Source: Phycisphaerales bacterium (GTDB taxonomy: Bacteria > Planctomycetota > Phycisphaerae > Phycisphaerales > SM1A02). From it: a DNA stretch of 64,000 nucleotides. A model generated the notes under the pieces. That model saw only the letters and a list, made by a program, of their open reading frames with translations. It did no database searches and had not been told where the DNA came from. The stretch covers positions 312,501-376,500 of the forward strand of contig JAJDDB010000027.1 of assembly GCA_029260575.1 (NCBI GenBank), read 5' to 3'. Positions within the stretch are counted from its first letter, which is position 1; each line of letters begins with the position of its first letter. Position numbers and translations under genes: made by a program. This document shows positions 1-64,000 of this stretch, piece by piece.

Positions 1-301
1 GGCTGGGGTTGCCAAACAAGCGCTCAGCGAGATGCGCAGCGCAACCCGCAACGTCATTGGTTCGCAGCGCGACAACCGATTGCGGAACAACCGTCGCATG
101 GTCGGTGAGGACGGCAACAGCGCCGGCTTTGACAGCTGCGCCGATAAAGCGTCTGCCGTCGAACTGCGCCCCATCGCGCGCGACGAACATGCAGCCAAGG
201 CCGGCGCGACGAGAATCCTCGACGATATCGGAGATCACGGTTTCGGCCGATCCATGGCTGAGATTGATCGGCAGGGTCTGTATGAGTTCGGCAATGGTCA
301 T
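1..301 (-). CDS. murE: MurE, UDP-N-acetylmuramyl-tripeptide synthetase (N-terminal fragment, cut by window edge)
   Basis: The first 100 residues of a Mur ligase. MurE adds the third stem-peptide residue to UDP-MurNAc-L-Ala-D-Glu in the cytoplasm during peptidoglycan synthesis. Visible are the substrate-binding N-terminal domain motif DSR at residues 29-31, FVARDG, the DGRRFI stretch that corresponds to DGhxFi in the family, and an LFGNPS segment typical of MurE rather than MurF. The ATP-binding and catalytic domains lie beyond the left edge. The ATG at 301 follows a GGAGG about 15 nt upstream. Together with dacB and uppP it argues for a peptidoglycan-making cell. MurF is the alternative call; the LFGNPS end favours MurE. 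Confidence 0.8.
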   Translation of the reverse strand, partial: MTIAELIQTLPINLSHGSAETVISDIVEDSRRAGLGCMFVARDGAQFDGRRFIGAAVKAGAVAVLTDHATVVPQSVVALRTNDVAGCAAHLAERLFGNPS

Positions 302-401
302 GAGCGCCCGCGCGGAACCTCCGGGTTCTGCACTACTTATCGGGCATAGAGCATCGGTTGGACAACAATTGGAGGGTTATCCATGCTCACAACGCAGCGA
401 G

Positions 402-1529
402 CTACGGAAGAATCAACATTGCATCGCCGTAGCTGTAAAAGTGGTATTCACGTTCGATCGCCTGGCGGTAGATATCGAGCAGCCAATCGAGGCCGATGAA
501 CGCGGCGACCAGAGCCAGTAGCGTTGAACGCGGGAGGTGGAAGTTAGTCATCATCGCATTGACGAGTTTGAATTGATAACCGGGCGCGATACACAGATCG
601 GTTTGCGAGGTGATACGGAGGTCCGGGTCGGATAACGGCGATGGCAATGACTCGAGCGTTCGGACAGTTGTCGTGCCGATCGCGAGAATGCGTCTGCGCT
701 CGGAAGTCGCTTGTTTCAGGGACTTACATACCTCCGGCGAGACATCGTAGTGCTCGCGGTGCATGATGTGCTGCCAAAGGGTCGGTTCATCAATTGGTTT
801 GAAGGTGCCGGCGCCGACGTGCAACGTGACATACCGGCGCTCAACACCACGGGCGTCCAGTTCAGCAAGCAGGTTCTCGGTGAAATGCAAACCGGCAGTC
901 GGCGCTGCGACGGAGCCGGCCAGTTGAGGATCGGCATATACAGTCTGGTACCACACGCGGTCGACAGCATCGACAATGGGATCGTCATCGGAGGAATGCG
1001 TTCTGGCCCGAAGAATGTACGGCGGCAACGGTGTTCTGCCGACGCGCTGCAGTACCTGCTGCGGCTGCTGATCTGATTCAACGCGGACTGCCCATTGCGA
1101 ATCGATTCGGCGTTGCAGTTCCACCACGATTCCGCTGGGTTGATCATCAGCATCAAGCAGCTCGATGGACTGGCCAGGCCGCAGCTTCCCGTTGCTCTTG
1201 AGCATCATCTGCCATTGGCCTGCAGGCAGATCATGCAGATACAACCCTTCAACACGGCCGCCGGTGTCGGTGCGACGGGCTGCGATTCGAGCGGGGAAAA
1301 CTGCGGTGTTGTTGAACACCACCAGATCATCAGCGTGCATGTATTGCGGAAGATCGCGCACCGTTCGATGTTCAAGTGTACCGCTGTCACGATGTACAAC
1401 GAGCAAGCGGGCAGTATCGCGCGGGTCAGCGGGCCAGCGGGCAATCAAACGTTCGGGCAGGTCATAGTCCAGCGCCTCAACGGGCAAGTCGTGCATGGCG
1501 CTACTGGATGAATGGTTGGAAGCATGCAT
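402..1529 (-). CDS. queA: QueA, S-adenosylmethionine:tRNA ribosyltransferase-isomerase
   Basis: Transfers and isomerises the ribosyl group of S-adenosylmethionine onto 7-aminomethyl-7-deazaguanine at the wobble position of GUN-anticodon tRNAs, giving epoxyqueuosine. Full family length (375 aa). The N-terminus carries the family pattern DYDLPERLIARWPADPRD and LVVFNNTAVFPARI; the central APTAGLHFT and the later HVGAGTF are the most conserved QueA blocks, and NFHLPRSTL is near the C-terminus. The start could instead be the internal Met at 1496, which places the family N-terminus (DYDLPE) nearer the start; neither has a clear Shine-Dalgarno. It is transcribed toward murE and ends 100 nt before it. 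Confidence 0.96.
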   Translation of the reverse strand: MHASNHSSSSAMHDLPVEALDYDLPERLIARWPADPRDTARLLVVHRDSGTLEHRTVRDLPQYMHADDLVVFNNTAVFPARIAARRTDTGGRVEGLYLHDLPAGQWQMMLKSNGKLRPGQSIELLDADDQPSGIVVELQRRIDSQWAVRVESDQQPQQVLQRVGRTPLPPYILRARTHSSDDDPIVDAVDRVWYQTVYADPQLAGSVAAPTAGLHFTENLLAELDARGVERRYVTLHVGAGTFKPIDEPTLWQHIMHREHYDVSPEVCKSLKQATSERRRILAIGTTTVRTLESLPSPLSDPDLRITSQTDLCIAPGYQFKLVNAMMTNFHLPRSTLLALVAAFIGLDWLLDIYRQAIEREYHFYSYGDAMLILP

Positions 1530-2068
1530 TGTGGTGCTTTTGGAACGAGGGTTGTTGCCGGGCTGCGACAGGTCGGTATAAACCGCAGAACCCTCGCAAA
1601 TAGTAGGGTTTCTCGCAAACCGGTTGGAATTCGTGCAGCGACCGGGATTATCGGCAATTGTAAACCACTGCGCGGCCGGGGGCGATTCGGAACGAACTGT
1701 GCAGCACGTACTGCATGTCCTGTTCGAGTACTGGAATCAATGCGAGCGCTGCGGCTGCTGCTCGATGTCGTCGTCAGCTTGATGCAATCGGGCCTGGCTG
1801 TTCACGGAGATGGGCATCAGCGTGTGACAGGCACGAGCCTCGACACGAACCGGTCAAGCTCGATTCTCCAATGCGAATGCTGCCGATTGATACCGCTTCG
1901 ATCGGTTCTTCACGGAAACCGTACGCAGTTGCCCCGCTTGGGCAAACGCCACAGCTTTCCGAGACAATTCCGCCTGCAACGACAGATTTCATCGAAGTAG
2001 CCAATTTCTACCACATCACAAATCTCGGCGCACTGTTGGATGTTCTCGCGTAAGTCCTCAGCCTTCGC
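1530..2068. other. Intergenic region, 539 bp, no convincing gene
   Basis: Lies between the queA start and the 3' end of the dockerin-like gene. Open frames here (for example a minus-strand frame at 1774-2004) have no family signature and no Shine-Dalgarno. Near queA there is an inverted pair CGAGGGTT / AACCCTCG around 1547-1600, and a minus-strand TTTATACC that could belong to the queA promoter. I recognise no tRNA or known structured RNA. Confidence 0.5.
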
Positions 2069-3208
2069 TTACGACGACCATTCGCTAAGAAGAACCAGCA
2101 GATTGAAAACAACGACCGTATCCAGCGGCGCTGCTATGTCTGCACCGGATCCGTTGGTGTTCCAGTTGGCAAGCAGATCAAGCAGGTCGAAAACATTGAC
2201 GAGAAGATTGCCATCAAGATCACTGAGCACACCTGAGACAATCACGCCGCTGCCCCCTGCCCCAAGATTCACAGTAAACGCAACCCATCCCGTGCTGGTC
2301 AGCGAAACGCTGTTGTCAAAGCTGGTGTACGGACTGGCGATATTCCCATCGACATCTTCAGCAATGGGTATGGATGTGCCATCGGAATTGAAAACGCGAA
2401 TCTCATCCGGCTGACTGCCACCGAGTTGACCCGGCCCGCCGTCGCGCACCTTGCCCGCAATCTGCCGGGCGTTGTTGAACGATGGCGTGAACAGAAATGA
2501 ATACGGGCTGTTTACATCAATTGCGACTTCTGTTGCGTGGATAGCAGTCGAGCCACCGGAGTATGAAACAAATGCGTAGTCACCTGCAAGGTTCGCACAG
2601 AATCCGATCTCGTTGCTGTCGTTGATCTCGGGAGAGCTCCACCCACTTGCGCCCAGTGGCGCAGTTGTTTCGCGCGCGGTTGTATCGTTCGAATCGTCGT
2701 AAATCCATAGGCCGTTCTCGGATGAGAAGACCTGCTCGAAGACAACATCGCCGATGTTGTTGATCGAAACATCGCTGACCGATGCGCCTGCGGTGCTGGT
2801 GTAGACAATGCCCGCGCCGCAGGCATCAGATACGAACACACCCTCGAAGTCGCCCGCTTCGATGAGTGTCAACGACACCGCCACGCTTCCCTCGTCATTG
2901 ATGACAGGCGTCGCGCTGTTGAAAAACGTATCACAAGGAATATTGAAAACAGGTGAACCCGCACCACCCTTATTCACACACAGGTTCGATCGCAAATGCA
3001 ACGTGAACGTGTTGTAGTTGGGTACATCCGCCGCCACTGGACCGGATGCGGCCAGAATCGAAACGGTAACGAGCAAGACATCATGCGTCGCGGCATAAGT
3101 CCTCCTTGACAATCCTGAAAATGGCCTCTGTCGGCCAACAAACTGTTTATCGACGCTAAGTAGTGTATCTGACCACGACTTACGCTTTGAGATGGCACTC
3201 CCTTTCAC
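2069..3208 (-). CDS. Secreted protein with C-terminal dockerin-like repeat; 5' end probably frameshifted
   Basis: An exported protein of about 340 residues. The body is beta-rich and Asn/Ser/Gly-rich with repeated phrases such as INDEGSVAVS, INNIGDVVF and INDSNEIGF, suggesting a propeller-like repeat. The C-terminus has two dockerin-like segments (DLDGNLLVNVFDLLDLLANW, then VVVFNLLVLLSEWSS), a hallmark of planctomycete secreted proteins; the second has lost its calcium-loop residues. The listed frame opens at 3208 but its first 45 residues look like untranslated leader. A strong AAGGAGG sits before an ATG at 3096 in another frame; restoring one base after position 3079 would give MPRRMM followed by a hydrophobic VLLVTVSILAASGPVAA signal peptide. 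Function unknown. Confidence 0.7.
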   Translation of the reverse strand: MKGSAISKRKSWSDTLLSVDKQFVGRQRPFSGLSRRTYAATHDVLLVTVSILAASGPVAADVPNYNTFTLHLRSNLCVNKGGAGSPVFNIPCDTFFNSATPVINDEGSVAVSLTLIEAGDFEGVFVSDACGAGIVYTSTAGASVSDVSINNIGDVVFEQVFSSENGLWIYDDSNDTTARETTAPLGASGWSSPEINDSNEIGFCANLAGDYAFVSYSGGSTAIHATEVAIDVNSPYSFLFTPSFNNARQIAGKVRDGGPGQLGGSQPDEIRVFNSDGTSIPIAEDVDGNIASPYTSFDNSVSLTSTGWVAFTVNLGAGGSGVIVSGVLSDLDGNLLVNVFDLLDLLANWNTNGSGADIAAPLDTVVVFNLLVLLSEWSS

Positions 3209-3246
3209 GCAGATTCCGAGTTGGAATTTCCGAAATGGAGCTGTTT

Positions 3247-3795
3247 TTACACGGCCGAGAGCGGCGGTTTGAGATACGGCAGCAACTCCGCAGGCAGGCG
3301 TTTGAGGCCGCGGCGGCGGGCTTTGGCCACTGCATAATGCAGCGATTCAGCTACACGCTTCTCCACAGCCGGCGTCACATTGAACCCGTGCTCGCGCATC
3401 GCGTTCAGCGACCATTCCCACGCTTTCAATTCTTCGAGACAGCGCGGCCTGTACGTGCGCAAACCGATTGCGTGGTGGCCGACCTCATGCAGGAACACCG
3501 CGCAGCTCATCGGCCCGCGCGGGTACGGCGATTCGATCAATCGCACCACTTGGCCATCTTCATACGTCACCTGCCAGGCGCATCCGGACGTTGAGCTGCG
3601 CCACTTGCGGATGCGCAGGTTGTACGTTGCCTTCATCTCCGCAACGAGGGCATCGTAGCGTTGCTGCATTGTTGATTTGGCGGGCGCGGGATTCTTGACT
3701 TGTAATTCAGCAATGCGCGGCCTGCGCACCTGCTGGCGGGGCGCAGGTTGTCGCCGGCTGACCAGATCCCAAAGTGTTTCAGCAATCCAGTTCAT
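3247..3795 (-). CDS. Small HExxH protein, putative zinc metallopeptidase-like
   Basis: A 182-residue soluble protein with no signal peptide. Its clearest feature is FLHEVGHHAIG near residue 105, an HExxH zinc-binding motif with an extra His directly after, as in SprT-like and other minigluzincin folds. After it come a Cys-containing RPRCLEELKAWEW segment, where a Glu could be the third zinc ligand, and a basic C-terminus. The start ATG overlaps the fmt stop as ATGA, so it should be translationally coupled to fmt and co-transcribed with def-fmt. Whether it is an active protease is unknown; I could not place it in a named family. Confidence 0.75.
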   Translation of the reverse strand: MNWIAETLWDLVSRRQPAPRQQVRRPRIAELQVKNPAPAKSTMQQRYDALVAEMKATYNLRIRKWRSSTSGCAWQVTYEDGQVVRLIESPYPRGPMSCAVFLHEVGHHAIGLRTYRPRCLEELKAWEWSLNAMREHGFNVTPAVEKRVAESLHYAVAKARRRGLKRLPAELLPYLKPPLSAV

Positions 3796-4733
3796 GCTCG
3801 CTGCTCGCTCGGCTCAACAATTGGCATCAACATGCTGCCCGCGGTGACTTCATGCCCGCGACAATACGCTTCGAACGACATTGATTTTCCGCCAGGCGGC
3901 TGCACACTCAACAATTGCACTGCACCCGTCGCGCACGCGACCAGTCCCCCATCAAGAATCGCACACGGCTGGGTAGCGCTGTCCGGCGATTCGACATCCT
4001 GCACACGCAGCAGTTTCAGACGTTTCTTTTCATGCAGAACCGTACACCCCGGCCACGGCGTCAGGCCATGCACCATTGCACGCACTCGATCAGCCGGCTG
4101 ATCGAAGGACACCGTCCCAATGGCCTTGCTCAACTTGGGCGCTTTCGTCGCTTGCGATTCATTCTGTTGCGCCGATTCGGCGGCGCCGCGGCGAATGTCA
4201 TCAAGCACCTGCAGCATCAGGTCCGGGCCGAGTTGGGCCAATCGATCGTGCAGTTCGCCAGCGGTTTCCATCGGATCGATCGTCGTCGACGCGCTGCCAT
4301 ACATGGCCCCGGCGTCCATCCGGTCAGCTACGTCGATTATGGTCACACCTGCTGTGGTTTCGCCGTTCATCACTGCCCAGTTAATGGGAGCTGCGCCGCG
4401 GTATTTCGGCAGAAGTGATCCGTGAAGATTGATCATCGGCGCAATGTTGCGCAGTTCCACGCCGATTTTCTGGCCATACGCAATCACCACGATGGCATCA
4501 GGCTGGACAGCGCGCACCTGTTCGATACTCTCCAGCGTGTTGATGTCTTGCGGTTTGATGACGGGCATTTCGATTCGCGCAGCCATCTCACCGATTGGTG
4601 TAGGCGTCAACTTCTTGCCGCGCTGAGCAGGCCGGTCCGGTTGCGTCACGACCAGCGCGATGTCATGCATTCGCGCAAGCGCTTCGAACGTCGGCAACCC
4701 GAATGCTCCCGAACCAAGGAACACCAACCGCAT
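3792..4733 (-). CDS. fmt: Methionyl-tRNA formyltransferase
   Basis: Formylates the amino group of Met on initiator tRNA using 10-formyltetrahydrofolate. 313 residues from the chosen ATG, the usual length. Motifs: N-terminal Rossmann start RLVFLGSGAFGLPTFEAL, TQPDRPAQRGKKL, and the catalytic block NLHGSLLPKYRGAAPINW (Asn and His), followed by the Asp of DRMDAG. The C-terminal tRNA-binding domain contains HGLTPWPG. An in-frame GTG at 4790 would overlap the end of def by 8 nt, but family alignment favours the ATG at 4733. It lies directly downstream of def, the enzyme that later removes the formyl group. Confidence 0.95.
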   Translation of the reverse strand: MRLVFLGSGAFGLPTFEALARMHDIALVVTQPDRPAQRGKKLTPTPIGEMAARIEMPVIKPQDINTLESIEQVRAVQPDAIVVIAYGQKIGVELRNIAPMINLHGSLLPKYRGAAPINWAVMNGETTAGVTIIDVADRMDAGAMYGSASTTIDPMETAGELHDRLAQLGPDLMLQVLDDIRRGAAESAQQNESQATKAPKLSKAIGTVSFDQPADRVRAMVHGLTPWPGCTVLHEKKRLKLLRVQDVESPDSATQPCAILDGGLVACATGAVQLLSVQPPGGKSMSFEAYCRGHEVTAGSMLMPIVEPSEQRA

Positions 4734-4782
4734 ATGCGGCGAATCATTCGTAGGCAGCTGCGCTGCACTCGCCCCGCTGCGC

Positions 4783-5304
4783 TCAGGCACTGCCGGCCGC
4801 CTCGAGGTCTCGAATGGCCCGACGGTTGGCCAACCTGTCCATCGGCATCATCTTGTCGATGATCAGGATTCCGTTGAGGTGATCAAACTCATGCTGCCAA
4901 ACCCGGGCCCGGAAGTCGTCATCTTCGAGCGTGAACTCGTTACCCTCGAGATCGGTGGCGGTGACTCGCACGCCGGCCGGCCTGCGGATGTCAACGTTGA
5001 TTCCGGGTATGCTCAGGCAACCTTCTTCATGCACGACCAGCTCCGGAATGGTGAATTCCAGACGCGGATTGATGTAGACCCGATCGCCATCCGGCGGATC
5101 GGGCACACTGGTGACGAACATGCGCCACGGCATCGCGACTTGTGGTGCTGCCAGGCCGACGCCTTCAGCCATATGCATCAGATCAATCATACGCTGGGCA
5201 ACAGCGCGCACCTCGTCGGTGATGGATTCAATGGGCATCGCCTTGCCGCGCAGGATTGGGTGCGGGTAGCTGACAATTCTCAGTTCGGACGGGACAATCG
5301 TCAT
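4783..5304 (-). CDS. def: Peptide deformylase
   Basis: Removes the N-formyl group from nascent polypeptides in the cytosol; metal-dependent (usually Fe2+). All three signatures are present: GVGLAAPQ (motif 1), EEGCLSIP with the metal-ligand Cys (motif 2) and QHEFDHLNG with two ligand His and the catalytic Glu (motif 3). 173 residues from the ATG at 5304, typical length. The open frame continues upstream to 5505, but that part overlaps the divergent TPR gene and does not resemble the family. There is no Shine-Dalgarno; instead TAGCAT ends 7 nt before the ATG, so the message may be leaderless. First gene of def-fmt-HExxH. Confidence 0.96.
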   Translation of the reverse strand: MTIVPSELRIVSYPHPILRGKAMPIESITDEVRAVAQRMIDLMHMAEGVGLAAPQVAMPWRMFVTSVPDPPDGDRVYINPRLEFTIPELVVHEEGCLSIPGINVDIRRPAGVRVTATDLEGNEFTLEDDDFRARVWQHEFDHLNGILIIDKMMPMDRLANRRAIRDLEAAGSA

Positions 5305-5311
5305 GTTTGCA

Positions 5312-5317
5312 ATGCTA
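5312..5317 (-). promoter_or_regulatory. Candidate -10 element of def
   Basis: TAGCAT on the minus strand, 7 nt before the def ATG. Transcription would start at or within a base or two of the start codon. There is no clear -35 hexamer. Confidence 0.4.
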
Positions 5318-5477
5318 CGCCGGTCGCAGAGATCGCACCAGAGGTGTGTGCGATTGACCATCGGGGAGGCGGAGCCTACTTTGAACGGTCTGCGGGGTGT
5401 TGCCTGCGGATTTCGATCGGTTGGAATCCGACCGGATGCCGACGGATCAACCATCCATTCAGATTTGAGGATCAATA

Positions 5478-6965
5478 GTGGCGCTGTTTCGCAAGAAACC
5501 ACCAAATGACGGAGACGACGGCAACGGCAATGGCGGCGATGATCAATCGCCCGAATTCACGCCGCAGCCGGAGAAAGCCCGCAAATGGTTCGATCACGCC
5601 AAGTCAATGGCGGACCGCTACAACTATGATGCAGCGCTGTCGTATTATGCCAACGGCATCAAGTTTGATCCGGAATCAATGTCTGCCCACGAGGCAATGT
5701 ACGAGGCGGCAATTCAGTACACCAACCGAGGCGGCAAGCCGGCAGCATCCAAGGAACGCCGGGCCATTGAAGATACGACCGCGGTAAGCAAATTCGCAGC
5801 TGCAGAATTCGAGTGGATGAAGAACATCCGTGATGCGAATTTGGGGCTCAAAGCGATTGAGTCTGCTGTGAAGGCGGACCAACTCGAAGCGGGCAACTGG
5901 CTGGCATCGAAGATGCTCGGCCTTGTTCGCACCGCCAAGAAGATCAATAAAACAACGCTGGTCAAGGCAAAAGACGTCTTTGCAGCGGTCGGAGCGTGGG
6001 ATGAAGCCATTGCGTGTGGCGAGATGGCTTCGCTGATGGATCCGAGTGATAGCGAACTCAGCGCTGAACTCAAGAACCTGGCAGCCCAGCGCGCAATGGA
6101 TCAGGGCGGCTACGAACAGGCAGCGGGCAAAGAGGGTGGATTCCGGGAGATGATTCGCGATGTTGACAAGCAGCGCGAACTGGAAGAAGAAAGCGCGATC
6201 TCCGGCGGCAAGACCACCGAAGAGCGCAATCTCGGCCGTGCTCAGGAAGCCTACGAAGCAAATCCGAACGACATTGATGCGGTGAATCGATACGCACAGC
6301 TCCTGAAAAAGGCTGGCGATGTGCAAAAGGAAAATCTCGCATACGACATCTACCTGAAAGCGTTCGAGGATTCACGCGAATATCGATTCCGCATGAATGC
6401 GGGCGATATTAAGATCGACCAACTGCGCCGTAGTGAAAAGGCGCTTGCGAAGAAGCTCGAAGCTGGCGAAGACGTGCAAGCTGACCTGGAAGCAGCAGCC
6501 AATGAGCGGCGCGCACTTCAAGCTGAAGAGTACGCAGCGCGCGTTGAGCAATATCCGACCGATCGTCACATGAAGTTTCAACTCGGCATCGTTGAATTCG
6601 AGCTGGGAAGGTTCGATGTGGCAATGGGGTGTTTCCAGAAGGCCAAGGATGAACCGCGGTTGCGTGTGCGCTCCGGTCACATGCTGGGCAAATGCTTCGC
6701 CGCGGAGTCATGGCATGGCGAAGCGATCGGGGAATACCGCGATGCGCTGGATGCCATTGACGCAACAGAGCGCGAACGCGAACTGGATATTCGCTATGAC
6801 ATGATGGTGTCGTTGATCGAAGACGCCCGCAGCACGAATTCTGTCGATCAGGCCAAGGAAGCGCTGGAGATCTGCTCGGGAATCGCACGCAAGGACATTA
6901 CGTATCGCGATATTCGCAATCGTCGCAAGCAAATCGACCTACTCGTCAAAGAACTCAGCGGTTGA
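5478..6965 (+). CDS. TPR-repeat protein of unknown function
   Basis: A 495-residue soluble protein beginning with a GTG after GAGGAT (10 nt upstream). The first 35 residues are a disordered Asp/Gly/Asn-rich tail. From about residue 35 tetratricopeptide-like helices appear (WFDHAKSMADRYNYDAALSY, YANGIKFDPESMSAHEAM), and again in the C-terminal half (FQLGIVEFELGRFDVAMGCF, LGKCFAAESWHGEAIGEY). The middle (about 240-350) is highly charged and probably coiled coil. No signal peptide, membrane segment or catalytic motif. Likely a scaffold or adaptor. It is divergent from def and immediately upstream of kdsB (24 nt gap), so the two may be co-transcribed. Confidence 0.85.
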   Translation: MALFRKKPPNDGDDGNGNGGDDQSPEFTPQPEKARKWFDHAKSMADRYNYDAALSYYANGIKFDPESMSAHEAMYEAAIQYTNRGGKPAASKERRAIEDTTAVSKFAAAEFEWMKNIRDANLGLKAIESAVKADQLEAGNWLASKMLGLVRTAKKINKTTLVKAKDVFAAVGAWDEAIACGEMASLMDPSDSELSAELKNLAAQRAMDQGGYEQAAGKEGGFREMIRDVDKQRELEEESAISGGKTTEERNLGRAQEAYEANPNDIDAVNRYAQLLKKAGDVQKENLAYDIYLKAFEDSREYRFRMNAGDIKIDQLRRSEKALAKKLEAGEDVQADLEAAANERRALQAEEYAARVEQYPTDRHMKFQLGIVEFELGRFDVAMGCFQKAKDEPRLRVRSGHMLGKCFAAESWHGEAIGEYRDALDAIDATERERELDIRYDMMVSLIEDARSTNSVDQAKEALEICSGIARKDITYRDIRNRRKQIDLLVKELSG

Positions 6966-6974
6966 TGCAGCCGG

Positions 6975-6980
6975 TACACT
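6975..6980 (+). promoter_or_regulatory. Candidate -10 element of kdsB
   Basis: TACACT ending 9 nt before the kdsB ATG at 6990. No Shine-Dalgarno lies in the short interval, so a leaderless or nearly leaderless transcript is possible besides read-through from the TPR gene. Confidence 0.35.
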
Positions 6981-6989
6981 ACGTTTGCA

Positions 6990-7745
6990 ATGCCCACTTC
7001 CCCTGCTCTCCCCGCAACCGCGATTATTCCCGCCCGGCTTGGATCGACGCGTTTCCCGGGCAAGGTTCTGGCTGATCGCACTGGCAAACCGCTTATTCAG
7101 CACGTATATGAACAGACTATTCGCGCATCGTTGATTGATCGCGTGATTGTGGCAACCGATGATGAACGCGTCCGTGATGCGGTGCAGTCCTTCGGCGGCG
7201 AAGCGGCGATGACACGCACGGATCACCCCAACGGCAGCAGTAGAGCAGCAGAAGTTGCTGCCACGCTGCAATGCGACATTGTCGTCAACGTACAGGGCGA
7301 TGAGCCGGAGATTGAGCCGGATGTGCTTGATGCGGCGATCGAGGGATTGGTCCGTCAGGACGACTGTGTCGTCGCAACGATCGCCTCGCTGTTTGGCGAT
7401 GATGAAGATCCCGACAATCCGAATATTGTGAAGGTTGTTGTCGATCAGCAGCAACGAGCGCTGTATTTTTCACGATCGCTCGTTCCATTTCCGCGTGTAG
7501 CGTCGACTGGTACGCCATTGAAGCATATAGGCGTGTATGTATATCGCAGGCCGTTTCTGATTCAATATGTCATGCTGCCACCGACGCCGTTGGAACTGGC
7601 CGAGAGCCTGGAACAACTGCGCGTTCTTGAGCACGGATACAAGATGGCAGTTGTGACAACCGAAGCGCATCATCACGGCATTGATACGCCCAAACAATAC
7701 GATGCATTTGTGCAACGATTTGCTGCGCGATCGAATTCAGCGTGA
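6990..7745 (+). CDS. kdsB: 3-deoxy-manno-octulosonate cytidylyltransferase (CMP-Kdo synthetase)
   Basis: Activates Kdo with CTP to CMP-Kdo, the donor for the inner core of lipopolysaccharide. 251 residues, the standard length. Motifs: AIIPARLGSTRFPGKVL at the N-terminus (nucleotide-binding loop), VATDDERV, NVQGDEPEI with metal-binding Asp, and the C-terminal HHGIDTPKQYDAF that matches the family ending. With kdsD at 12.3 kb it implies that the organism makes Kdo-containing surface glycolipid. The last 9 nt overlap the convergent coiled-coil gene. Confidence 0.96.
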   Translation: MPTSPALPATAIIPARLGSTRFPGKVLADRTGKPLIQHVYEQTIRASLIDRVIVATDDERVRDAVQSFGGEAAMTRTDHPNGSSRAAEVAATLQCDIVVNVQGDEPEIEPDVLDAAIEGLVRQDDCVVATIASLFGDDEDPDNPNIVKVVVDQQQRALYFSRSLVPFPRVASTGTPLKHIGVYVYRRPFLIQYVMLPPTPLELAESLEQLRVLEHGYKMAVVTTEAHHHGIDTPKQYDAFVQRFAARSNSA

Positions 7746-9050
7746 TTCAGAATCGTTCGCAGCAGCCGGCTGCGACTGCACAGCACAATTCGGTGTCGGC
7801 AGACTTGTGATATGCGGGCGATCTGTTGCGGCGTTCGACAGCGCCGATCCCTGATGCGCCGGCTGCGACTGGATCTTGTCGACACGGGATGCGATCGCGC
7901 TGACGGCTGTGGAAAGCCGCTGCATATCCCGAGCAATGCTCTTGCGGAGATCCTCGACCATGCTGTTGACTGATTGTGACTGCGGCTTAGGTTCGGATTG
8001 CTGCGACACACGCGTAGCAAGATCAATTTTCGGTTGTATGCTCGGCGTAGATGCAACAGGCATCTTCTCGATGTGCTCGATTGTTTGCTGCCAGCGCTTC
8101 GAGATCGTATTCGCTTCCTGAATCACCGATGCAAATGCCTCAGCACAGTCGATTCGAGCCTGCAGATCAGTTCCCATCGCTTGGGCGCGTTCGATGCAAT
8201 CCCCAAGTGATTCGGTTGCCTGCACAGCCCGCTGAGCACTCCCGGCACTGCGATGGGCAAGGGCTGCGATATTGACTTCGGCACTCTCGACAACCTGACC
8301 AAGCTGCTCCGCGCGCGGCATGAGTTGATCAAAGCGCTGATCGACTTCGTGCAGAAGTGTTTCCTTCTCGCGGGCGCTGATGTTGATGCGCGCGATTGCT
8401 GCGTCAACTGCAGTATCAATGCGCGTTTCGGCTGCTGCAATCAGTTCATCAATGCGAACGCTGAGGCGCTGCTCAAGCACATCGTATTGGTCGCAGGCCT
8501 TGCTCGCAGTGTCCGTAGCGGTCTGCAGAGCTGCAGCTTGCCCCTGCATTGCTTTGAGCATGCGCGCACTGAGATGCAGTCGTTCCTGAAGTTGCTGCGC
8601 GCTGCGTGCGGTTTCAGTTTGTTGCAGTCGTTGCTGCTGGGAAACTTCCGCAAGCGCCAACCGTGCCTCACGAGCTTCTTCAATCAATGCCGAAAGCGAT
8701 GCGCTGAACTGTGCAAATGCCTGTTGATCCAGCACGCGCGGTGAAATAAGGATTTCCTGGTTCGTCTGCGCGTCCGCGGTGACGTTGCTTGCAGGCGCGA
8801 CAGTCGTCTGCCGGGCCGGCACCGGAATCGTTTCAATCGTGGCGTTGTGCCCGCGAGCAGAAACGCTCATCACCGACTTCCCTTGCGGCTGAGCATTCGG
8901 AATCGGAACCCCGAACGTCTCTTGCGCGTTCTGCAATCCGTTGCGTTGTCTTTTCGAGTCGCGGCGTCGTGGCACTGCGATACTCCGCCCGGCGGAATTG
9001 CCGGTGTGTCTGGATCGTCTCGCCCGCCCGACTCGGTTATCGGCGATCAT
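7737..9050 (-). CDS. Long coiled-coil protein of unknown function
   Basis: 437 residues, hydrophilic, with no signal peptide or membrane helix. The first 120 residues are basic then Pro/Thr/Gln-rich and probably disordered. From about 120 to 380 it is an almost uninterrupted alpha-helical, Ala/Gln/Glu-rich heptad region, so an elongated coiled coil is expected. The tail is Pro/Gln/Ser-rich. A structural or tethering role is likely; nothing points to an enzyme. Its ATG overlaps the stop of the upstream BrkB-family gene as ATGA, so the two are translationally coupled. Its 3' end overlaps kdsB by 9 nt. Confidence 0.75.
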   Translation of the reverse strand: MIADNRVGRARRSRHTGNSAGRSIAVPRRRDSKRQRNGLQNAQETFGVPIPNAQPQGKSVMSVSARGHNATIETIPVPARQTTVAPASNVTADAQTNQEILISPRVLDQQAFAQFSASLSALIEEAREARLALAEVSQQQRLQQTETARSAQQLQERLHLSARMLKAMQGQAAALQTATDTASKACDQYDVLEQRLSVRIDELIAAAETRIDTAVDAAIARINISAREKETLLHEVDQRFDQLMPRAEQLGQVVESAEVNIAALAHRSAGSAQRAVQATESLGDCIERAQAMGTDLQARIDCAEAFASVIQEANTISKRWQQTIEHIEKMPVASTPSIQPKIDLATRVSQQSEPKPQSQSVNSMVEDLRKSIARDMQRLSTAVSAIASRVDKIQSQPAHQGSALSNAATDRPHITSLPTPNCAVQSQPAAANDSESR

Positions 9051-10432
9051 GTGCCAGCAGCTTGATCCGTCGCTGCTGCCGGGGCGCTACTGCCGATCAG
9101 CGTGGCCAATGACATGCTCGAGACAGCCTCGCGCTGAGCTGTCCGCATCCGCTCCACAATTGCTTTGCCAGGCGTGGATTGCGAGAAAGTCGCAAGATCG
9201 AATCCGAGACTGATGAGCCGCTCCGCTTCGATTTGCTCCGGTGGACGAGCCAACGTCACCGTCAGATTCGATGCTTCCACACGGTGGACAATGCCCTCTT
9301 CCGTGAGCCGATCAAGAATCGGCCGCAGCGTGCGTTCAGCCAAACCCGTGTGTTCTGCCAAGTGCGCCAAACCGCAAGTATTGCCCTTGTCAAAACGATC
9401 CGCTATGACCTGCACGACAACGATGACCGAAGCCGGATCGACCATGCCGATCACGTTTCTGCGATTCTGTTCGACTTCATCCAATCGCCGACCGCCAAGC
9501 ATCTGCAAAGCTGCGCTGACCTCCAAACCAAACAGCACCAGCAGCCACATGACATACACCCAGAACATAAACACCGGGATCAACCCAAGCGAGCCGTACA
9601 ACTGGCTGAACGATACTGCGTGTTCGAAATACAGGCCGAGCGTTCTTCGGCCGATCTCGACGAGCAGTGATGCAACAAATGCGCCGATAAGCGCGGGGCG
9701 ATACGCGACTTCTGTGTTCGGCAGCAACTTGTAGATCACAAACATCACAATCCAAAGCGCCAGGAAATTCCACGCAACAGAAGTCGCACGGATCAACGTC
9801 CACCACCCACCGTCGCCGATCATCGCATCGAACTGATTTCCTGCGTATACAGCACCGGCGAGCGCCGCCGGCCCCAACGTTAACACGGTCCAGTAGATCG
9901 GCATGCGCCGCGCCCACGATCTGCCTTCAGATGCGCGGTAGATGTTGTTGAACGAGTTTTCGATTGTGACCATCAAACCAAGCGTGGCATAAATCACCAG
10001 CGCCAGGCCAACCCATGTGATAGCTGCGAGGTTTATGTCCTGCACGGTTTCAAGCAGGCCGAGCAACCATTCGCTGAGCGATTCTCCCGCGCCGAATGTA
10101 CCCTCGCCTGCCGGAACCCCGGTCACTTCGTATTCGTTCCAACCCTGATATTGAAAATATTCTGCGAGTCGAGCTTTGAAGGATTCAAACCCGCCGAGCG
10201 CGCGAACGAGAAGCGTGCCGACGACGAGCACCGGCAGCAGACTGAATAGTGTTCGATAGGCCAGCGCGGCAGCCATCTGCGGAGCCCGGTCCTGCCGAAG
10301 CTGGCGGGCGCCATATCGGCAGAGGTCATACGCAAAGCGCGTCGCAGCCTCCCAGCGATCCAGTTCATCGCGTGGCTGGCTGACCGCCTGCCGAAACCAC
10401 TGAATGGTCTTGCGGGCTCGTTCAAGGGCCAT
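9047..10432 (-). CDS. YihY/BrkB-family inner-membrane protein with C-terminal winged-helix-like domain
   Basis: Member of the family once mislabelled ribonuclease BN. 461 residues. After a helical N-terminus come about six membrane segments, including ALAYRTLFSLLPVLVVGTLL, AITWVGLALVIYATLGLM and PVFMFWVYVMWLLVLFGLEV, with the family hallmark NNIYRASEGRSWARR between them. The C-terminal 110 residues are cytoplasmic and read like a winged helix (CGLAHLAEHTGLAERTLRPI, then LDRLTEEGIVHRVEASNLTV). GGAGT precedes the ATG. Transport and envelope roles have been proposed for the family, but the substrate is unknown. First gene of a two-gene operon with the coiled-coil protein. Confidence 0.9.
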   Translation of the reverse strand: MALERARKTIQWFRQAVSQPRDELDRWEAATRFAYDLCRYGARQLRQDRAPQMAAALAYRTLFSLLPVLVVGTLLVRALGGFESFKARLAEYFQYQGWNEYEVTGVPAGEGTFGAGESLSEWLLGLLETVQDINLAAITWVGLALVIYATLGLMVTIENSFNNIYRASEGRSWARRMPIYWTVLTLGPAALAGAVYAGNQFDAMIGDGGWWTLIRATSVAWNFLALWIVMFVIYKLLPNTEVAYRPALIGAFVASLLVEIGRRTLGLYFEHAVSFSQLYGSLGLIPVFMFWVYVMWLLVLFGLEVSAALQMLGGRRLDEVEQNRRNVIGMVDPASVIVVVQVIADRFDKGNTCGLAHLAEHTGLAERTLRPILDRLTEEGIVHRVEASNLTVTLARPPEQIEAERLISLGFDLATFSQSTPGKAIVERMRTAQREAVSSMSLATLIGSSAPAAATDQAAGT

Positions 10433-10510
10433 AGCGGGACTCCATCACTGCCGATCGGCTCGTTGTGTGGGGGTTCTCAAGCAATACCAGTCAACCGATG
10501 ACTGACGGCC

Positions 10511-10516
10511 TATTAT
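10511..10516 (+). promoter_or_regulatory. Candidate -10 element of the rluB-like gene
   Basis: TATTAT, one mismatch from TATAAT, ends 8 nt before the ATG at 10525. No good -35 and no Shine-Dalgarno; it supports choosing the ATG at 10525 rather than in-frame starts at 10465 (GTG) or 10498 (ATG), which lie upstream of this element. Confidence 0.45.
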
Positions 10517-10524
10517 CAACGCTT

Positions 10525-11373
10525 ATGACCGAACAGGCGAATCAGCACAATGCGACCGAATACGGAGCCGAACTGCGTGACAACAGTCGCGGCCCGCGGT
10601 TGCAGAAGTACCTGGCTGAGGCCGGCATCGCGTCCCGCCGGGAATGTGAAGAGTTGATCGAATCCGGCGAGGTGGCGGTAAACGGCCACTACATCACCGA
10701 ACTGCCGGTCTGGGTTGATCCCGCTGCTGATCGGATTACGGTGCGCGGCAAAATTGTCCGCCCTGTCAAAGACACGATTTACATCATGCTGTACAAACCG
10801 CGTGGTGTGGTCTGCACGAATGACGATCCGGAGGGACGCACGCAGGCGATTGATCTTGTGCAACATCCGAGCAAGGTCCGATTGTATCCCGTCGGCCGGC
10901 TCGATATGGATTCTACCGGCCTGCTGTTGATGACCAATGATGGTGAACTGGCAAACCGGCTCACGCATCCGCGCTACGGCGTACACAAACAGTATGACGT
11001 GACAGTCAAAGGCGCTATCGAAGATGCAGCGCTGGAGAAGATGCGCCGGGGTGTGTTCCTCACTGCCCATGAACGCGGCAGGGGCGGCTCGCGCACCGAA
11101 CCGGTCGATGTAAAACTCATTAAGCGCGACCGCAACCGCACGCATCTCATGATCGCGCTGCGCGAAGGCCGCAACAGGCAAGTGCGGCGCATGCTTGCGA
11201 AACTCGGGTATCCGGTAAAACGCCTCCGTCGTGTGCAGATGGGGCCGTTGAAACTGACGCACCTCAAACCCGGCCAGTGGCGCGAGTTGGAGCATAAGGA
11301 AGTGAACCTGCTTCGCAGCGCGGCTTTTGGGAAGTCGGGTGGTGGAAAACCGGCGGGCAAAGCCCGCGGCTAA
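10525..11373 (+). CDS. RluB/RsuA-family 23S/16S rRNA pseudouridine synthase
   Basis: Isomerises a specific rRNA uridine to pseudouridine. An N-terminal S4 RNA-binding domain (LQKYLAEAGIASRRECEELI) is followed by the RsuA/RluB catalytic domain with VGRLDMDSTGLLLMTNDG, whose Asp is the nucleophile, then TEPVDVKLIKRDR and EGRNRQVRRMLAKLGYPV. Length (282 aa from this ATG) and S4 fusion match RluB or RluE-like enzymes; the target base cannot be read from sequence. The last codons run into a palindrome (GCGGGC AAA GCCCGC, 11353-11367), so the KPAGKARG tail may derive from an inserted repeat. It is convergent with scpA; in many bacteria scpA, scpB and rluB cluster, but scpB is not here. Confidence 0.92.
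   Translation: MTEQANQHNATEYGAELRDNSRGPRLQKYLAEAGIASRRECEELIESGEVAVNGHYITELPVWVDPAADRITVRGKIVRPVKDTIYIMLYKPRGVVCTNDDPEGRTQAIDLVQHPSKVRLYPVGRLDMDSTGLLLMTNDGELANRLTHPRYGVHKQYDVTVKGAIEDAALEKMRRGVFLTAHERGRGGSRTEPVDVKLIKRDRNRTHLMIALREGRNRQVRRMLAKLGYPVKRLRRVQMGPLKLTHLKPGQWRELEHKEVNLLRSAAFGKSGGGKPAGKARG
11353..11370. repeat. Short palindromic repeat at the rluB 3' end
   Basis: GCGGGC AAA GCCCGC, followed by GGC and then the TAA stop. It shares the 12-mer CAAAGCCCGCGG with a palindrome inside valS (20058-20069). It could serve as a hairpin terminator but has no T-run. Confidence 0.4.
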
Positions 11374-11418
11374 TGGTTTGATGGGGTGCGATGGTCGACG
11401 AGCATTGGCGCGAAGCCG

Positions 11419-12276
11419 TTAGCTCCCGGTTCTGCTGGGTGAATCACCGGGGATTTCGTCAGACAATTCGATTGCCGAACCCGCAAGCGCTGCATCGTCC
11501 GTTTCCGGATCGCGCTTGGTGATGAGGATCTCCGCATCAATGTCATCCTGCTGTACGGTAATCCGCCGAACTCGCGTCAATTCAAGTGTCGCAAGAAACA
11601 GTCCGATACGCTGCGACTGATTCTGCCCCTGAAACGCGCGCTGCAATGTCAACTGCCGCTGCGTCGTGCGTTCCAGTTGATCCAGCAGATCCTGTTCATA
11701 CAACTCGATCGGCGTGTCATCAAACTCGATGTGATGCGAACCCAACCGGGCAAAGTCAATTGCTGATGCGATGCGCTCATACGCTTCGGACAGATCGAAA
11801 ACATGCACATCTTCAAGCTCGAGTTCCGCATCAGCATCTTCATCATCATGGCCTTCGAAGAACTTCCACGCAGGTCGCGCGGAATAGCGCTGTTCGAACA
11901 GCACTCTGCGAAGATCAAGGTCTTCCGCAGCAATGCGATAGCGCTGATAGGCAAGTAGTTGCTGGATCAATTCCTGGCGCGGGTCCAGCGGATCATCGAT
12001 CGGCCGATCGCCTCCATCGTCGCCTGCGTTCTTCTCCGGCGGCATGAGCATGCGGCTCTTGATTTCCACGAGTGTGGCGGCCATCACCAGAAACTCACCC
12101 GCCTGTTCGATATCCACCGATTTCACCTGCCGAAGCACATCCAGGTATTGATCGGTAACAGCGGCAATCGAAATATCCTGAATATCCACCTCAGCCCGGC
12201 GGACGAGGTACAGCAGCAGGTCCAGCGGTCCCTGAAAGCTTTCCAGAGAAATTCGATAACTGTCCTGCGTAACCAT
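11419..12276 (-). CDS. scpA: Segregation and condensation protein A
   Basis: Kleisin subunit of the SMC-ScpAB condensin that organises and segregates the chromosome. 285 residues from the ATG at 12276, which has GGAGA 6 nt upstream; the open frame runs further upstream but that part is not family-like. The N-terminal block YRISLESFQGPLDLLLYLVR and DIQDISIAAVTDQYLDVL is diagnostic, followed by ETLVEIKSRMLMP-type helix (VMAATLVEIKSRMLMPPE). A long acidic linker and a C-terminal winged-helix region follow, with an unusually acidic last 60 residues. scpB and smc are not in the window. It shares a divergent promoter region with kdsD. Confidence 0.93.
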   Translation of the reverse strand: MVTQDSYRISLESFQGPLDLLLYLVRRAEVDIQDISIAAVTDQYLDVLRQVKSVDIEQAGEFLVMAATLVEIKSRMLMPPEKNAGDDGGDRPIDDPLDPRQELIQQLLAYQRYRIAAEDLDLRRVLFEQRYSARPAWKFFEGHDDEDADAELELEDVHVFDLSEAYERIASAIDFARLGSHHIEFDDTPIELYEQDLLDQLERTTQRQLTLQRAFQGQNQSQRIGLFLATLELTRVRRITVQQDDIDAEILITKRDPETDDAALAGSAIELSDEIPGDSPSRTGS

Positions 12277-12318
12277 AAGCTCTCCGCAGGCGGATCGTCC
12301 GCCACGTTTCGTCTCGGC

Positions 12319-12328
12319 ATAATACACT
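12319..12328. promoter_or_regulatory. Overlapping divergent -10 elements of scpA and kdsD
   Basis: Minus-strand TATTAT (12319-12324) and plus-strand TACACT (12323-12328) share two base pairs. The scpA transcript would carry a leader of about 35 nt with a Shine-Dalgarno; the kdsD transcript only about 6 nt. Two polymerases could not occupy the site at the same time. Confidence 0.4.
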
Positions 12329-12341
12329 GCTGCACCACACT

Positions 12342-13391
12342 ATGACCGAAACAACACTCAATGAGACAGTTTCGACGCCTGCGACAACCACCATGGACGA
12401 GACCGAATTCATCGCGCAGGTGCTGCACGCTGAGGCCGATGCAATCGCACGCATCGGCAATCTGCTGAGCCGCAATGCTGAAAACGCAGAGCAGGCGCTG
12501 TGGAAACGAGCTGTCGATGTGCTGACTGGATGTACCGGCCAGGTCATCGTCTCGGGAATGGGCAAGAGCGGGCTGATCGGCGCGAAATTCTCTGCAACGA
12601 TGAGCAGCCTTGGACAACCATCAAGTGTGGTCCACCCGGCGGAAGCGATGCATGGCGACCTCGGGCGCATCACCAGAGACGATGTCGTCATTCTGCTCAG
12701 CGCTTCCGGTGAAACAGAGGAAGTCGTCAACCTTGCAGCGATTCTCAAGGCGGACGGCGTCGCACGGATGGGCATTTCACAATCGCCGAGCACTGCCCTG
12801 GCCCGACTGAGTGATGTGCATCTGTCAATAGGCGTTGTCGCTGAAGCGTGTCCATTGAATCTCGCGCCAACGACATCCACAGCAGTGATGCTGGCGATCG
12901 GTGATGCACTTGCGCTGGCAGTTTCGAAGCGGCGCAACTTCGGACATGACGATTTTCACCGCAGACACCCCGGCGGTTTGCTCGGTGCGGGCTTGAAACC
13001 AATCACTGAAGCCCTTCGGTTTCGCGTGGGCGACAATCTCCCGGTTGTCGATGACGGCTGCACCGTTCGCCAGGCACTGGAACAAACCACCGGCGATCGC
13101 CGCACCGGCGCAATCGTACTTGTTGATGACATCGGCAGACTGTCGGGCATTTTCACCGATGCGGATTTCCGCAGACTCATGCGCAGCAATCCAAACGGAA
13201 TGGACCTGCCGATTCGTGATGTCATGACCCGTCATCCATTGCACCTGACGGTCGACAGTCTGGTGCGCGATGCGGTGCGGTTGATGCGCGAACGCAGACT
13301 GGATGAAATTCCCGTACTCGATGGCGATGGCAAACCCGTGGGCCTCGTAGATGTGCAGGATCTGATCGCAATGAAGGTCGTGAAAGAGTAG
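12342..13391 (+). CDS. kdsD: Arabinose-5-phosphate isomerase (KdsD/KpsF/GutQ family)
   Basis: Interconverts ribulose 5-phosphate and arabinose 5-phosphate, the first committed step toward Kdo. 349 residues. An N-terminal SIS domain has VIVSGMGKSGLIGAKFSATM, the active-site VVHPAEAMHGDLGRI and LLSASGETEEVV; HDDFHRRHPGGLLG joins it to two CBS domains (about residues 220-349), which in this family bind nucleotides or regulate activity. The start could also be the Met at 12393, where family similarity begins. With kdsB it supplies CMP-Kdo. Confidence 0.95.
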   Translation: MTETTLNETVSTPATTTMDETEFIAQVLHAEADAIARIGNLLSRNAENAEQALWKRAVDVLTGCTGQVIVSGMGKSGLIGAKFSATMSSLGQPSSVVHPAEAMHGDLGRITRDDVVILLSASGETEEVVNLAAILKADGVARMGISQSPSTALARLSDVHLSIGVVAEACPLNLAPTTSTAVMLAIGDALALAVSKRRNFGHDDFHRRHPGGLLGAGLKPITEALRFRVGDNLPVVDDGCTVRQALEQTTGDRRTGAIVLVDDIGRLSGIFTDADFRRLMRSNPNGMDLPIRDVMTRHPLHLTVDSLVRDAVRLMRERRLDEIPVLDGDGKPVGLVDVQDLIAMKVVKE

Positions 13392-13445
13392 CGGTCAGGG
13401 AATGCGGTGCTTGCGCCAGCCTTTACTTCCAATCGCGCACCCATG

Positions 13446-13479
13446 AAAAAAAGCCCCGGGAATGCTATCCCGAGGCTTT
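13446..13479 (-). terminator. Rho-independent terminator of the S41 protease gene
   Basis: On the minus strand an 11-bp stem with one mismatch (13451-13461 with 13468-13478, six-base loop) is followed by seven T (complement of the A-run 13446-13452). It ends 31 nt past the S41 stop codon and may also stop kdsD transcripts from the other side. Confidence 0.8.
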
Positions 13480-13509
13480 GGTCATGTATGGTTCGAATTG
13501 AAACTGTGA

Positions 13510-15783
13510 TCACTTCGCGCGTGCGTGCTTTGTTTCCGCATCGGCATCCATGTCGCCGAGCACGCGGGCTTGCAGCAGCAACACTGCGATTTCAAGCTGT
13601 GGGTCCAGACCGTCGGTGAGCATCGTGTTGATGTCGGGACGATCTTCTGATTCCGGCAGCATGTTGCCTTCTTCATCCAGCGGAATGATGTCCGCTTCCT
13701 GACGCAGTTTTAGTGAGTCAACAATCTGTTGTGGCGTCATCGTGACTTCCACATGCGGGTCCACGCCCCACCGATCTGCCCCCGGGCGCTTGTGAATCAG
13801 CGGGCCGTCGGGATTTTCAGCATTCTCGGGCATGCGGAAATACTGCGTTGTCAGCTTCAGCAGTGAATTGCCGGTAATCGGATGCACCGTCTGCACACTG
13901 CCCTTACCGTAGCTTCGCTCGCCGACAATGACCGCAGCGTCATACGCCTTGAGACAGCCTGCGACGATTTCACTGGCGCTGGCAGAGCCCTTGTTGATCA
14001 GCAGCACTGTCGGAATGTCTTCCCATGCAGCGCGGCGTGGATCAGCATTGAGCTTCCAGACTTTGTGCGCGGTTTTATCTTCGCCGGAGACGATCAGCCC
14101 GTTCTTCACGAACAGATTGCTGACCTTGACAGCCGCGTCAAGCAGTCCGCCGGGGTTGTAGCGAAGATCAAAGATCAACCCGCGCGGTTCGCCTTGCTTG
14201 TTGATTTCGCGCCATGCCTGCAACAGATCGTTGTAGCTGTCTTCAGTGAACTGCGTCAACCGGACATATGCAATGCCCGAGGTCGGATCGATGTACCAAT
14301 CCCAGACGGGGTCGCCGTTGTCCGCAAGTGTCTTCTTCCACCAGCCGCGAACGGATGGCAGCTTGATGATTTCGCGTTTGATCTTGATACGAAACGTGCC
14401 GTCAACGCCTTCACGGCGCAGGCCGATTTCCACTTTCGTGTTCGGCTCGCCGGTAATGCGATCGACCGCGTCATTCAGGCTCCAGCCGACGGTCGGCTCG
14501 CCGTTGACTTCAACAATAATGTCATCCGGTTTGACGCCGCCGAAGTATGCAGGCGTGCCTTCCAACGGATTGACAACCATGATTTCGCGTTTGTCGTTGT
14601 GGCGGATCAGAATGCCCACGCCGACGAAATTGCCTTCGGTCGCCTGCTGGAACCGCCGCAGCTTCTCCGGCCAGACGATTTCAGAGAACTTATCAAGGCG
14701 ATACATCGCGCCTTCGCCGAACTCGCGGTAAATCACCGAGCGAGGCAGCTCCAGCGTCTTGTCATTCATCCAGATCAGGCCGTCAAGCACGCGCGAGCAG
14801 GTGATGCTGTCGATGTCGTTGTCATCCAGCGACCGCAGCATCTCAAGTTCTTCTTCAATGTGCTTGTTCCAATTTGCGACTTTTTCCGCATCGCCGAGTG
14901 TCGGGAACGTATCGACCAGGGTGGTGGTCGTGGCCAGCAATTCAAGCTGTTCGAGACCGCCGATCAGCAACGGCCTGTAGCCGTCGGATTCAATGTGTTC
15001 ACGCGCCGCTGTGCGCATCGACTGCTTGAGCATTCCGACGGTGATGTCTTCAACGCGCTCGCTCCAGTCGATTGTCAGCGCGGAGTTGAAGTCATCCAGC
15101 GGCTCATCGCCGTGGCGCACTGCACGCTCATTCTGCATGTCGTACAACCGCTTGGGTGCGTACATCGCCAGCAGTGACACACGACGATTCACGCGATCAA
15201 GATGATCATCGTACTTCTGATATTCGGTATGTCGATTGGTGTCTTCATACAGCGTGCGCAGGCTGTATAGCAACTCCTGTGCGTACAACCAGTCGCGTTT
15301 GCTTTCGACCTGCGGAACCTGATCTTCCGCCCACGCAATCAAGTGCTTGAACCGAGGTTCATCCAGCATCGCGCCCATGTCCGGGCTGAGCGTCTGCACC
15401 TCAACCGCTGCTTCCAGCGCGTTGATCAGATCATTGTCCTGCAACTGATCATCGAGCTTGGTGATGGCTTCACTTCGGGCATCATCGCGTGCCGTCGCAG
15501 CTTTGCTTTGATTGGTTTGACGCAGGTCAAGCGTCTGCTTGAAACGCATACCCGTCTCGCCTGCGATGGTGTCGCGCGGCGCATCGGTCAGGATTCGCTC
15601 CACATCGTGTGACCGTCCCTCCAGAGCGGATTGCCAGACTGATGAAGACCAGTTCTGAATGGTGGGCTGCCCATCGTCAAGCGCAGCCGGGGCCATTGCC
15701 GCAAGGCCGGCCACAAGAGCGGCGCAGGTCAAAGACTGTAGATGCGTGCGATTCCATCGTTTCATCATCATTTGATCATCCAT
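13510..15783 (-). CDS. Carboxy-terminal processing protease, S41 family, with PDZ domain
   Basis: An exported Ser/Lys-dyad protease of the Tsp/Prc class. About 757 residues from the Met at 15783; a nearby Met triplet precedes a signal peptide (TCAALVAGLAAMAPAA). The long N-terminal helical region (about 50-400) resembles the Prc N-domain. A PDZ domain lies at about 410-490 (VGILIRHNDKREIMVVNPLE, GVKPDDIIVEVNG). The S41 catalytic domain has NKGSASASEIVAGCLK with the nucleophile Ser and ERSYGKGSVQ with the general-base Lys. Likely degrades or processes periplasmic or lipid-anchored proteins. It stands alone and ends in a strong terminator. Confidence 0.92.
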   Translation of the reverse strand: MDDQMMMKRWNRTHLQSLTCAALVAGLAAMAPAALDDGQPTIQNWSSSVWQSALEGRSHDVERILTDAPRDTIAGETGMRFKQTLDLRQTNQSKAATARDDARSEAITKLDDQLQDNDLINALEAAVEVQTLSPDMGAMLDEPRFKHLIAWAEDQVPQVESKRDWLYAQELLYSLRTLYEDTNRHTEYQKYDDHLDRVNRRVSLLAMYAPKRLYDMQNERAVRHGDEPLDDFNSALTIDWSERVEDITVGMLKQSMRTAAREHIESDGYRPLLIGGLEQLELLATTTTLVDTFPTLGDAEKVANWNKHIEEELEMLRSLDDNDIDSITCSRVLDGLIWMNDKTLELPRSVIYREFGEGAMYRLDKFSEIVWPEKLRRFQQATEGNFVGVGILIRHNDKREIMVVNPLEGTPAYFGGVKPDDIIVEVNGEPTVGWSLNDAVDRITGEPNTKVEIGLRREGVDGTFRIKIKREIIKLPSVRGWWKKTLADNGDPVWDWYIDPTSGIAYVRLTQFTEDSYNDLLQAWREINKQGEPRGLIFDLRYNPGGLLDAAVKVSNLFVKNGLIVSGEDKTAHKVWKLNADPRRAAWEDIPTVLLINKGSASASEIVAGCLKAYDAAVIVGERSYGKGSVQTVHPITGNSLLKLTTQYFRMPENAENPDGPLIHKRPGADRWGVDPHVEVTMTPQQIVDSLKLRQEADIIPLDEEGNMLPESEDRPDINTMLTDGLDPQLEIAVLLLQARVLGDMDADAETKHARAK

Positions 15784-16128
15784 TGATTGTGACCAGTGAG
15801 GGACTTGCTCAAGCGGGCAGTAGCGCCGCCAGGCCCGACGACCCGACGACCAGTGCGGTACAGATGGGCAGACAGCAGCGACACCGGCCCCGCTGTCCCA
15901 ACTCTGCATCGGCTAATGCCCGAAAATCCTTCACCGTATTCAGATTCCTGTTCGCCCCCCAGCCAATGTTCCCGGCCGCAGGCACTATCCTAGCGCTACC
16001 TAACCCAACCAGACTGCAGCAGCACCAAGCTGCCTAGTGTATATACCGCCGTGAGAGGTCCGAGTTCGTACTTGTTCTGACGCAGACATGGCCCAGAATC
16101 CATATTCAGAACCCAACAGAAGATCAAG
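15784..16128. other. Intergenic region between divergent genes, 345 bp
   Basis: Separates the S41 protease gene and the small membrane protein gene, which point away from each other, so promoters for both are expected here. A plus-strand TATATA lies near 16040. The open frame that crosses it on the plus strand has no start signal or family match. No RNA gene recognised. Confidence 0.4.
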
Positions 16129-16425
16129 ATGTTCCATTTGCCTGAAACTGCCGTCCTCTGTGCCTCCACTGCGATGGCAGCTCCCGCCTCAACTCAGGGC
16201 ATAGATTTCAAGATGGTTGTTGTGGTGATCGCGTTGATTGCCCTGCTGGCGCTGGTGCTGATTGCAATTGCAACGATCGTACTGGTCGCAATTCGGATGA
16301 ATCACCGCAGGCGTTCGGAACGTGATCAGGAAATTCCATCGGTCGAGCGAATCACGCCTGACCCTTGGGAATTGGCCGGCAAGCGCCTCAAGCCGGATGC
16401 GCCGCCGACGCCCCGGAAATTCTGA
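16129..16425 (+). CDS. Small single-pass membrane protein, unknown function
   Basis: 98 residues. Residues 1-24 are short and uncharged, 28-56 form one strong membrane helix (VVVVIALIALLALVLIAIAT with flanking residues), then a basic stop-transfer RMNHRRRSER and a cytoplasmic Pro-rich tail. The ATG follows AGAAGAT. The tail ends close to the stop of the convergent TPR lipoprotein gene (13 nt gap). No family recognised. Codon use is like the neighbours and the topology is coherent, so I treat it as real. Confidence 0.6.
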   Translation: MFHLPETAVLCASTAMAAPASTQGIDFKMVVVVIALIALLALVLIAIATIVLVAIRMNHRRRSERDQEIPSVERITPDPWELAGKRLKPDAPPTPRKF

Positions 16426-16438
16426 ACCGGTGGTACTG

Positions 16439-17545
16439 CTACGACGAGCCGGCTGAATCCGTTTCATCAGCACCGGATTCAGTCAATCGCGCACGCACAT
16501 CCCGCACCAATTTCTCATCAGGTGCGATTGCCTCCGCCTGGCGAATCCAGATCAGCGCCTGTTCACGCTCGCCTGCCTCGATCAAAGCATCAGCTGCCTG
16601 GGCCGCTGCATACCACGCGCCGGGTGCTTGTATCTGATGACCGAACGCAATCTGCCACGCTCTGGCAGCATTGGCCGGTGAGTCAATTGCCCGGTACGCC
16701 GCTGCGATTTCACTTGCGATCGCCATTTCAGCGCGCTGATGTTGTGGCAGCATTACCAATCGCTGCAGTGCTTCACGCGGCTTGCCGGATCGGCGCAGCA
16801 CCCGGGCTTCCTGCGCGCGAAAATCCACATTTGCCGGTTCAATCTCCCGTGCTCGGGTAATTCGCTGTAATGCAAGTTCAAACTCGCCGCGCTCCATCGC
16901 AATCACCGCCAGAGATGCGTGTGCGTGCGGCAACGCAGAATCCAATTGCAACGCCCGCTGGAGCGCCTTCTCCGCCTCATCGTAGCGTTTGGCAGAAATG
17001 TGCAATTGCGCCGCAAACAGTGGATGCTGCGGATTAGTTGCATCGATCCGCCCGGCTGATTCGAACATCTCCAGCGCTTCATTCTGAGCGTCCGCTGCAA
17101 GCAGGATCAGCCCCGCGCTGTGACGAAGCCCAGCTGAATCGGGATCGACCTCCACAGCTCTGCGATACGCATCCGCTGCTTCACTTCGAAATTGCGCTGC
17201 AGTTTCCGGATTTCTGCTCGCAAGCGCCCGCGAATACAGCACCTGTCCGAGTAACTCAATCGGCCGAACATCACGGGGCACCTTTTCGACCAACCCTTCG
17301 AGAATCGCCTGCGCGCTGCGAAGTTCACCCCTGCCGATGTACGTCTGGGCTGACTCCATCGCTGCGAGAATCGTATCCTCACTGACCTGGGCCAACGACG
17401 CATCAGCCGATTCAGTCGGCGTGGTCACATCCGCCTGATCCGCTTGCTTCTCGCAGCCCACAAGAACTGTGACGCTGCCAATGCACAGACATATCGATAC
17501 TGCACGCGCAAACTGCGCCCGAACGTTGCCCAAGCCGAATATCAT
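16439..17545 (-). CDS. TPR-repeat lipoprotein
   Basis: 368 residues from the ATG at 17545. The N-terminus is a lipoprotein signal with lipobox VLVGC (Cys at about 30), so it should be anchored in a membrane facing the periplasm. Residues about 55-360 are tandem tetratricopeptide repeats (EAADAYRRAVEVDPDSAGLR, EKALQRALQLDSALPHAHAS, LQRITRAREIEPANVDFRAQ). Such proteins usually act as assembly scaffolds. Its start codon is directly opposed to the 5' end of valS; an in-frame ATG of valS at 17544 shares the CATG with this ATG. No enzyme motif. Confidence 0.85.
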   Translation of the reverse strand: MIFGLGNVRAQFARAVSICLCIGSVTVLVGCEKQADQADVTTPTESADASLAQVSEDTILAAMESAQTYIGRGELRSAQAILEGLVEKVPRDVRPIELLGQVLYSRALASRNPETAAQFRSEAADAYRRAVEVDPDSAGLRHSAGLILLAADAQNEALEMFESAGRIDATNPQHPLFAAQLHISAKRYDEAEKALQRALQLDSALPHAHASLAVIAMERGEFELALQRITRAREIEPANVDFRAQEARVLRRSGKPREALQRLVMLPQHQRAEMAIASEIAAAYRAIDSPANAARAWQIAFGHQIQAPGAWYAAAQAADALIEAGEREQALIWIRQAEAIAPDEKLVRDVRARLTESGADETDSAGSS

Positions 17546-17573
17546 GGCCCTGATCATGACGACCACCGCTGAA

Positions 17574-20500
17574 ATGAATCTGCCCAAATCCTACACGCCT
17601 GCCGATCACGAACCGGAGATTTCCAGCCGCTGGGACGCCGCCGAGGCGTTTCACGCCGAACCCGATGATGATGGCAACCCGTACTGTATTCTGATCCCAC
17701 CGCCGAATGTTACTGCCGCCTTGCACCTCGGCCACGCGTTCAACAACGCCCTGCAGGATATTCTCGTTCGCCACCATCGTATGCGTGGTTTCAACACGCT
17801 GTGGATGCCGGGTACGGATCACGCCGGAATCGCCACCCAGGCGGTGGTCGAGAAGCGGCTCCACCAGCAGGGCAAGCGCCGCACGGATTACAGCCGTGAT
17901 GAATTCATCGCGCTCGTGCAGGCATGGAAAGATGAATATGAAGCGACCATCACCGAGCAACTCAAACTCATGGGCTGCTCGTGCGACTGGGACCGTCAGC
18001 GGTTCACGATGGATGACATGTGCGCCAAAGCGGTGCGCGAAGCCTTCTTCCAGTTGTTCAGGGAAGGCCTGATCTATCGCGGCAAGCGTCTCGTGAACTG
18101 GGACCCAGCCACGCAGACGGCACTTGCTGATGATGAAGTCGAAATGAAGGAAGTCGCAGGCAAGATGTATTACCTGCGGTATCCGCTGGTGCACCGTTCG
18201 ACCAATGCAAACGATCCGAAAGACTGCCAGGAAGTCACGTGGTCAGAACTTGCTGTCCGTGGGTATCCCGTGCCGAACGACGACGAGCACAGCGACGATG
18301 AAAAGGCGTGGATCACAGTTGCAACGACCCGCCCCGAAACATACCTCGGCGACACTGCCGTGGCGGTCAATCCCGATGACCCGCGCGCAACAGCGCTCAC
18401 AGACCTGTGCGCGCAGCTTCCGATCGTCGGCAGAGTGATCCCAATCATCACTGATGACTACGTTGTGCTGCCCGATCCGAAATCCGGTGAAGCCAAGGCG
18501 CAGTATGCAACCGGTTTTCTGAAGGTGACGCCTGCCCATGATCCCAACGACTATGACATTGGTCAGAGACATCTCGATGCGATCGCAGGCAACTCTTCAG
18601 GCGAAGTGATTCTGAACGTGCTCGCGCCCGATGCGACGATCAGCGATCAGCACGGTTGGGAGCGCGAAGCGTGGAACGAGGATGGCAGCGTCTTCGTCGG
18701 CATGTCGCGCGACGATGCCCGCGCCAAAGTCATTGATGAATTCAAAGCCCGCGGTCTGCTCGAACAGGTGCGCGAGTACAACCACAGTGTTGGCCATTCC
18801 TATCGCAGTCACGTCGCCATCGAACCGTACATGAGCGATCAGTGGTATGTGAAAGTGACGGACGATCGGTTGGTCGGTGAAGCGCAGCGCGCGCTTTCAA
18901 ACGATCAATACGACGGCAACAAACCATCGCGTCAATATCCATTAGCCCCCGGCTCTGCCGGGGGGGATGCCGATCACTATGACGGCGGCATGACGTTCTT
19001 CCCCGCGCGCTACGCGAAGATGTACCAATCCTGGCACGACAACCTGCGCGACTGGTGCATCAGCCGCCAACTCTGGTGGGGCCATCGGATACCGGTGTGG
19101 GAGTATCAGCCCAATTACGAATACATCTTTGAACACGGCAAGTTTAACGAGGCCGACGTCAGGGCGTTGGACACTATTCAAGAGGTTCGAGATGATCATG
19201 CTAATGAAGTAGATGTTCGTTGGAAGCAGGAACTTCCTGCTATATCGCCCGGATTGCCTGAAAGAGAGAAACAACGGAAACAACTTGCAAAGAAGTTGAG
19301 AACTTCGGTTGAGAACGTCATGGTCACACCAGAAGACCTGACAATTCGTGTTTGCACGAAGTCGCCGAGTGTGGCTCAACTACTTACAGCCGGCGGCTTC
19401 ACGCAGGATCCCGACGTCCTCGACACCTGGTTCAGCTCCGGCCTCTGGCCGCTCTCGACAATGGGCTGGCCCACGCCGGATGAATACGAAGACACCAAAG
19501 GCCTGCTGGAAACTTTCAATCCTACTTCGGTGTTGTGCACCGCCCGCGAGATCATCACCCTCTGGGTATCGCGGATGACGATGTTCAACCGGTTCTTCCT
19601 CAATGGCAAGATCCCGTTTGAACACGTTTACATCCACGCGATGATTCAGGACGGCCACGGCCAGAAGATGTCCAAATCCCTCGGCAACGGCGTCGATCCT
19701 CGCGACATCATTCACAGCCACGGCTCTGATGCCCTGCGCTTCACCCTCACGCAGATGGCCACGCAAACACAGGACGTGCGCATGCCGGTGGACACCGTCT
19801 GTCCGCACTGTTTGCACACGTTCCACCCCAAAGAGTTCCGCAACGCCAGCGGGTACACCGTCGCCGAAGCGACACAACAATGCCCAAAGTGCAGCAAGTC
19901 GATGACCACCGTCTACGGCGCAGCCTCCGGCGAGGCCCAGCCGACCGACGACGCACCGCTTGCGCGCAACACCTCAAGCAAGTTCGACCTCGGCAGAAAC
20001 TTCTGCAACAAACTGTGGAACGCAACACGCTTCGCGCTGACGAACCTTTCCGAAGCCAAAGCCCGCGGACTCCAATCCGTGGGAATCAAGGATATGTCCA
20101 TCGCCGACCGCTGGATCATCAGCCGCCTCCACGCCACGTTGCACGCTGTCGAAGACGCCATCGCTGCCTATCAGTTCAATGTCTACGCCGATGCGATGTA
20201 TGACTTCATCTGGCGGGATTTCTGCGACTGGTATCTCGAAGTGATCAAGCCGACCATTCAAGAAAACCCAGTCCAGCAACAGGTCTTGCGCACCGTACTC
20301 AACGCTGCGATGCGGCTGCTGCATCCGATCTGTCCGTTCGTCACCGAAGCACTCTGGTTGACGGTCAGTGCTGCCGGCGAAGCGGGTATCAACGGCATTA
20401 CACTGCCCACGCACGATCTGCTCGCGCAAGCTGCGTGGCCGTCCATAAACTGCGACGTGCATGACGAAGAAGCTGTTGCCACCTTCGAACGGGCTCAAGA

Positions 20501-20942
20501 ACTCACTGGCGCGATCCGCAATTTGCGCAGCGAACATCTCGTGCCGCCGAAGAAACGTATAACGTTGCACGTGACGGATTCTGCGCAGCAGTTGCTCGAT
20601 GCGGTGCCCGGCGTAGTGGAAACCATGTCAGGACTGCAGCGCGTCGAACTGATGACCAAAGAGCGTCCATCGGGGTCTATTCCACTCACGTTCGAGGGTG
20701 ATGAACTACTTCTGAGCGGGCTTGTCGATGCTGTGGATACTGACGCGGAACGACAGCGTCTTAAGAAGTTGATTGCTGAAAAGACCAAAGCAATTGACGC
20801 CATGAACGTTCGTCTGTCGAATGATGGATACATAGCCAAGGCACCTCCAAAGCTGGTCGAACAAACACGAAATCAGCTCTCAGATGCTCAGGCTGACCTT
20901 GCAGCAGCCCAGGCAGCTCTGGATTCGCTGAATGGTGCTTGA
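17574..20942 (+). CDS. valS: Valyl-tRNA synthetase with unusual insertions
   Basis: Class I aminoacyl-tRNA synthetase charging tRNA-Val. From the ATG at 17574 the protein has about 1122 residues, well above the roughly 880-950 usual for bacteria. HIGH motif LHLGH near residue 51, the editing domain in the middle, RDWCISRQLWWGHRIPVW, DVLDTWFSSGLWP, KMSKS (GQKMSKSLGNG) near 700, an anticodon domain and a C-terminal coiled coil. Extra pieces: a palindrome-encoded PLAPGSAGG near 18944; an AT-richer insert of about 55 residues near 19130-19390; a CPHC...CPKC zinc-ribbon insert near 19801-19900; and a second palindrome near 20059. Upstream in-frame ATGs at 17544 and 17559 are possible starts. Confidence 0.95.
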   Translation: MNLPKSYTPADHEPEISSRWDAAEAFHAEPDDDGNPYCILIPPPNVTAALHLGHAFNNALQDILVRHHRMRGFNTLWMPGTDHAGIATQAVVEKRLHQQGKRRTDYSRDEFIALVQAWKDEYEATITEQLKLMGCSCDWDRQRFTMDDMCAKAVREAFFQLFREGLIYRGKRLVNWDPATQTALADDEVEMKEVAGKMYYLRYPLVHRSTNANDPKDCQEVTWSELAVRGYPVPNDDEHSDDEKAWITVATTRPETYLGDTAVAVNPDDPRATALTDLCAQLPIVGRVIPIITDDYVVLPDPKSGEAKAQYATGFLKVTPAHDPNDYDIGQRHLDAIAGNSSGEVILNVLAPDATISDQHGWEREAWNEDGSVFVGMSRDDARAKVIDEFKARGLLEQVREYNHSVGHSYRSHVAIEPYMSDQWYVKVTDDRLVGEAQRALSNDQYDGNKPSRQYPLAPGSAGGDADHYDGGMTFFPARYAKMYQSWHDNLRDWCISRQLWWGHRIPVWEYQPNYEYIFEHGKFNEADVRALDTIQEVRDDHANEVDVRWKQELPAISPGLPEREKQRKQLAKKLRTSVENVMVTPEDLTIRVCTKSPSVAQLLTAGGFTQDPDVLDTWFSSGLWPLSTMGWPTPDEYEDTKGLLETFNPTSVLCTAREIITLWVSRMTMFNRFFLNGKIPFEHVYIHAMIQDGHGQKMSKSLGNGVDPRDIIHSHGSDALRFTLTQMATQTQDVRMPVDTVCPHCLHTFHPKEFRNASGYTVAEATQQCPKCSKSMTTVYGAASGEAQPTDDAPLARNTSSKFDLGRNFCNKLWNATRFALTNLSEAKARGLQSVGIKDMSIADRWIISRLHATLHAVEDAIAAYQFNVYADAMYDFIWRDFCDWYLEVIKPTIQENPVQQQVLRTVLNAAMRLLHPICPFVTEALWLTVSAAGEAGINGITLPTHDLLAQAAWPSINCDVHDEEAVATFERAQELTGAIRNLRSEHLVPPKKRITLHVTDSAQQLLDAVPGVVETMSGLQRVELMTKERPSGSIPLTFEGDELLLSGLVDAVDTDAERQRLKKLIAEKTKAIDAMNVRLSNDGYIAKAPPKLVEQTRNQLSDAQADLAAAQAALDSLNGA
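18944..18967. repeat. GC-rich palindromic element inside valS
   Basis: A perfect 8-bp stem CCCCCGGC / GCCGGGGG with a TCT loop (18946-18964), read in frame as PLAPGSAGG just before the conserved FFPARYAKMY block. Family alignment has no counterpart, so it looks like an inserted palindromic repeat tolerated within a protein loop. Confidence 0.6.
20058..20083. repeat. Second palindromic element inside valS
   Basis: CCCGCGGA / TCCGTGGG, an 8-bp stem with one G-U pair and a six-base loop (20062-20083), preceded by CAAAG. Read as KARGLQSVG. It shares CAAAGCCCGCGG with the palindrome at the rluB 3' end. Confidence 0.5.
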
Positions 20943-21034
20943 CAGACCGTTCACCGTGCCCAACCGTATAAGAGTCACATCACCCGGCCAGCAGGAGCCG
21001 GACACCCGACGACAACGCCTTCCGGAGACAACAG

Positions 21035-22219
21035 GTGCGGACAATCATTGGCACGACAGCAGGCTGGACACCAGCATGGATCGCTGCGGCAGCCCTGCTC
21101 GTTGGTGGTTGCAGCGCCACCATCGACACCGCCCGCCAGAATCCACATCCGGCTGCGATGCCCGCAGCGGTTTCCCCGGTTGATGAAACTGCATTTGAAG
21201 CTGGCGATGGCGTACTTGATGATTCATGGACAGCAACTCGCCGACCGTGGAAGTTTGCAGACTACGACGGCTGGCATGTGCAAACGCCGAACTATGACAT
21301 CTACACAACGATAAAGCACGACACTGTGCTCAACAGCCTGCCAAACTTTTATGAGGTCGCGCTGCATAATTATCTGACAGCGTTCGGCCCGTTGCCGCAA
21401 CCCAAACAGCGCTTCGAAACGTTTATGTTTCAGGATCGCAGACAATGGGCCGCAAAGACCCGGCAGATTCTTCCGGACCAATCCGATCTGTTCATGCGCC
21501 TCGGCCGAGGCGGCTTTTCCACACGCGGTATCGCAATTCTGTATTACATCGATTACGGCAGATGGCCGCGCGATACGTTCGCTATCGCCTCGCATGAAGG
21601 CTGGCACCAGTACACGCAGAAAACCTTCCGCCAGCAATTGCCCATCTGGCTGGAAGAAGGCATTGCAACGTACATGGAAGGCTACAGCATGAATCGGTCG
21701 ACCAGTACGCCGACCTTTCAACCGCATCGAAATCGAGAGCGCTCTCGAACACTTCGCGATGCTCTTCGCCGCAATCAGCTCATTCCACTTGCAGAGCTCA
21801 TGCGCCGTTCACCTCAATCATTTCTTGAGAACTCCAAGGATGCATTGCTGGTGTATTACGCGCAGGTCTGGGGCTTGGTGCATTTTCTGAACGAAGGTGA
21901 ACAAAGCAGATATCGCGGCGGTCTGCACGATCTTCTGCAGGATGCGGCCAACGGCAGGTTCATAAGCCGGGTGCGCGAACTTGCCAGCAACACGAACACG
22001 CGCTCAAGACGTTATTCGTCCGGGCGCATTGGCGCTGAGGCGCTCGAGGTGTATTTCAACACCGATATGAGTGAATTCGAACGGCAATACCTGGCGTACA
22101 TCACCGAACTGGTCGGTATGACATCGACCAAGACGACCGATGCGACAGAAGCTGCGACCGATGATTTTGGTGACGCCGAAAGGGTGATTCCAACTGCGAC
22201 CGCAGGCACTGTCGAATGA
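21035..22219 (+). CDS. DUF1570-like lipoprotein with HExxH metallopeptidase signature
   Basis: 394 residues from a GTG with GGAG 9 nt upstream. The signal ends in lipobox LVGGC (Cys near 26), so it is predicted to be a periplasm-facing lipoprotein. Residues about 185-215 contain SHEGWHQYTQKTF (HExxH) followed by LPIWLEEGIATYMEGY, whose Glu is the expected third zinc ligand, the arrangement of gluzincins. This combination resembles DUF1570 proteins frequent in planctomycetes; proteolytic activity is not proven. The C-terminal half is helical and ends in a Thr-rich tail. The stop overlaps the next ATG (ATGA), so it heads a three-gene coupled operon. Confidence 0.85.
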   Translation: MRTIIGTTAGWTPAWIAAAALLVGGCSATIDTARQNPHPAAMPAAVSPVDETAFEAGDGVLDDSWTATRRPWKFADYDGWHVQTPNYDIYTTIKHDTVLNSLPNFYEVALHNYLTAFGPLPQPKQRFETFMFQDRRQWAAKTRQILPDQSDLFMRLGRGGFSTRGIAILYYIDYGRWPRDTFAIASHEGWHQYTQKTFRQQLPIWLEEGIATYMEGYSMNRSTSTPTFQPHRNRERSRTLRDALRRNQLIPLAELMRRSPQSFLENSKDALLVYYAQVWGLVHFLNEGEQSRYRGGLHDLLQDAANGRFISRVRELASNTNTRSRRYSSGRIGAEALEVYFNTDMSEFERQYLAYITELVGMTSTKTTDATEAATDDFGDAERVIPTATAGTVE

Positions 22220-22722
22220 TCCTCGGCATTCTCGGAGATTCGCACGGCGATGCTGCCATCACGACACGCGCGGTCGAACTCTTGCGCGATGGCGGCGCTG
22301 AACTGCTGATCTATCTCGGTGATGTAGAAACCGAAGATGTCATTGTCTCCCTTTCGGCAATGCCGACGCGGCTTGTATTCGGTAACTGTGATTTCGACAT
22401 CGCATACCTGACAGAAGTTTCACAGCGGCTCGGCGTGACGGTGGATCACCCTGCCGGTCATCTCGATGTTGATGGTAAGACCGTAGTTTTCACCCACGGC
22501 CATCTTGAGCTATACATGAAGCAGGCCATTGAGCAAGCAACTGACTACCTGCTGCACGGCCATTCGCACATCGCCCGTGATGATCATTTCGGATCGACAC
22601 GAATCATCAACCCTGGAGCGCTACATCGAGCGCCCCGGTATACTGCTGCACTGCTTGACCCGGCCTCCGATCGTCTCGACCTCGTGGAAGTGCCCCGGCT
22701 CGAGCACACGAGACAGGGATGA
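22216..22722 (+). CDS. YfcE/MJ0936-type metallophosphoesterase
   Basis: 168 residues. Contains the calcineurin-like metal motifs in order: GDSHGD (residues 8-13), LGDVETED, FGNCDFD, THGH and HGHSH; the order and short length match the YfcE-type phosphodiesterase family. It would hydrolyse a phosphodiester using two metal ions; the natural substrate is not known. Its start overlaps the upstream DUF1570-like stop and its stop overlaps the downstream GNAT start, so all three are translated from one message. Confidence 0.93.
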   Translation: MILGILGDSHGDAAITTRAVELLRDGGAELLIYLGDVETEDVIVSLSAMPTRLVFGNCDFDIAYLTEVSQRLGVTVDHPAGHLDVDGKTVVFTHGHLELYMKQAIEQATDYLLHGHSHIARDDHFGSTRIINPGALHRAPRYTAALLDPASDRLDLVEVPRLEHTRQG

Positions 22723-23234
22723 TGGACGAATCAACTGAGATTCAATTCGACATTTCACGGCTAAAGGTCGAATTGGCTACCGAAGCTGACCTGCCGAACA
22801 TCCGCGAGCTGTTCCGCGCCGGCCTCGAAGACGGCCAGGTTCCCGCCAACGATACCGGCGCAGATATTGAAAATCTTACTGCGGGCTATTTTTCAGACGA
22901 CGGCGCAAGCGGATTCTGGGTTGCGCGGTACGACGACATGATCGTGGGCATGATCGGCGTGCAGCGCACCGGCAGCAATGTCGGCGAGATGCGGCGTTTG
23001 CGCGTACACAATAACTTTCGCCGCCGCGGTGTCGGCACACAACTTATGGAGAAAGCCATCGGCTTCTGCCAGAAGCACGGCTACCTCAAAGTCGTCCTGG
23101 ACGTGCGCATCGAACGTGAACCAGCAATCAAGTTGTTTGAGAAGTTCGGATTCGTCCTGTCGCGCACGCGCGAACTTGATGGCAGGCGCATGTTGGATTT
23201 CTATATCGATCTGTACCGCGAACCCGACGCCTGA
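22719..23234 (+). CDS. GNAT-family N-acetyltransferase
   Basis: 171 residues. Acetyl-CoA-dependent acyltransferase fold: an N-terminal ATEADLPNIRELF start, the central strand FWVARYDDMIVGMIGVQ, and the acetyl-CoA-binding motif A MRRLRVHNNFRRRGVGTQLM (Q/RxxGxG/A), then VVLDVRIEREPAIKLFEKFG. The substrate cannot be predicted. It ends the DUF1570-like / phosphoesterase / GNAT operon and is followed by a strong hairpin. Confidence 0.92.
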   Translation: MMDESTEIQFDISRLKVELATEADLPNIRELFRAGLEDGQVPANDTGADIENLTAGYFSDDGASGFWVARYDDMIVGMIGVQRTGSNVGEMRRLRVHNNFRRRGVGTQLMEKAIGFCQKHGYLKVVLDVRIEREPAIKLFEKFGFVLSRTRELDGRRMLDFYIDLYREPDA

Positions 23235-23257
23235 CATCGCAGAACTGCGCACAAGAA

Positions 23258-23293
23258 AGGCGCTGCTGTCGATGTTCTCGACAGACAGCGCCT
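23258..23293. terminator. Bidirectional hairpin terminator between GNAT and PDZ genes
   Basis: A long stem (AGGCGCTG and CTGTCGA arms, 23258-23272 with 23278-23293, one bulged base) sits between two converging genes; on the minus strand it is followed by TTTCTT. A second short palindrome, AACGGCT/AGCCGTT near 23308-23324, lies next to the PDZ gene stop. Confidence 0.6.
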
Positions 23294-23326
23294 CGTGTGG
23301 GAACAGGCAACGGCTCAAGCCGTTTC

Positions 23327-24514
23327 TCAGGCATCATCATCACGATCATTGTCGTGATTGTCTTTGTCATCATGATCATCAGCGGTATGCAAGCGCTTCT
23401 CCATGCGCTCCATCATCCGATGAATCATCTCCATATGCTCGTGCAACTTCTGCATTTGCTGATCCACATCGTCGCGGTCGATCCGCAGCCGTTCATGCAA
23501 TTCGTCAGCCCCGAACTGGCGTGCGTCCTCGGCATGACGCATCGCATTCCGTAGCGCATTCTCGATGACGCGGTTGATCTCATCGACATTAATGTTGATA
23601 TCATCGCGATCCGGAGACACGAACACGGGCATATTCTCGTGCGGCCCGAACGGACTGACAACGAATTCGCTCTTGGCGCGCATCGATACCGACGCATTGC
23701 CAAGCAGCTTTGCGTTGTGCATTTTCTCGCGGTCGTACGCTTCCAGTTCGACTTCAATGGTGTTGCGCCGACCCTCGTGGATAAATGTAAGCGTGATCGG
23801 ATCGCCCGCCTCGCGCTCTCGAAGAACGTCTCGCAACCGTGCCGGGCCAGCATCATCAACGCCGTCGATCGCCACGATGATGTCAAATTCCTCCAGACCC
23901 GCAGCGTGGGCGGTCAGCCCTTCGTACACGCCGGTGATAATCGTCGCCTTGCCTTCCTTGAGTTTCAGATGCTTGCGAAGTGCCGGGCTCGGCGATTCCA
24001 TATACACACCGAGCATCACCGGCGGTGGGTCGGAATCGAAAGCCATATCATCCTGCAACTGGATGGCAAATGGTTCATCACCCATTTCAAAGTGCATGTC
24101 ACCGTGCCATTCGAACGGCTCATCGCCAGCGTCCCAGATGCGCACCGACCGCATTTCATCGCCGTTCTCATCAAGCACGATGATCCTGCCGTCTTCATGG
24201 CGCAATCGATCACCTTCGACCAGCTTGCCATTCACCCAAACCTTTGGTTCGCCGTTATCGATTTCGATTTTGATTTCATGGGCCTCTACATCGTCGCCGG
24301 CGATGCGCTCGACGAAGACACTGTGGGAATGCTTCTTATCCTCGTCGCCGAACATCGCAAGCGCAACGGATTGCGGTACGATCTTCTGCTGCGCTGAAGG
24401 GTTTTTGTGTTTGTCGCAGGCGTGCGCACCGCCACTGAGCATGAGTGCGCCAACTGTGGCAAAGACGAGCATTGTCCCACTCCAAAGCATTTTGATTTCA
24501 CGTTGAGTGTTCAT
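23327..24514 (-). CDS. Exported PDZ-domain protein with acidic/His-rich tail
   Basis: 395 residues. The start has AGAGGAA upstream and a signal peptide (MLVFATVGALMLSGGAHA). Residues about 35-150 are charged and beta-like (VWVNGKLVEGDRLRHEDGRI). A PDZ domain spans about 155-265 (GVYMESPSPALRKHLKLKEG, AAGLEEFDIIVAIDGVDDAG, RLRDVLREREAGDPITLTFI), but no protease domain is attached. The C-terminal third is helical with His/Asp clusters (DDHDDKDNHDNDRDDDA), possibly metal-binding. It lies 72 nt downstream of the anti-sigma-like gene on the same strand, suggesting it belongs to that envelope-stress-like module. Confidence 0.85.
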   Translation of the reverse strand: MNTQREIKMLWSGTMLVFATVGALMLSGGAHACDKHKNPSAQQKIVPQSVALAMFGDEDKKHSHSVFVERIAGDDVEAHEIKIEIDNGEPKVWVNGKLVEGDRLRHEDGRIIVLDENGDEMRSVRIWDAGDEPFEWHGDMHFEMGDEPFAIQLQDDMAFDSDPPPVMLGVYMESPSPALRKHLKLKEGKATIITGVYEGLTAHAAGLEEFDIIVAIDGVDDAGPARLRDVLREREAGDPITLTFIHEGRRNTIEVELEAYDREKMHNAKLLGNASVSMRAKSEFVVSPFGPHENMPVFVSPDRDDININVDEINRVIENALRNAMRHAEDARQFGADELHERLRIDRDDVDQQMQKLHEHMEMIHRMMERMEKRLHTADDHDDKDNHDNDRDDDA

Positions 24515-24586
24515 GGTGTCGTTCCTCTTCGAAAACTGATCGTGTCAGTTGATTGATTTCAGATGAATACGTACGCACGTGCATCA

Positions 24587-25222
24587 TTACATCGCGCCGC
24601 CACGCGGCGGTTCATACCCGACAAGTCGCGCCTGACCGGAATCATCCTGCCCGGTTACTTCATAGAGATCCGGCACAGTCGCGCGCTCCTGAATCTGCCG
24701 CAGGAAAACCACGTCAAAGCCGATTCCCGAATCGGACGGCCGAGCATTGATCAACACCCGCTGCGGCAACTCACGTATGACGCTCCCCTGCTCCTGACCC
24801 TGCTGCATGTACTGCTGGAAGAACTGCTCCGGCGTCCACCCGGCGGTCATTGCTTCAACCGGCTGCGTATGTGTCGACTGGAAATTCGAGGTGCGCAGCT
24901 GGGCTAGACCGGCAACGATGACGACAGCAGCCGCCACCGCCCACCCAAGCCAGGCCCGCCCGCTGAAGTTGACGTTTCCAAACGCAGCTGCATCACCATT
25001 CGTGGAGTTGCTGTATGCGGCTGATGCGCGTGATTCTTCTGCAACAGCACATGCGCTGCCCACGGCGCGCATAAGCGCAAGTTGATCGCGCTGCGCTTCA
25101 GCAAGTTGTCGCCACAGCACAGGATCAGCCTCGGCCCGCACTGTCCATTCGGTCCACGGTTGTTCGATTGTGCCGCCGTCAAGAATCTCGTTGATCAGAT
25201 TGTCGTTTGTTGTTGCGTTCAT
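24587..25222 (-). CDS. Single-pass membrane protein, probable anti-sigma factor
   Basis: 211 residues. The ATG overlaps the sigma factor stop as ATGA. The N-terminal 100 residues are cytoplasmic and helical, with ILDGGTIEQPWTEWTVRAEA and LWRQLAEAQRDQLALMRAV; one membrane helix follows (WLGWAVAAAVVIVAGLAQL, about 113-131), and then an extracytoplasmic domain with EQFFQQYMQQGQEQGSVI and FDVVFLRQIQERATVPDLYE. There is no zinc-finger Cys/His signature. Position and topology, not sequence similarity, support the anti-sigma assignment. Confidence 0.7.
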   Translation of the reverse strand: MNATTNDNLINEILDGGTIEQPWTEWTVRAEADPVLWRQLAEAQRDQLALMRAVGSACAVAEESRASAAYSNSTNGDAAAFGNVNFSGRAWLGWAVAAAVVIVAGLAQLRTSNFQSTHTQPVEAMTAGWTPEQFFQQYMQQGQEQGSVIRELPQRVLINARPSDSGIGFDVVFLRQIQERATVPDLYEVTGQDDSGQARLVGYEPPRGGAM

Positions 25223-25821
25223 AATCCGCGGGCTCCATCTGCAAGCGGCTGTCCGCATGCCCTCTTCTGAGTCATCTCCAGGAGCATTCGCCGGGCACGA
25301 GCAACTCGCGTATCAACCGTCGCTTCGGGAATGTCCATGATTTCACTGATCTGGCGCGACCGCATTCCATGCAGAGCGCGCAGCACGAGCGGCTCGCGGT
25401 ATGCTTCCGGAAGTTCCTGCACCATCTCCAGGATGCGCGATGTTTCGTCCTGCTGGGCCGCATCATTGTGCAGGCGAAGCGACGGCTGACTCGTATCGAG
25501 ATCCGGCGTGTGAATGACCGGCCGGCTGCGGGCCGAACGAGCCGACGCTCTTGCAACATTGATTGCAACTGTGCGCAGCCAGGCTCGCAGATGTCTGTGA
25601 TCCCGAAGCGTGTGCAGTTTGGTCACCATTGTCATTGCCACGTCCTGAAGCAGATCATCGAGGTCATCCAGCGCCGGCTTGTGTGCCAGCAGCACCGCTG
25701 CGACCCATCGGCGATGCTGCTCCCACAGCGCATCGATCGCTGCACGGTCGCCCGAAACTGCTGCGGTAATCGTCCCGTCCTCATGACGGTCGTGCTGGAT
25801 CGCCCTCACTGCTACCTCCAT
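25219..25821 (-). CDS. ECF-type RNA polymerase sigma factor
   Basis: About 200 residues from the Met at 25821 (a Met at 25860 is also possible). Region 2 is visible as DLDDLLQDVAMTMVTKLHTL and HLRAWLRTVAINVARASARS, the -10 recognition helix. Region 4 is LPEAYREPLVLRALHGMRSR followed by ISEIMDIPEATVDTRVARAR, the helix-turn-helix that binds the -35 element. It directs transcription of a small regulon, probably including its own operon. The downstream gene is a membrane protein with anti-sigma topology, then a secreted PDZ protein, so an envelope signal is likely. The open frame extends upstream to 26124 without resemblance to sigma factors. Confidence 0.92.
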   Translation of the reverse strand: MEVAVRAIQHDRHEDGTITAAVSGDRAAIDALWEQHRRWVAAVLLAHKPALDDLDDLLQDVAMTMVTKLHTLRDHRHLRAWLRTVAINVARASARSARSRPVIHTPDLDTSQPSLRLHNDAAQQDETSRILEMVQELPEAYREPLVLRALHGMRSRQISEIMDIPEATVDTRVARARRMLLEMTQKRACGQPLADGARGL

Positions 25822-26037
25822 GCCATTCAATCTGATGCGCCAATCGACCCGTTCTTCCATACCAGACTCGAAAAGTTGCGATTGTGGCTGCCAGAGCCTA
25901 TCGGACCGCCAATTCTGGCGTTGTGCGAAGCTCTCACGGTTGTAGGCAGCGGGCTGGGTAAACCTGCTCTGGCTGAACACACCGGCTCCCGATTCGGGTC
26001 GATCTGCATGGATGAGGCGCGCAGGAGAACCGCAACG

Positions 26038-26514
26038 ATGAGCCGAACCAGTAAGACGACAAAGAAAAAGACCCCCGCCAAGGCCACCAAAGCTGCAGGT
26101 TCGGCCAGCAGGAAAAAAAACCACAGCCGCAAGGCCGCCACCAAGAAGACTTCCTCTGCGGCTCGAAAGAAGACTGCATCAAAAAAGAAGAAAACCACTC
26201 GTAAGAAGACAACTGCCACTGCCGCGCGCAAGAAGAAGGCTACAACACGCGCGAATACTTCTGCACGCAAGAAAACCAGCACACCACCTTGCAAGAAATC
26301 TGCGAACAAAACAAAAACAGCTCGCCAAACGACAACCAACGCACGTTCCATCAGCGCCAGTGAACACATCCACGGCGAGCGGCCACGCTCCGGATGGATG
26401 CGCCGTGGCTCTGGAGTCAGCGGCTACCAGTACCGTTCAGTTGCTGAATCACTGGGCCGAAGTGTCGGCAAAGCGCTGCGCGCGCTGCGACAACTCACAA
26501 ATCGCGCTGCATAA
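26038..26514 (+). CDS. Lys/Ala/Thr-rich histone H1-like DNA-binding protein
   Basis: 158 residues from the ATG at 26038, with AGGAG 10 nt upstream. Residues 5-110 are almost only Lys, Ala, Thr, Arg and Ser in KKTT/ARKK/SKKK-like units, as in eukaryotic H1 tails and bacterial AlgP/Hc1-like proteins. The last 50 residues differ: SGWMRRGSGVSGYQYRSVAE and SLGRSVGKALRALRQLTN, a possible amphipathic helix. Expected to bind and compact DNA non-specifically. The repeat region is low complexity, so its length may vary between strains. It is divergent from the sigma factor gene with 216 nt between them. Confidence 0.8.
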   Translation: MSRTSKTTKKKTPAKATKAAGSASRKKNHSRKAATKKTSSAARKKTASKKKKTTRKKTTATAARKKKATTRANTSARKKTSTPPCKKSANKTKTARQTTTNARSISASEHIHGERPRSGWMRRGSGVSGYQYRSVAESLGRSVGKALRALRQLTNRAA

Positions 26515-26728
26515 GGTAGAAGATCAAATCTTCAGGATAATCGTCCGCCTCGCCCGAGATCGGGTTCTTGAGAAGTGGCGAAATGCATAAAGCCCTCCGG
26601 CGTGAATCCGGTGGTCTGACGGACAGTGTTCGCAGTCATCCGGGCATCCAATGAACGAATAGGCTGCTCACTGGATCCCTGCCTGTGCATCTGTGACGGA
26701 CTTCTGCTGGAACCTGGAATTCGTTCGG

Positions 26729-26734
26729 TACAAT
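26729..26734 (+). promoter_or_regulatory. Candidate -10 element of the amidohydrolase gene
   Basis: TACAAT ends 6 nt before the ATG at 26741, so transcription would begin on the start codon. No Shine-Dalgarno is present. The same hexamer serves the tRNA-Arg promoter at 33159. Confidence 0.5.
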
Positions 26735-26740
26735 GCAGAC

Positions 26741-28495
26741 ATGCAGAAAATCATCTATTCGACCATGACGATTGTTGCTCTAGTGCTCTCTGTCGGCAGT
26801 GCTCACGCACAGAACGAAAAACAAACAGCCGATGCAGTGCTGCGCAACGGCATCATCTACACCGTTCGTGATGAGCAGCCAACGGTGGAAGCGCTTGCGA
26901 TCCGCAAGGGCCGAATCCTTGCCGTCGGTTCGGAAAAGGACATTGAGAAACACATCGGCGAGTCGACGACGATCATCGATCTCAATGGCCGTATGGCGAT
27001 ACCGGGCTTCATCGAGGGGCACGGCCACTTCGTCGGCCTCGGCGAAGCGAAGATGAATCTTGATCTGTCGACTGCGAGTAACTGGGGCGAGATCGTGTCG
27101 ATGGTTGCCAATGCGGTGAAGCGCACGCAACCGGGCGAGTGGATCGTCGGCCGCGGCTGGCATCAAGAGAAGTGGGACGAAACGCCGGCCGATTCGGTTG
27201 AGGGGTTTCCCACGCACCATTCACTCAGTGAAGTGTCGCCGAAGAATCCTGTGCTGCTGACGCACGCCTCGGGTCATGCAAGTTGCTGTAACGCCATGGC
27301 AATGGATATTTCCGAGATAAGCGGAATGACGAAAGATCCACCCGGCGGCGAGATTTTGCGTGATGATGCGAAACAGCCGATCGGCGTGTTCCGCGAAACG
27401 GCACAGGGACTCATAGCCGTGCCGCGCGTCGAGCAAATGAGCGCTGAACAACGGGCAAAGCGACTGAACCGTGCGATCGATCTTGCAACGATGGAGTGTC
27501 TGAGCAAAGGTGTTACCAGTTTTCACGATGCGGGTTCGACGTTTCCGGTCATTGATGCGCTGATTGCGCGTGCGGAATCAAACACGCTGAGTATTCGGCT
27601 GTGGGTGATGGTGCGCGAGCCGAATGAAACACTCGAATCGAAGCTGAGTGATTATGCGAGTGTGAAACGCATCGGCGAAAACCGATTTACGCTTGGTGGT
27701 GTGAAGGTGTCTTTGGATGGCGCGCTTGGTGCACGTGGAGCGTGGTTGCTCGAACCGTATTCGGACAGTGCCCAAAGCACCGGCTTGCAACTGGTGACGA
27801 TGGAGCAACTGGAAACAGCTGCGCGCATGGCGATGCAGTATTCATTGCAGATGTGTGTACATGCGATCGGCGACCGGGCCAACCGGGAAGTGCTCGATCT
27901 GTATGAACGGCTGTATCATAAATTTGATGATGCAACAAAGGAAGCGCATCTCTATCGGCCGTCACGTGATCTTCGCTGGCGCGTGGAACATGCTCAGCAC
28001 CTGCATCCCGATGATATTCCACGCTTCGGCAAGCTCGGCGTGATTCCCGCTATGCAGGGTGTGCATTGCACGAGTGACGGGCCGTGGGTGTTCAAACGGC
28101 TTGGTGATGCGCGAGCCCGCAGCGGTGCGTACATGTGGCGCGATCTGCTGAAGACCGGCGCGATCATTGCCAACGGAACCGATGCACCGGTGGAGGATGT
28201 GGACCCGATTGCGAGTTTTCACGCTTCGGTGACGCGGCAGATGCCCAATGGCGAAACGTTCTTTCCGGGGCAATCAATGTCGCGGCAGCAGGCGCTACGG
28301 TCGTACACGATCGATGCAGCCTACGCAGCGTTTGAAGAGGACATCAAGGGAACGTTGGAGTCGGGCAAATTGGCCGACATTGTGGTGTTGTCGAAGGACA
28401 TCATGCAATGTCCTGCAGATGAGATTCGCGATGCGAAAGTGGATATGACAATTCTTGGTGGTGAGGTGGTGTTCAGCCGGTTGAGTGCGGAGTAA
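26741..28495 (+). CDS. Exported amidohydrolase (YtcJ-like)
   Basis: 584 residues from the ATG at 26741. A signal peptide (MTIVALVLSVGSAHA) precedes the mature domain. The amidohydrolase superfamily fold shows the N-terminal beta-sandwich (ADAVLRNGIIYTV, VEALAIRKGRILAVG), IPGFIEGHGHF with the first metal-ligand HxH, later HAIGDRANREVLDLYERL and WRVEHAQHL with further ligand His, and a C-terminal IKGTLESGKLADIVVLSKD. YtcJ-like enzymes hydrolyse amide or imide bonds; substrate unknown. Export is less common for the family. Its start follows a -10-like element by only 6 nt. Confidence 0.92.
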   Translation: MQKIIYSTMTIVALVLSVGSAHAQNEKQTADAVLRNGIIYTVRDEQPTVEALAIRKGRILAVGSEKDIEKHIGESTTIIDLNGRMAIPGFIEGHGHFVGLGEAKMNLDLSTASNWGEIVSMVANAVKRTQPGEWIVGRGWHQEKWDETPADSVEGFPTHHSLSEVSPKNPVLLTHASGHASCCNAMAMDISEISGMTKDPPGGEILRDDAKQPIGVFRETAQGLIAVPRVEQMSAEQRAKRLNRAIDLATMECLSKGVTSFHDAGSTFPVIDALIARAESNTLSIRLWVMVREPNETLESKLSDYASVKRIGENRFTLGGVKVSLDGALGARGAWLLEPYSDSAQSTGLQLVTMEQLETAARMAMQYSLQMCVHAIGDRANREVLDLYERLYHKFDDATKEAHLYRPSRDLRWRVEHAQHLHPDDIPRFGKLGVIPAMQGVHCTSDGPWVFKRLGDARARSGAYMWRDLLKTGAIIANGTDAPVEDVDPIASFHASVTRQMPNGETFFPGQSMSRQQALRSYTIDAAYAAFEEDIKGTLESGKLADIVVLSKDIMQCPADEIRDAKVDMTILGGEVVFSRLSAE

Positions 28496-28498
28496 TAC

Positions 28499-28579
28499 TT
28501 CGTCATTGCCGCGCAGGCGGCAATCCAGTGATGTGCTGCACTGCGGCGACTGGATGCCTGCCTACGCGAGCATGACGAA
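28499..28579. repeat. Imperfect inverted-repeat element (81 bp)
   Basis: Two 31-bp arms (28499-28529 and 28549-28579) are inverted copies with about seven mismatches, ending TTCGTCAT / ATGACGAA, with a 19-nt loop. The arms resemble the dispersed GTCATTCCCGC...GGAATCCAG elements found in many bacterial genomes. It sits between the convergent amidohydrolase and fabI genes and may act as a terminator hairpin. Confidence 0.75.
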
Positions 28580-28626
28580 ACAGCGCGACCAGCGGTCGGG
28601 GCTTTATGTCCGGTGTTTCGGCGTAT

Positions 28627-29448
28627 TCACAGGCCCATGATGTTGTAGCCGCAGTCGACGTAAATCACCTGGCCGGTGACGCCTCGGGACATATCGCTGA
28701 GCAGCCACGCTGCGGTGTCACCAACATCTTCGCCGGTGACGTTTCTGCGAAGCGGCGCTTTCTGTGCGACCCAGTCGAGAATCTGGCTGAATCCGCCAAC
28801 AGCGAGCGCGCTCATAGTGCGCAGCGGCCCGCCGGAGATTGCATTCACACGGATGTCATGCTGGCCGAGCTCCATTGCGAGGTAACGCGTCGTGGCTTCC
28901 AGCGCAGCTTTGGCAACGCCCATCACGTTGTAGCCGGGTACTGCTTTTTCCGCACCGTAGTAGCTCATCGACACCAATGACCCACCATTCGGCATCAGGT
29001 TGTTCTGCACGACGGCGTTGGCCATTGCTGCGTAGGTGTACGCGCTGATGTCGCATGCCTGCGTGAAGACTTCGCGAGGGGTTGCGGTAAATGCGCCCTC
29101 TTTGAGCCAGTCCTTGTCTGCAAATGCGATCGAATGCACGACGAAGTCGATCGTCTCGAATTCATCTGCGATGCGTTTGAATACAGCGTTGATGTCATCG
29201 TCAGAGCCGGCATCCATTGACACCAGCCAGGGCTCTTCGATTTCAAGCTGGTTGACCGCCTTGCGCACCCGGCGCTGCATCTTCTCGCCGGGCAGATGCG
29301 TGAACAGACACTCTGCGCCCTGTTTCTTGAGCGATTCAGCAATGTGGTATGCGTAGCTGTGGTCGTTAGCCACGCCGACGATCAGCCCCCGTTTGCCTTG
29401 CATCACACCCATTGTTGCCGGCTCCAATGTTGCTTGTGCTTCTGTCAT
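28627..29448 (-). CDS. fabI: Enoyl-[acyl-carrier-protein] reductase (NADH)
   Basis: Last reduction step of each fatty-acid elongation cycle (type II FAS). 273 residues. Short-chain-dehydrogenase fold with the FabI-type nucleotide loop GLIVGVANDHSYAYHIA, the VHSIAFADK block, and catalytic SYYGAEKAVPGYNVMGVAKA, where Tyr-x6-Lys matches E. coli Y156/K163. The C-terminal ISGGPLRTMSA is also typical. It lies 54 nt after sdhB on the same strand and may be read from the sdh promoter. Confidence 0.96.
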   Translation of the reverse strand: MTEAQATLEPATMGVMQGKRGLIVGVANDHSYAYHIAESLKKQGAECLFTHLPGEKMQRRVRKAVNQLEIEEPWLVSMDAGSDDDINAVFKRIADEFETIDFVVHSIAFADKDWLKEGAFTATPREVFTQACDISAYTYAAMANAVVQNNLMPNGGSLVSMSYYGAEKAVPGYNVMGVAKAALEATTRYLAMELGQHDIRVNAISGGPLRTMSALAVGGFSQILDWVAQKAPLRRNVTGEDVGDTAAWLLSDMSRGVTGQVIYVDCGYNIMGL

Positions 29449-29502
29449 CGCTGCCTGACTTTCTCTTGTAATGACACCCGATGTCGGCGTGCCTGCCGAG
29501 TC

Positions 29503-30252
29503 TTACTTGCCCGGTCGGAAGATGCGAAAGAGCTTTCGCACCGGATCATAGAACTCATCGCCGACGCGCTCCTTCAACGGGATGATCGCGTTGTCAGTAA
29601 TTGTAATGTGCTCGGGGCAGACCTTCGTGCAGCACTTAGTGATGTTGCAGTAACCGATGTTCTGCTCATCCTTTACGTCTTTGATGCGGTCTTCGGTGTC
29701 CAGCGGGTGCATCTCGAGTGCTGCGGTGTAGACGTAATGCCGCGGGCCGGAGAATTCATCGTGCTTGTGGTGATCACGCAGCACGTGGCAGACGTTCTGA
29801 CAGAGGAAACATTCGATGCACTTGCGGAATTCCTGCACGCGATCAACATCGACCTGCTGCATCCGCCACGTGCCGTCGGGCGCATCGGGTTTGCGCGGCT
29901 TGAACTTCTTGATGCGTTTCTTGACTTCGTAATTCCACGACACATCAGTAACGAGATCGCGAATGCGCGGGAAGGCTTTCATCGGTTCAATCGTGACCGG
30001 TTGATCGGTGGGAATCGTGTCCATGCGCGTCATGCACATCAACCGGGGCTTGCCGTTGATTTCTGCGGAACACGAACCGCATTTACCCGCTTTACAATTC
30101 CACCGACAGGCAAGATCGGGCGCACTCTCTTCCTGAATCTGATGCACCGCATCGAGCACGACCATACCTTCGGTGATATCGGTCTGATAGTCCACGAACT
30201 GACTGTCCTGATGAGTGGAGCCGCGCGAAATTCGAAACGTGACCTGGGGCAT
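29503..30252 (-). CDS. sdhB: Succinate dehydrogenase/fumarate reductase iron-sulfur subunit
   Basis: Electron-transfer subunit between SdhA and the membrane quinone site. 249 residues from the ATG at 30252, which shares one base with the sdhA stop (TGATG). The [2Fe-2S] ligands are in CRWNCKAGKCGSC plus the later Cys of RLMCMTR; the [4Fe-4S] and [3Fe-4S] ligands are in CIECFLCQNVC and CNITKCCTKVCPEHI. An in-frame GTG one codon earlier is possible. Part of sdhC-sdhA-sdhB. Confidence 0.95.
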   Translation of the reverse strand: MPQVTFRISRGSTHQDSQFVDYQTDITEGMVVLDAVHQIQEESAPDLACRWNCKAGKCGSCSAEINGKPRLMCMTRMDTIPTDQPVTIEPMKAFPRIRDLVTDVSWNYEVKKRIKKFKPRKPDAPDGTWRMQQVDVDRVQEFRKCIECFLCQNVCHVLRDHHKHDEFSGPRHYVYTAALEMHPLDTEDRIKDVKDEQNIGYCNITKCCTKVCPEHITITDNAIIPLKERVGDEFYDPVRKLFRIFRPGK

Positions 30253-32066
30253 CACTTATTCTCCTCGATGATCTGCTGAAGGTCGTTGCGGATCGGCGTG
30301 ATCGGGATGCGCTCAATCAGCATCTGCCCGTCAGACCCTTTGCGGACAACGTTGTTGACTTTCGCTTCTTCGTCGTTCTTGTCCGGATGATCCAAGCGAG
30401 TGTGTGCGCCGCGGCTTTCGGTGCGCTGCAGTGCCGAACGCGCGGACGCTTCGGAAACGGTCAACAGGTTGCGCAGGTCCATAGCAGTGTGCCAGCCGGG
30501 GTTGTAATCGCGATTGACATCTGCTGCTGCGTGCTCTGCACGGGCTTTGAGTTTTTCAAGCGCATCAAGCGCTTCGTTCAGCTCGTTTTCTTCACGAACG
30601 ATGCCGACTTTGTCCTGCATCATGACCTGCAGATCACTTTGGATCGTGAACGGGTTCTCACCGGAGTTGCCACGTTCAAAAGGCGCTTCGGCCCAAGCAG
30701 CAATCTTGCTGACCTGATCATCGTTGACCTGTCCTGTGGAGTTGTCCTTTGCGAACTTCGCTGCGTATTCACCTGCGCGTTTGCCGAAGACGACAAGATC
30801 GCTGAGGGAATTGCCGCCGAGTCTGTTCGCGCCATGCAGGCCGGCTGCACATTCACCTGCTGCGAACAGGCCGGGAACGGTGGACATCTGCGAATCGCCA
30901 TCGACTTTGATGCCGCCCATGACGTAATGCGTCGTCGGGCCGACTTCCATCGGTTCCTGAGTAATGTCGACGTTGGCCAGTTCCTTGAACTGGTGGTACA
31001 TGCTCGGCAGTTTCTTCTTGATGTGGGCTTCGGAGTCGCTGATGTGCTGCTTGATCCATGCAATATCAAGAAAGACGCCGCCGTGAGGCGAGCCCCGGCC
31101 GGCCTTGACCTCGCGAACGATGCAGCGGGCGACGTGATCGCGCGTCAGCAGTTCAGGCGGCCTGCGTGCGCTTTTGTCGCCGGTGACATACCGCCACCCT
31201 TCTTCCTCGTTGTCTGATGTTGAACTCGTATACGCATCGGGAATGTCATCGAACATGAACCGACGACCTTCGCTGTTCGTGAGAATGCCGCCTTCACCGC
31301 GCACACCTTCAGTGACGAGAATGCCGCGCACGCTTGGCGGCCAAACCATTCCCGTGGGGTGGAACTGGATGAACTCCATATCCATCAGATCAGCGCCAGC
31401 AAGATATGCAAGTGCATGTCCATCGCCGGTGTATTCCCAACTGTTGCTGGTAATGCGAAAGGCACGGCCGATGCCGCCGGTCGCCATGACGACAGCTTTG
31501 GCCTTGAACACAACGAACCTGCCGTGGTCGCGCTCGTAGGCAAACGCGCCGATCACTCGCTCGCCGTCGGTGAGCAGTTCGACGACTGTCACTTCCATAT
31601 GGACTTGAATGCCCTGGTGGATGCCGTGGTCCTGTAGTGTTCGGATCATTTCCAGACCTGTGCGGTCACCGACGTGTGCCAGTCTCGGATACTTGTGGCC
31701 GCCGAAGTTTCGCTGCAGGATCTTGCCATCTTTGGTGCGATCCATAACAGCACCCCATGCTTCGAGTTCGCGCACTCGATCGGGTGCTTCCTTTGCGTGC
31801 AATTCAGCCATGCGCCAGTTGTTGAGATACTGACCGCCGCGCATTGTGTCCGCAAAGTGCGTCGTCCAACTGTCGCGTTCATCGACGTTGGCAAGCGCCG
31901 CTGCCATGCCGCCTTCTGCCATGACGGTGTGGGCCTTGCCGAGCAGACTCTTGCAGACAAGCCCGCAGGTTACGCCGCTGCCGGAGGCTTCGATTGCAGC
32001 GCGAAGGCCTGCGCCGCCCGCGCCAATTACCAAAACGTCATATTCGTGCGTCGTGTATTTGCTCAT
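30252..32066 (-). CDS. sdhA: Succinate dehydrogenase/fumarate reductase flavoprotein subunit
   Basis: Oxidises succinate to fumarate with a covalently bound FAD. 604 residues. FAD-binding VLVIGAGGAGLRAAIEASG, the flavinylation His in KAHTVMAEGGMAAAL, then MEFIQFHPTGMVWPPSVRGI, the active-site EGVRGEGG with catalytic Arg nearby, and GLFAAGECAAGLHGANRLGG. The Met at 32066 overlaps the sdhC stop as ATGA. The subunit resembles the soluble type also found in actinobacterial Sdh1. Central carbon and respiration; membrane-bound at the cytoplasmic face. Confidence 0.96.
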   Translation of the reverse strand: MSKYTTHEYDVLVIGAGGAGLRAAIEASGSGVTCGLVCKSLLGKAHTVMAEGGMAAALANVDERDSWTTHFADTMRGGQYLNNWRMAELHAKEAPDRVRELEAWGAVMDRTKDGKILQRNFGGHKYPRLAHVGDRTGLEMIRTLQDHGIHQGIQVHMEVTVVELLTDGERVIGAFAYERDHGRFVVFKAKAVVMATGGIGRAFRITSNSWEYTGDGHALAYLAGADLMDMEFIQFHPTGMVWPPSVRGILVTEGVRGEGGILTNSEGRRFMFDDIPDAYTSSTSDNEEEGWRYVTGDKSARRPPELLTRDHVARCIVREVKAGRGSPHGGVFLDIAWIKQHISDSEAHIKKKLPSMYHQFKELANVDITQEPMEVGPTTHYVMGGIKVDGDSQMSTVPGLFAAGECAAGLHGANRLGGNSLSDLVVFGKRAGEYAAKFAKDNSTGQVNDDQVSKIAAWAEAPFERGNSGENPFTIQSDLQVMMQDKVGIVREENELNEALDALEKLKARAEHAAADVNRDYNPGWHTAMDLRNLLTVSEASARSALQRTESRGAHTRLDHPDKNDEEAKVNNVVRKGSDGQMLIERIPITPIRNDLQQIIEENK

Positions 32067-32917
32067 CCGATGATGGTCCAATCCGTCCAGACGCCCATAG
32101 AGCACAGGCGCACGTAAAGATCAGTGAAGCCGACCCAGATCAGGCTGGCCCATGCCCATTTTGCGTGACCGCGGTTCAGGCAGCTCACACAGTCGTAGGC
32201 TTTCTTTCGTCCGGAATTGCCAGAGAATTTGTCCATGAATCCGCCGATGAGATGCCGCAACGAATGGCAGCCAAATGTGTATCCGCCGAGCAGAATCGGG
32301 TTGATGATTAGCACAAGCGTGCCAACCTTTATGCCAAAGTTGAGAACGCTATCAGTTTTCGCCTGGGCGTATGTCATGCCATCGGGTGCGTGCCACATCG
32401 CCATGAACGCGTCATAAGTCAGCACGAAGATGAACAGGATTGCGAAGTACAGGAAATAGCGGTGAATGTTCTGGAAGACTAGCGGGAACCAGCGCTCACC
32501 GCGATATCCCTTGCGCCATTCGCCGACGCCGCAGTTGGATGGATCGCCCCAGAAGGCTTTGTAGTACGCGCCGCGGTAGTAGTAGCACGTGAACCGAAAC
32601 CCGCCGGGTGCCCAAAGGATGAGAAACGCGGGCGTAAGGGGGATGCCGATGACTGCTGCGGGAAGCCATTTGGGCCAGTCGCCGAACAGCGCGTGACCGG
32701 TCGCTGCGTGTTCGTATGCTTCAAAGAACAGCGGCGAATACATCGGCGAGAGGTATGCGCCGAATGAATAGTGTGCGCCTTGAAATGCCGCCCACGTTGA
32801 ATAGACGACGAAGGCCAGTAGCCCCAGGAAAACAATTAGCGGCTGGCTCCACCACGCATCGATGCGAGATGTCTCGCCGAAGCTGCGCTGCGGAAGCGAG
32901 ATGTTGGTCCGCGACAT
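32063..32917 (-). CDS. sdhC: Succinate dehydrogenase membrane anchor (large cytochrome b-type subunit)
   Basis: 284 residues from the ATG at 32917, which has GGAGG 8 nt upstream. About five membrane helices: FLGLLAFVVYSTWAAF, WLPAAVIGIPLTPAFLILWA, IHRYFLYFAILFIFVLTYDA, GIKVGTLVLIINPILLGGYT and WAWASLIWVGFTDLYVRLC. The His in NIHRYF and HSLRHLIGG are candidate haem ligands. One large anchor instead of separate SdhC and SdhD matches the five-helix anchors of non-classical Sdh types. First gene of the operon; the open frame upstream to 33061 is not family-like. Confidence 0.9.
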   Translation of the reverse strand: MSRTNISLPQRSFGETSRIDAWWSQPLIVFLGLLAFVVYSTWAAFQGAHYSFGAYLSPMYSPLFFEAYEHAATGHALFGDWPKWLPAAVIGIPLTPAFLILWAPGGFRFTCYYYRGAYYKAFWGDPSNCGVGEWRKGYRGERWFPLVFQNIHRYFLYFAILFIFVLTYDAFMAMWHAPDGMTYAQAKTDSVLNFGIKVGTLVLIINPILLGGYTFGCHSLRHLIGGFMDKFSGNSGRKKAYDCVSCLNRGHAKWAWASLIWVGFTDLYVRLCSMGVWTDWTIIG

Positions 32918-33135
32918 GCGTACCTCCAGACAAAAGAAACGAATCAAGAACCCCGGAATGAGACCCTGAATGAAATCCCCGGCTGCCCTGCCCAAACGGC
33001 CCATCCTAGACGAGAAATGCCTCTTCGGGTAGCTGATGACGGCTGGAGTGGAGCCAGACATCAGCGATCATTTGTGCATGCAATCACATTTGCATTGCTC
33101 GATGCGGCGTCTGTGCAGTGGTGTGCATGATCATG

Positions 33136-33164
33136 TCGTCACCACAGCAGGGTCGAGGTACAAT
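33136..33164 (+). promoter_or_regulatory. Promoter of tRNA-Arg
   Basis: -35-like TCGTCA (33136-33141), a 17-nt spacer, and -10 TACAAT (33159-33164). The expected start is near 33171, 7 nt before the mature tRNA 5' end. Confidence 0.55.
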
Positions 33165-33177
33165 GATCGGTTCGTCA

Positions 33178-33251
33178 GCGCCCGTAGCTCAACTGGATAG
33201 AGCATCGGTCTTCGAAACCGAGGGTTGCAGGTTCGAGTCCTGCCGGGCGCG
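33178..33251 (+). tRNA. tRNA-Arg(UCG)
   Basis: A 74-nt cloverleaf: seven perfect acceptor pairs (GCGCCCG/CGGGCGC), D-arm GCTC/GAGC, anticodon stem TCGGT/ACCGA around loop CTTCGAA (anticodon TCG), variable loop GGGTT, T-arm GCAGG TTCGAGT CCTGC, and discriminator G. CCA is not encoded. A T-run follows directly (GTTTTTC), likely the end of the transcript. Confidence 0.97.
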
Positions 33252-33400
33252 TTTTTCATATCGCGAGCCGGCGTCTGTGACGCCGCGTGCAACAACACCA
33301 TCATGTCATGACCGCTGAATTCGTCCGATTGCATCGCTCGACGTTCGCCACATAGGCGATTGAACACCATCCTCGACGCGGGCTCACAGAACCCGGCTCG

Positions 33401-34228
33401 CTATCCAGGCAGCGCCTTGTAACTTGCGCTGACCGCGATGTTCCGCAGCAGGCGCATCCGCCATTTGAATTTGCATTCATGCCGGGGGGCGGGAACGCGC
33501 ACGCTCAATTGCTGCGGACCATCGAACAATCCTGCGCTTTCATCGTTCAACCATTGCTCGGGACATTCCAGCAGCCCCCACCCCGGCGGGAGTTCGCGCT
33601 GGCGGATCATTCTCTGCGGCGCTGCAATGTAAAGGTAATCCGCAAGGTGGTACTGGGCGATGATGCAGAATTTCGTCTGGCCGTGCAGTTGTTCGTCAAT
33701 ACGCTGCAATCCCGCGCAGACGCTCTTGTACGAAGCAAGTTTGCTTTTGGAAAAGTCCCATTCTTCGAACTCGCTGAACAGAGCAGTGCCTGTCTGTTGC
33801 AGATGCGGCTCGAATGACTTGATGCGAAGTTCTTCAATGGACCGGCGGATGCGCGTCAGTTGTTCGCGCCGCTGCAGGAGCTTTGCAGTTTCTCTGCCAT
33901 CGCGGAGAAAATCGCTGCGCACCTGTTTGCATTCAATGAGTACGGTGCGGGGATCGGGCTTGGCTTTGTTACTGAGCGGCGTTGAATTGCCGCAGCCATC
34001 AAGGGGCGGTGGGCGATCCATGTATCCCGCAACATCAGCACGAAACTTCGAAATCGGGCAGCGCACTTCCACTGAAAGCGCATGGCAGCCGAAATGACGA
34101 AGGAACGCCACAGAAAGATTCTTGAGCTGGTTGTGGGCACGTGTCTCCAAGAACAACCCCAAACAGCCGGAATGCCAAGCTGCTAATAATTCCGGCAAGG
34201 AACCCGAGCACTTCGGTTCGGCACTCAT
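33401..34228 (-). CDS. PD-(D/E)XK nuclease-like protein, possibly related to MmcB
   Basis: 275 residues, cytoplasmic. The N-terminal half has FRADVAGYMD and, after a variable loop, VLIECKQVRSDFLRDGRE: an Asp followed by ExK at the end of a strand, the core of the PD-(D/E)XK fold, and the KxxRxDF-like continuation recalls MmcB-type proteins. The C-terminal half contains LYIAAPQRMIRQRELPPGWG and LLECPEQWL, also fold-consistent. DNA repair or restriction-like roles are possible. A single gene, starting divergently from the nitrilase-family gene and next to the tRNA gene. The family assignment is tentative. Confidence 0.7.
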   Translation of the reverse strand: MSAEPKCSGSLPELLAAWHSGCLGLFLETRAHNQLKNLSVAFLRHFGCHALSVEVRCPISKFRADVAGYMDRPPPLDGCGNSTPLSNKAKPDPRTVLIECKQVRSDFLRDGRETAKLLQRREQLTRIRRSIEELRIKSFEPHLQQTGTALFSEFEEWDFSKSKLASYKSVCAGLQRIDEQLHGQTKFCIIAQYHLADYLYIAAPQRMIRQRELPPGWGLLECPEQWLNDESAGLFDGPQQLSVRVPAPRHECKFKWRMRLLRNIAVSASYKALPG

Positions 34229-34312
34229 CGCTTCGCCACAGCACTCACAGTCATTTCGACATACGTACCGGTTCAGGCTCCAGACATGATCGACGATTTT
34301 CCATTGCGATGG

Positions 34313-34318
34313 TACGCT
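34313..34318 (+). promoter_or_regulatory. Candidate -10 element of the nitrilase-family gene
   Basis: TACGCT ends 8 nt before the ATG at 34327, which lacks a Shine-Dalgarno. Confidence 0.3.
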
Positions 34319-34326
34319 TCGCCGCT

Positions 34327-35181
34327 ATGTCGATGGAACTGCAAATGGCTGAATCAATGACCATCGCGCTGATCAGCGAAGTCTTTCATGATGACAATGC
34401 GGCAGGGCGATTGCGTGATCGGCTTGCTGAAGCGAAGTCGGGCGGGGCCGACATTGCGCTGCTGCCGGAGCTGCCGCTCAATCCGTGGTCACCTGCAACG
34501 CAGCATGCGCATGATGAAGACGCTGAACTGCTCGACGGCCCGCGCACAACTTTACAGCGTGAACTTGCTGCTGAGCTCGGCATTGGTTTGGTCGGTGGCG
34601 CGATACACAAAGATCCTCACACCGGCACGCGACACAACACCGCATTGGTGATCAATTCCGAAGGCAATCTGCTCGGCACGTGGCGCAAATCGCATGTACC
34701 CGAAGAGCCTGGCTTCTGGGAAACCAGTCATTACGCCGCAGGCTTAGTAGTGCCGACACCGATTGCGGGACTGTCGATGCCGATCGGCGTGCAGATATGC
34801 TCGGACATCAACCGCCCCGAGGGCAGTCATCTTCTGGGGGCGGCAGGGGCTGCGTGCATCTTCAACCCGCGGGCGACGGAGCTGGCGACATTCGACCGCT
34901 GGAAACATGTGTTCATTGCCAACGCGCTGACCAGCGCGTGTTACGTGGTTTCGGCAAACCGCCCTGCACCCGAAAATGGCGTTCTCATCGGCGGGCCGTC
35001 CATGGCAGTGGCGCCCAATGGGCAGGTTCTCGTCGAAACAACGGATCCAATCGCGATCGTGACGATTGATCGAAAGGCCATCGAAGCAGCGCGCATCGCC
35101 TATCCCGGATACCTTCCGGTGCGGGCGGATGTATACGCAGCCGGCTGGAAGGCCATTACCGAACGCAATGCCAACGGTTAG
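34327..35181 (+). CDS. Carbon-nitrogen hydrolase (nitrilase superfamily)
   Basis: 284 residues from the ATG at 34327 (in-frame Mets at 34345 and 34357 are possible). The Glu-Lys-Cys triad is readable: Glu in LLPELPLNPW, Lys in LLGTWRKSHVPEEPGFWE, and Cys in PIGVQICSDINRPEG. VVSANRPAPENGVLIGGPS and VATIDRKAI-like (IVTIDRKAI) complete the fold. Members hydrolyse amides, N-carbamoyl compounds or nitriles in the cytoplasm; the exact substrate is not readable. A single gene, upstream of the repeat protein by about 150 nt. Confidence 0.92.
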   Translation: MSMELQMAESMTIALISEVFHDDNAAGRLRDRLAEAKSGGADIALLPELPLNPWSPATQHAHDEDAELLDGPRTTLQRELAAELGIGLVGGAIHKDPHTGTRHNTALVINSEGNLLGTWRKSHVPEEPGFWETSHYAAGLVVPTPIAGLSMPIGVQICSDINRPEGSHLLGAAGAACIFNPRATELATFDRWKHVFIANALTSACYVVSANRPAPENGVLIGGPSMAVAPNGQVLVETTDPIAIVTIDRKAIEAARIAYPGYLPVRADVYAAGWKAITERNANG

Positions 35182-35332
35182 GAAGACGTTGAACAGACCC
35201 AAGCGCACGCAAGGACATATGTGACGAACCGCGCGCAATCGAGCTTTAGTGCTGATGTAGATGCATCATCCACCTTCAGGAATCTTCACGTGGCCGATTA
35301 TCGGTCAACGTAAAACACGGGCAGGATCAGTT

Positions 35333-36922
35333 ATGACTTCCACAGACTTGCAACAGTTTGTACGACGAATCGAATCACTCGAAAAGCAGGCCCACGTTCA
35401 CAAGCGAACTTCCCGGCGGTATCGGGCGATCACAGCACTGCTGTGCATGCTCCTCGTCGGTGCATGCGTGCTGGCTGCGGCTCCGCTGAACTCACTTACG
35501 GACATCGTGCAGGCCCGGCGGCTGGAAATCGTCGATGCCGAAGGCAAACTCGTCGCAGCGCTCAGCGCAGGTGAGACCGGCGGGCAACTGGACATCTGGA
35601 ACGCAGAGGGCGCGAATCTCGCCAGACTGGCAACAAACGCCACCGGCGGCGACCTTGCGCTCTGGAATGTCGATGCGAAACCTGTAGCGGGTCTTTTCAG
35701 TACCGCAGGTGGTGGCGAACTCGGTGTGTGGAACAGCCAGGGTAATCTTGCTGTGCAGGCCCAGGCGGGCGAGCTTGGCGGAGCGGTGCGCATCCAGAAC
35801 AGCGAACAAAAAACCATCGGCGCGATGACCGCAACAGATACCGGCGGGCAATTCGATTTGTACGACCAGTCCGGTGCCAACGTCGTGCGCACCAGCGTCG
35901 ATAAGACCGGCGGGCAGTTTGCGATCTGGAACAGCGATGGCACGCCGGCCGTGGAAGCGCAGTGCACGACGACTGGTGGGCGGACGACCCTGTATAACGC
36001 TGAAGGTCGGCGGGTTGTGCGTTCCAGCTCCACTGAAGCGGGCAACGGATCGCTGACAGTCCACAGCACGACCGAACTGCCGATCATTTCGCTTACCGGG
36101 ACAGAACACGGTAGCGCACTTGCGGTATCGAATTCGCGGCGCAAGAACATTGCGACAATCGACAGCAACGAAACAGGCGGAGCGCTGCACATCCACAACG
36201 CAGAAGGTACACCGATGTGTGAAGCGGCTGTGAACGACAACGGCGGCGCGCTGCGCATAATGAATGCAGATCGCATGGCGGTTGTCGATCTTTCCACGCG
36301 GACAGATGGTGCGGGCGCGCTTGACGTGTTGAACAACCGCGGTGTCAATGTGACGAGCCTGGGCACTGATGCTGAAGGCGCTGGCGTTGTGTCGCTGCAC
36401 TCTGCTGCGGGTAAGCCGCGCAGCCGCATGACAGCAGGTGGCGCGGGCGGCGCGCTGCAACTCATCAACAGTGAAAGTCAGCCGGTAGCAGTGCTGGGTA
36501 CGACACCAGGCGGCGGGGCGCTGAATCTCATCAACTCCTCCGGCTCGCGAGTGGCGCTGCTTGGCGCTGATGTGGACGGCACCGGACGCATCGATCTGAG
36601 TGATGCCAGTGGACAGAATCTCATGACCGCACAGGCGGTTGCCAGCGACGGCGGAGCGTTGACAATGCGCAACGCAGCTGGACACGTCATCGCGCAAATC
36701 AAGACAGCCAATTCCGGTGGAACACTGAACCTGCACGACCCCGGCGGAAATCCGCAGTTCATCGCAGGGTATTCCAGAGCGACGGCCGGCGCTGCGGTTT
36801 CCTTGAAGAACAGACGCGGACTGCGCGTGTTCTATGCCGGGCCGGATGATGCAGAGCGAGGCACTGCCATCGTGTGGGATGCGGATGGAAGGTATCCGGT
36901 GCAGCTCGAAGGCGACCGATAA
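35333..36922 (+). CDS. Membrane-anchored protein of about 21 tandem 22-24-residue repeats
   Basis: 529 residues. Residues 1-35 are cytoplasmic and helical (LQQFVRRIESLEKQAHVHKR), 40-60 form one membrane helix (AITALLCMLLVGACVLAAAP), and the rest (about 70-529) is built from about 21 repeats of 22-24 residues. Consensus: hydrophobic-x-hydrophobic-x-N-x-x-G-x-x-V-x-x-hydrophobic, ending T/E/S-x-G-G; for example LDIWNAEG, FAIWNSDG, LHIHNAEG, LNLINSSG. Regular short strands with GG turns suggest a beta-solenoid stalk projecting into the periplasm. No catalytic motif and only two Cys in the repeats. Codon use matches the neighbours. Function unknown. Confidence 0.88.
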   Translation: MTSTDLQQFVRRIESLEKQAHVHKRTSRRYRAITALLCMLLVGACVLAAAPLNSLTDIVQARRLEIVDAEGKLVAALSAGETGGQLDIWNAEGANLARLATNATGGDLALWNVDAKPVAGLFSTAGGGELGVWNSQGNLAVQAQAGELGGAVRIQNSEQKTIGAMTATDTGGQFDLYDQSGANVVRTSVDKTGGQFAIWNSDGTPAVEAQCTTTGGRTTLYNAEGRRVVRSSSTEAGNGSLTVHSTTELPIISLTGTEHGSALAVSNSRRKNIATIDSNETGGALHIHNAEGTPMCEAAVNDNGGALRIMNADRMAVVDLSTRTDGAGALDVLNNRGVNVTSLGTDAEGAGVVSLHSAAGKPRSRMTAGGAGGALQLINSESQPVAVLGTTPGGGALNLINSSGSRVALLGADVDGTGRIDLSDASGQNLMTAQAVASDGGALTMRNAAGHVIAQIKTANSGGTLNLHDPGGNPQFIAGYSRATAGAAVSLKNRRGLRVFYAGPDDAERGTAIVWDADGRYPVQLEGDR

Positions 36923-37044
36923 CTCGCTAGATCTCTTGACTGGTCGTGTAATTCTTTGCTCATCTTCGATTGAAGTTCGCGTGACGGCTGCGATGATGTA
37001 GTCTTGATTGCACGCCTGTATGGTTGTGGTGACGCCACGCGGCG

Positions 37045-37050
37045 TAGTTT
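37045..37050 (+). promoter_or_regulatory. Candidate -10 element of the gene at 37057
   Basis: TAGTTT ends 6 nt before the ATG; no Shine-Dalgarno in between. Confidence 0.3.
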
Positions 37051-37056
37051 GCATCT

Positions 37057-37560
37057 ATGAAATCAGCACGCAACCAACCCGGACTTCGCCTTGTCGGTTC
37101 GACAATGGATTCGTCGGTTACTGACAATGTGCAAGCGCCGATCCGGCCGGAGAGTGCGCCTGCAGTTTTGCGGGCTGGTGAAGCGCGGGCATTGCGTGCG
37201 GTCAACAGCGAGAATCGTGCTGCTGTGACCCCTGATATTGATCCGACCGATCCGCGATGGGTGTTAGCTGCTCGGACGTACAGCCAGCTTGATGGCGCAG
37301 CTCTTTCGCCGAGCCGGCGTGAGAAAATCATGAAACTCGCGGAACAATTCGGCATTCGATCGTTTGATGCGAATGTGATCGTGGCATTGGTGCAGGATCG
37401 GGCCAGGCGCGGCGGCAGCCTGCACGACATCACGGGAACGCTGCAGATGATGCCCCTGAAAAAAGGGGACGGGAGTCTTTTTCTGTGGCGCTGGGTGATG
37501 GCGCTCGGGAGTGCTGTGATCGCTACGGCGTTGCTGATTCAATGGGTGCTGGCGGGCTAA
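37057..37560 (+). CDS. Hypothetical tail-anchored membrane protein
   Basis: 167 residues. The first 70 are polar and probably disordered. Residues 70-135 are helical (ARTYSQLDGAALSPSRREKI, LAEQFGIRSFDANVIVALVQ, DRARRGGSLHDI), and a single membrane helix ends the protein (WVMALGSAVIATALLIQWVL). The bulk would be cytoplasmic, with the C-terminus in the membrane. No family recognised. It converges on rnc with a 9-nt gap. Confidence 0.75.
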   Translation: MKSARNQPGLRLVGSTMDSSVTDNVQAPIRPESAPAVLRAGEARALRAVNSENRAAVTPDIDPTDPRWVLAARTYSQLDGAALSPSRREKIMKLAEQFGIRSFDANVIVALVQDRARRGGSLHDITGTLQMMPLKKGDGSLFLWRWVMALGSAVIATALLIQWVLAG

Positions 37561-37569
37561 GACGCTGGA

Positions 37570-38331
37570 TTATTTTCCGTCTACCGTGCCGTTCATGACT
37601 TCGGGGATGATGTGGACGTTGCCATTCTCGCCACGCTCGGCGTAGCCAAGCTCAACCAGTGCTTCCAACGCTGCGGCCTGTTCTGCGTTTTTCTTGGACG
37701 GACCCCAGCTTGATGGAAACCGCCGTTCGCCCAAGGCGACTGCAACTTCGAAACATTTTGCGTGGTCTGGCCCTTGTTCATCGAGCACGAGATACTGCGG
37801 CGTGCTGTTGAACTGCTGCTGCGCTGATTGCTGCAGAACGCTCTTGAAGTTGTATTGATGGCCGCTTCGGGCTGCGTGGGTGATTCGCGGCTCCATATCC
37901 CGCAGAATAAATTCACGCGTGCGCTCCAGGCCGGCATCGAGAAACAGCGCACCGATGACGGATTCATACACCGCTGCTGCAACACTTGAAGGCAGTGAAT
38001 CGCGGCTGGACAACCCCTTTCCGAGCTGCATGAGTTCATCGAGGCCGATCTGTCTGGCTATCTTCGCGCAAACGTTTCGGCTGACGACGGAGCTTTTGAT
38101 CTTGGTCAATTCACCCTCGAGAAGCTCTTCAAACCGTGAGAAGAGATTCTCGCAGACGATCATGCCCAGTATTGCATCGCCGAGGAATTCGAGGCGCTCG
38201 TTGCTGTCCAGCCGGGCGTCGGCGAGCGATGCATGGATCAACGCACGCTTGAGCAATTCTCGATCCTTGAATTCGTATTCAAGGATCTGCTCAGCCTTTT
38301 CGAGAACTTGATCTTCAACCACCGCAGTCAT
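37570..38331 (-). CDS. rnc: Ribonuclease III
   Basis: Cleaves double-stranded RNA, including rRNA precursors. 253 residues from the Met at 38331. The signature NERLEFLGDAILG contains catalytic Glu and Asp residues, and the second pair is at DALIGALFLD-like AVYESVIGALFLDAGLERTR. The C-terminal dsRNA-binding domain is FKSVLQQSAQQQFNSTPQYL followed by KCFEVAVALGERRF and KKNAEQAAALEALVEL. A slightly longer frame starts at 38364. A single gene; rpmH is divergent. Confidence 0.95.
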   Translation of the reverse strand: MTAVVEDQVLEKAEQILEYEFKDRELLKRALIHASLADARLDSNERLEFLGDAILGMIVCENLFSRFEELLEGELTKIKSSVVSRNVCAKIARQIGLDELMQLGKGLSSRDSLPSSVAAAVYESVIGALFLDAGLERTREFILRDMEPRITHAARSGHQYNFKSVLQQSAQQQFNSTPQYLVLDEQGPDHAKCFEVAVALGERRFPSSWGPSKKNAEQAAALEALVELGYAERGENGNVHIIPEVMNGTVDGK

Positions 38332-38696
38332 CGCTTGTGCAGATTCACCGCAAACCAGGCGCAACGGGTCGGCTGCGGCCGGGTTCGCTCATCATCAACT
38401 GGTAGACTGAACGGGCTTTACCCTCGCCCGGCGGTGGTGCCGCAAGGCGCTGGAAAAGCTCGGCCAGCCGGCGGAAACACTCCGCCAACAGGGCAACTAT
38501 ACCCCGAGTTCTATCGGCTGAGAAGAACCAGTTCTTGGATCGGGCAGGCGATGATCACGGCCTCAACGGGCAGATTCACCGTTTGCAGCCGGCAAATCAT
38601 GTTCCGAGCGGGTAGCGGGGAGCGGAAGCTCGTGCTATCCTGCTCGGTTTCCCCCCAAGAGGTGGTCTGGACCCCTATCGGCTACGGAGCCTTGCT
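38332..38696. other. Gap between divergent rnc and rpmH (365 bp), no gene recognised
   Basis: Must contain the promoters of rnc and rpmH. The sequence is GC-rich with hairpin potential, for example GGCGG AAACACT CCGCC near 38470-38490, and a TATCCT at about 38637 that could be the -10 of rpmH, giving a leader of about 55 nt. No coding frame with a start and a family match, and none of the SRP RNA, RNase P RNA, tmRNA or 6S RNA signatures that I know. Confidence 0.4.
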
Positions 38697-38834
38697 ATGC
38701 ATTACCCACGACGCGTCAGCACAATCAAGAAGTTGCGGAAGTCCGGTTTCCGGTCACGCATGAAGACGAAAAACGGCAGGAAAATCCTCAGCCGTCGTCG
38801 CCGCATCGGCCGCAAGCTTACGCCGTTTGATTGA
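38697..38834 (+). CDS. rpmH: 50S ribosomal protein L34
   Basis: 45 residues, highly basic. The core GFRSRMKTKNGRKILSRRRR and RIGRKLT matches L34 (GFRaRMxTxxGRxvLxxRRxKGRxxL). The N-terminus MHYPRRVSTIKKLRKS departs from the usual KRTYQPSxxKRxR form. CGGAG lies 9 nt before the ATG. The gene is followed by a strong terminator and then a convergent aroK, so it is not joined to rnpA and yidC as in most bacteria. Confidence 0.92.
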   Translation: MHYPRRVSTIKKLRKSGFRSRMKTKNGRKILSRRRRIGRKLTPFD

Positions 38835-38892
38835 TCAATCGCGCGTCGAAACAACCGCGCACACACAGCACAGTTCAATCGCACTACCACGC

Positions 38893-38922
38893 AGCCGTGA
38901 CATTCAGTCACGGCTGTTTTTT
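38893..38922 (+). terminator. Rho-independent terminator of rpmH
   Basis: A perfect 8-bp stem AGCCGTGA / TCACGGCT (38893-38900 with 38908-38915), a seven-base loop, then GTTTTTT. It ends 88 nt after the rpmH stop. Confidence 0.9.
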
Positions 38923-38950
38923 CACATTCTCGCTTACGATTCGCCCGCGT

Positions 38951-39499
38951 TCAATGACGTGGCAGTACATGCCGGCGGCGCAGTTCGTGTTCAATCAACA
39001 CAGCAACATGATCTTCATCACAGTCATCGGTATCACAGATCATGTCTGCGAGCGCTTCATAGATGGGAGCTCGATGTTCGAGCACCGACTCGATCTCGGT
39101 AACGACATCTTCGCCGATCAGGGTCGGTCGATCGCCGGGGTTTCTGATCAGACGCTCAGCCAGATGTTGAACTGATGCGCGCAAGTACACAGTGAACACC
39201 CGGCTGGCTGTGCGTGCATCGATCAATATCTGCTCTGCTTCGTTGATCGCAGGTGTTCCACCCCCAAGGGCGACGACGGCGAATGTTGAATCGGCAAGTA
39301 CGTGTTTCAATGCGTCAACTTCGCCTGCACGCCACGCAGCTTCGCCGTGTACCTGCCAGATTTTCACAATGGAGTGTTCAGCAAACTGCGCGGCGACTCG
39401 GTCATCAAGATCGATGAACGGACGATCGAGCCGGCGCGCCAATCGCCGTCCGATGGACGACTTGCCGGACGCTCTGGGGCCGATGAGCAGCAGGTGCAT
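38951..39499 (-). CDS. aroK: Shikimate kinase
   Basis: Phosphorylates shikimate with ATP in the aromatic amino acid pathway. 182 residues. Walker A LIGPRASGKSSIGRRLA, shikimate-binding FIDLDDRVA and WRAGEVDAL, the VVALGGGTPA loop, and the lid region RPTLIGED with the conserved Arg. A TAGAAC hexamer lies 6 nt before the ATG in place of a Shine-Dalgarno. It starts just downstream (39 nt) of the PilZ gene stop on the same strand. Confidence 0.93.
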   Translation of the reverse strand: MHLLLIGPRASGKSSIGRRLARRLDRPFIDLDDRVAAQFAEHSIVKIWQVHGEAAWRAGEVDALKHVLADSTFAVVALGGGTPAINEAEQILIDARTASRVFTVYLRASVQHLAERLIRNPGDRPTLIGEDVVTEIESVLEHRAPIYEALADMICDTDDCDEDHVAVLIEHELRRRHVLPRH

Positions 39500-39538
39500 G
39501 GTGATGTTCTACCGCGCCGTGCAGTGACGTGTACGGCT

Positions 39539-39919
39539 TCAGGCAGCGCGTTGCAGATGCCCGCTGGCGAGCCAGTGAATCAGCCGCTTGCGATCATCAT
39601 CGCTTGCGAAGTGTTTGAATTCGACAGCAATCCGCCGGGGGCCGGGATCATCATCTGATTCATAGCAACGGATCACGCTTCCTGACGCTGTGATATCCAG
39701 ACTGTCTGCGGGAACGGTGATCTGCACATCAAGGTCATGGCCGGGCGCGACAGCATCATCAAGTTCTATGCGCACGCCTGATTCGCTGATGTCGTAGGCA
39801 TGGCCTGCCAGTTCCGCGTTGTCCTCTGCCTGATGCAGATGCGCGGTTACGGTGGTGTACATGGGCATGAGTTGGAATCGTTCGTGCCGGCGCCGATTGA
39901 ACGTGCAGTTCGTTGCCAT
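39539..39919 (-). CDS. PilZ-domain protein
   Basis: 126 residues from the ATG at 39919 (AGGGGC upstream). PilZ domains bind cyclic di-GMP. The expected N-terminal Arg cluster is present as RRRHERFQLMP (RxxxR), and the second motif as HAYDISESGVRIELDDAVAP (D/NxSxxG). The strand VSVIRCYE-like (GSVIRCYESDD) and IAVEFKHF complete the barrel. A single-domain effector, so it would act by binding a partner. The open frame runs upstream to 40390 as an antisense shadow of the Fur gene region and is not coding there. Confidence 0.88.
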   Translation of the reverse strand: MATNCTFNRRRHERFQLMPMYTTVTAHLHQAEDNAELAGHAYDISESGVRIELDDAVAPGHDLDVQITVPADSLDITASGSVIRCYESDDDPGPRRIAVEFKHFASDDDRKRLIHWLASGHLQRAA

Positions 39920-40034
39920 GTTGTGCCCCTTGATCGGGCGCGTGTCGAAAGAGCACGACCGCGCCTGAGGGACTATCGGTCCTTCGGCTGGGTGTCTTGA
40001 GCGCAGGGGCCTGTGGTGTTGTGAGGGGTGGTTA

Positions 40035-40538
40035 TCAGTCTGATGTGCCGTTGGGCGGCATAGCGCCTGGCATCCCGGTTGCGGCATCGTCGCAGTGCCT
40101 GCGGGAATGTAACTGGATATTGACATTTTCAATGCTGATACCGAGCTGCTGTTCAACCTGCTCGATGAGTTTGCTGCGCAGGCACCCGAGGATTTTGTCG
40201 CTGAGTTCGGCAGGGACATCGACGATCTCGCCGGTGTCTGTGAAGCGGACATGCAGGTGCTCGCCGATATCTGCGTCGTACCTGCAACAGCCGTTGGCTG
40301 TTGGAAAACGTTTGGCGAGGCCGGCCTTGCACAGGACTTCAACAGTGTTGTAGACGGTTGCGAGGCTGATGGCCTTGTCGTGTTGCTCAACGACTAACTG
40401 ATGCAATTCCTCGACAGTTGGATGGCTCTTGGTCTGGCGAAGGGTTTCGAACAGCACCTGCCGCTGCGGCGTACACCGCAAACCGTGGCGTGCAAAAACG
40501 TCCTTCGCAGGAGGTTGTGCTGGATTGCTGTTGATCAC
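40035..40538 (-). CDS. Fur-family transcriptional regulator
   Basis: 167 residues from a GTG at 40538 with AAAGGA 8 nt upstream. Winged-helix domain: RCTPQRQVLFETLRQTKSHP, TVEELHQLVVEQ, and the recognition region SLATVYNTVEVLCKAGLAKR. The metal-binding half has ANGCCRYDADIGEHLHVRFT followed by DTGEIVDV, but the structural-zinc CxxC of typical Fur/PerR/Zur is absent (VRFTDTGEI). The C-terminus has HSRRHC. Metal specificity is therefore unclear. An AATGATTATT imperfect palindrome lies in its own promoter region (about 40558-40567). Confidence 0.9.
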   Translation of the reverse strand: MINSNPAQPPAKDVFARHGLRCTPQRQVLFETLRQTKSHPTVEELHQLVVEQHDKAISLATVYNTVEVLCKAGLAKRFPTANGCCRYDADIGEHLHVRFTDTGEIVDVPAELSDKILGCLRSKLIEQVEQQLGISIENVNIQLHSRRHCDDAATGMPGAMPPNGTSD

Positions 40539-40554
40539 ACTCGGTTCCTTTTCC

Positions 40555-40569
40555 CGTAATGATTATTGG
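40555..40569. promoter_or_regulatory. AT-rich imperfect palindrome, possible Fur-family operator
   Basis: CGTAATGATTATTGG; the inner AATGATTATT matches its own inverse at 8 of 10 positions and resembles half of a Fur/PerR box. It lies upstream of the Fur-family gene and between it and ilvC, so it could control either. Inference only. Confidence 0.3.
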
Positions 40570-40679
40570 CCGCTTCGCCACTCAGGACAACCGCTGTTAT
40601 GCTCGGATGGTGTCAGGGGCTGTCTCTCAGCCATGGATGGCGATGAATCACTCTTCCTCGGGAATCGGATGCACTTGAT

Positions 40680-41705
40680 ATGGCACTTGAGGTCATTCGC
40701 GATTCGGGACCTTCGCTCATGGAGCCGCTGCGCAACATGCAGGTTGTGGTGGCAGGATATGGGAACCAGGGCCGGGCACACGCGCTGAATCTGCGTGACA
40801 GCGGCGTTGATGTCGTCGTCGGCAGCCGTCCGCAAGCAAACGGAACCAGGCAGGCAAAGCTCGATGGTTTTGCGCCGCTGCCGATTGCTGAAGCCGCTGC
40901 GAAAGCTGACTTGGTCATTCTCGCCCTGCCGGATGAAGTGCAGCCGGAACTCTGGAGAACCGACATCGCGCCGCACCTGAAACCGGATGCAGTGATCGGG
41001 TTCATCCACGGTTTTGCGATTCGGTACGAATTGATCAAGCCGGAAGCCAGCCGTGGCGTTGTGATGATCGCGCCCAAGGGGCCGGGCACAACGCTTCGGC
41101 AGCGCTACGTCGAAGGTACGGGCATCCCCTGTTTGCTTGCGATTGCGCAGGAATCAAAAAACAACACTGCAGAACAACTCGCACTGGCATGGGCAGCGGG
41201 CATCGGCTGCGCCCGTGCGGGAATCATCCGCACAACATTTGCGGACGAAACCGAATCTGATCTATTTGGTGAACAGGCTGTATTGTGCGGCGGGCTGACG
41301 TGGCTGGTACTCACAGCGTTTGAAACGCTAGTCGAAGCCGGTTACGAACCGGAACTGGCATATATTGAGTGCTGCCACGAAGTGAAACAGATCGCAGACC
41401 TTGTGTATTCGCGAGGCGTGAACGGGATGATGGCAGCAATCAGCAACACTGCGGAATTCGGCGCACATACAGCGGGCGCGACGTTGATCGATGATGCAGT
41501 TCGAGGGCGGATGAAGACGATATTGGCGGAGATTCGCAGCGGCGATTTTGCCAAACGCATGCGCGACGACTACGACAACGGTTTTGAATGGTTCAACGCG
41601 CAGCGGCGAGCGCTTCAAAAGCATCCCATCGACAATGCCGGCAAAGCCGTGCGCGACTTGATGCCTTGGCTCAATGCGGATTCAAGTAATGCAGCCGATA
41701 CATGA
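40680..41705 (+). CDS. ilvC: Ketol-acid reductoisomerase (class I)
   Basis: Converts acetolactate and acetohydroxybutyrate to dihydroxy acids in branched-chain amino acid synthesis, using NAD(P)H and Mg2+. 341 residues, class I length. N-terminal Rossmann VVVAGYGNQGRAHALNLRDS with VVVGSRP next, then IAPKGPGTTLRQRYVEGTGI. In the knotted C-terminal domain the Mg ligands lie in DLFGEQAVLCGG and in AYIECCHEVKQI. No ilvB/ilvN or ilvD nearby. uppP follows after 24 nt on the same strand. Confidence 0.94.
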   Translation: MALEVIRDSGPSLMEPLRNMQVVVAGYGNQGRAHALNLRDSGVDVVVGSRPQANGTRQAKLDGFAPLPIAEAAAKADLVILALPDEVQPELWRTDIAPHLKPDAVIGFIHGFAIRYELIKPEASRGVVMIAPKGPGTTLRQRYVEGTGIPCLLAIAQESKNNTAEQLALAWAAGIGCARAGIIRTTFADETESDLFGEQAVLCGGLTWLVLTAFETLVEAGYEPELAYIECCHEVKQIADLVYSRGVNGMMAAISNTAEFGAHTAGATLIDDAVRGRMKTILAEIRSGDFAKRMRDDYDNGFEWFNAQRRALQKHPIDNAGKAVRDLMPWLNADSSNAADT

Positions 41706-41729
41706 TGCACACCGGCGGAGCACACAACT

Positions 41730-42623
41730 GTGTATGAACTAACGTATCTGCAGGCGATCGTGCTCGGCATTGTCGAAGGCATCACCGAATATCTGCCGGT
41801 CAGTTCGACCGGACACCTGATTCTCGCCAGTGCTGTTCTGGGACTGGACGAACCGGCTGAACGCAAGGCCGCGGTCGACACGTTCAACATCGTCATCCAA
41901 GGCGGCGCGATTCTGGCGGTGCTCGGGCTGTACTGGCCGCGCGTCAAACGCATGATCCTTGGCGTTTTCGGCCGCGATCGTGGCGGGTTCAGACTTGCCA
42001 TGCTGCTGTTCGTTGCATTCCTGCCTGCAGCAATCCTCGGACCGCTGCTTGATGATTTTATCGAAGACAGACTGTTTAGTCCGGTGCCGGTGATCATCGC
42101 GCTGGCCGGGTGGGGTCTGGTGATGATCTTTATCGGCAAATGGCAGAAGAAATTCTTTCATGAACATGATGCAGGCGATGGTGACGCTGCACACGAATTT
42201 GTTGATATCGAACGTTTGACGTTTAAGCGGGCGCTGATCATTGGGTTGTTGCAATGCGTTGCGATGTGGCCGGGCACCAGCCGATCGATGATTACGATCG
42301 TCGGCGGCATGTTGGTCGGACTCAAACCGAAGCAAGCGGCGGAGTTCAGTTTTCTACTGGCGTTACCGACGCTCGGCGGCGCGTGCGTGTACAAAATTGC
42401 CAAGGACATGATGGGTGAAACATCAGCATTGCAGGAACTCGGCATCGGCCCGATGGTGGTCGGCATCATCACCGCGACAATCGCAGCAGCGCTGGCGATC
42501 AAGTGGCTTGTGCATTATCTCAACCGCCACGGATTGGCGGTGTTCGGGTGGTATCGACTGGTGCTGAGCGCGGTGTTCATCGTACTTCTCGTTACCGGAT
42601 GGCTGACGATCGGAAGCCCGTGA
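41730..42623 (+). CDS. uppP: Undecaprenyl-diphosphatase (UppP/BacA)
   Basis: Dephosphorylates undecaprenyl pyrophosphate to recycle the carrier lipid of peptidoglycan and surface glycans. 297 residues from a GTG with CGGAG upstream. Family motifs: IVEGITEYLPVSSTGHLILA near the N-terminus and WPGTSRSMITIVGG in the second half; about eight membrane helices. It ends in a clear terminator. Read-through from ilvC (24-nt gap) is plausible. Confidence 0.96.
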   Translation: MYELTYLQAIVLGIVEGITEYLPVSSTGHLILASAVLGLDEPAERKAAVDTFNIVIQGGAILAVLGLYWPRVKRMILGVFGRDRGGFRLAMLLFVAFLPAAILGPLLDDFIEDRLFSPVPVIIALAGWGLVMIFIGKWQKKFFHEHDAGDGDAAHEFVDIERLTFKRALIIGLLQCVAMWPGTSRSMITIVGGMLVGLKPKQAAEFSFLLALPTLGGACVYKIAKDMMGETSALQELGIGPMVVGIITATIAAALAIKWLVHYLNRHGLAVFGWYRLVLSAVFIVLLVTGWLTIGSP

Positions 42624-42647
42624 GTTCATTTCGTGCGCGCCGGAACA

Positions 42648-42678
42648 AAACTCCGGAAACGTTTTTCCGGAGCTTTTT
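42648..42678 (+). terminator. Rho-independent terminator of uppP
   Basis: A perfect 9-bp stem CTCCGGAAA / TTTCCGGAG (42651-42659 with 42664-42672) with a four-base loop, followed by CTTTTTC; an A-run on the other side makes it usable by the convergent CYTH gene too. Confidence 0.9.
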
Positions 42679-42712
42679 CATTGCTCGTGCGACATTCAGT
42701 GGACTGTATTTC

Positions 42713-43237
42713 TCAGCTCAAACTGTTGATATTGATCAATTGCTCCATCAGATCGCTGTAGCTCAATGAAATCGGCTCGTTGATCACCGGCCCGAAACGG
42801 GTGCGCAAATCCGCAATCAGTTCGTGACATTCCTGTACGTTGTGTTCGCGCGACACGATTGCTTCAAACTCGATGAACACGCCAAGGTCATCAACTTCAT
42901 CAAGGTGTACACGAATGTTTTCGAGAATCCATATCTCGCGTGTCTTGGCGACAACCAACCATTCTCGCAAACTGTGTGTCCCCCACCGCAGCCGGGCCTG
43001 ATCATCGGAAAGAATCGTATAATTGCTCAGCTTCGGCCGGGATTCATCTGCACGGTGATAATAAATCCACTCAACCGGTTCGCCTTCAGCTTCGCGTCGC
43101 TTCAGTCGACCGTCGGTGAGCTTGAAATACGTATCGACCTGTCGAGTCACTGCGACACAATCAGCGCCGATCAATTTGCACTGCGTTCGCGCTGCATCAA
43201 GATCACGCAACTCGGCTTTGAATTCGATGTTCCGCAT
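42713..43237 (-). CDS. CYTH-domain protein (class IV adenylate cyclase / CyaB-like)
   Basis: 174 residues from the Met at 43237. The N-terminal MRNIEFKAEL is the ExxxK-type strand of CYTH enzymes, which act on triphosphates in a metal-dependent tunnel. Further hallmarks: DTYFKLTDGRLKRREAEG, WIYYHRADES, REIWILENIRVHLDEVDDLG and VFIEFEAIV. Members include CyaB adenylyl cyclases, thiamine triphosphatases and inorganic triphosphatases; which activity applies is not clear. It starts 27 nt after the stop of the membrane protein upstream. Confidence 0.9.
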   Translation of the reverse strand: MRNIEFKAELRDLDAARTQCKLIGADCVAVTRQVDTYFKLTDGRLKRREAEGEPVEWIYYHRADESRPKLSNYTILSDDQARLRWGTHSLREWLVVAKTREIWILENIRVHLDEVDDLGVFIEFEAIVSREHNVQECHELIADLRTRFGPVINEPISLSYSDLMEQLININSLS

Positions 43238-43263
43238 AGGGCGAATCGTTTCCGCGCCGACCG

Positions 43264-43845
43264 TCAACTTCCCGATTCGCCTGGCGATCGCTCGGTCAGT
43301 TCGTCCCGGCTGGGGCTGGGGTCTTCATCGGCCGAAACCGGCTGTGGCTCGAGTATCGCCGGTCGCTGGGCCCGAACTGTCGCAACGTCCTGTAATGGCA
43401 GCCCGTGCCGTAAGCGTTCCAGTTGCTGCTCCACCGCAAGCCGATCGGGATACGTCCACGATGTGGTCGTCATTGACGAATCGCCGACCACCATACGATT
43501 CATGATCCAGTCGACCTGTGCGTGGTGGTCCGGACGACCGGCGTAATACATCGCATCATCTGCAACGACCGGGCCGGCAATATCGGCCCAGCGTTTGTCG
43601 TTGACGGGTATAGGTTTGTCATCAACCATCTCCATGAGCGACCAGTGCATCGCGCCCGGCTCTTCACCACCTGCAGAGAGCTGCCAGAACCATCTGCTTC
43701 CGGCGAACTCCACCGACGGGCCATTGACGACTTCCGGCCGGGGAAACAGCTGTCCACCCAGTGTCCACACCAGCAGCGCGCACAGCACAAAGAAGACCGC
43801 TGCCTTGATCAACAGACTTCGAATTCCAAGGGCAACCTGACCCAT
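43264..43845 (-). CDS. Membrane-anchored protein of unknown function
   Basis: 193 residues. An N-terminal hydrophobic segment (LLIKAAVFFVLCALLVWTLG) anchors it, and the rest should be periplasmic. VNGPSVEFAGSRWFWQLSAG and MYYAGRPDHHAQVDWIMNRM are distinctive but not recognised; the C-terminus is Pro/Glu/Ser-rich and disordered. It lies between ligA and the CYTH gene on the same strand (31-nt gap to ligA), so it is probably co-transcribed. Confidence 0.7.
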   Translation of the reverse strand: MGQVALGIRSLLIKAAVFFVLCALLVWTLGGQLFPRPEVVNGPSVEFAGSRWFWQLSAGGEEPGAMHWSLMEMVDDKPIPVNDKRWADIAGPVVADDAMYYAGRPDHHAQVDWIMNRMVVGDSSMTTTSWTYPDRLAVEQQLERLRHGLPLQDVATVRAQRPAILEPQPVSADEDPSPSRDELTERSPGESGS

Positions 43846-43876
43846 AGTCAGGCGATTGTAGCGGCACTGCCGGTTG

Positions 43877-45940
<2,064 letters not shown>

Positions 45941-46507
45941 TTACGAATAGAGTTGCGCCAGCCATGATATCGCTGCCAGCAGTGCAAGTAGTGTCGCCAC
46001 GACACTTGCCAGCTTGATCGAGCGGCGCATCTTTTTCCGGCGTCGCTGCGCCTGCCGGTAGAATTCCGGCACATCGACACGCAGCATCGCTTCGCGCACA
46101 TCCGGGGCAACCTGTTCCAGCTCCATCCCAAGCGACGAACGCATCTGCATTTCGCCCTGATCGTGATGCTGTCGCACCGCTCGATATGAACAATCCATTG
46201 CCTTTGCCGTCGTACGATCATCCATCTGGTACAGGCTGATGAAAATCCACGCTTCACGCTGCTGAGCGGAAAGTTCCGCCAGCGCCGCAGCAAACTTCGG
46301 CTTGAGCCCGGGCACCTGCATCGGCTCGATCGGCTGCTCGCGACTGCGAAGTACGGTCAGGCGATCCAGATGCGCGCTGTCGAGGCGGCTGAGCTCCGGC
46401 TGAGCCCCCACCACCTGCTCAATTACCGCAGCAGCAGACTCCCGCCGACCCGTCAGCAGCAGAGCCAAACGGTACACACGCCGTTCGCAGGCCTCACGAT
46501 TCAACAT
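45941..46507 (-). CDS. Sigma-factor-like protein with C-terminal membrane helix
   Basis: 188 residues. The N-terminal half loosely resembles an ECF sigma region 2 (CERRVYRLALLLTGRRESAA), and residues 85-125 resemble region 4 (LAELSAQQREAWIFISLYQM, DDRTTAKAMDCSYRAVRQHH), a helix-turn-helix. The C-terminus carries a basic patch RRRKKMRRS followed by one membrane helix (LASVVATLLALLAAISWLAQ). This would tether the sigma-like part to the membrane. Immediately upstream of ligA. TAGACT ends 6 nt before the ATG. Whether it binds RNA polymerase is unknown. Confidence 0.7.
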   Translation of the reverse strand: MLNREACERRVYRLALLLTGRRESAAAVIEQVVGAQPELSRLDSAHLDRLTVLRSREQPIEPMQVPGLKPKFAAALAELSAQQREAWIFISLYQMDDRTTAKAMDCSYRAVRQHHDQGEMQMRSSLGMELEQVAPDVREAMLRVDVPEFYRQAQRRRKKMRRSIKLASVVATLLALLAAISWLAQLYS

Positions 46508-46513
46508 ATGCTC

Positions 46514-46519
46514 AGTCTA
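46514..46519 (-). promoter_or_regulatory. Candidate -10 element of the sigma-like gene / ligA operon
   Basis: Minus-strand TAGACT ends 6 nt before the ATG at 46507; no Shine-Dalgarno between them. Confidence 0.35.
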
Positions 46520-46630
46520 CGGGCAGACCGGGTCAACGGCCTGACAGTTGCAGCGATTGACCGACGTCGGTCGATACGATGCCTGCCGGGGACAAGACCA
46601 CTACCGCTTCACCACGATCGGATTTGCCCG

Positions 46631-48166
46631 ATGATCAGGAATCGACACGCCACCTTCCGTTACGCTCCGTTGTCGCCCGCCCGATTGTTCCTGTCGCTTG
46701 CAGCGATGTGCGTGATCGCTGCGTCCGCAGCCGCAGCCAGCCTGCAGGTCGAGATTGAAGACGCCATAAAGCGCGCATCGCTCGGCGAAGCCACGATCGC
46801 CATCAGCGTGCGAGATACCGAAGATGACGATGCATTGGTTGCTTTCAATGCGACGACGCCGATGAGCGTGGCCAGCAACATGAAACTGCTGACCAGCGGC
46901 GCAGCATTACACGTGCTTGGGTCTGATTTTCAATTTCGTACACAAATGCAATGGGACGGCCGCCGACTGGTGATTGTCGGTGACGGTGATCCGGCGTTTG
47001 GCGATCCGGAACTGCTCGAGCGCATGGCAACAGCGGACACCCCCGGGCTCAGCATCGAACAGTTCATCGAATTGTGGATTGATGCTGTTACCAGTGCGGG
47101 CATCACCTCAATTGATGAGATCATTATTGATGACCGAATTTTCGATCGCGAATATTTCCACCCGAGTTGGCCTGCTGATCAACTCAACCGCCGGTACTGC
47201 GCTGAAGTTGCCGGGCTGAACCTCCATCTGAATGTGCTTCATGTTTTTCCCGCACCGCATTCGGGGACCCGGCCGGAAATTCGCGCCGTGCGGCCGAATG
47301 CACCGTGGATTTCAATGCAGAACCGCGCGACAGCACGCACCGGCGTCGATGAGAGCAACACCGCATGGATCAGCCGACCCCCCGATAGTAATACCATGAC
47401 GTTGTACGGCAACGTGCGCTTTACCTACCAGATTCCCGTACCTGTGACGTTTCACGACCCGCCACAATTCTTTGCTGATCTGATGGCCGATCGCCTGCGC
47501 AGCGCCGGCGTAACTGTGCAAACCGCCCGGCCGGCAAAGACGAACGATGATGCCGCCGAAGGAACAGTCATCGGGCCGGTCGTTGCGACACCAATCGCTA
47601 CGGTGTTGAAACGCTGCAATCAGGACAGCGTGAACCTGTATGCAGAAGCAATGCTCAAGCGCATCGGCCATGAGCTGACCAACCAGCCGGGTTCGTGGGA
47701 ACACGGCAGCACAATCCTGCGACATGTCGTGCTCGATCGCTTGCACGATCCGAGTCTCGTATCGTCGCTGATTGTTTCCGACGGCTCCGGGTTGAGCAGA
47801 GACAATCGCGTGACCGCTGAAACATTCACCGCTTGGTTGTGTTCGTTTTACAACGACAAGAGCCTCGGCCCAGTGTATCTGGATTCCCTTGCCGAAGCCG
47901 GCATAAGCGGAACACTGACCAAGCGATTCCGCAATACCGATCTCTTCGGCGCGACGGTGCGAGGCAAAACCGGATACATCGACAGCGTCAGTACAATGAG
48001 TGGTTTCGTCACGATGCCAGATGGCAGGTGTCGTTCGTTCAGCATTCTTGTCAACGGCTTCAAGCGCGGACAACTCTGGCGGGCCAAAGACATGCAGGAG
48101 CGTATCGTTGCGCTCATCGCTGAAGATCTGGCGACGAATGTATCGATCACGCTGGGCAGCGATTGA
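46631..48166 (+). CDS. dacB: D-alanyl-D-alanine carboxypeptidase/endopeptidase (PBP4 family)
   Basis: Trims peptidoglycan stem peptides and cross-links in the periplasm. 511 residues from the ATG at 46631, with a signal peptide (LFLSLAAMCVIAASAAAA). The S13 active-site motifs are SNMK (SxxK, near residue 80), DGSGLSRDN (the SxN region) and RGKTGYIDS (KTG). Upstream in-frame sequence to 46370 is antisense to the sigma-like gene and not family-like. The last 20 nt overlap the convergent FAD dehydrogenase gene. Confidence 0.94.
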   Translation: MIRNRHATFRYAPLSPARLFLSLAAMCVIAASAAAASLQVEIEDAIKRASLGEATIAISVRDTEDDDALVAFNATTPMSVASNMKLLTSGAALHVLGSDFQFRTQMQWDGRRLVIVGDGDPAFGDPELLERMATADTPGLSIEQFIELWIDAVTSAGITSIDEIIIDDRIFDREYFHPSWPADQLNRRYCAEVAGLNLHLNVLHVFPAPHSGTRPEIRAVRPNAPWISMQNRATARTGVDESNTAWISRPPDSNTMTLYGNVRFTYQIPVPVTFHDPPQFFADLMADRLRSAGVTVQTARPAKTNDDAAEGTVIGPVVATPIATVLKRCNQDSVNLYAEAMLKRIGHELTNQPGSWEHGSTILRHVVLDRLHDPSLVSSLIVSDGSGLSRDNRVTAETFTAWLCSFYNDKSLGPVYLDSLAEAGISGTLTKRFRNTDLFGATVRGKTGYIDSVSTMSGFVTMPDGRCRSFSILVNGFKRGQLWRAKDMQERIVALIAEDLATNVSITLGSD

Positions 48167-51116
48167 CCAACTGATCGGCAACGAGTTCAATCGGGTGCCG
48201 CGCGTGAATGTGAAGCGCATCGTGCAATTGATGGCGGCAGCTTGTTCCCGGCGCTGCAACTATTGCCTCCGGCTGGGCGCGCACGAGTGGAAACAGCGCA
48301 GTTTCACCGACCGCCATCGACAGGTCATAGTGATTTTCCATGTAGCCGAACGCCCCTGCCATGCCGCAGCAGCCCGAATCAAGTACATCCAGCGGACCAC
48401 CGATGCAGCGCTGCAGCAACGCCGCCGTATTGTCGATGCCCCACAGCGCTTTCTGATGACAGTGGCCGTGCAGCAACACTGGTGCTGTTGAACTGGATTC
48501 ATTTGTTAACAACTCCGGCCGCAACGGATGATGGTCCCAACGCGATTCGATAAAATCCTCGATTGCGAACATGCGCCCGGCCATGTCGCGCAAACGTGGT
48601 TGGTCGACATTGAGGCGCAGATCCTGCCAATCGTCGACAATTGCCGAAACGCAACTTGGTTCAAGCCCGATCAGTGCAATCGCATTGTGCTTCTGCATCA
48701 GCCCGATCAGCGCATCAGCAGTTATGGAGCATTGCGGCAGAGCATCGCCCAGCAACCCCAGGCTGATCGCCGGCCGACCACAACAACCTGCATCAACACA
48801 TTCGACGCGATACCCAAGTGTTTCAAGAACAGTCACTGCAGCCCGGCCGATGTGCGGTTCGTTGTATGTGCTGAAACAATCCGCAAATAGCAGCACGACC
48901 GGACGGTTTGCTTCAGGGCGTGCTCGACGACGCTGCCAGCGCAGCAGCGACGGTCCATACCGCGGCAGTGAACGACGCGCATCCAGCCCGAGCAGCTCGT
49001 CAGCAACCGCGCGCAGCGGCGAGTGCAACAGCAGATTCGCAATCGGGTGCAGCGCCGACCCCAGTCGATTGCTCTGCCGAACCCGGCTGAACAATTGTGC
49101 CGCCAGCGGAATCGTACGACCAGCTGCGTAACTCTGAGCCATGTATTCGGATTTCAGGCGCGCGACATCGACATTGCTCGGACATTCAGCTTTGCATGCC
49201 TTGCACGACATGCACAGATCGAGCGTACGAATCGTCTCGGCATCATTCCATTTCGGAGCGCTGCGTTGCCCATTCCCGTTGAACTGACCGGTAATCGCCA
49301 GCCGCAGCGCATTACCGCGCCCGCGCGTTGCATGACGCTCATCGTGCAGGGCTCGATACGACGGGCACATAGTCCCGCCGGTGGTGCGCCTGCACACGCC
49401 GGCTCCGTTGCACATATGCACCGCTTCGCCAAAGTTTCCTTCAGATGCATACTTGAAGAATGTCTCTACCTCCGGCACACATGCATCATGATCATCCGGC
49501 CGAACACGAAGCTGTTCCGTCATCGAATGTGGCGCGGTGATGTTTCCGGGATTCATGAGGTTATTCGGATCAAAGACTGACTTGATTCGTGCAAATGCGT
49601 CGCAGATTGCGCTGCCATAGAAGCGCTCCAGCAGGTGTGAGCGCAGACGCCCATCGCCATGTTCACCAGACAGCGCGCCGTTGAATTCTCGCACGAGATC
49701 GCATGTTTCTTCAGCAATATGTTGCATTTTCATGCGGTCTGCCGGATCGCTGAGCGCGATCATCGGTCGAATGTGCAGACAACCCACAGATGCGTGGGCG
49801 TAAAACGAAGCGGTTGTGCCGTGACGGTGCAGCATCGCGCGCACCGCACACACGAAATCGACGAGCCGCGCCGGTACAACGGCAGCGTCTTCGATAAACG
49901 TAATCGGTTTCCGCGGGCCGGTCATGCCGTACAGCAGCGGTTCGCCAGCCTTGCGGAGCTTCCAGGCGGCTGCCATTGCGCTCGGATCGGTATGTATGAC
50001 CATCTCTGGAGTGCTGCGCAATCGTTGAAATGAATCGAACTTCGCGCTCAGCATCGCCTGGTCATCAGCAAAGTATTCGACATACAGAATCGCGCCGGGT
50101 ACTTTGCCATTGAGCTTCGGCAACAACTCAACATACCGCTGGTATTCATTGTTCTGCGCAGCAAGATTGAGAATTACATCGTCAATCAGTTCCACTGCAG
50201 ATGGTTTCGTCTGCAATATCGCGCCGACTTGCTGCAACGCTGACTCGACATCAGCAAACGCACCAATCGCCAATCCCTTGCACGTCGGCGTCGGGACAAG
50301 ATTCACTGTCGCGCGCAGCGTCACGCCCAATGTCCCCTCGCTGCCGCACAGCAAATGCGCAAGATTCACTCGCTCGAAGTGCTGTGTTTGAGAGCGTTCT
50401 ATCTGATCCAGCAACATATCCATGTTGTAGCCATTGACGCGGCGCGTAATTTTCGGATATCGCTGTCGTATATCGCCAGCCACTGACTGCACGATCTGCG
50501 CGATGCGCCTTGTTTTTTGCCCGACGCGATGATCGAGCTGCGTCTGCCCTGCCGTAAGATGCAGTTCAGCGCCGTCAGCCAGCAGCACATCCAGCGCCTG
50601 CAGATGCTCGACTGTTCTGCCGTACAGCACCGAATGCGCCCCCGCAGAATTGTTACCGATCATCCCGCCAATGTTTGCATGTGATGCTGTAGCGACGTCG
50701 GGCGCGAACATCAATGAATGCGGCGCAAGGGCAGCATTGAGATGATCGAGCACTATGCCCGGCTCGACAGTTGCCGTTCGTCCGTCAACATCGACGTTTT
50801 CAAACGCGTTGCAATGGCGTGAGAAATCGAGCACGAGCGCGCGATTGACCGTCTGCCCGGCAAGTGAAGTGCCGCCGCCGCGAGGTAGAATCGGAATATT
50901 GTGCGCCCCGGCAAATCGCACCGCGGCGCGTACATCATCAAGGTGTTTGGGAATCACAACACCAAGCGGCGGCACCTGATAAATGCTTGCATCAGTGGCG
51001 TACAGCATCCGGTCATGGCTTGTAGTGCGCACCTCGCCGGCAATCTGATTGCGCAACGTCGCAATGACATCTGTCTGATCAGTTGCGCTCAACTGCGGCA
51101 GCGACACGCCATTCAT
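48147..51116 (-). CDS. FAD/Fe-S dehydrogenase (FAD-linked oxidase plus CCG-domain, YdiJ/D-2-hydroxyglutarate dehydrogenase-like)
   Basis: 989 residues fusing two parts. N-terminal FAD-binding type 4 domain: VVIPKHLDDVRAAVRFAGAH, ILPRGGGTSLAGQTVNRALV, NIGGMIGNNSAGAHSVLYGR; then the FAD-oxidase C-terminal domain ending VGCLHIRPM and GALSGEHGDGRLRSHLLERF. The second part has CNGAGVCRRTTGGTMCPSYR and CMSCKACKAECPSNVD ([4Fe-4S] ligands) and two CCG motifs (CCGRPAISLG, CCGMAGAFGY). The whole resembles YdiJ-type D-2-hydroxyacid dehydrogenases that pass electrons to a carrier; substrate unproven. TACCAT ends 7 nt before the ATG. Confidence 0.93.
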   Translation of the reverse strand: MNGVSLPQLSATDQTDVIATLRNQIAGEVRTTSHDRMLYATDASIYQVPPLGVVIPKHLDDVRAAVRFAGAHNIPILPRGGGTSLAGQTVNRALVLDFSRHCNAFENVDVDGRTATVEPGIVLDHLNAALAPHSLMFAPDVATASHANIGGMIGNNSAGAHSVLYGRTVEHLQALDVLLADGAELHLTAGQTQLDHRVGQKTRRIAQIVQSVAGDIRQRYPKITRRVNGYNMDMLLDQIERSQTQHFERVNLAHLLCGSEGTLGVTLRATVNLVPTPTCKGLAIGAFADVESALQQVGAILQTKPSAVELIDDVILNLAAQNNEYQRYVELLPKLNGKVPGAILYVEYFADDQAMLSAKFDSFQRLRSTPEMVIHTDPSAMAAAWKLRKAGEPLLYGMTGPRKPITFIEDAAVVPARLVDFVCAVRAMLHRHGTTASFYAHASVGCLHIRPMIALSDPADRMKMQHIAEETCDLVREFNGALSGEHGDGRLRSHLLERFYGSAICDAFARIKSVFDPNNLMNPGNITAPHSMTEQLRVRPDDHDACVPEVETFFKYASEGNFGEAVHMCNGAGVCRRTTGGTMCPSYRALHDERHATRGRGNALRLAITGQFNGNGQRSAPKWNDAETIRTLDLCMSCKACKAECPSNVDVARLKSEYMAQSYAAGRTIPLAAQLFSRVRQSNRLGSALHPIANLLLHSPLRAVADELLGLDARRSLPRYGPSLLRWQRRRARPEANRPVVLLFADCFSTYNEPHIGRAAVTVLETLGYRVECVDAGCCGRPAISLGLLGDALPQCSITADALIGLMQKHNAIALIGLEPSCVSAIVDDWQDLRLNVDQPRLRDMAGRMFAIEDFIESRWDHHPLRPELLTNESSSTAPVLLHGHCHQKALWGIDNTAALLQRCIGGPLDVLDSGCCGMAGAFGYMENHYDLSMAVGETALFPLVRAQPEAIVAAPGTSCRHQLHDALHIHARHPIELVADQLVNRCPA

Positions 51117-51123
51117 AGCGCTG

Positions 51124-51129
51124 ATGGTA
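51124..51129 (-). promoter_or_regulatory. Candidate -10 element of the FAD dehydrogenase gene
   Basis: Minus-strand TACCAT ends 7 nt before the ATG at 51116; no Shine-Dalgarno. Confidence 0.35.
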
Positions 51130-51164
51130 CGCGATCGCCGATGAGTTGTGCGTTTTGCGCGCTG

Positions 51165-52487
51165 TTACTCCGGTTGCGATTCGACAGCTTCGAGAGCGGC
51201 TTTGATGTCTGCCTTGAGCTGCTCGGCATAGTTCGGCGACAGGCCGGTATGGGCAGTATGCACAACGCCATCGGCGCGGATAATGACCGTCGTCGGAATT
51301 CCGCTGACGCCGTAACTCGCTGCTGTCTGATCGGTGTAGTCCATCAACACCGGAAGGGTAAATTTCTTGTTGTTCCAGAAATTCTTTGCTTTTTTCAGGC
51401 GACCGTCCGGCGTGTCTTCGCGCAAGGTTGCGCCTTCAAACGTGTTGATCGCAAATATCTTCACTGGCAACTGTTCATCGCGGGCCCATGTGGCGACATC
51501 ATGCAATATCGGTAGCGCCTTGATGCACGGCCCGCACCACGTCGCCCAGAAATCGATCACGACAATCTGACCGCGTAATTCGCCGAGATCGACCGCCCCG
51601 CCGTCAATCGTGGCAAGAGTGAATTCCGGTGCCGGCTGGCCGGCAAGCGCTGCCCGACCTGGCATTCCCGGCGCTGCCCCGGGGTCTATCGGCGCGGGCG
51701 GCGGCGGTTGCAATGTGGCCAGCATCGTGACGCGCTGCCGGCCCTTCGTTTTCAGTTCGAAACGCTCGGCAGGTGCGGGATTGTCGAACACTTCGTATTC
51801 GAACGCATGCTCATAGCGCATGGTCACACCCTGCTGCACCATCGGCCCACCGGTGATTTCCAGAATCGCGCTATCGATCAATTGCGTCTCCGGGTCGATC
51901 ATCATTTCAAAGGACGCATCATCGCTTGCAAGTGTCAAGACCCGGCGAGCAGTGCCGTCAATTTCAACGGTAGTGACCCCGGTCGGCTGCAGATTGGGCG
52001 CAGAAGGCTGAATCTGCATATACAGATCTTCCATCGAATCTTCGCCTATGAAGATCGCCAGATGCGGGAACGGCAGATCCAGAAATGCGTTGAACAGTGC
52101 GTAATACGGCGACCCATCGTCAGTCCCGCGATAGTACGAATGGGCATTACCTTCATGCAGGCCGATTAATTCACCTTCGGACAGCAGGCATTGATACCCG
52201 CGCAGCGTAATCAGTGCTTTTCGATTTTTGCCGAACAGGAACTCCGCAACAACCTCGTCGCTGGAACTTGTCATATCTCCCTGGGTAAGCTCGACGGTAA
52301 TCGTCGTCTTGACACCGAGTGCCGGGCGCTCGCGGTGGGATGTGACCATTTTCTCAAACGCAGCGGCGGCATCAGCATCAATATCCTGCGCGCTGCTGGC
52401 CTGAACACACAGCGCGAAAGCACACAGAACAAGCAACGATCGAGCTGTTGCATATGTCAGAAGGCGATGATGAATCTGCAGTGTCAT
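51165..52487 (-). CDS. Secreted LolA/DUF2092-like plus TlpA-type thioredoxin protein (copy 1)
   Basis: 440 residues. Signal peptide LLVLCALALCVQASSAQ-like at the N-terminus (SLLVLCAFALCVQASSA). Residues about 30-270 are a beta-rich domain like the lipoprotein-carrier fold of DUF2092. A Pro/Ala linker leads to a TlpA/ResA thioredoxin domain with IDFWATWCGPCIKALPILHD (redox WCGPC), SYGVSGIPTTVIIRADG and the cis-Pro. Likely a periplasmic disulfide oxidoreductase with an attached ligand- or lipid-binding domain. GGGAGA precedes the ATG. It lies 120 nt downstream of a paralogue on the same strand. Confidence 0.88.
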   Translation of the reverse strand: MTLQIHHRLLTYATARSLLVLCAFALCVQASSAQDIDADAAAAFEKMVTSHRERPALGVKTTITVELTQGDMTSSSDEVVAEFLFGKNRKALITLRGYQCLLSEGELIGLHEGNAHSYYRGTDDGSPYYALFNAFLDLPFPHLAIFIGEDSMEDLYMQIQPSAPNLQPTGVTTVEIDGTARRVLTLASDDASFEMMIDPETQLIDSAILEITGGPMVQQGVTMRYEHAFEYEVFDNPAPAERFELKTKGRQRVTMLATLQPPPPAPIDPGAAPGMPGRAALAGQPAPEFTLATIDGGAVDLGELRGQIVVIDFWATWCGPCIKALPILHDVATWARDEQLPVKIFAINTFEGATLREDTPDGRLKKAKNFWNNKKFTLPVLMDYTDQTAASYGVSGIPTTVIIRADGVVHTAHTGLSPNYAEQLKADIKAALEAVESQPE

Positions 52488-52607
52488 GGCGGAATTCTCC
52501 CGGCGGCGCAGTGCCGAATGAAAAAAGGCGATACTTCATAATACCACCGGACCGCCACCTTTCGATGACGGTCCGGTCGATTGTGTGAAATGTTGCTGCG
52601 GCTGCGT

Positions 52608-53837
52608 TCAGCCGGTTGTCGTGTTCTTTGCTACTGCCTCGCTGGCGTCCTTCTTCAGAACTTCGACCATGTTCTGATCAAAGCCGACGTGTACGGCAGA
52701 TACCGTCCCATCGGGGGCGATGATGTACGTCGTTGGGATTCCGCTGACGCCGTACTCAGACACGATCGATCCTTCCAGATCGAACAGCGTCGGCATGGTG
52801 AATTCCTGCGCTTCCCAGTATTTCATCGCAACAGCCTTGCGATCATCGACTGATGGAGCGCGCTCCCAGACGTTGACTGCGAACACTTTGATTTGTTGCT
52901 CGGAGTCCTGCGTCCATGTGTAGAACTGCTCAAGCAGCGGCAGCCCCATCTTGCAGGGACCGCACCATGTCGCCCAGAAATCAAGTACGACGACCTGGCC
53001 GCGCAGATCGCTGAGCTTCACGTCATTGCCATCACTGCTGGCAAGTGTGAAGTCGGGCGCGACCTCGCCGACGCCGAGCGGCGTGGGCTGGAATTCCATA
53101 AGGTTCGACACCATTTTCCGACCAGCGGGGTTGAAGGTGATCGCCGTGGGCAGCTTGGGTAGCACGTTCGGGTCGTACGACGACTTGACAGTGATGATCA
53201 TCGACTCACCAGCCATCTCGAACTGCGGCGAGAATGATGTCGTTGACTGAGTGATCAGGTTCGTCTTGGGGTTGATGTGCAGCGTCAACGTGCCTTCGTT
53301 GGCGCCGGTCATCGTCACGACGTTGCGCATCGCGCCGTCGTCGTTCTTCTTGGTCTCGAAGCCGGTGACTGCAAGATTTTCGATCGCGCCAACGTTCAGG
53401 GCTTCGGTGAGATCATCAACCGTCGCGCCGTCTGTGAGCGCGAAGTGGAACGACAATCCGCCACCACCGAAGATGCTCTGCAATGTTGTCGGGACATCCT
53501 CGGTTATTTCCGTCTGGAAATATTTCTTCTTGACATCGTCGGACTCAAGATACAGCTGGCCGTCGAGCGCGGTGATTGCCATGCCTTCGGTGTTGAAGCT
53601 GGAGTTGCCCGATGTTCGATCCATATTGATCGTCGCGGTGATTTGCTCGTTGGGCTGCGCGGGCACTTCATATGTGATGGTCACGGTGTCAGTCAGCGCA
53701 TCAGCAGTCGCGTATGTCTTGATGACTTCGCGCAGGAGTGTGTCCGCCTGCGACGCCGCATCAGTATTGGTTTGATTCTGGGCCAGACCGACAGACGCAG
53801 TGAGTCCGATCGCGGCAATGGTCAGGAATTTTTGCAC
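52608..53837 (-). CDS. Secreted LolA/DUF2092-like plus TlpA-type thioredoxin protein (copy 2)
   Basis: 409 residues from a GTG with CGGAG upstream. Signal peptide FLTIAAIGLTASVGLAQ. The N-terminal beta-rich domain contains LYLESDDVKKKYFQTEI and MAGESMIITVKSSYDP; the C-terminal TlpA domain has LDFWATWCGPCKMGLPLLEQ, SEYGVSGIPTTYIIAPDG and AVHVGFDQNM. Same architecture as the downstream copy and clearly a tandem duplicate, but the N-terminal halves are strongly diverged. Expected to act in the periplasm on disulfides; partners unknown. Confidence 0.88.
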   Translation of the reverse strand: MQKFLTIAAIGLTASVGLAQNQTNTDAASQADTLLREVIKTYATADALTDTVTITYEVPAQPNEQITATINMDRTSGNSSFNTEGMAITALDGQLYLESDDVKKKYFQTEITEDVPTTLQSIFGGGGLSFHFALTDGATVDDLTEALNVGAIENLAVTGFETKKNDDGAMRNVVTMTGANEGTLTLHINPKTNLITQSTTSFSPQFEMAGESMIITVKSSYDPNVLPKLPTAITFNPAGRKMVSNLMEFQPTPLGVGEVAPDFTLASSDGNDVKLSDLRGQVVVLDFWATWCGPCKMGLPLLEQFYTWTQDSEQQIKVFAVNVWERAPSVDDRKAVAMKYWEAQEFTMPTLFDLEGSIVSEYGVSGIPTTYIIAPDGTVSAVHVGFDQNMVEVLKKDASEAVAKNTTTG

Positions 53838-53957
53838 AGTTTGCTCCGAATTGAGAATGGGAATAACGGTTCAAGATTGAGTTGAATATGCGGCGGGACG
53901 TGCGTTAATCATCACCCCGGAATGCCGCACAAAGACAAAACACACTATCGGCGATCA

Positions 53958-54455
53958 CTATTCCACGGTTGATGCCGGGCTGGCATAAAGTGACCTGCGG
54001 ATAGATTCTACCGACCTACCGAGCGCAGGATGCCGTTTGTTCGGGGCGATTTCACATAATGGATCCAGCACAAATGCGCGTTCATGCATGCGGGGGTGTG
54101 GAACCCGCAGGCCCGGCTCGTCGATGATCCGGTCGCCATACAACAGCAAGTCCAGATCGATGCTCCGCGGGCCCCATTTCTGACCGCACTGGCGCGCTCT
54201 GCCCAGCATGCTTTCGATTTCCAACATCCGATTCAGCAGATTGCGTGCCGGCAGGTTGGTTCTGGCAACCGCAGCAGCGTTGAGATACTTCGGCTGCCGG
54301 CCGGGGCCAATCGGATCAGTTTCATACATTGAACTGACCGCGGTAATGACAATGCCATCGGTCGCATGAAGATGATCAATCGCTGCTGTAATCGCCACAG
54401 CGCGCTCGCCGAGGTTCGAACCCAGCGCAATGCATGCTTCAACTGCGTCAGTCAT
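53958..54455 (-). CDS. folK: 2-amino-4-hydroxy-6-hydroxymethyldihydropteridine pyrophosphokinase
   Basis: Transfers pyrophosphate from ATP to 6-hydroxymethyl-dihydropterin in folate synthesis. 165 residues. CIALGSNLGERAVAITAAID at the N-terminus, then SSMYETDPIG, YLNAAAVA, and the signature KWGPRSIDLDLLLYG (RxxDxDxL), then VPHPRMHERAFVLDPLCEIA. Its ATG overlaps the cinA stop (ATGA), and folE2 lies just upstream, so folE2-cinA-folK form an operon. Confidence 0.96.
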   Translation of the reverse strand: MTDAVEACIALGSNLGERAVAITAAIDHLHATDGIVITAVSSMYETDPIGPGRQPKYLNAAAVARTNLPARNLLNRMLEIESMLGRARQCGQKWGPRSIDLDLLLYGDRIIDEPGLRVPHPRMHERAFVLDPLCEIAPNKRHPALGRSVESIRRSLYASPASTVE

Positions 54456-55807
54456 ATTCCATCACTCGTCTGCGTTGTTGTCGGCCGAATTGATTGCTGG
54501 GCGTTGTCGCTACCAGGTTCTGCGACCTGCCAGAGCAGTTGCACGTTCGGGTCAACGTCCAACAATCTGAATCGAGCCATCTGCAGAGCTGCGAATGCAC
54601 TGCGCTGGCGAATCATCAGGCGATCGCCGACGAACTGAAAACGCCGCACCTCCACGATCGGCATGCTTCCCGGCGAAGTTTCCGCAAGACCGATATACAC
54701 CAGACCGACCGGCTTTGCATCCGAACCACCGCCCGGTCCTGCAATACCGGTAATGGATATACCATACGCTGCGCCCGACTGCTGCACCGCACCAACCGCC
54801 ATCGCACTGGCGACTTGTTTCGAAACTGCGCCGTGCTCTGCCAGGAGTTTTTCAGACACGCCCAGACAGCGCGACTTCATTGCATCAGAGTACGTCACCC
54901 ATCCGCCTGCGTAGTAATTTGACGAACCGGCAACATCTACGAGCATTGCGCCCAACATTCCGCCGGTACACGATTCCGCCGTGGCGACAGTTGCGCCGCG
55001 CTGGCCGAGCAAGTCGCCGACCGTTGATGCAAGTGTGTCATCACCACCGCCGAAGACGTATGGCCACAGCGCGCGTTGTACAGAATCAGTGTCATCTTCA
55101 ATCTGTGTGCTGATTGTCTCGCGGCTGCCTTGCGCGCGGATGCGCACCGTCAGTATTGTCCGGCTCACAGTGATGCCGAGCTGCGGCGAGCGGTTGCGGG
55201 CTAGCAGATCGCCGAGTTTCTGAGATGCTTCGGATTCCGCCAGCCCGTAGGCATGGACAAATCGTGTCATCGCTGCGTTGTCATCGTTTGCCGCAGGCAG
55301 GTGCGGAACAACCGCCAAATCAAACATCGGCTGCATCTCCCGAGGCGGCCCCGGCAGTGCGAAGACCCGACACCCCCCAAGCGAATCCGCCAGCCCCATC
55401 GCTGTTCCGTTGGGGTTGGCAATCATCGTTGTGGTTTCCGGCCGGTACGTCTGCACCAGATTTGTTGTCGCCATCGTCTTATGCCGCGTGCGATACAGCG
55501 CTTCCAGATGTCGCAGCGCATCAGCATCCTGCACCAGCGCCTGCCCCGGCGTCACTGCGTGACCCAGCCCGGTGCGCGTCAGGTCATCAGCAGTCGGACC
55601 GAGTCCGCCGGTCAAAATGATGACATCACAGGATTGTGCAAGTTCGGCAATGGTAAAGCCAATCTGCTGCGCAACATCGCCGACCGTGCGATGTTCCCGC
55701 ACATCAACAGAACGCTCGCGCAAACGCGCTGCCAGCCAGGCGCTGTTGGTGTCGAGCGACTCGCCGAGCGTCAGTTCATCACCAATGGCAATTATGGCTG
55801 CCCGCAT
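54452..55807 (-). CDS. cinA: CinA-family protein (nicotinamide-nucleotide amidohydrolase with MoaB-like domain)
   Basis: About 451 residues from the ATG at 55807; an in-frame GTG one codon earlier is possible. N-terminal MoCF/MoaB-like domain: AAIIAIGDELTLGESLDTNS and LTGGLGPTADDLTRTGLG, then FALPGPPREMQPMFD. C-terminal PncC-type domain: ATAESCTGGMLGAMLVDVAG, GAVSKQVASAMAVGAVQQSG and GISITGIAGPGGGSDAKPVG. It recycles pyridine nucleotides damaged by deamidation, a housekeeping repair role. Between folE2 and folK. Confidence 0.95.
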   Translation of the reverse strand: MRAAIIAIGDELTLGESLDTNSAWLAARLRERSVDVREHRTVGDVAQQIGFTIAELAQSCDVIILTGGLGPTADDLTRTGLGHAVTPGQALVQDADALRHLEALYRTRHKTMATTNLVQTYRPETTTMIANPNGTAMGLADSLGGCRVFALPGPPREMQPMFDLAVVPHLPAANDDNAAMTRFVHAYGLAESEASQKLGDLLARNRSPQLGITVSRTILTVRIRAQGSRETISTQIEDDTDSVQRALWPYVFGGGDDTLASTVGDLLGQRGATVATAESCTGGMLGAMLVDVAGSSNYYAGGWVTYSDAMKSRCLGVSEKLLAEHGAVSKQVASAMAVGAVQQSGAAYGISITGIAGPGGGSDAKPVGLVYIGLAETSPGSMPIVEVRRFQFVGDRLMIRQRSAFAALQMARFRLLDVDPNVQLLWQVAEPGSDNAQQSIRPTTTQTSDGI

Positions 55808-55839
55808 CACCGCGCTGGAATTCCTGTTGGCATCGACGT

Positions 55840-56664
55840 TCAGCGTTTGTCCTTCGTGATCTCTGCGTAGGCGTTATGCGCGTGGATCGATTCAAAATTC
55901 TCACTGCGAATGTGGTACCACGTGATGCGCTCATCAGCATTCAGCGCCATCGCCAGATCGCGAATGATATCTTCGACGAACTTCGGATTGCGATAGGCTT
56001 CTTCAGTGACGAACTTCTCATCCGGCCGTTTGAGTACGGGATACACCTCGCAGCTTGCAGCGGATTCCAGAATCTCGACAAGATCCTCGATCCACAGCAT
56101 GCTGGAGAATCGCACTTCTGCAGTGATCATGCACCGTTGGTTGTGCGCACCATCTTCTGAGATTTCCTTGGAGCACGGACACAGGCTCGTTGCAGGTGCA
56201 ACCACGCGCATGATGAAGTCGTCAGTGCCGTTGGATGCGCAGCGGAACTGCACAGTGTAATCCATCAGGCCGGCAGCCTGCGTAATAGGCGCGACTTTGC
56301 GAATGAAGTATGGGAATTCCATCTCGACATGTGCATCATTCGCATCCAGGCGCTCGCGCAGCTTGTGACAGAATTCCATAAAGCGGTCCGGCTGTAAGCC
56401 GTCGGAGTATTGATTGAGCAACTCCATGAACCTGCTCATATGCGTGCCCTTGCGATCAGCCGCCAAGGACACATACATGTTCACCGTCGAAATGGTGTTC
56501 TGCGTGCCGCCGCATGGCGTGCGCAGCGTGATCGGATACCGCACATCCTTCACGCCGACCTTGTCGATGGCGATGCGCCGCGAATCAGACAGCCCCTGCA
56601 CATCCGGCAGGGAAGTCGAAGCGAAAGGATTCGATTGGTCTGTGGCCAGGTGGTCAGCAGTCAT
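55840..56664 (-). CDS. folE2: GTP cyclohydrolase I, type 2 (FolE2)
   Basis: Zinc-independent first enzyme of folate (and 7-deazaguanine) synthesis, turning GTP into dihydroneopterin triphosphate. 274 residues with AAGGA before the ATG. Characteristic blocks: NTISTVNMYVSLAADRKGTH and MSRFMELLNQYSD, HVEMEFPYFIRKVAPIT, ATSLCPCSKEISEDGAHNQR with the metal-binding Cys, and the C-terminal AYRNPKFVEDIIRDLAMALN. First gene of folE2-cinA-folK; queA at the left end of the window uses a later product of the same GTP-derived pathway. Confidence 0.95.
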   Translation of the reverse strand: MTADHLATDQSNPFASTSLPDVQGLSDSRRIAIDKVGVKDVRYPITLRTPCGGTQNTISTVNMYVSLAADRKGTHMSRFMELLNQYSDGLQPDRFMEFCHKLRERLDANDAHVEMEFPYFIRKVAPITQAAGLMDYTVQFRCASNGTDDFIMRVVAPATSLCPCSKEISEDGAHNQRCMITAEVRFSSMLWIEDLVEILESAASCEVYPVLKRPDEKFVTEEAYRNPKFVEDIIRDLAMALNADERITWYHIRSENFESIHAHNAYAEITKDKR

Positions 56665-56816
56665 GAAAAGGGTCCTTACTGGAGGATGGCCGGTGTAAAG
56701 GCAATCCTAGCACCACAGCCGCCGGAAACCACATGAGCCGGCTGAACCCGATGCTGTGTAGCAGTGCCGGATTTGATGCGATGTGACGTTGCAGAAGCGC
56801 CGATAACAGCAGGCAT

Positions 56817-58595
56817 ATGCCGCCTGCAGCACCAACAGCAAGCACCTGCGCTCATCAGCAGACCGAAACAAGCCTGAGCCTGCTTGCTGAGCGTTACCCG
56901 TTACTACTCAGCGATTTGCGCAGATGGCTTGCCGGGCCCGGCAGGCAAGTTGCCGCCGAGACAACGCGCGGTGCCGCTGCTGATTTTGTCAACGAACGGT
57001 ACCGATTCACTGCCCAGGTCAATGATTTTTCTCTGCTCGGGCAGCAACTTGAAACCCTGCTGCCGAATCAGATTCTTGTACACCTGCTGCACAGCCCGGC
57101 CGCTCTTGTGCAAACTCTAGGTGACCCACACCTGCACGATGCCCTGCAGCACCCGAAATATACGCCGTTGCTGCTGCTGCCGATCAACGATGCCCTCCAC
57201 CTGCAGCAGTGGTTGCTCGATGAACAACCGAAACACTGGCCGTGGACGATTGCGGATCAAGTGCGCACCGGCCCTGCTCGCGAATCGGCTGTTCGATTCA
57301 GCCGGGAATTGCACGCACTGCTCGAACAAATGTGCATGGAACTGCGCATCCGGCTTCGCAGCGGCAAGTACGCCGACCGCCCCACCCCGGGCGATGTGCT
57401 GCGCGCAGGCGAACGGCCGCTGCGACTTCTCACACCTGCCAATTCCAACAGTGCTTACCAACAGTTTTGCGCAAGGGACATGCGCGACGGTCTGCGCGTT
57501 CTCGGCAGCGAATGCAATTCGGTGTTCACTGATCACTCGAAGACGGCTCAATACGAATTGCTGAAAGCCATCGATGAGCACGATCCCGATGTATTGATTC
57601 TCAACGGATTCACGCGCGCAGCATTCAGTGAACTACCCGAGCAACTGACGCTTGCGACATGGGATCAGGACTATGTCGCCAGTGCCAGTCCCGATGCAGC
57701 GCGCAGCCTCGGTCCGCGTGATGTTCTGGCGGTAATGGTTGAAGACTGGGTGGACGATGCACACCATAATGGCGCAGACGCTGAGAGTGTGCATCACTTG
57801 AATTTGGGCGCGAATGTAGAGCTCTACCACCCGCCGGCCTGTCCTGCCGAGCCGAAATGTGATGTGCTGTTCGTAGGCAATTTTCACCCATTTGAGCGAT
57901 ACCGCGCATTGATCGGCTTCGACACGCTTGCGCCGAATGTACAACGATTGATGCTCGAAGCCCGCAAACGGCTCGATGCTTGGATCAGCACCTGCAATAC
58001 AACAGAAGAGTTCATAATTCCGGATTGCGGCGCGCTGCTGATTGAATCGCAACGATCTATCGCGCCGAACGCGCCGATTGATCCTGCACAATTACACGCC
58101 CTTTCACAATATTTCCGTTACCGCATTGCCCACATGCTTGTGCGAGAACGGTTTATTGAAGCGCTCAGCGCATTCAATATCGGCTTGTACGGCACCGGGT
58201 GGGATGCATTACCTGTGGTTGCTCAGCAACATGCCGGAGTCATTGCGAACGGGCCGCCGCTGCGTGATGCCGTACACCATGCTGCGATTGTGTTGCATCT
58301 GCACACATGGACAGTCCATCACCCCCGGTTGTATGACTCTGCTGCAGCAGGTGGTTTCGTGCTGGTCGGTAGGGTTCCCGAGCGCAATTCGCTTGACACC
58401 GTCTTCGAGCCGGGTACCGAACTCGATTCGTTCGGTTCGATCGCTGAAATGCAGCAGAAAATCCGATGGTGGCTTCATCATCCGCAGCAGCGACAAGCCT
58501 GCGCGCGGGCAGCTGCCGCGCGAGTCCGAAGAGAACATGCAATGTCCGATCGCATGCAACAACTGCTCGACATTTTTCGCAATGGGAGGCCGTGA
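56817..58595 (+). CDS. CgeB-like glycosyltransferase
   Basis: 592 residues, no signal peptide. The N-terminal 220 residues are poorly conserved and helical. Two Rossmann-like lobes follow, with DVLILNGFTRAAF and DVLFVGNFHPFERYRALIGF. The C-terminal region has the CgeB-type pattern LYGTGWDALPVV, WTVHHPRLYDSAAAGGFVLV (like YHPRLFDAAACG), and EPGTELDSFGSIAEMQQKIR followed by an RExHxxxxR-like REHAMSDRM. The fold suggests GT-B sugar transfer; donor and acceptor unknown. It begins a three-gene operon with a radical SAM protein (GGGAGG between them) and a methyltransferase. Confidence 0.82.
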   Translation: MPPAAPTASTCAHQQTETSLSLLAERYPLLLSDLRRWLAGPGRQVAAETTRGAAADFVNERYRFTAQVNDFSLLGQQLETLLPNQILVHLLHSPAALVQTLGDPHLHDALQHPKYTPLLLLPINDALHLQQWLLDEQPKHWPWTIADQVRTGPARESAVRFSRELHALLEQMCMELRIRLRSGKYADRPTPGDVLRAGERPLRLLTPANSNSAYQQFCARDMRDGLRVLGSECNSVFTDHSKTAQYELLKAIDEHDPDVLILNGFTRAAFSELPEQLTLATWDQDYVASASPDAARSLGPRDVLAVMVEDWVDDAHHNGADAESVHHLNLGANVELYHPPACPAEPKCDVLFVGNFHPFERYRALIGFDTLAPNVQRLMLEARKRLDAWISTCNTTEEFIIPDCGALLIESQRSIAPNAPIDPAQLHALSQYFRYRIAHMLVRERFIEALSAFNIGLYGTGWDALPVVAQQHAGVIANGPPLRDAVHHAAIVLHLHTWTVHHPRLYDSAAAGGFVLVGRVPERNSLDTVFEPGTELDSFGSIAEMQQKIRWWLHHPQQRQACARAAAARVRREHAMSDRMQQLLDIFRNGRP

Positions 58596-58598
58596 TTC

Positions 58599-59774
58599 AT
58601 GACACAGGCATCCGCAAAACAAACCGTCTCGCTTCCGGTTCTCTTGACCGAATCCAAACCGGCGATGCCGACAGCGCGTCCCGGCGGACCTGACAATGTT
58701 GCGGCTATACAGCAGGCTGCGCTCGGCGAGCCGTTCAATCGTTACAAGATTCTCAATCACTTTGATCGCCTGCAGCGCTTCGCAGCAGGCGAGAACGTCG
58801 CACCCGTCACAGTTGAAATCGATCCATCGAATCTCTGCAATCATCGCTGCAACTGGTGCGTCAGCGCAGAATCGCACACCGGTGAATTACTTGCACTCGA
58901 TCGCTTCCGCTCGCTTATTGATGAATTGAAATCGATGGACGTCCGGTCGATCGTGCTCAAAGGCGGCGGCGAGCCCACCGTCCACCCGCAGTTCGATGAC
59001 ATGCTGCGCGTCGTCGCTACGGCAGAGCTTCCGATGGGTCTGATCACCAATGGCTCAATGCCGCGCAAGGACACACGCGAGCTTGTGCTTCAGACCGCAC
59101 AGTGGGTGCGCATCAGTCTCGATGCTGCAACTGCTGACACACATCAGAACATTCACGGCACGCGCGACTTCACCAGGATCATGAACAACGTGCAGTACTT
59201 GGCTGAACATGCACACAACACCGTGCTCGGATTGAACTTCGTCGCTGAACCTCGTAACTGCACGGAAATTCTGGCATTCACAAAATTGGGCTTACAGTTA
59301 GGCGTTGCCTATGTCAGCATTCGTTGCGTCTTTGATCCGACGAACCCACTGACTGAATCAACCCGTGCAGCGATGCGTGAACAGGCTGCCGCTGCCGCCG
59401 CATTGGAATCCGATAGTTTCCGAGTCATGCTCGGCAATTTTTCCGAAGCCTATCTCACCGCAGATCAACTGCAACAATTCCCCTACCGCAAATGCCTCGG
59501 GCCGAATCTCGTCGGCGTTGTCGGTGCGGACGGCGAAACATATGCATGTTGTTTCCTGCGCGGCGACAAACGCTTCAGCTTCGGCAACGTCCATACTGAC
59601 AGCTTCGAAACCATCTGGAACGGTGACAAACGGCAGGCTGTGATGGAATCGGTGTATCGTGGTGAGTGCGGCAGAGCCTGCCTCGGCGGCATGACCGCCA
59701 ATCGATACAACATCTACAACGAAATTCTCAACTACATGACGCTGGAAGACAAACGCCACTCAGAATTTGTCTGA
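58599..59774 (+). CDS. Radical SAM protein with SPASM domain
   Basis: 391 residues, GGGAGG 9 nt upstream. The radical SAM cluster motif is CNHRCNWC (Cx3Cx2C) in VEIDPSNLCNHRCNWC near residue 76, followed by KGGGEPTVHPQFDDML (GGE). The C-terminal SPASM-like part has FPYRKCLGP, ETYACCFLRGDKRFSFGNVH, and ECGRACLGGMTANRYN with Cys spaced for an extra Fe-S cluster. Such proteins modify peptides, sugars or nucleosides. Its place between a glycosyltransferase and a methyltransferase suggests tailoring of a surface saccharide or its precursor; no precursor peptide is seen. Confidence 0.9.
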   Translation: MTQASAKQTVSLPVLLTESKPAMPTARPGGPDNVAAIQQAALGEPFNRYKILNHFDRLQRFAAGENVAPVTVEIDPSNLCNHRCNWCVSAESHTGELLALDRFRSLIDELKSMDVRSIVLKGGGEPTVHPQFDDMLRVVATAELPMGLITNGSMPRKDTRELVLQTAQWVRISLDAATADTHQNIHGTRDFTRIMNNVQYLAEHAHNTVLGLNFVAEPRNCTEILAFTKLGLQLGVAYVSIRCVFDPTNPLTESTRAAMREQAAAAAALESDSFRVMLGNFSEAYLTADQLQQFPYRKCLGPNLVGVVGADGETYACCFLRGDKRFSFGNVHTDSFETIWNGDKRQAVMESVYRGECGRACLGGMTANRYNIYNEILNYMTLEDKRHSEFV

Positions 59775-59796
59775 GCACGCACGCAAGAGAAATGCA

Positions 59797-60417
59797 ATGA
59801 AGACCGACCACATCAACTGTCCCGTCCGCCCACGCGTATCGCTGACCAATCCCTCCGAACCGCTGGAGATGATTGCATTCACAATCGCGCGATACAAATT
59901 TGCGTGCAAATGGATGCGCGATACCGACCGAGTTCTGGAAGTCGGTTGCGGTGAAGGGTTCGGCTGCAATTTCTTCTCCAAACACGTGCAGTCCGTTGTC
60001 GGCATTGACATTGACGAAGCTATTGTGAAGCAGTGCCGCGATACATACGGTGCAGACAACCTGCACTATTGCACCGGCGATATCCTCAACCCACACCGCG
60101 TGGATTGTTCATTTGATGTCGTTGTCAGCTTCGAAATGATCGAGCACGTTGATCAGCACGATGGGCGGCGCATGGTCGAGAATTGTGCTGCGCATCTTAA
60201 AGATTCCGGGCTGTGCATTCTATCAACGCCGAGGGCGCGGGAAGATCGTTCATTGTCCCGTCAGGCGCATCATCTCTATGAATACGACTACAACACGTTC
60301 AAAGCGCTGCTCGAAGATCACTTTTCGCGTGTGATGATCTTCTGTCAGAATGACGAATATATTTATGCTGGCCACCCGTCGACCGCGTGGAATTTCGTTG
60401 CGGTGTGTTACAAGTAA
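59797..60417 (+). CDS. Class I SAM-dependent methyltransferase
   Basis: 206 residues from the ATG at 59797 (AGAGA upstream); an upstream TTG at 59767 overlaps the radical SAM gene. SAM-binding motif I VLEVGCGEGFGCNFF, motif II VVGIDIDEAIVKQC, LHYCTGDILNP and FDVVVSFEMIEHVDQHDGRR, with the post-motif SGLCILSTPRA typical of UbiG/Methyltransf_11-like enzymes. Substrate unknown. Last gene of the glycosyltransferase/radical SAM operon; it converges on the metal permease gene with a 13-nt gap. Confidence 0.9.
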   Translation: MKTDHINCPVRPRVSLTNPSEPLEMIAFTIARYKFACKWMRDTDRVLEVGCGEGFGCNFFSKHVQSVVGIDIDEAIVKQCRDTYGADNLHYCTGDILNPHRVDCSFDVVVSFEMIEHVDQHDGRRMVENCAAHLKDSGLCILSTPRAREDRSLSRQAHHLYEYDYNTFKALLEDHFSRVMIFCQNDEYIYAGHPSTAWNFVAVCYK

Positions 60418-60430
60418 ACTGATCCGTTGA

Positions 60431-61798
60431 TCAATGAGTAGCGGATTCCGGATCATCATCGCCGTTGTTGTTCGGCACCGGCCGACCATGCGGATCAACT
60501 GACGCCTGCTTTGTTGCTGCTGCAAGGTTGCGTTGTACTGCAGCGCTATTGATGTGCTCCAACTGCTCGGCCGGCTCGTGTACGTGATCTGCAGCAAACC
60601 CTGCCTGATCAACGAGATAACGCTCCCACTGTCTGTGCCTGCGGATAATCTGCCGTGCCGCAGCCCGGCCTGCTTCGGTCAACTGAATTGCACCTGAAAC
60701 ACTAGCCACAAGCAACTGTTTGCGGGCTTGATCAAGAGCATGATCTGCTTTGTGTCCACGCTGCAGCGTAGCGAGTTGCGCCTTGTCGACCGACTCGGTG
60801 CCCGCTTCTTCCAGGCGATACAGCGCTGCCAGCATATCATCCAGCGCTACCGTGCGACCAAGTCTGCGTTGATGCAGCCGGCGAGCAATGATGCCGCGCT
60901 GCGGCGCAAACACAATTGCAATCACCAGCAACAGCGCTGCGACGACCGTCATCATGCCCGCAGCGTTGACTGCTTCCAATCCGAACGCAGCCGGCAACGC
61001 AGTTGCTGCAACATACCCGCCGATGCCGCTAACGCCAGCCACAACAACGCTGCACACAATCTGACTGCGCAGTCGATCGGTCAGCAATCGCGCTGTCGCA
61101 GCCGGGCACACCAGCATTGCAATGACAAGTATCGACCCCACCGCTTCGAACGATGCCACAGTCGCTGCTGCGACAAATATCATAAGCAGGTAATGCAGCA
61201 TACCTGCGTTGTAGCCGAGCGTTGTCGCCAGCGCCGGGTCAAATGCTGCAATGCGCAATTCCTTGAACAGCAGCGCGACAAACACAACAGCAGCGATCGT
61301 CATGACGATCAACGTCACAACCTGCCGAGGAACTTCGCTGAGTGTTGTAAACGAGAACAACTGCCCCCAGTCACCGGGCGGAAACCAGAACAGTGTTTCG
61401 AGTTGGCCGTGCAGCACACAATCCGCATCAAGATCGACCTGCCGTGCTGCAGCCCGTTCGATCAAAAGCACACCCAGCGCAAACAGCACGCTGAATACGA
61501 CACCCATAGCTGCGCCGGGTTCGACGCGGCCGAGCTTCTTGACAAGCTCCACCAGTACGACTGTCACCACACCCGCAATCGCCGCGCCGCCGAACATTGC
61601 GATCGGACTTCGCATCCCGGTAATGAGAAACGCCATTACAAGTCCGGGCAGCACCGAATGCGAAATTGCATCGCCCATCAGGCTCAGCCGTCGCAGCACC
61701 AGAAAATTGCCGAGCAAACCGCACGTCACCGCAGCAAGGGTCCCTGCAAGCATCGGCAGAAGATCGATGCTCAGGAAATTGTGCATCGCTTCGTTCAT
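60431..61798 (-). CDS. Metal ABC transporter permease fused to a DtxR/MntR-like regulator (YtgCR-like)
   Basis: 455 residues. Residues 1-300 are a MntB/ZnuB-type (ABC-3) permease with about eight membrane helices (ISHSVLPGLVMAFLI, VFALGVLLIERAA, ILVIAMLVCPAATARLLT). From about 310 a complete DtxR-like unit follows: winged-helix-like LDDMLAALYRLEEAGTESVD, then LTEAGRAAARQIIRRHRQWE, and metal-site residues matching MntR (His of RRH, and E-x2-E-H in EQLEH), ending with DPHGRPVP. Chlamydia YtgCR has this same order. Its start overlaps the stop of the upstream permease (ATGA). Confidence 0.88.
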   Translation of the reverse strand: MNEAMHNFLSIDLLPMLAGTLAAVTCGLLGNFLVLRRLSLMGDAISHSVLPGLVMAFLITGMRSPIAMFGGAAIAGVVTVVLVELVKKLGRVEPGAAMGVVFSVLFALGVLLIERAAARQVDLDADCVLHGQLETLFWFPPGDWGQLFSFTTLSEVPRQVVTLIVMTIAAVVFVALLFKELRIAAFDPALATTLGYNAGMLHYLLMIFVAAATVASFEAVGSILVIAMLVCPAATARLLTDRLRSQIVCSVVVAGVSGIGGYVAATALPAAFGLEAVNAAGMMTVVAALLLVIAIVFAPQRGIIARRLHQRRLGRTVALDDMLAALYRLEEAGTESVDKAQLATLQRGHKADHALDQARKQLLVASVSGAIQLTEAGRAAARQIIRRHRQWERYLVDQAGFAADHVHEPAEQLEHINSAAVQRNLAAATKQASVDPHGRPVPNNNGDDDPESATH

Positions 61799-63156
61799 GT
61801 CCGAACCGCCTGGAACTGCGGAATCTCCACGCCTCGCTTGCGTAGTGCTGCTTCCAGCTCATCGATCAACGCATCGCTGAGTACGTGCTCGACCTGATCG
61901 ACAGACCAGTCGACATGACTGGGCGCAATATCCGCATAGCTGATGAGATACTGCTCCCACAAGTAATGGTTTCGGCTGATGCGTGCGCCATCGCGACGCC
62001 CCGCATCGGTCAGCGCGATTGCGCCGCCGGAATCCCCGCGAATCAACCCGCGCTGTCTGGCCCACCATACGATGACGCTGCCCAGCCACGCCGGCCAGGC
62101 CCGACGTCTTGCCACCGCGCGCAGTATATCGCGCTGCAGCGCCGCATCATGTTCCAGTTCATACTCATACGCTGCTTCCACAAGGTGTTCACCCGCAATG
62201 CGCAGCCTCACACGCAGTTGACGGATCGACATTGCAATAACGCCCCGCTGCGGTGCGCATACCATCGACACCGCAAACAACACGCCACTGGTCAGCACAA
62301 TCACCGACCCTGCGGGCTTGCGAGGCAAGAGCGCGGACATCACCGACCCGCAATATCCACTTGCACCGCCGATCAGTGCCGCAAGAACAACAAGCACCCA
62401 CAGACGCTGCGTCCAGAACCGCGCGCTCACCGCAGGAATGATCAACATCGCCACAACAAGAATCAAACCAACTGCCTGCAAGCCCGCCACCGTTACCAGC
62501 ACCACCAGTGCCATCATCAGCAGGTCAATGAACGACACCGGCCAACCATCGACCGTCGCAAACGCGTCATTGAAACACACCAGCGCGAATTCCTTGAGCA
62601 GCGCAACTGTCGCAGCAACCGCAAGCATCGCAATTGCACCCATAAGCACCGCATCACTCATGCTCATCGCTGCGGTCTGGCCGTAGATGAACCGGTTCAA
62701 ACCCGCTGCAGTGCCCGTCTGCATCGATTGAATGACGCTCAACAGCACAATGCCCACGCCGAAAAATACGCTGAGGACAATGCCGATTGATGCGTCTTCG
62801 CGCAGTCGTGTGTGCCGAAGCAGCAGTTGAATACACACCACACCGAGCACGCCGGTAATCGTTGCGCCCGTTAACAACACAGGCAGACTCCGCGCCGAGC
62901 CGCCGAGCGCCGTCACAGTTAAATACGCCAATCCGATGCCCGGCAGCGTCGCATGACTGAGCGCATCACTCATCAGAGCACGCTTGCGCAGCAGCGCAAA
63001 CACGCCGACAATCCCGGCAGCAATTCCCAACAGCGACGTGCCAACTATGACAAGATTCGTATTGAAGCCGGCCTGGAAGGTCAGCGTTTCAAAGATCTGC
63101 GACCAGCCCGGCCATTCATCGGTGACGTTCGTGATGGACGATGGAGCGCTGCTCAC
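61795..63156 (-). CDS. Second metal ABC transporter permease fused to a DtxR/MntR-like regulator
   Basis: 453 residues. Residues 1-300: ABC-3 permease with ALMSDALSHATLPGIGLAYL, IGIVLSVFFGVGIVLLSVIQ and GLILVVAMLIIPAVSARFWT. Residues about 320-445 repeat the DtxR-like layout: EHLVEAAYEYELEHDAALQR, ALTDAGRRDGARISRNHYLW and HVDWSVDQVEHVLSDALIDE, where D-x2-E-H occupies the E-x2-E-H metal position. Both permeases of the transporter therefore carry the domain. It begins 3 nt after the ATPase gene stop. Confidence 0.88.
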   Translation of the reverse strand: MSSAPSSITNVTDEWPGWSQIFETLTFQAGFNTNLVIVGTSLLGIAAGIVGVFALLRKRALMSDALSHATLPGIGLAYLTVTALGGSARSLPVLLTGATITGVLGVVCIQLLLRHTRLREDASIGIVLSVFFGVGIVLLSVIQSMQTGTAAGLNRFIYGQTAAMSMSDAVLMGAIAMLAVAATVALLKEFALVCFNDAFATVDGWPVSFIDLLMMALVVLVTVAGLQAVGLILVVAMLIIPAVSARFWTQRLWVLVVLAALIGGASGYCGSVMSALLPRKPAGSVIVLTSGVLFAVSMVCAPQRGVIAMSIRQLRVRLRIAGEHLVEAAYEYELEHDAALQRDILRAVARRRAWPAWLGSVIVWWARQRGLIRGDSGGAIALTDAGRRDGARISRNHYLWEQYLISYADIAPSHVDWSVDQVEHVLSDALIDELEAALRKRGVEIPQFQAVRT

Positions 63157-63159
63157 CCA

Positions 63160-63987
63160 TCACCGCCCGTCACCAGCGCGAGCAACAGCTTCCGCTGCTT
63201 CAGCCAGAAGCGTCAACCGCCCACCATATGTCTTGTGCAGATTCGCGTTGGTAACAACGTCATCGACCGGCCCGGCTGCGACCACGCGCATATTCAAAAG
63301 CAGTGCGTGATCAAAATACTCCCGCACCGTCTGCACATCATGATGGACGCAGATCACCGTGCCGCCGCTGGATTTCAATTCGCGCAGCACATCGACAATC
63401 GCACGTTCAGTTGCAGCATCAACGCCGGCAAACGGCTCGTCCATAAAGTACAAATCCGCCTCCTGCGCCAGCGCCCGCGCGAGAAAGACGCGCTGCTGCT
63501 GCCCGCCGGACAGTTGACTGATCTGCCGATCGGCATATTCGCGCATGCCGACGCGATCCAGACACTGCAGCGCTGCGTGCTTATGCTTCTTTGTCACCGG
63601 CCGGCACCACCCAACCATGCGATAGCGACCCATGCACACGACATCCAGTGCCGACACGGGAAAATCCCAATCAACCGATTCGCGCTGCGGGACATAACCG
63701 ATGCGCGCGCGCATCTGCTTATATGGCCGACCCCAGAACTCCACCTGCCCCGACGCCCGTGGTACAAGACCCAGGCACGCCTTGATCAGCGTGCTCTTGC
63801 CCGCACCGTTCGGGCCGACGATCGCAATGAGTTTGTTGTTCGGCGCGTCATAGTCAACATCCCACAACACCGGCTTACGGTGGTACGCAACGGTCATTGC
63901 GTGTACCGACACCGGACTGTCAGCGGAATGCTCCGGCCGGGCGTCCAGTACGCTTCGTGGTACTGCTGTCAACATCTCCGTTGACAT
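63160..63987 (-). CDS. Metal ABC transporter ATP-binding protein
   Basis: 275 residues from the ATG at 63987 (a GTG lies two codons earlier). Walker A GPNGAGKSTLIKACLG, Q-loop VPQRESVDWDF, signature LSGGQQQRVFLARALA, Walker B DLYFMDEPFAGVD, switch His CVHHDVQ. The VPQR/DWDFP context is typical of the MntB/ZnuC/YtgB manganese-zinc-iron class. First gene seen of the operon; a substrate-binding protein gene is likely just past the right edge. Energises the two fused permeases. Confidence 0.95.
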   Translation of the reverse strand: MSTEMLTAVPRSVLDARPEHSADSPVSVHAMTVAYHRKPVLWDVDYDAPNNKLIAIVGPNGAGKSTLIKACLGLVPRASGQVEFWGRPYKQMRARIGYVPQRESVDWDFPVSALDVVCMGRYRMVGWCRPVTKKHKHAALQCLDRVGMREYADRQISQLSGGQQQRVFLARALAQEADLYFMDEPFAGVDAATERAIVDVLRELKSSGGTVICVHHDVQTVREYFDHALLLNMRVVAAGPVDDVVTNANLHKTYGGRLTLLAEAAEAVARAGDGR

Positions 63988-64000
63988 CGTCACAACAGAC

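Follow-up and report, generated by a model that had tools for sequence, protein, structure and literature searches.

Two adjacent ABC metal-importer permeases with C-terminal DtxR-like domains in a Phycisphaerales bacterium: a candidate pair of transporter-tethered metal sensors

Background

Bacteria need to stop the import of metal quickly once the cytosol fills. We know of no domain-based brake acting at the protein level in Mn/Zn/Fe ABC importers, and literature searches showed none. Near the end of the window (the whole stretch of 64,000 nucleotides from a Phycisphaerales bacterium that was analysed), an earlier note had pointed to two consecutive ABC permeases, each described as fused to a full DtxR/MntR-like regulator, and had offered two mechanisms for them, gating of transport by metal or release of the domains as a repressor pair. 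Release has a precedent in Chlamydia, where the DNA-binding, metal-dependent repressor YtgR is cut from its permease YtgC, as described in passages of two publications (PMC5599777, PMC7755916).

Results

Both permeases of a putative metal importer end in a DtxR-like domain

The genes concerned lie on the minus strand, and the box of their operon lies outside the window:

61795–63156, minus strand: PermUp, the upstream ABC-3 permease with a C-terminal DtxR-like domain (453 aa, GTG start), in the YtgC position of the operon
60431–61798, minus strand: PermDn, the downstream ABC-3 permease with a C-terminal DtxR-like domain (455 aa), in the YtgD position and the last gene of the operon
63160–63993, minus strand: ABC ATPase of the same operon, which may begin outside the window, at a start further upstream
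L004:5358-5373: operator box, outside the window, upstream in the operon

PermUp and PermDn are adjacent with an overlap of 4 nt, and the ABC-3 model (PF00950) matches them with 192.3 and 144.3 bits, respectively (curated cut-off 20.1). They share a cluster of the ABC-3 metal importer kind (Mn/Zn/Fe) with the ATPase, whose closest NCBIfam models are Mn/Fe ABC ATPases (all below cut-off; the NCBIfam search of both permeases also gave sub-cut-off matches only), and with two genes upstream of the window (locus L004) that encode a 129-aa membrane protein and a ZnuA-type binding protein. The whole looks like a five-gene, presumably co-transcribed operon for a Mn/Zn/Fe-type ABC importer. The predicted models of the membrane parts superimpose on the Mn importer PsaBC of S. 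pneumoniae with Z scores of 30.0 (PermDn) and 33.1 (PermUp), but, unlike the fused permeases, the solved PsaBC chains listed have 258–290 residues, which leaves no room for such a tail.

The following features were delimited in the tails:

61798–62241, minus strand: PermUp C-terminal domain (residues 306–453), with a helical arm, a diverged winged helix and the metal/dimer half
61840–62010, minus strand: PermUp Fe_dep_repr_C match (residues 383–439), with ligands H397, E401, D416, D420, E423 and H424 and the tethered-type Trp400
60434–60892, minus strand: PermDn C-terminal domain (residues 303–455), including a DPHG..P motif
60473–60679, minus strand: PermDn Fe_dep_repr_C match (residues 374–442), with ligands H388, E392, H407, E411, E414 and H415 and the tethered-type Trp391

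The DtxR metal/dimer domain (Fe_dep_repr_C, PF02742) scores 40.9 bits in PermUp and 72.1 bits in PermDn (cut-off 27). Both partner permeases are indeed fused, as the earlier note had claimed; by that note's account, YtgD of Chlamydia has no DtxR-like domain. The fold that the note had expected is predicted in both tails: in AlphaFold models with a mean pLDDT of 91.9 (PermDn) and 89.2 (PermUp), the C-terminal domains superimpose on solved MntR/DtxR structures with Z 17.3 (rmsd 2.0–2.2 over 133–134 residues) for PermDn and Z 14.0 (rmsd 2.5 over 128 residues) for PermUp. Foldseek gives a clear DtxR match with PermDn (1.7e-5) and a weak one with PermUp (best 6e-3). The PermDn tail aligns with MntR/DtxR chains in the PDB over its full length (best E 3.8e-16) and contains the DPHG..P motif with which domain 2 ends in stand-alone DtxR-type proteins; for the PermUp tail, the alignment covers the metal half (E 2.4e-6).

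PermUp has the architecture of YtgCR, occupying the place of YtgC and joining a DtxR-like domain to the C-terminus of its ABC-3 permease, and the operon of binding protein, ATPase and permease resembles that of Chlamydia as outlined in a review excerpt (PMC5599777). Unlike in YtgCR, both permeases are fused here, the DNA-binding (HTH) half cannot be recognised as that of a DtxR protein, there is a DtxR separate from the permeases, and the box at the promoter belongs to the class of that stand-alone regulator.

Distribution and descent of the double fusion

The double fusion was found in 30 of the 61 sampled genomes, a count of 60 domains of which one (PermDn of G022) falls below the Pfam cut-off. 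A separate count over the Planctomycetota listed came to at least 21 of 118. Because the PF00950 and PF02742 scores exceed the curated cut-offs in both permeases, chance is excluded, and with the recurrence of the pair across these genomes a reading artefact was likewise rejected.

Among the 80 best matches, 57 loci have a fused permease; the other 23 comprise 22 of a Feo-linked type, which were grouped on their own, and L132 (two shorter frames), which was left out. The group with one of two permeases fused (n = 16) includes L115, with the fusion on PermDn, and L122, where a lone fused permease may have a different transporter as its neighbour. Single permease-DtxR fusions occur outside the PVC superphylum in Bacteroidota, Anaerolineales (L097), Bipolaricaulota (L118), Thiomicrorhabdus (L151, L154) and Symbiobacterium (L122), single-fused states are also present among the relatives, and, according to a passage of a review (PMC5599777), the YtgR paper of 2012 put the number of phyla at 11. 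With single fusions spread this far beyond PVC, the proposal that the pair represents the ancestral PVC form of YtgCR is not supported, and a PVC-specific ancestral form was rejected. Single fusions were already known; literature searches beyond the two primary YtgR papers (including that of 2012) yielded no paper describing the double fusion.

In a quick tree with many weak forks and no chlamydial sequence, the fused domains of PermUp group in a single clade (SH-aLRT 97), separate from those of PermDn, and recent duplication of one fused permease was therefore rejected as the origin of the pair. The PermDn domains do not form one clade and fall in a supported set with 20 MntR-type stand-alone proteins, L115 and L145. 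Next to FeoB, too, a domain of this kind occurs: it is joined to two FeoA domains and in most cases preceded by a membrane-like segment.

A conserved metal/dimer half on an arm of fixed length

By alignment, and with DtxR numbering in parentheses, the putative ligands are D321 (10), H388 (79), E392 (83), H407 (98), E411 (102), E414 (105) and H415 (106) in PermDn and H324 (10), H397 (79), E401 (83), D416 (98), D420 (102), E423 (105) and H424 (106) in PermUp. Across the 65 fused proteins of sampled relatives, E105 and H106 are invariant (65/65 each), H79 is present in 64 and E83 in 62, which bears out the conservation of metal residues in orthologues that the earlier note had assumed. The sets differ between the permeases and each is conserved separately, His/Asp-rich in PermUp and Asp/His/Glu in PermDn. 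The distance from ligand 79 to ligand 106 is 27 in 63/65 fused proteins; that from ligand 10 to ligand 79 varies (54–81 residues in PermDn, 63–80 in PermUp). A Trp in the ligand helix (HRLWE) occurs in 65/65 fused and 0/31 stand-alone proteins, a fair count for these sampled relatives only, as the named loci were searched by RxHRLWExYL, which forces the Trp.

Each tail leaves the membrane at a hinge:

62242–62253, minus strand: PermUp membrane-exit hinge PQRG (residues 302–305), 19 residues before ligand H324
60893–60904, minus strand: PermDn membrane-exit hinge PQRG (residues 299–302), 19 residues before ligand D321

The hinge Gly is invariant and stands exactly 19 residues ahead of the first ligand in all 65 fused proteins (32/32 PermUp, 33/33 PermDn), and the models of both permeases show a single helix from just past the hinge through DtxR helix 1. 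The fused tails have the predicted two-domain fold and the metal ligands in common with the stand-alone regulators DtxR, IdeR, MntR and SloR, but are membrane-tethered, carry the Trp in the ligand helix and have a poorly conserved HTH sequence.

The DNA-binding half is diverged

The DtxR HTH model (PF01325) gave no match at E ≤ 1 in PermUp or PermDn, whether searched whole or as the tail alone. Among the fused proteins of sampled relatives, PF02742 was found in 65/65 and PF01325 in 0/65 (E ≤ 0.1), against 31/31 for PF01325 in stand-alone proteins. Mean pairwise identity is 25% in the HTH and 66% in the metal half of PermUp, and 19% and 55% in PermDn; the corresponding values are 57% and 72% for stand-alone DtxR-type and 62% and 59% for MntR-type proteins. 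After rarefaction, the entropy of the HTH relative to that of the metal half is 1.92 in PermDn, only a moderate excess over the 1.54 of stand-alone DtxR-type proteins. The description of the tails as full regulators therefore stands for the metal/dimer half, recognised by PF02742 and its ligands, and was rejected for the DNA-binding half; the winged-helix-like segment of the earlier note likewise has the predicted fold but not the sequence of a DtxR DNA-binding domain.

This divergence is not decisive, because YtgR binds DNA and the HTH of the one-of-two-fused proteins, which have YtgR's architecture, is equally diverged (20% identity). Among tethered proteins beyond the sampled relatives, PF01325 can sometimes be made out: in 9/38 lone fused permeases, 2/16 one-of-two-fused and 5/24 Feo-linked proteins. 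That the models still contain a winged helix may also count against reading the tails as devoid of DNA binding.

The promoter box follows the stand-alone regulator

A stand-alone regulator is present in 28 of the 30 double-fusion genomes; in G004 and G007 (95 and 96% complete), no stand-alone PF02742 protein was detected. Of 50 other genomes that carry a fused permease (covering 50 of the 57 such loci), 40 have a PF01325 match above cut-off in a frame of 146–272 aa. In this genome, a stand-alone DtxR is encoded about 187 kb from the operon, whose promoter has a perfect DtxR-type box (16/16). TTGACTAATCAAA has only two sites in the genome, one of them at the operon; a looser site, TTGACTAGGCAAG, lies near the operon's box, and the reversed control pattern matched once. 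The second TTGACTAATCAAA site (C4, L179) lies among ORFs without a clear link.

Two motifs, M1 and M2, were derived from four loci that were later counted (L046, L058, L061; L051). M1 is present at 8/10 DtxR-type loci, including our own, which was assigned to this class by hand as its DtxR lies elsewhere, versus 0/20 MntR-type loci (Fisher 8e-6). Without the motif-supplying loci, the counts are 5/7 versus 0/19; for double-fusion loci alone they are 4/6 versus 0/18, three of the four having supplied the motif and the fourth being this operon. M2 passed upstream of the binding protein in 10/20 MntR-type loci (≤2 of 200 shuffles) and in one DtxR-type locus, L061 (1 of 200), and a second search interval, upstream of the regulator, added five loci (L040, L041, L043, L045, L078). 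Neither box passed in two of the ten DtxR-type loci (L055, L062) or in the 7/7 scored loci without a nearby stand-alone protein, several MntR-type loci had no convincing box, and L047 (64 bases upstream) was left out of the count. The boxes are well-conserved palindromes in many loci, and their type follows that of the stand-alone regulator.

Discussion

We favour, at about an even chance of being right, a transporter-tethered pair of metal sensors that gates import in a manner resembling trans-inhibition. Each permease half would bear a cytoplasmic DtxR-like domain on its fixed-length helical arm, having kept metal binding and dimerisation but lacking a conserved surface for reading DNA. At high cytosolic metal, both domains would bind it and pair as DtxR/MntR chains do, keeping permeases and ATPase at rest; at low metal, they would release them. 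Because the two ligand sets differ and are separately conserved, the two domains might respond to two thresholds or to two metals. Regulation of the operon's genes would be left to the stand-alone DtxR, which probably acts through the TTTTGACTAATCAAAA box. Such direct feedback, here from a gene-regulator domain, would share its working principle with MetNI and ModABC, in which a pair of ligand-binding C-terminal domains restricts the transporter (passages of PMC10710835); in those systems the domain sits on the ATPase, unlike the DtxR-like domain on the permease, and the likeness in inhibition is by analogy.

Of the two mechanisms in the earlier note, gating fits the evidence better than release, because the HTH is poorly conserved, a stand-alone regulator is nearly always present and the box follows that regulator's type. 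If a protease freed both tails, as in YtgCR, they would form a soluble metal-dependent repressor of the operon promoter, as homodimers or as a PermUp-PermDn heterodimer. Besides the Chlamydia precedent, the predicted two-domain fold including the wing, the two genomes without a detectable stand-alone protein and the HTH matches in lone fused permeases elsewhere are consistent with this. We nevertheless consider it unlikely: PF01325 is missing from all 65 fused proteins, HTH identity is 19–25% despite well-conserved palindromic boxes, the box class shifts with the stand-alone regulator over the same double-fused permeases, the arm is an invariant helical connection rather than a loose linker, and 28 of 30 genomes would have no need of a second repressor.

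Rather doubtful, too, is that the tails, with no gating or operator binding of their own, act from the membrane to tune a stand-alone DtxR/MntR, whether by forming heterodimers with it, by retaining it when metal is scarce or by handing imported metal over to it. The conserved dimerisation half is common to both forms, the forms nearly always coexist and the tail ligand sets resemble those of DtxR-type regulators, but the fused pair is kept with either MntR-type or DtxR-type proteins, both of which a specific partnership must suit, two genomes lack any such partner, and the tethered-type Trp suggests a distinct surface. It is very improbable that an old gene fusion left the tails behind as relics that serve the permease structurally and in no other way: the HTH half drifts and has deletions (ligand 10–79 spacing down to 54), one PermDn (L177) is without the metal half and single-fused relatives exist, but near-invariant ligands, with each permease keeping its own set, and the 19-residue spacing across families would be unexpected of relics.

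Returning to the tethered sensor pair, we tentatively place it, at somewhat less than an even chance, in a widespread class of transporter-tethered DtxR-like sensors, marked by the HRLWE Trp and the fixed membrane arm and occurring on ABC permeases, at times paired with one on each half, and as TM-DtxR-FeoA-FeoA proteins beside FeoB, that would give importers direct metal feedback; the cleaved YtgR of Chlamydia would be a derived case, a sensor recruited as a repressor. In Porphyromonas gingivalis MntR, as in Feo-linked proteins of the L099 type, two FeoA domains come after a DtxR-like domain; it differs in being reportedly a DNA-binding regulator (binding in vitro) without a permease, and the word "transmembrane" is absent from the text that describes it (PMC4805248). 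By analogy, its DNA binding may count against the tethered-sensor reading.

If the tethered domains are a brake, a regulator fold has been reused as a transporter-bound sensor, in two types of importer. YtgCR of Chlamydia, the most familiar example, would then have to be reread, its fused domain having originally been a sensor of transport that took on the role of a free repressor later.

Operon and predicted folds

The importer genes at the end of the window run on the minus strand in the order ZnuA-type binding protein, 129-aa membrane protein, ABC ATPase, upstream permease (PermUp) and downstream permease (PermDn); they very probably form one operon, and the window boundary falls within the cluster.

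61795-63156, minus strand: PermUp, ABC-3 permease, 453 aa
60431-61798, minus strand: PermDn, ABC-3 permease, 455 aa
L004:3990-4379 (fetched operon locus), minus strand, outside the window: 129-aa membrane protein, between the binding-protein and ATPase genes

The permease genes (60431-63156) overlap by 4 nt, and domain searches placed an ABC-3 domain and a C-terminal DtxR metal-binding/dimerisation domain (PF02742) in both products, each above the curated cut-off; the sole match of the 129-aa protein was to DUF2065, below cut-off. AlphaFold models built from alignments of 33 (PermDn) and 32 (PermUp) sequences were confident (pLDDT 91.9 and 89.2), and their membrane parts superposed on PsaBC, a Mn importer (Z 30.0 for PermDn, 33.1 for PermUp). 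The C-terminal domain, or tail, of PermDn superposed on the Mn repressor DR2539 (Z 17.3, rmsd 2.2, 134 residues) and that of PermUp on DtxR (Z 14.0, rmsd 2.5, 128 residues). The earlier note's proposal that both neighbouring permeases are fused to a DtxR/MntR-like domain is thus borne out by the domain matches and by the two-domain MntR/DtxR fold of both models.

Distribution of fused permeases and Feo-linked relatives

Both single and double fusions were found. In a close sample of 61 genomes (own genome and 60 relatives), PF02742 matched in 57, and in 30 a pair of neighbouring permease genes each encoded the domain; all 30 double-fusion loci were fetched and classified, and one of their 60 domains (G022) scores under the Pfam cut-off. 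Tails also occur on PermUp alone (L066, L067), on PermDn alone (L070, L071, L078) and in operons with one fused permease (L068, L069, L072), where a permease homodimer would likewise carry two tails. Among 118 evenly drawn Planctomycetota genomes, adjacent permeases both matched the fused model in at least 21 (match reaching at least position 410 of 438), 7 of them in the window's order and 14 elsewhere in the phylum, including one with an incomplete partner (G161). In three further genomes (G077, G122 and G134), two fused permeases are encoded apart, distantly on one contig in G077 and G134. At L177:1447-2556 (G084), PermDn has the arm and winged helix without the metal-binding half, and the adjoining PermUp has the whole domain; similar PermDn match ranges lie beside a fused PermUp in G070, G078, G089, G106 and G152 and beside an unfused one in G130 and G140.

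A pattern scan of GTDB genomes for relatives of the tail gave at least 579 loci, the best 80 of which were classified. Fused permeases were encoded in 57 of these 80: three loci are double fusions (L121, Planctomycetota; L124, Verrucomicrobia; L137), 16 have a tail on just one of their two permeases, and 38 encode a lone fused permease, some at contig ends. Judged by record title, these loci include Bacteroidota, Verrucomicrobia, Planctomycetota, Chlorobiaceae, Ignavibacteriales, an Anaerolineales, a Bipolaricaulota, Thiomicrorhabdus and Symbiobacterium.

Among the window's relatives, the Trp of an HRLWE motif is present in 65/65 fused proteins vs 0/31 stand-alone (separate, unfused) DtxR/MntR proteins. 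It also marks the DtxR-like domain of 24 Feo-linked proteins. Examples of the type are:

L099:5929-6966, Feo-linked protein
L101:5938-6957, Feo-linked protein
L109:963-1955, Feo-linked protein
L076:3697-4689, Feo-linked protein
L077:4243-5253, Feo-linked protein

Here a short N-terminal segment, with a scored membrane helix in 19/24, precedes the DtxR-like domain, which is followed by FeoA (24/24; two FeoA stretches in one protein inspected residue by residue). A FeoB-like G1 motif accompanies 24 of the 25 Feo-linked loci checked, and an extra, shorter DtxR frame 16 of the 22 among the best 80 of at least 579 loci (L141 aside). The architecture suggests a tethered metal sensor linked to Feo. 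PMC4805248 reports in vitro DNA binding by the MntR of P. gingivalis, a protein with twin FeoA domains, and this weakens the Feo part of a bolder reading in which tethered sensors would form a widespread class. FeoA was also matched in 20 of the 38 lone fused permeases, giving a three-domain DtxR on a permease; judged by length, these are the proteins of ~500 aa (e.g., L085:5194-6663).

Conserved metal half, fixed arm and drifting HTH

The metal ligands, among them the residues pointed out in the earlier note, are conserved in orthologues (DtxR numbering). In 32 PermUp sequences, H79, D98, E105 and H106 are invariant, E83 occurs in 30, D102 in 31, and H10 in 27 or 31 depending on the alignment; in 33 PermDn sequences, E105 and H106 are invariant, D10, H79, E83 and H98 each occur in 32, and E/M102 in 28. 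Since these sets are near-invariant within each permease yet unlike between the two, each partner appears to retain its own predicted metal site.

The note's description of the tails as full regulators held for the metal-binding and dimerisation half and failed, at the level of sequence, for the DNA-binding half. Compared with stand-alone proteins of the same and related genomes, PF02742 was found in all (32/32 PermUp, 33/33 PermDn, 31/31 stand-alone), whereas the DNA-binding model PF01325 matched 31/31 stand-alone proteins but 0/32 PermUp and 0/33 PermDn. Mean pairwise identity of the HTH is 25% in PermUp and 19% in PermDn vs 57% in DtxR-type and 62% in MntR-type stand-alone regulators; the corresponding values for the metal half are 66%, 55%, 72% and 59%. 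In the same order, HTH entropy (rarefied to 11 sequences) is 2.09, 2.21, 1.03 and 0.94 bits, and the HTH-to-metal entropy ratio 2.55, 1.92, 1.54 and 0.88, so that by ratio the contrast between PermDn and the DtxR type is moderate. Outside this comparison set the loss of signature is not total, as PF01325 persists in 9/38 lone fused permeases, 2/16 one-of-two fused permeases and 5/24 Feo-linked proteins.

Just past the last membrane helix, both permeases carry PQRG, whose hinge Gly is invariant (32/32 PermUp, 33/33 PermDn) and lies exactly 19 residues before the first ligand in 65/65 fused proteins. The spacing recurs in 38/38 lone fused permeases, 14/16 one-of-two fused permeases and 17 of the 19 Feo-linked proteins (24 in all) with a recognised hinge pattern. 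In both AlphaFold models a single unbroken helix runs from just past the hinge through DtxR helix 1, whereas the HTH-bearing stretch from ligand 10 to ligand 79 has no fixed length (PermDn, 54-81 residues; PermUp, 63-80).

Stand-alone regulators and promoter palindromes

A stand-alone DtxR/MntR lies inside the fetched stretch at 23 of the 30 double-fusion loci and elsewhere in the genome, judged by open-frame length, in 5 of the remaining 7; genome searches found none in G004 and G007. The own genome encodes a 226-aa stand-alone DtxR with a FeoA/SH3 domain ~187 kb from the operon.

Two palindrome classes, TTTTGACTAATCAAAA and TTTGTAGCCTATGCTACAAA, occur 5' of the binding-protein gene, a box being called present when at most 2 of 200 shuffles reached its score. 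The first was present at 8/10 DtxR-type vs 0/20 MntR-type loci (4/6 vs 0/18 among double-fusion loci only), and the second at 10/20 MntR-type loci, or 15/20 when the stretch upstream of the regulator was included; neither was found at the 7/7 scored loci without a nearby stand-alone protein. The window's operon has a perfect copy:

L004:5358-5373 (G000 C27:377858-377873): DtxR-type palindrome, 16/16

This box and the opening codons of the annotated (longest-ORF) binding-protein gene overlap, so the true start probably lies downstream. TTGACTAATCAAA has only one further copy in the 4.1-Mb genome, and the sole looser match, TTGACTAGGCAAG, is likewise upstream of the window's operon; a reversed control pattern gave 1 match. 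Since both classes stand over the same double-fused permeases, the box goes with the stand-alone regulator, and this association is the strongest argument in this analysis against the tails as the operon's repressor.

Discussion

Permease-repressor fusions are already known, with a 2012 tally of 11 phyla cited in a review (PMC5599777). The literature searched, which comprised sources other than the primary YtgR papers, mentions neither fusion of both partners, nor the contrast between HTH and metal half, nor the fixed arm, nor the association of box and stand-alone regulator.

The main alternative is that the tails are released as a repressor, as described for Chlamydia YtgR in PMC5599777 and PMC7755916. 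YtgR shares the permease-repressor fusion and binds DNA, though the fused permeases compared here that have its architecture show an equally diverged HTH; for that reason we retain release, as an unlikely explanation. Against it, the box follows the type of the stand-alone regulator over the same double-fused permeases, the lone winged helix on PermDn at L177 makes an implausible DNA-binding repressor, and an arm of constant length next to an HTH that drifts would be more in keeping with mechanical coupling than with a repressor cut from its permease.

The fold and ligands, the arm, the divergence of the HTH and the link between box and regulator are computed results, and we infer that the tails bind metal, pair and gate import. 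MetNI and ModABC are established cases in which C-terminal domains fused to the transporter exert trans-inhibition (PMC10710835), and the likeness would lie in the restriction of transport by such domains. We favour the reading of a transporter-tethered sensor pair, at about even odds of being right: the two tails, one per permease, would sense metal as a pair on the transporter and so gate import, and gene control of the operon would rest with the stand-alone DtxR.
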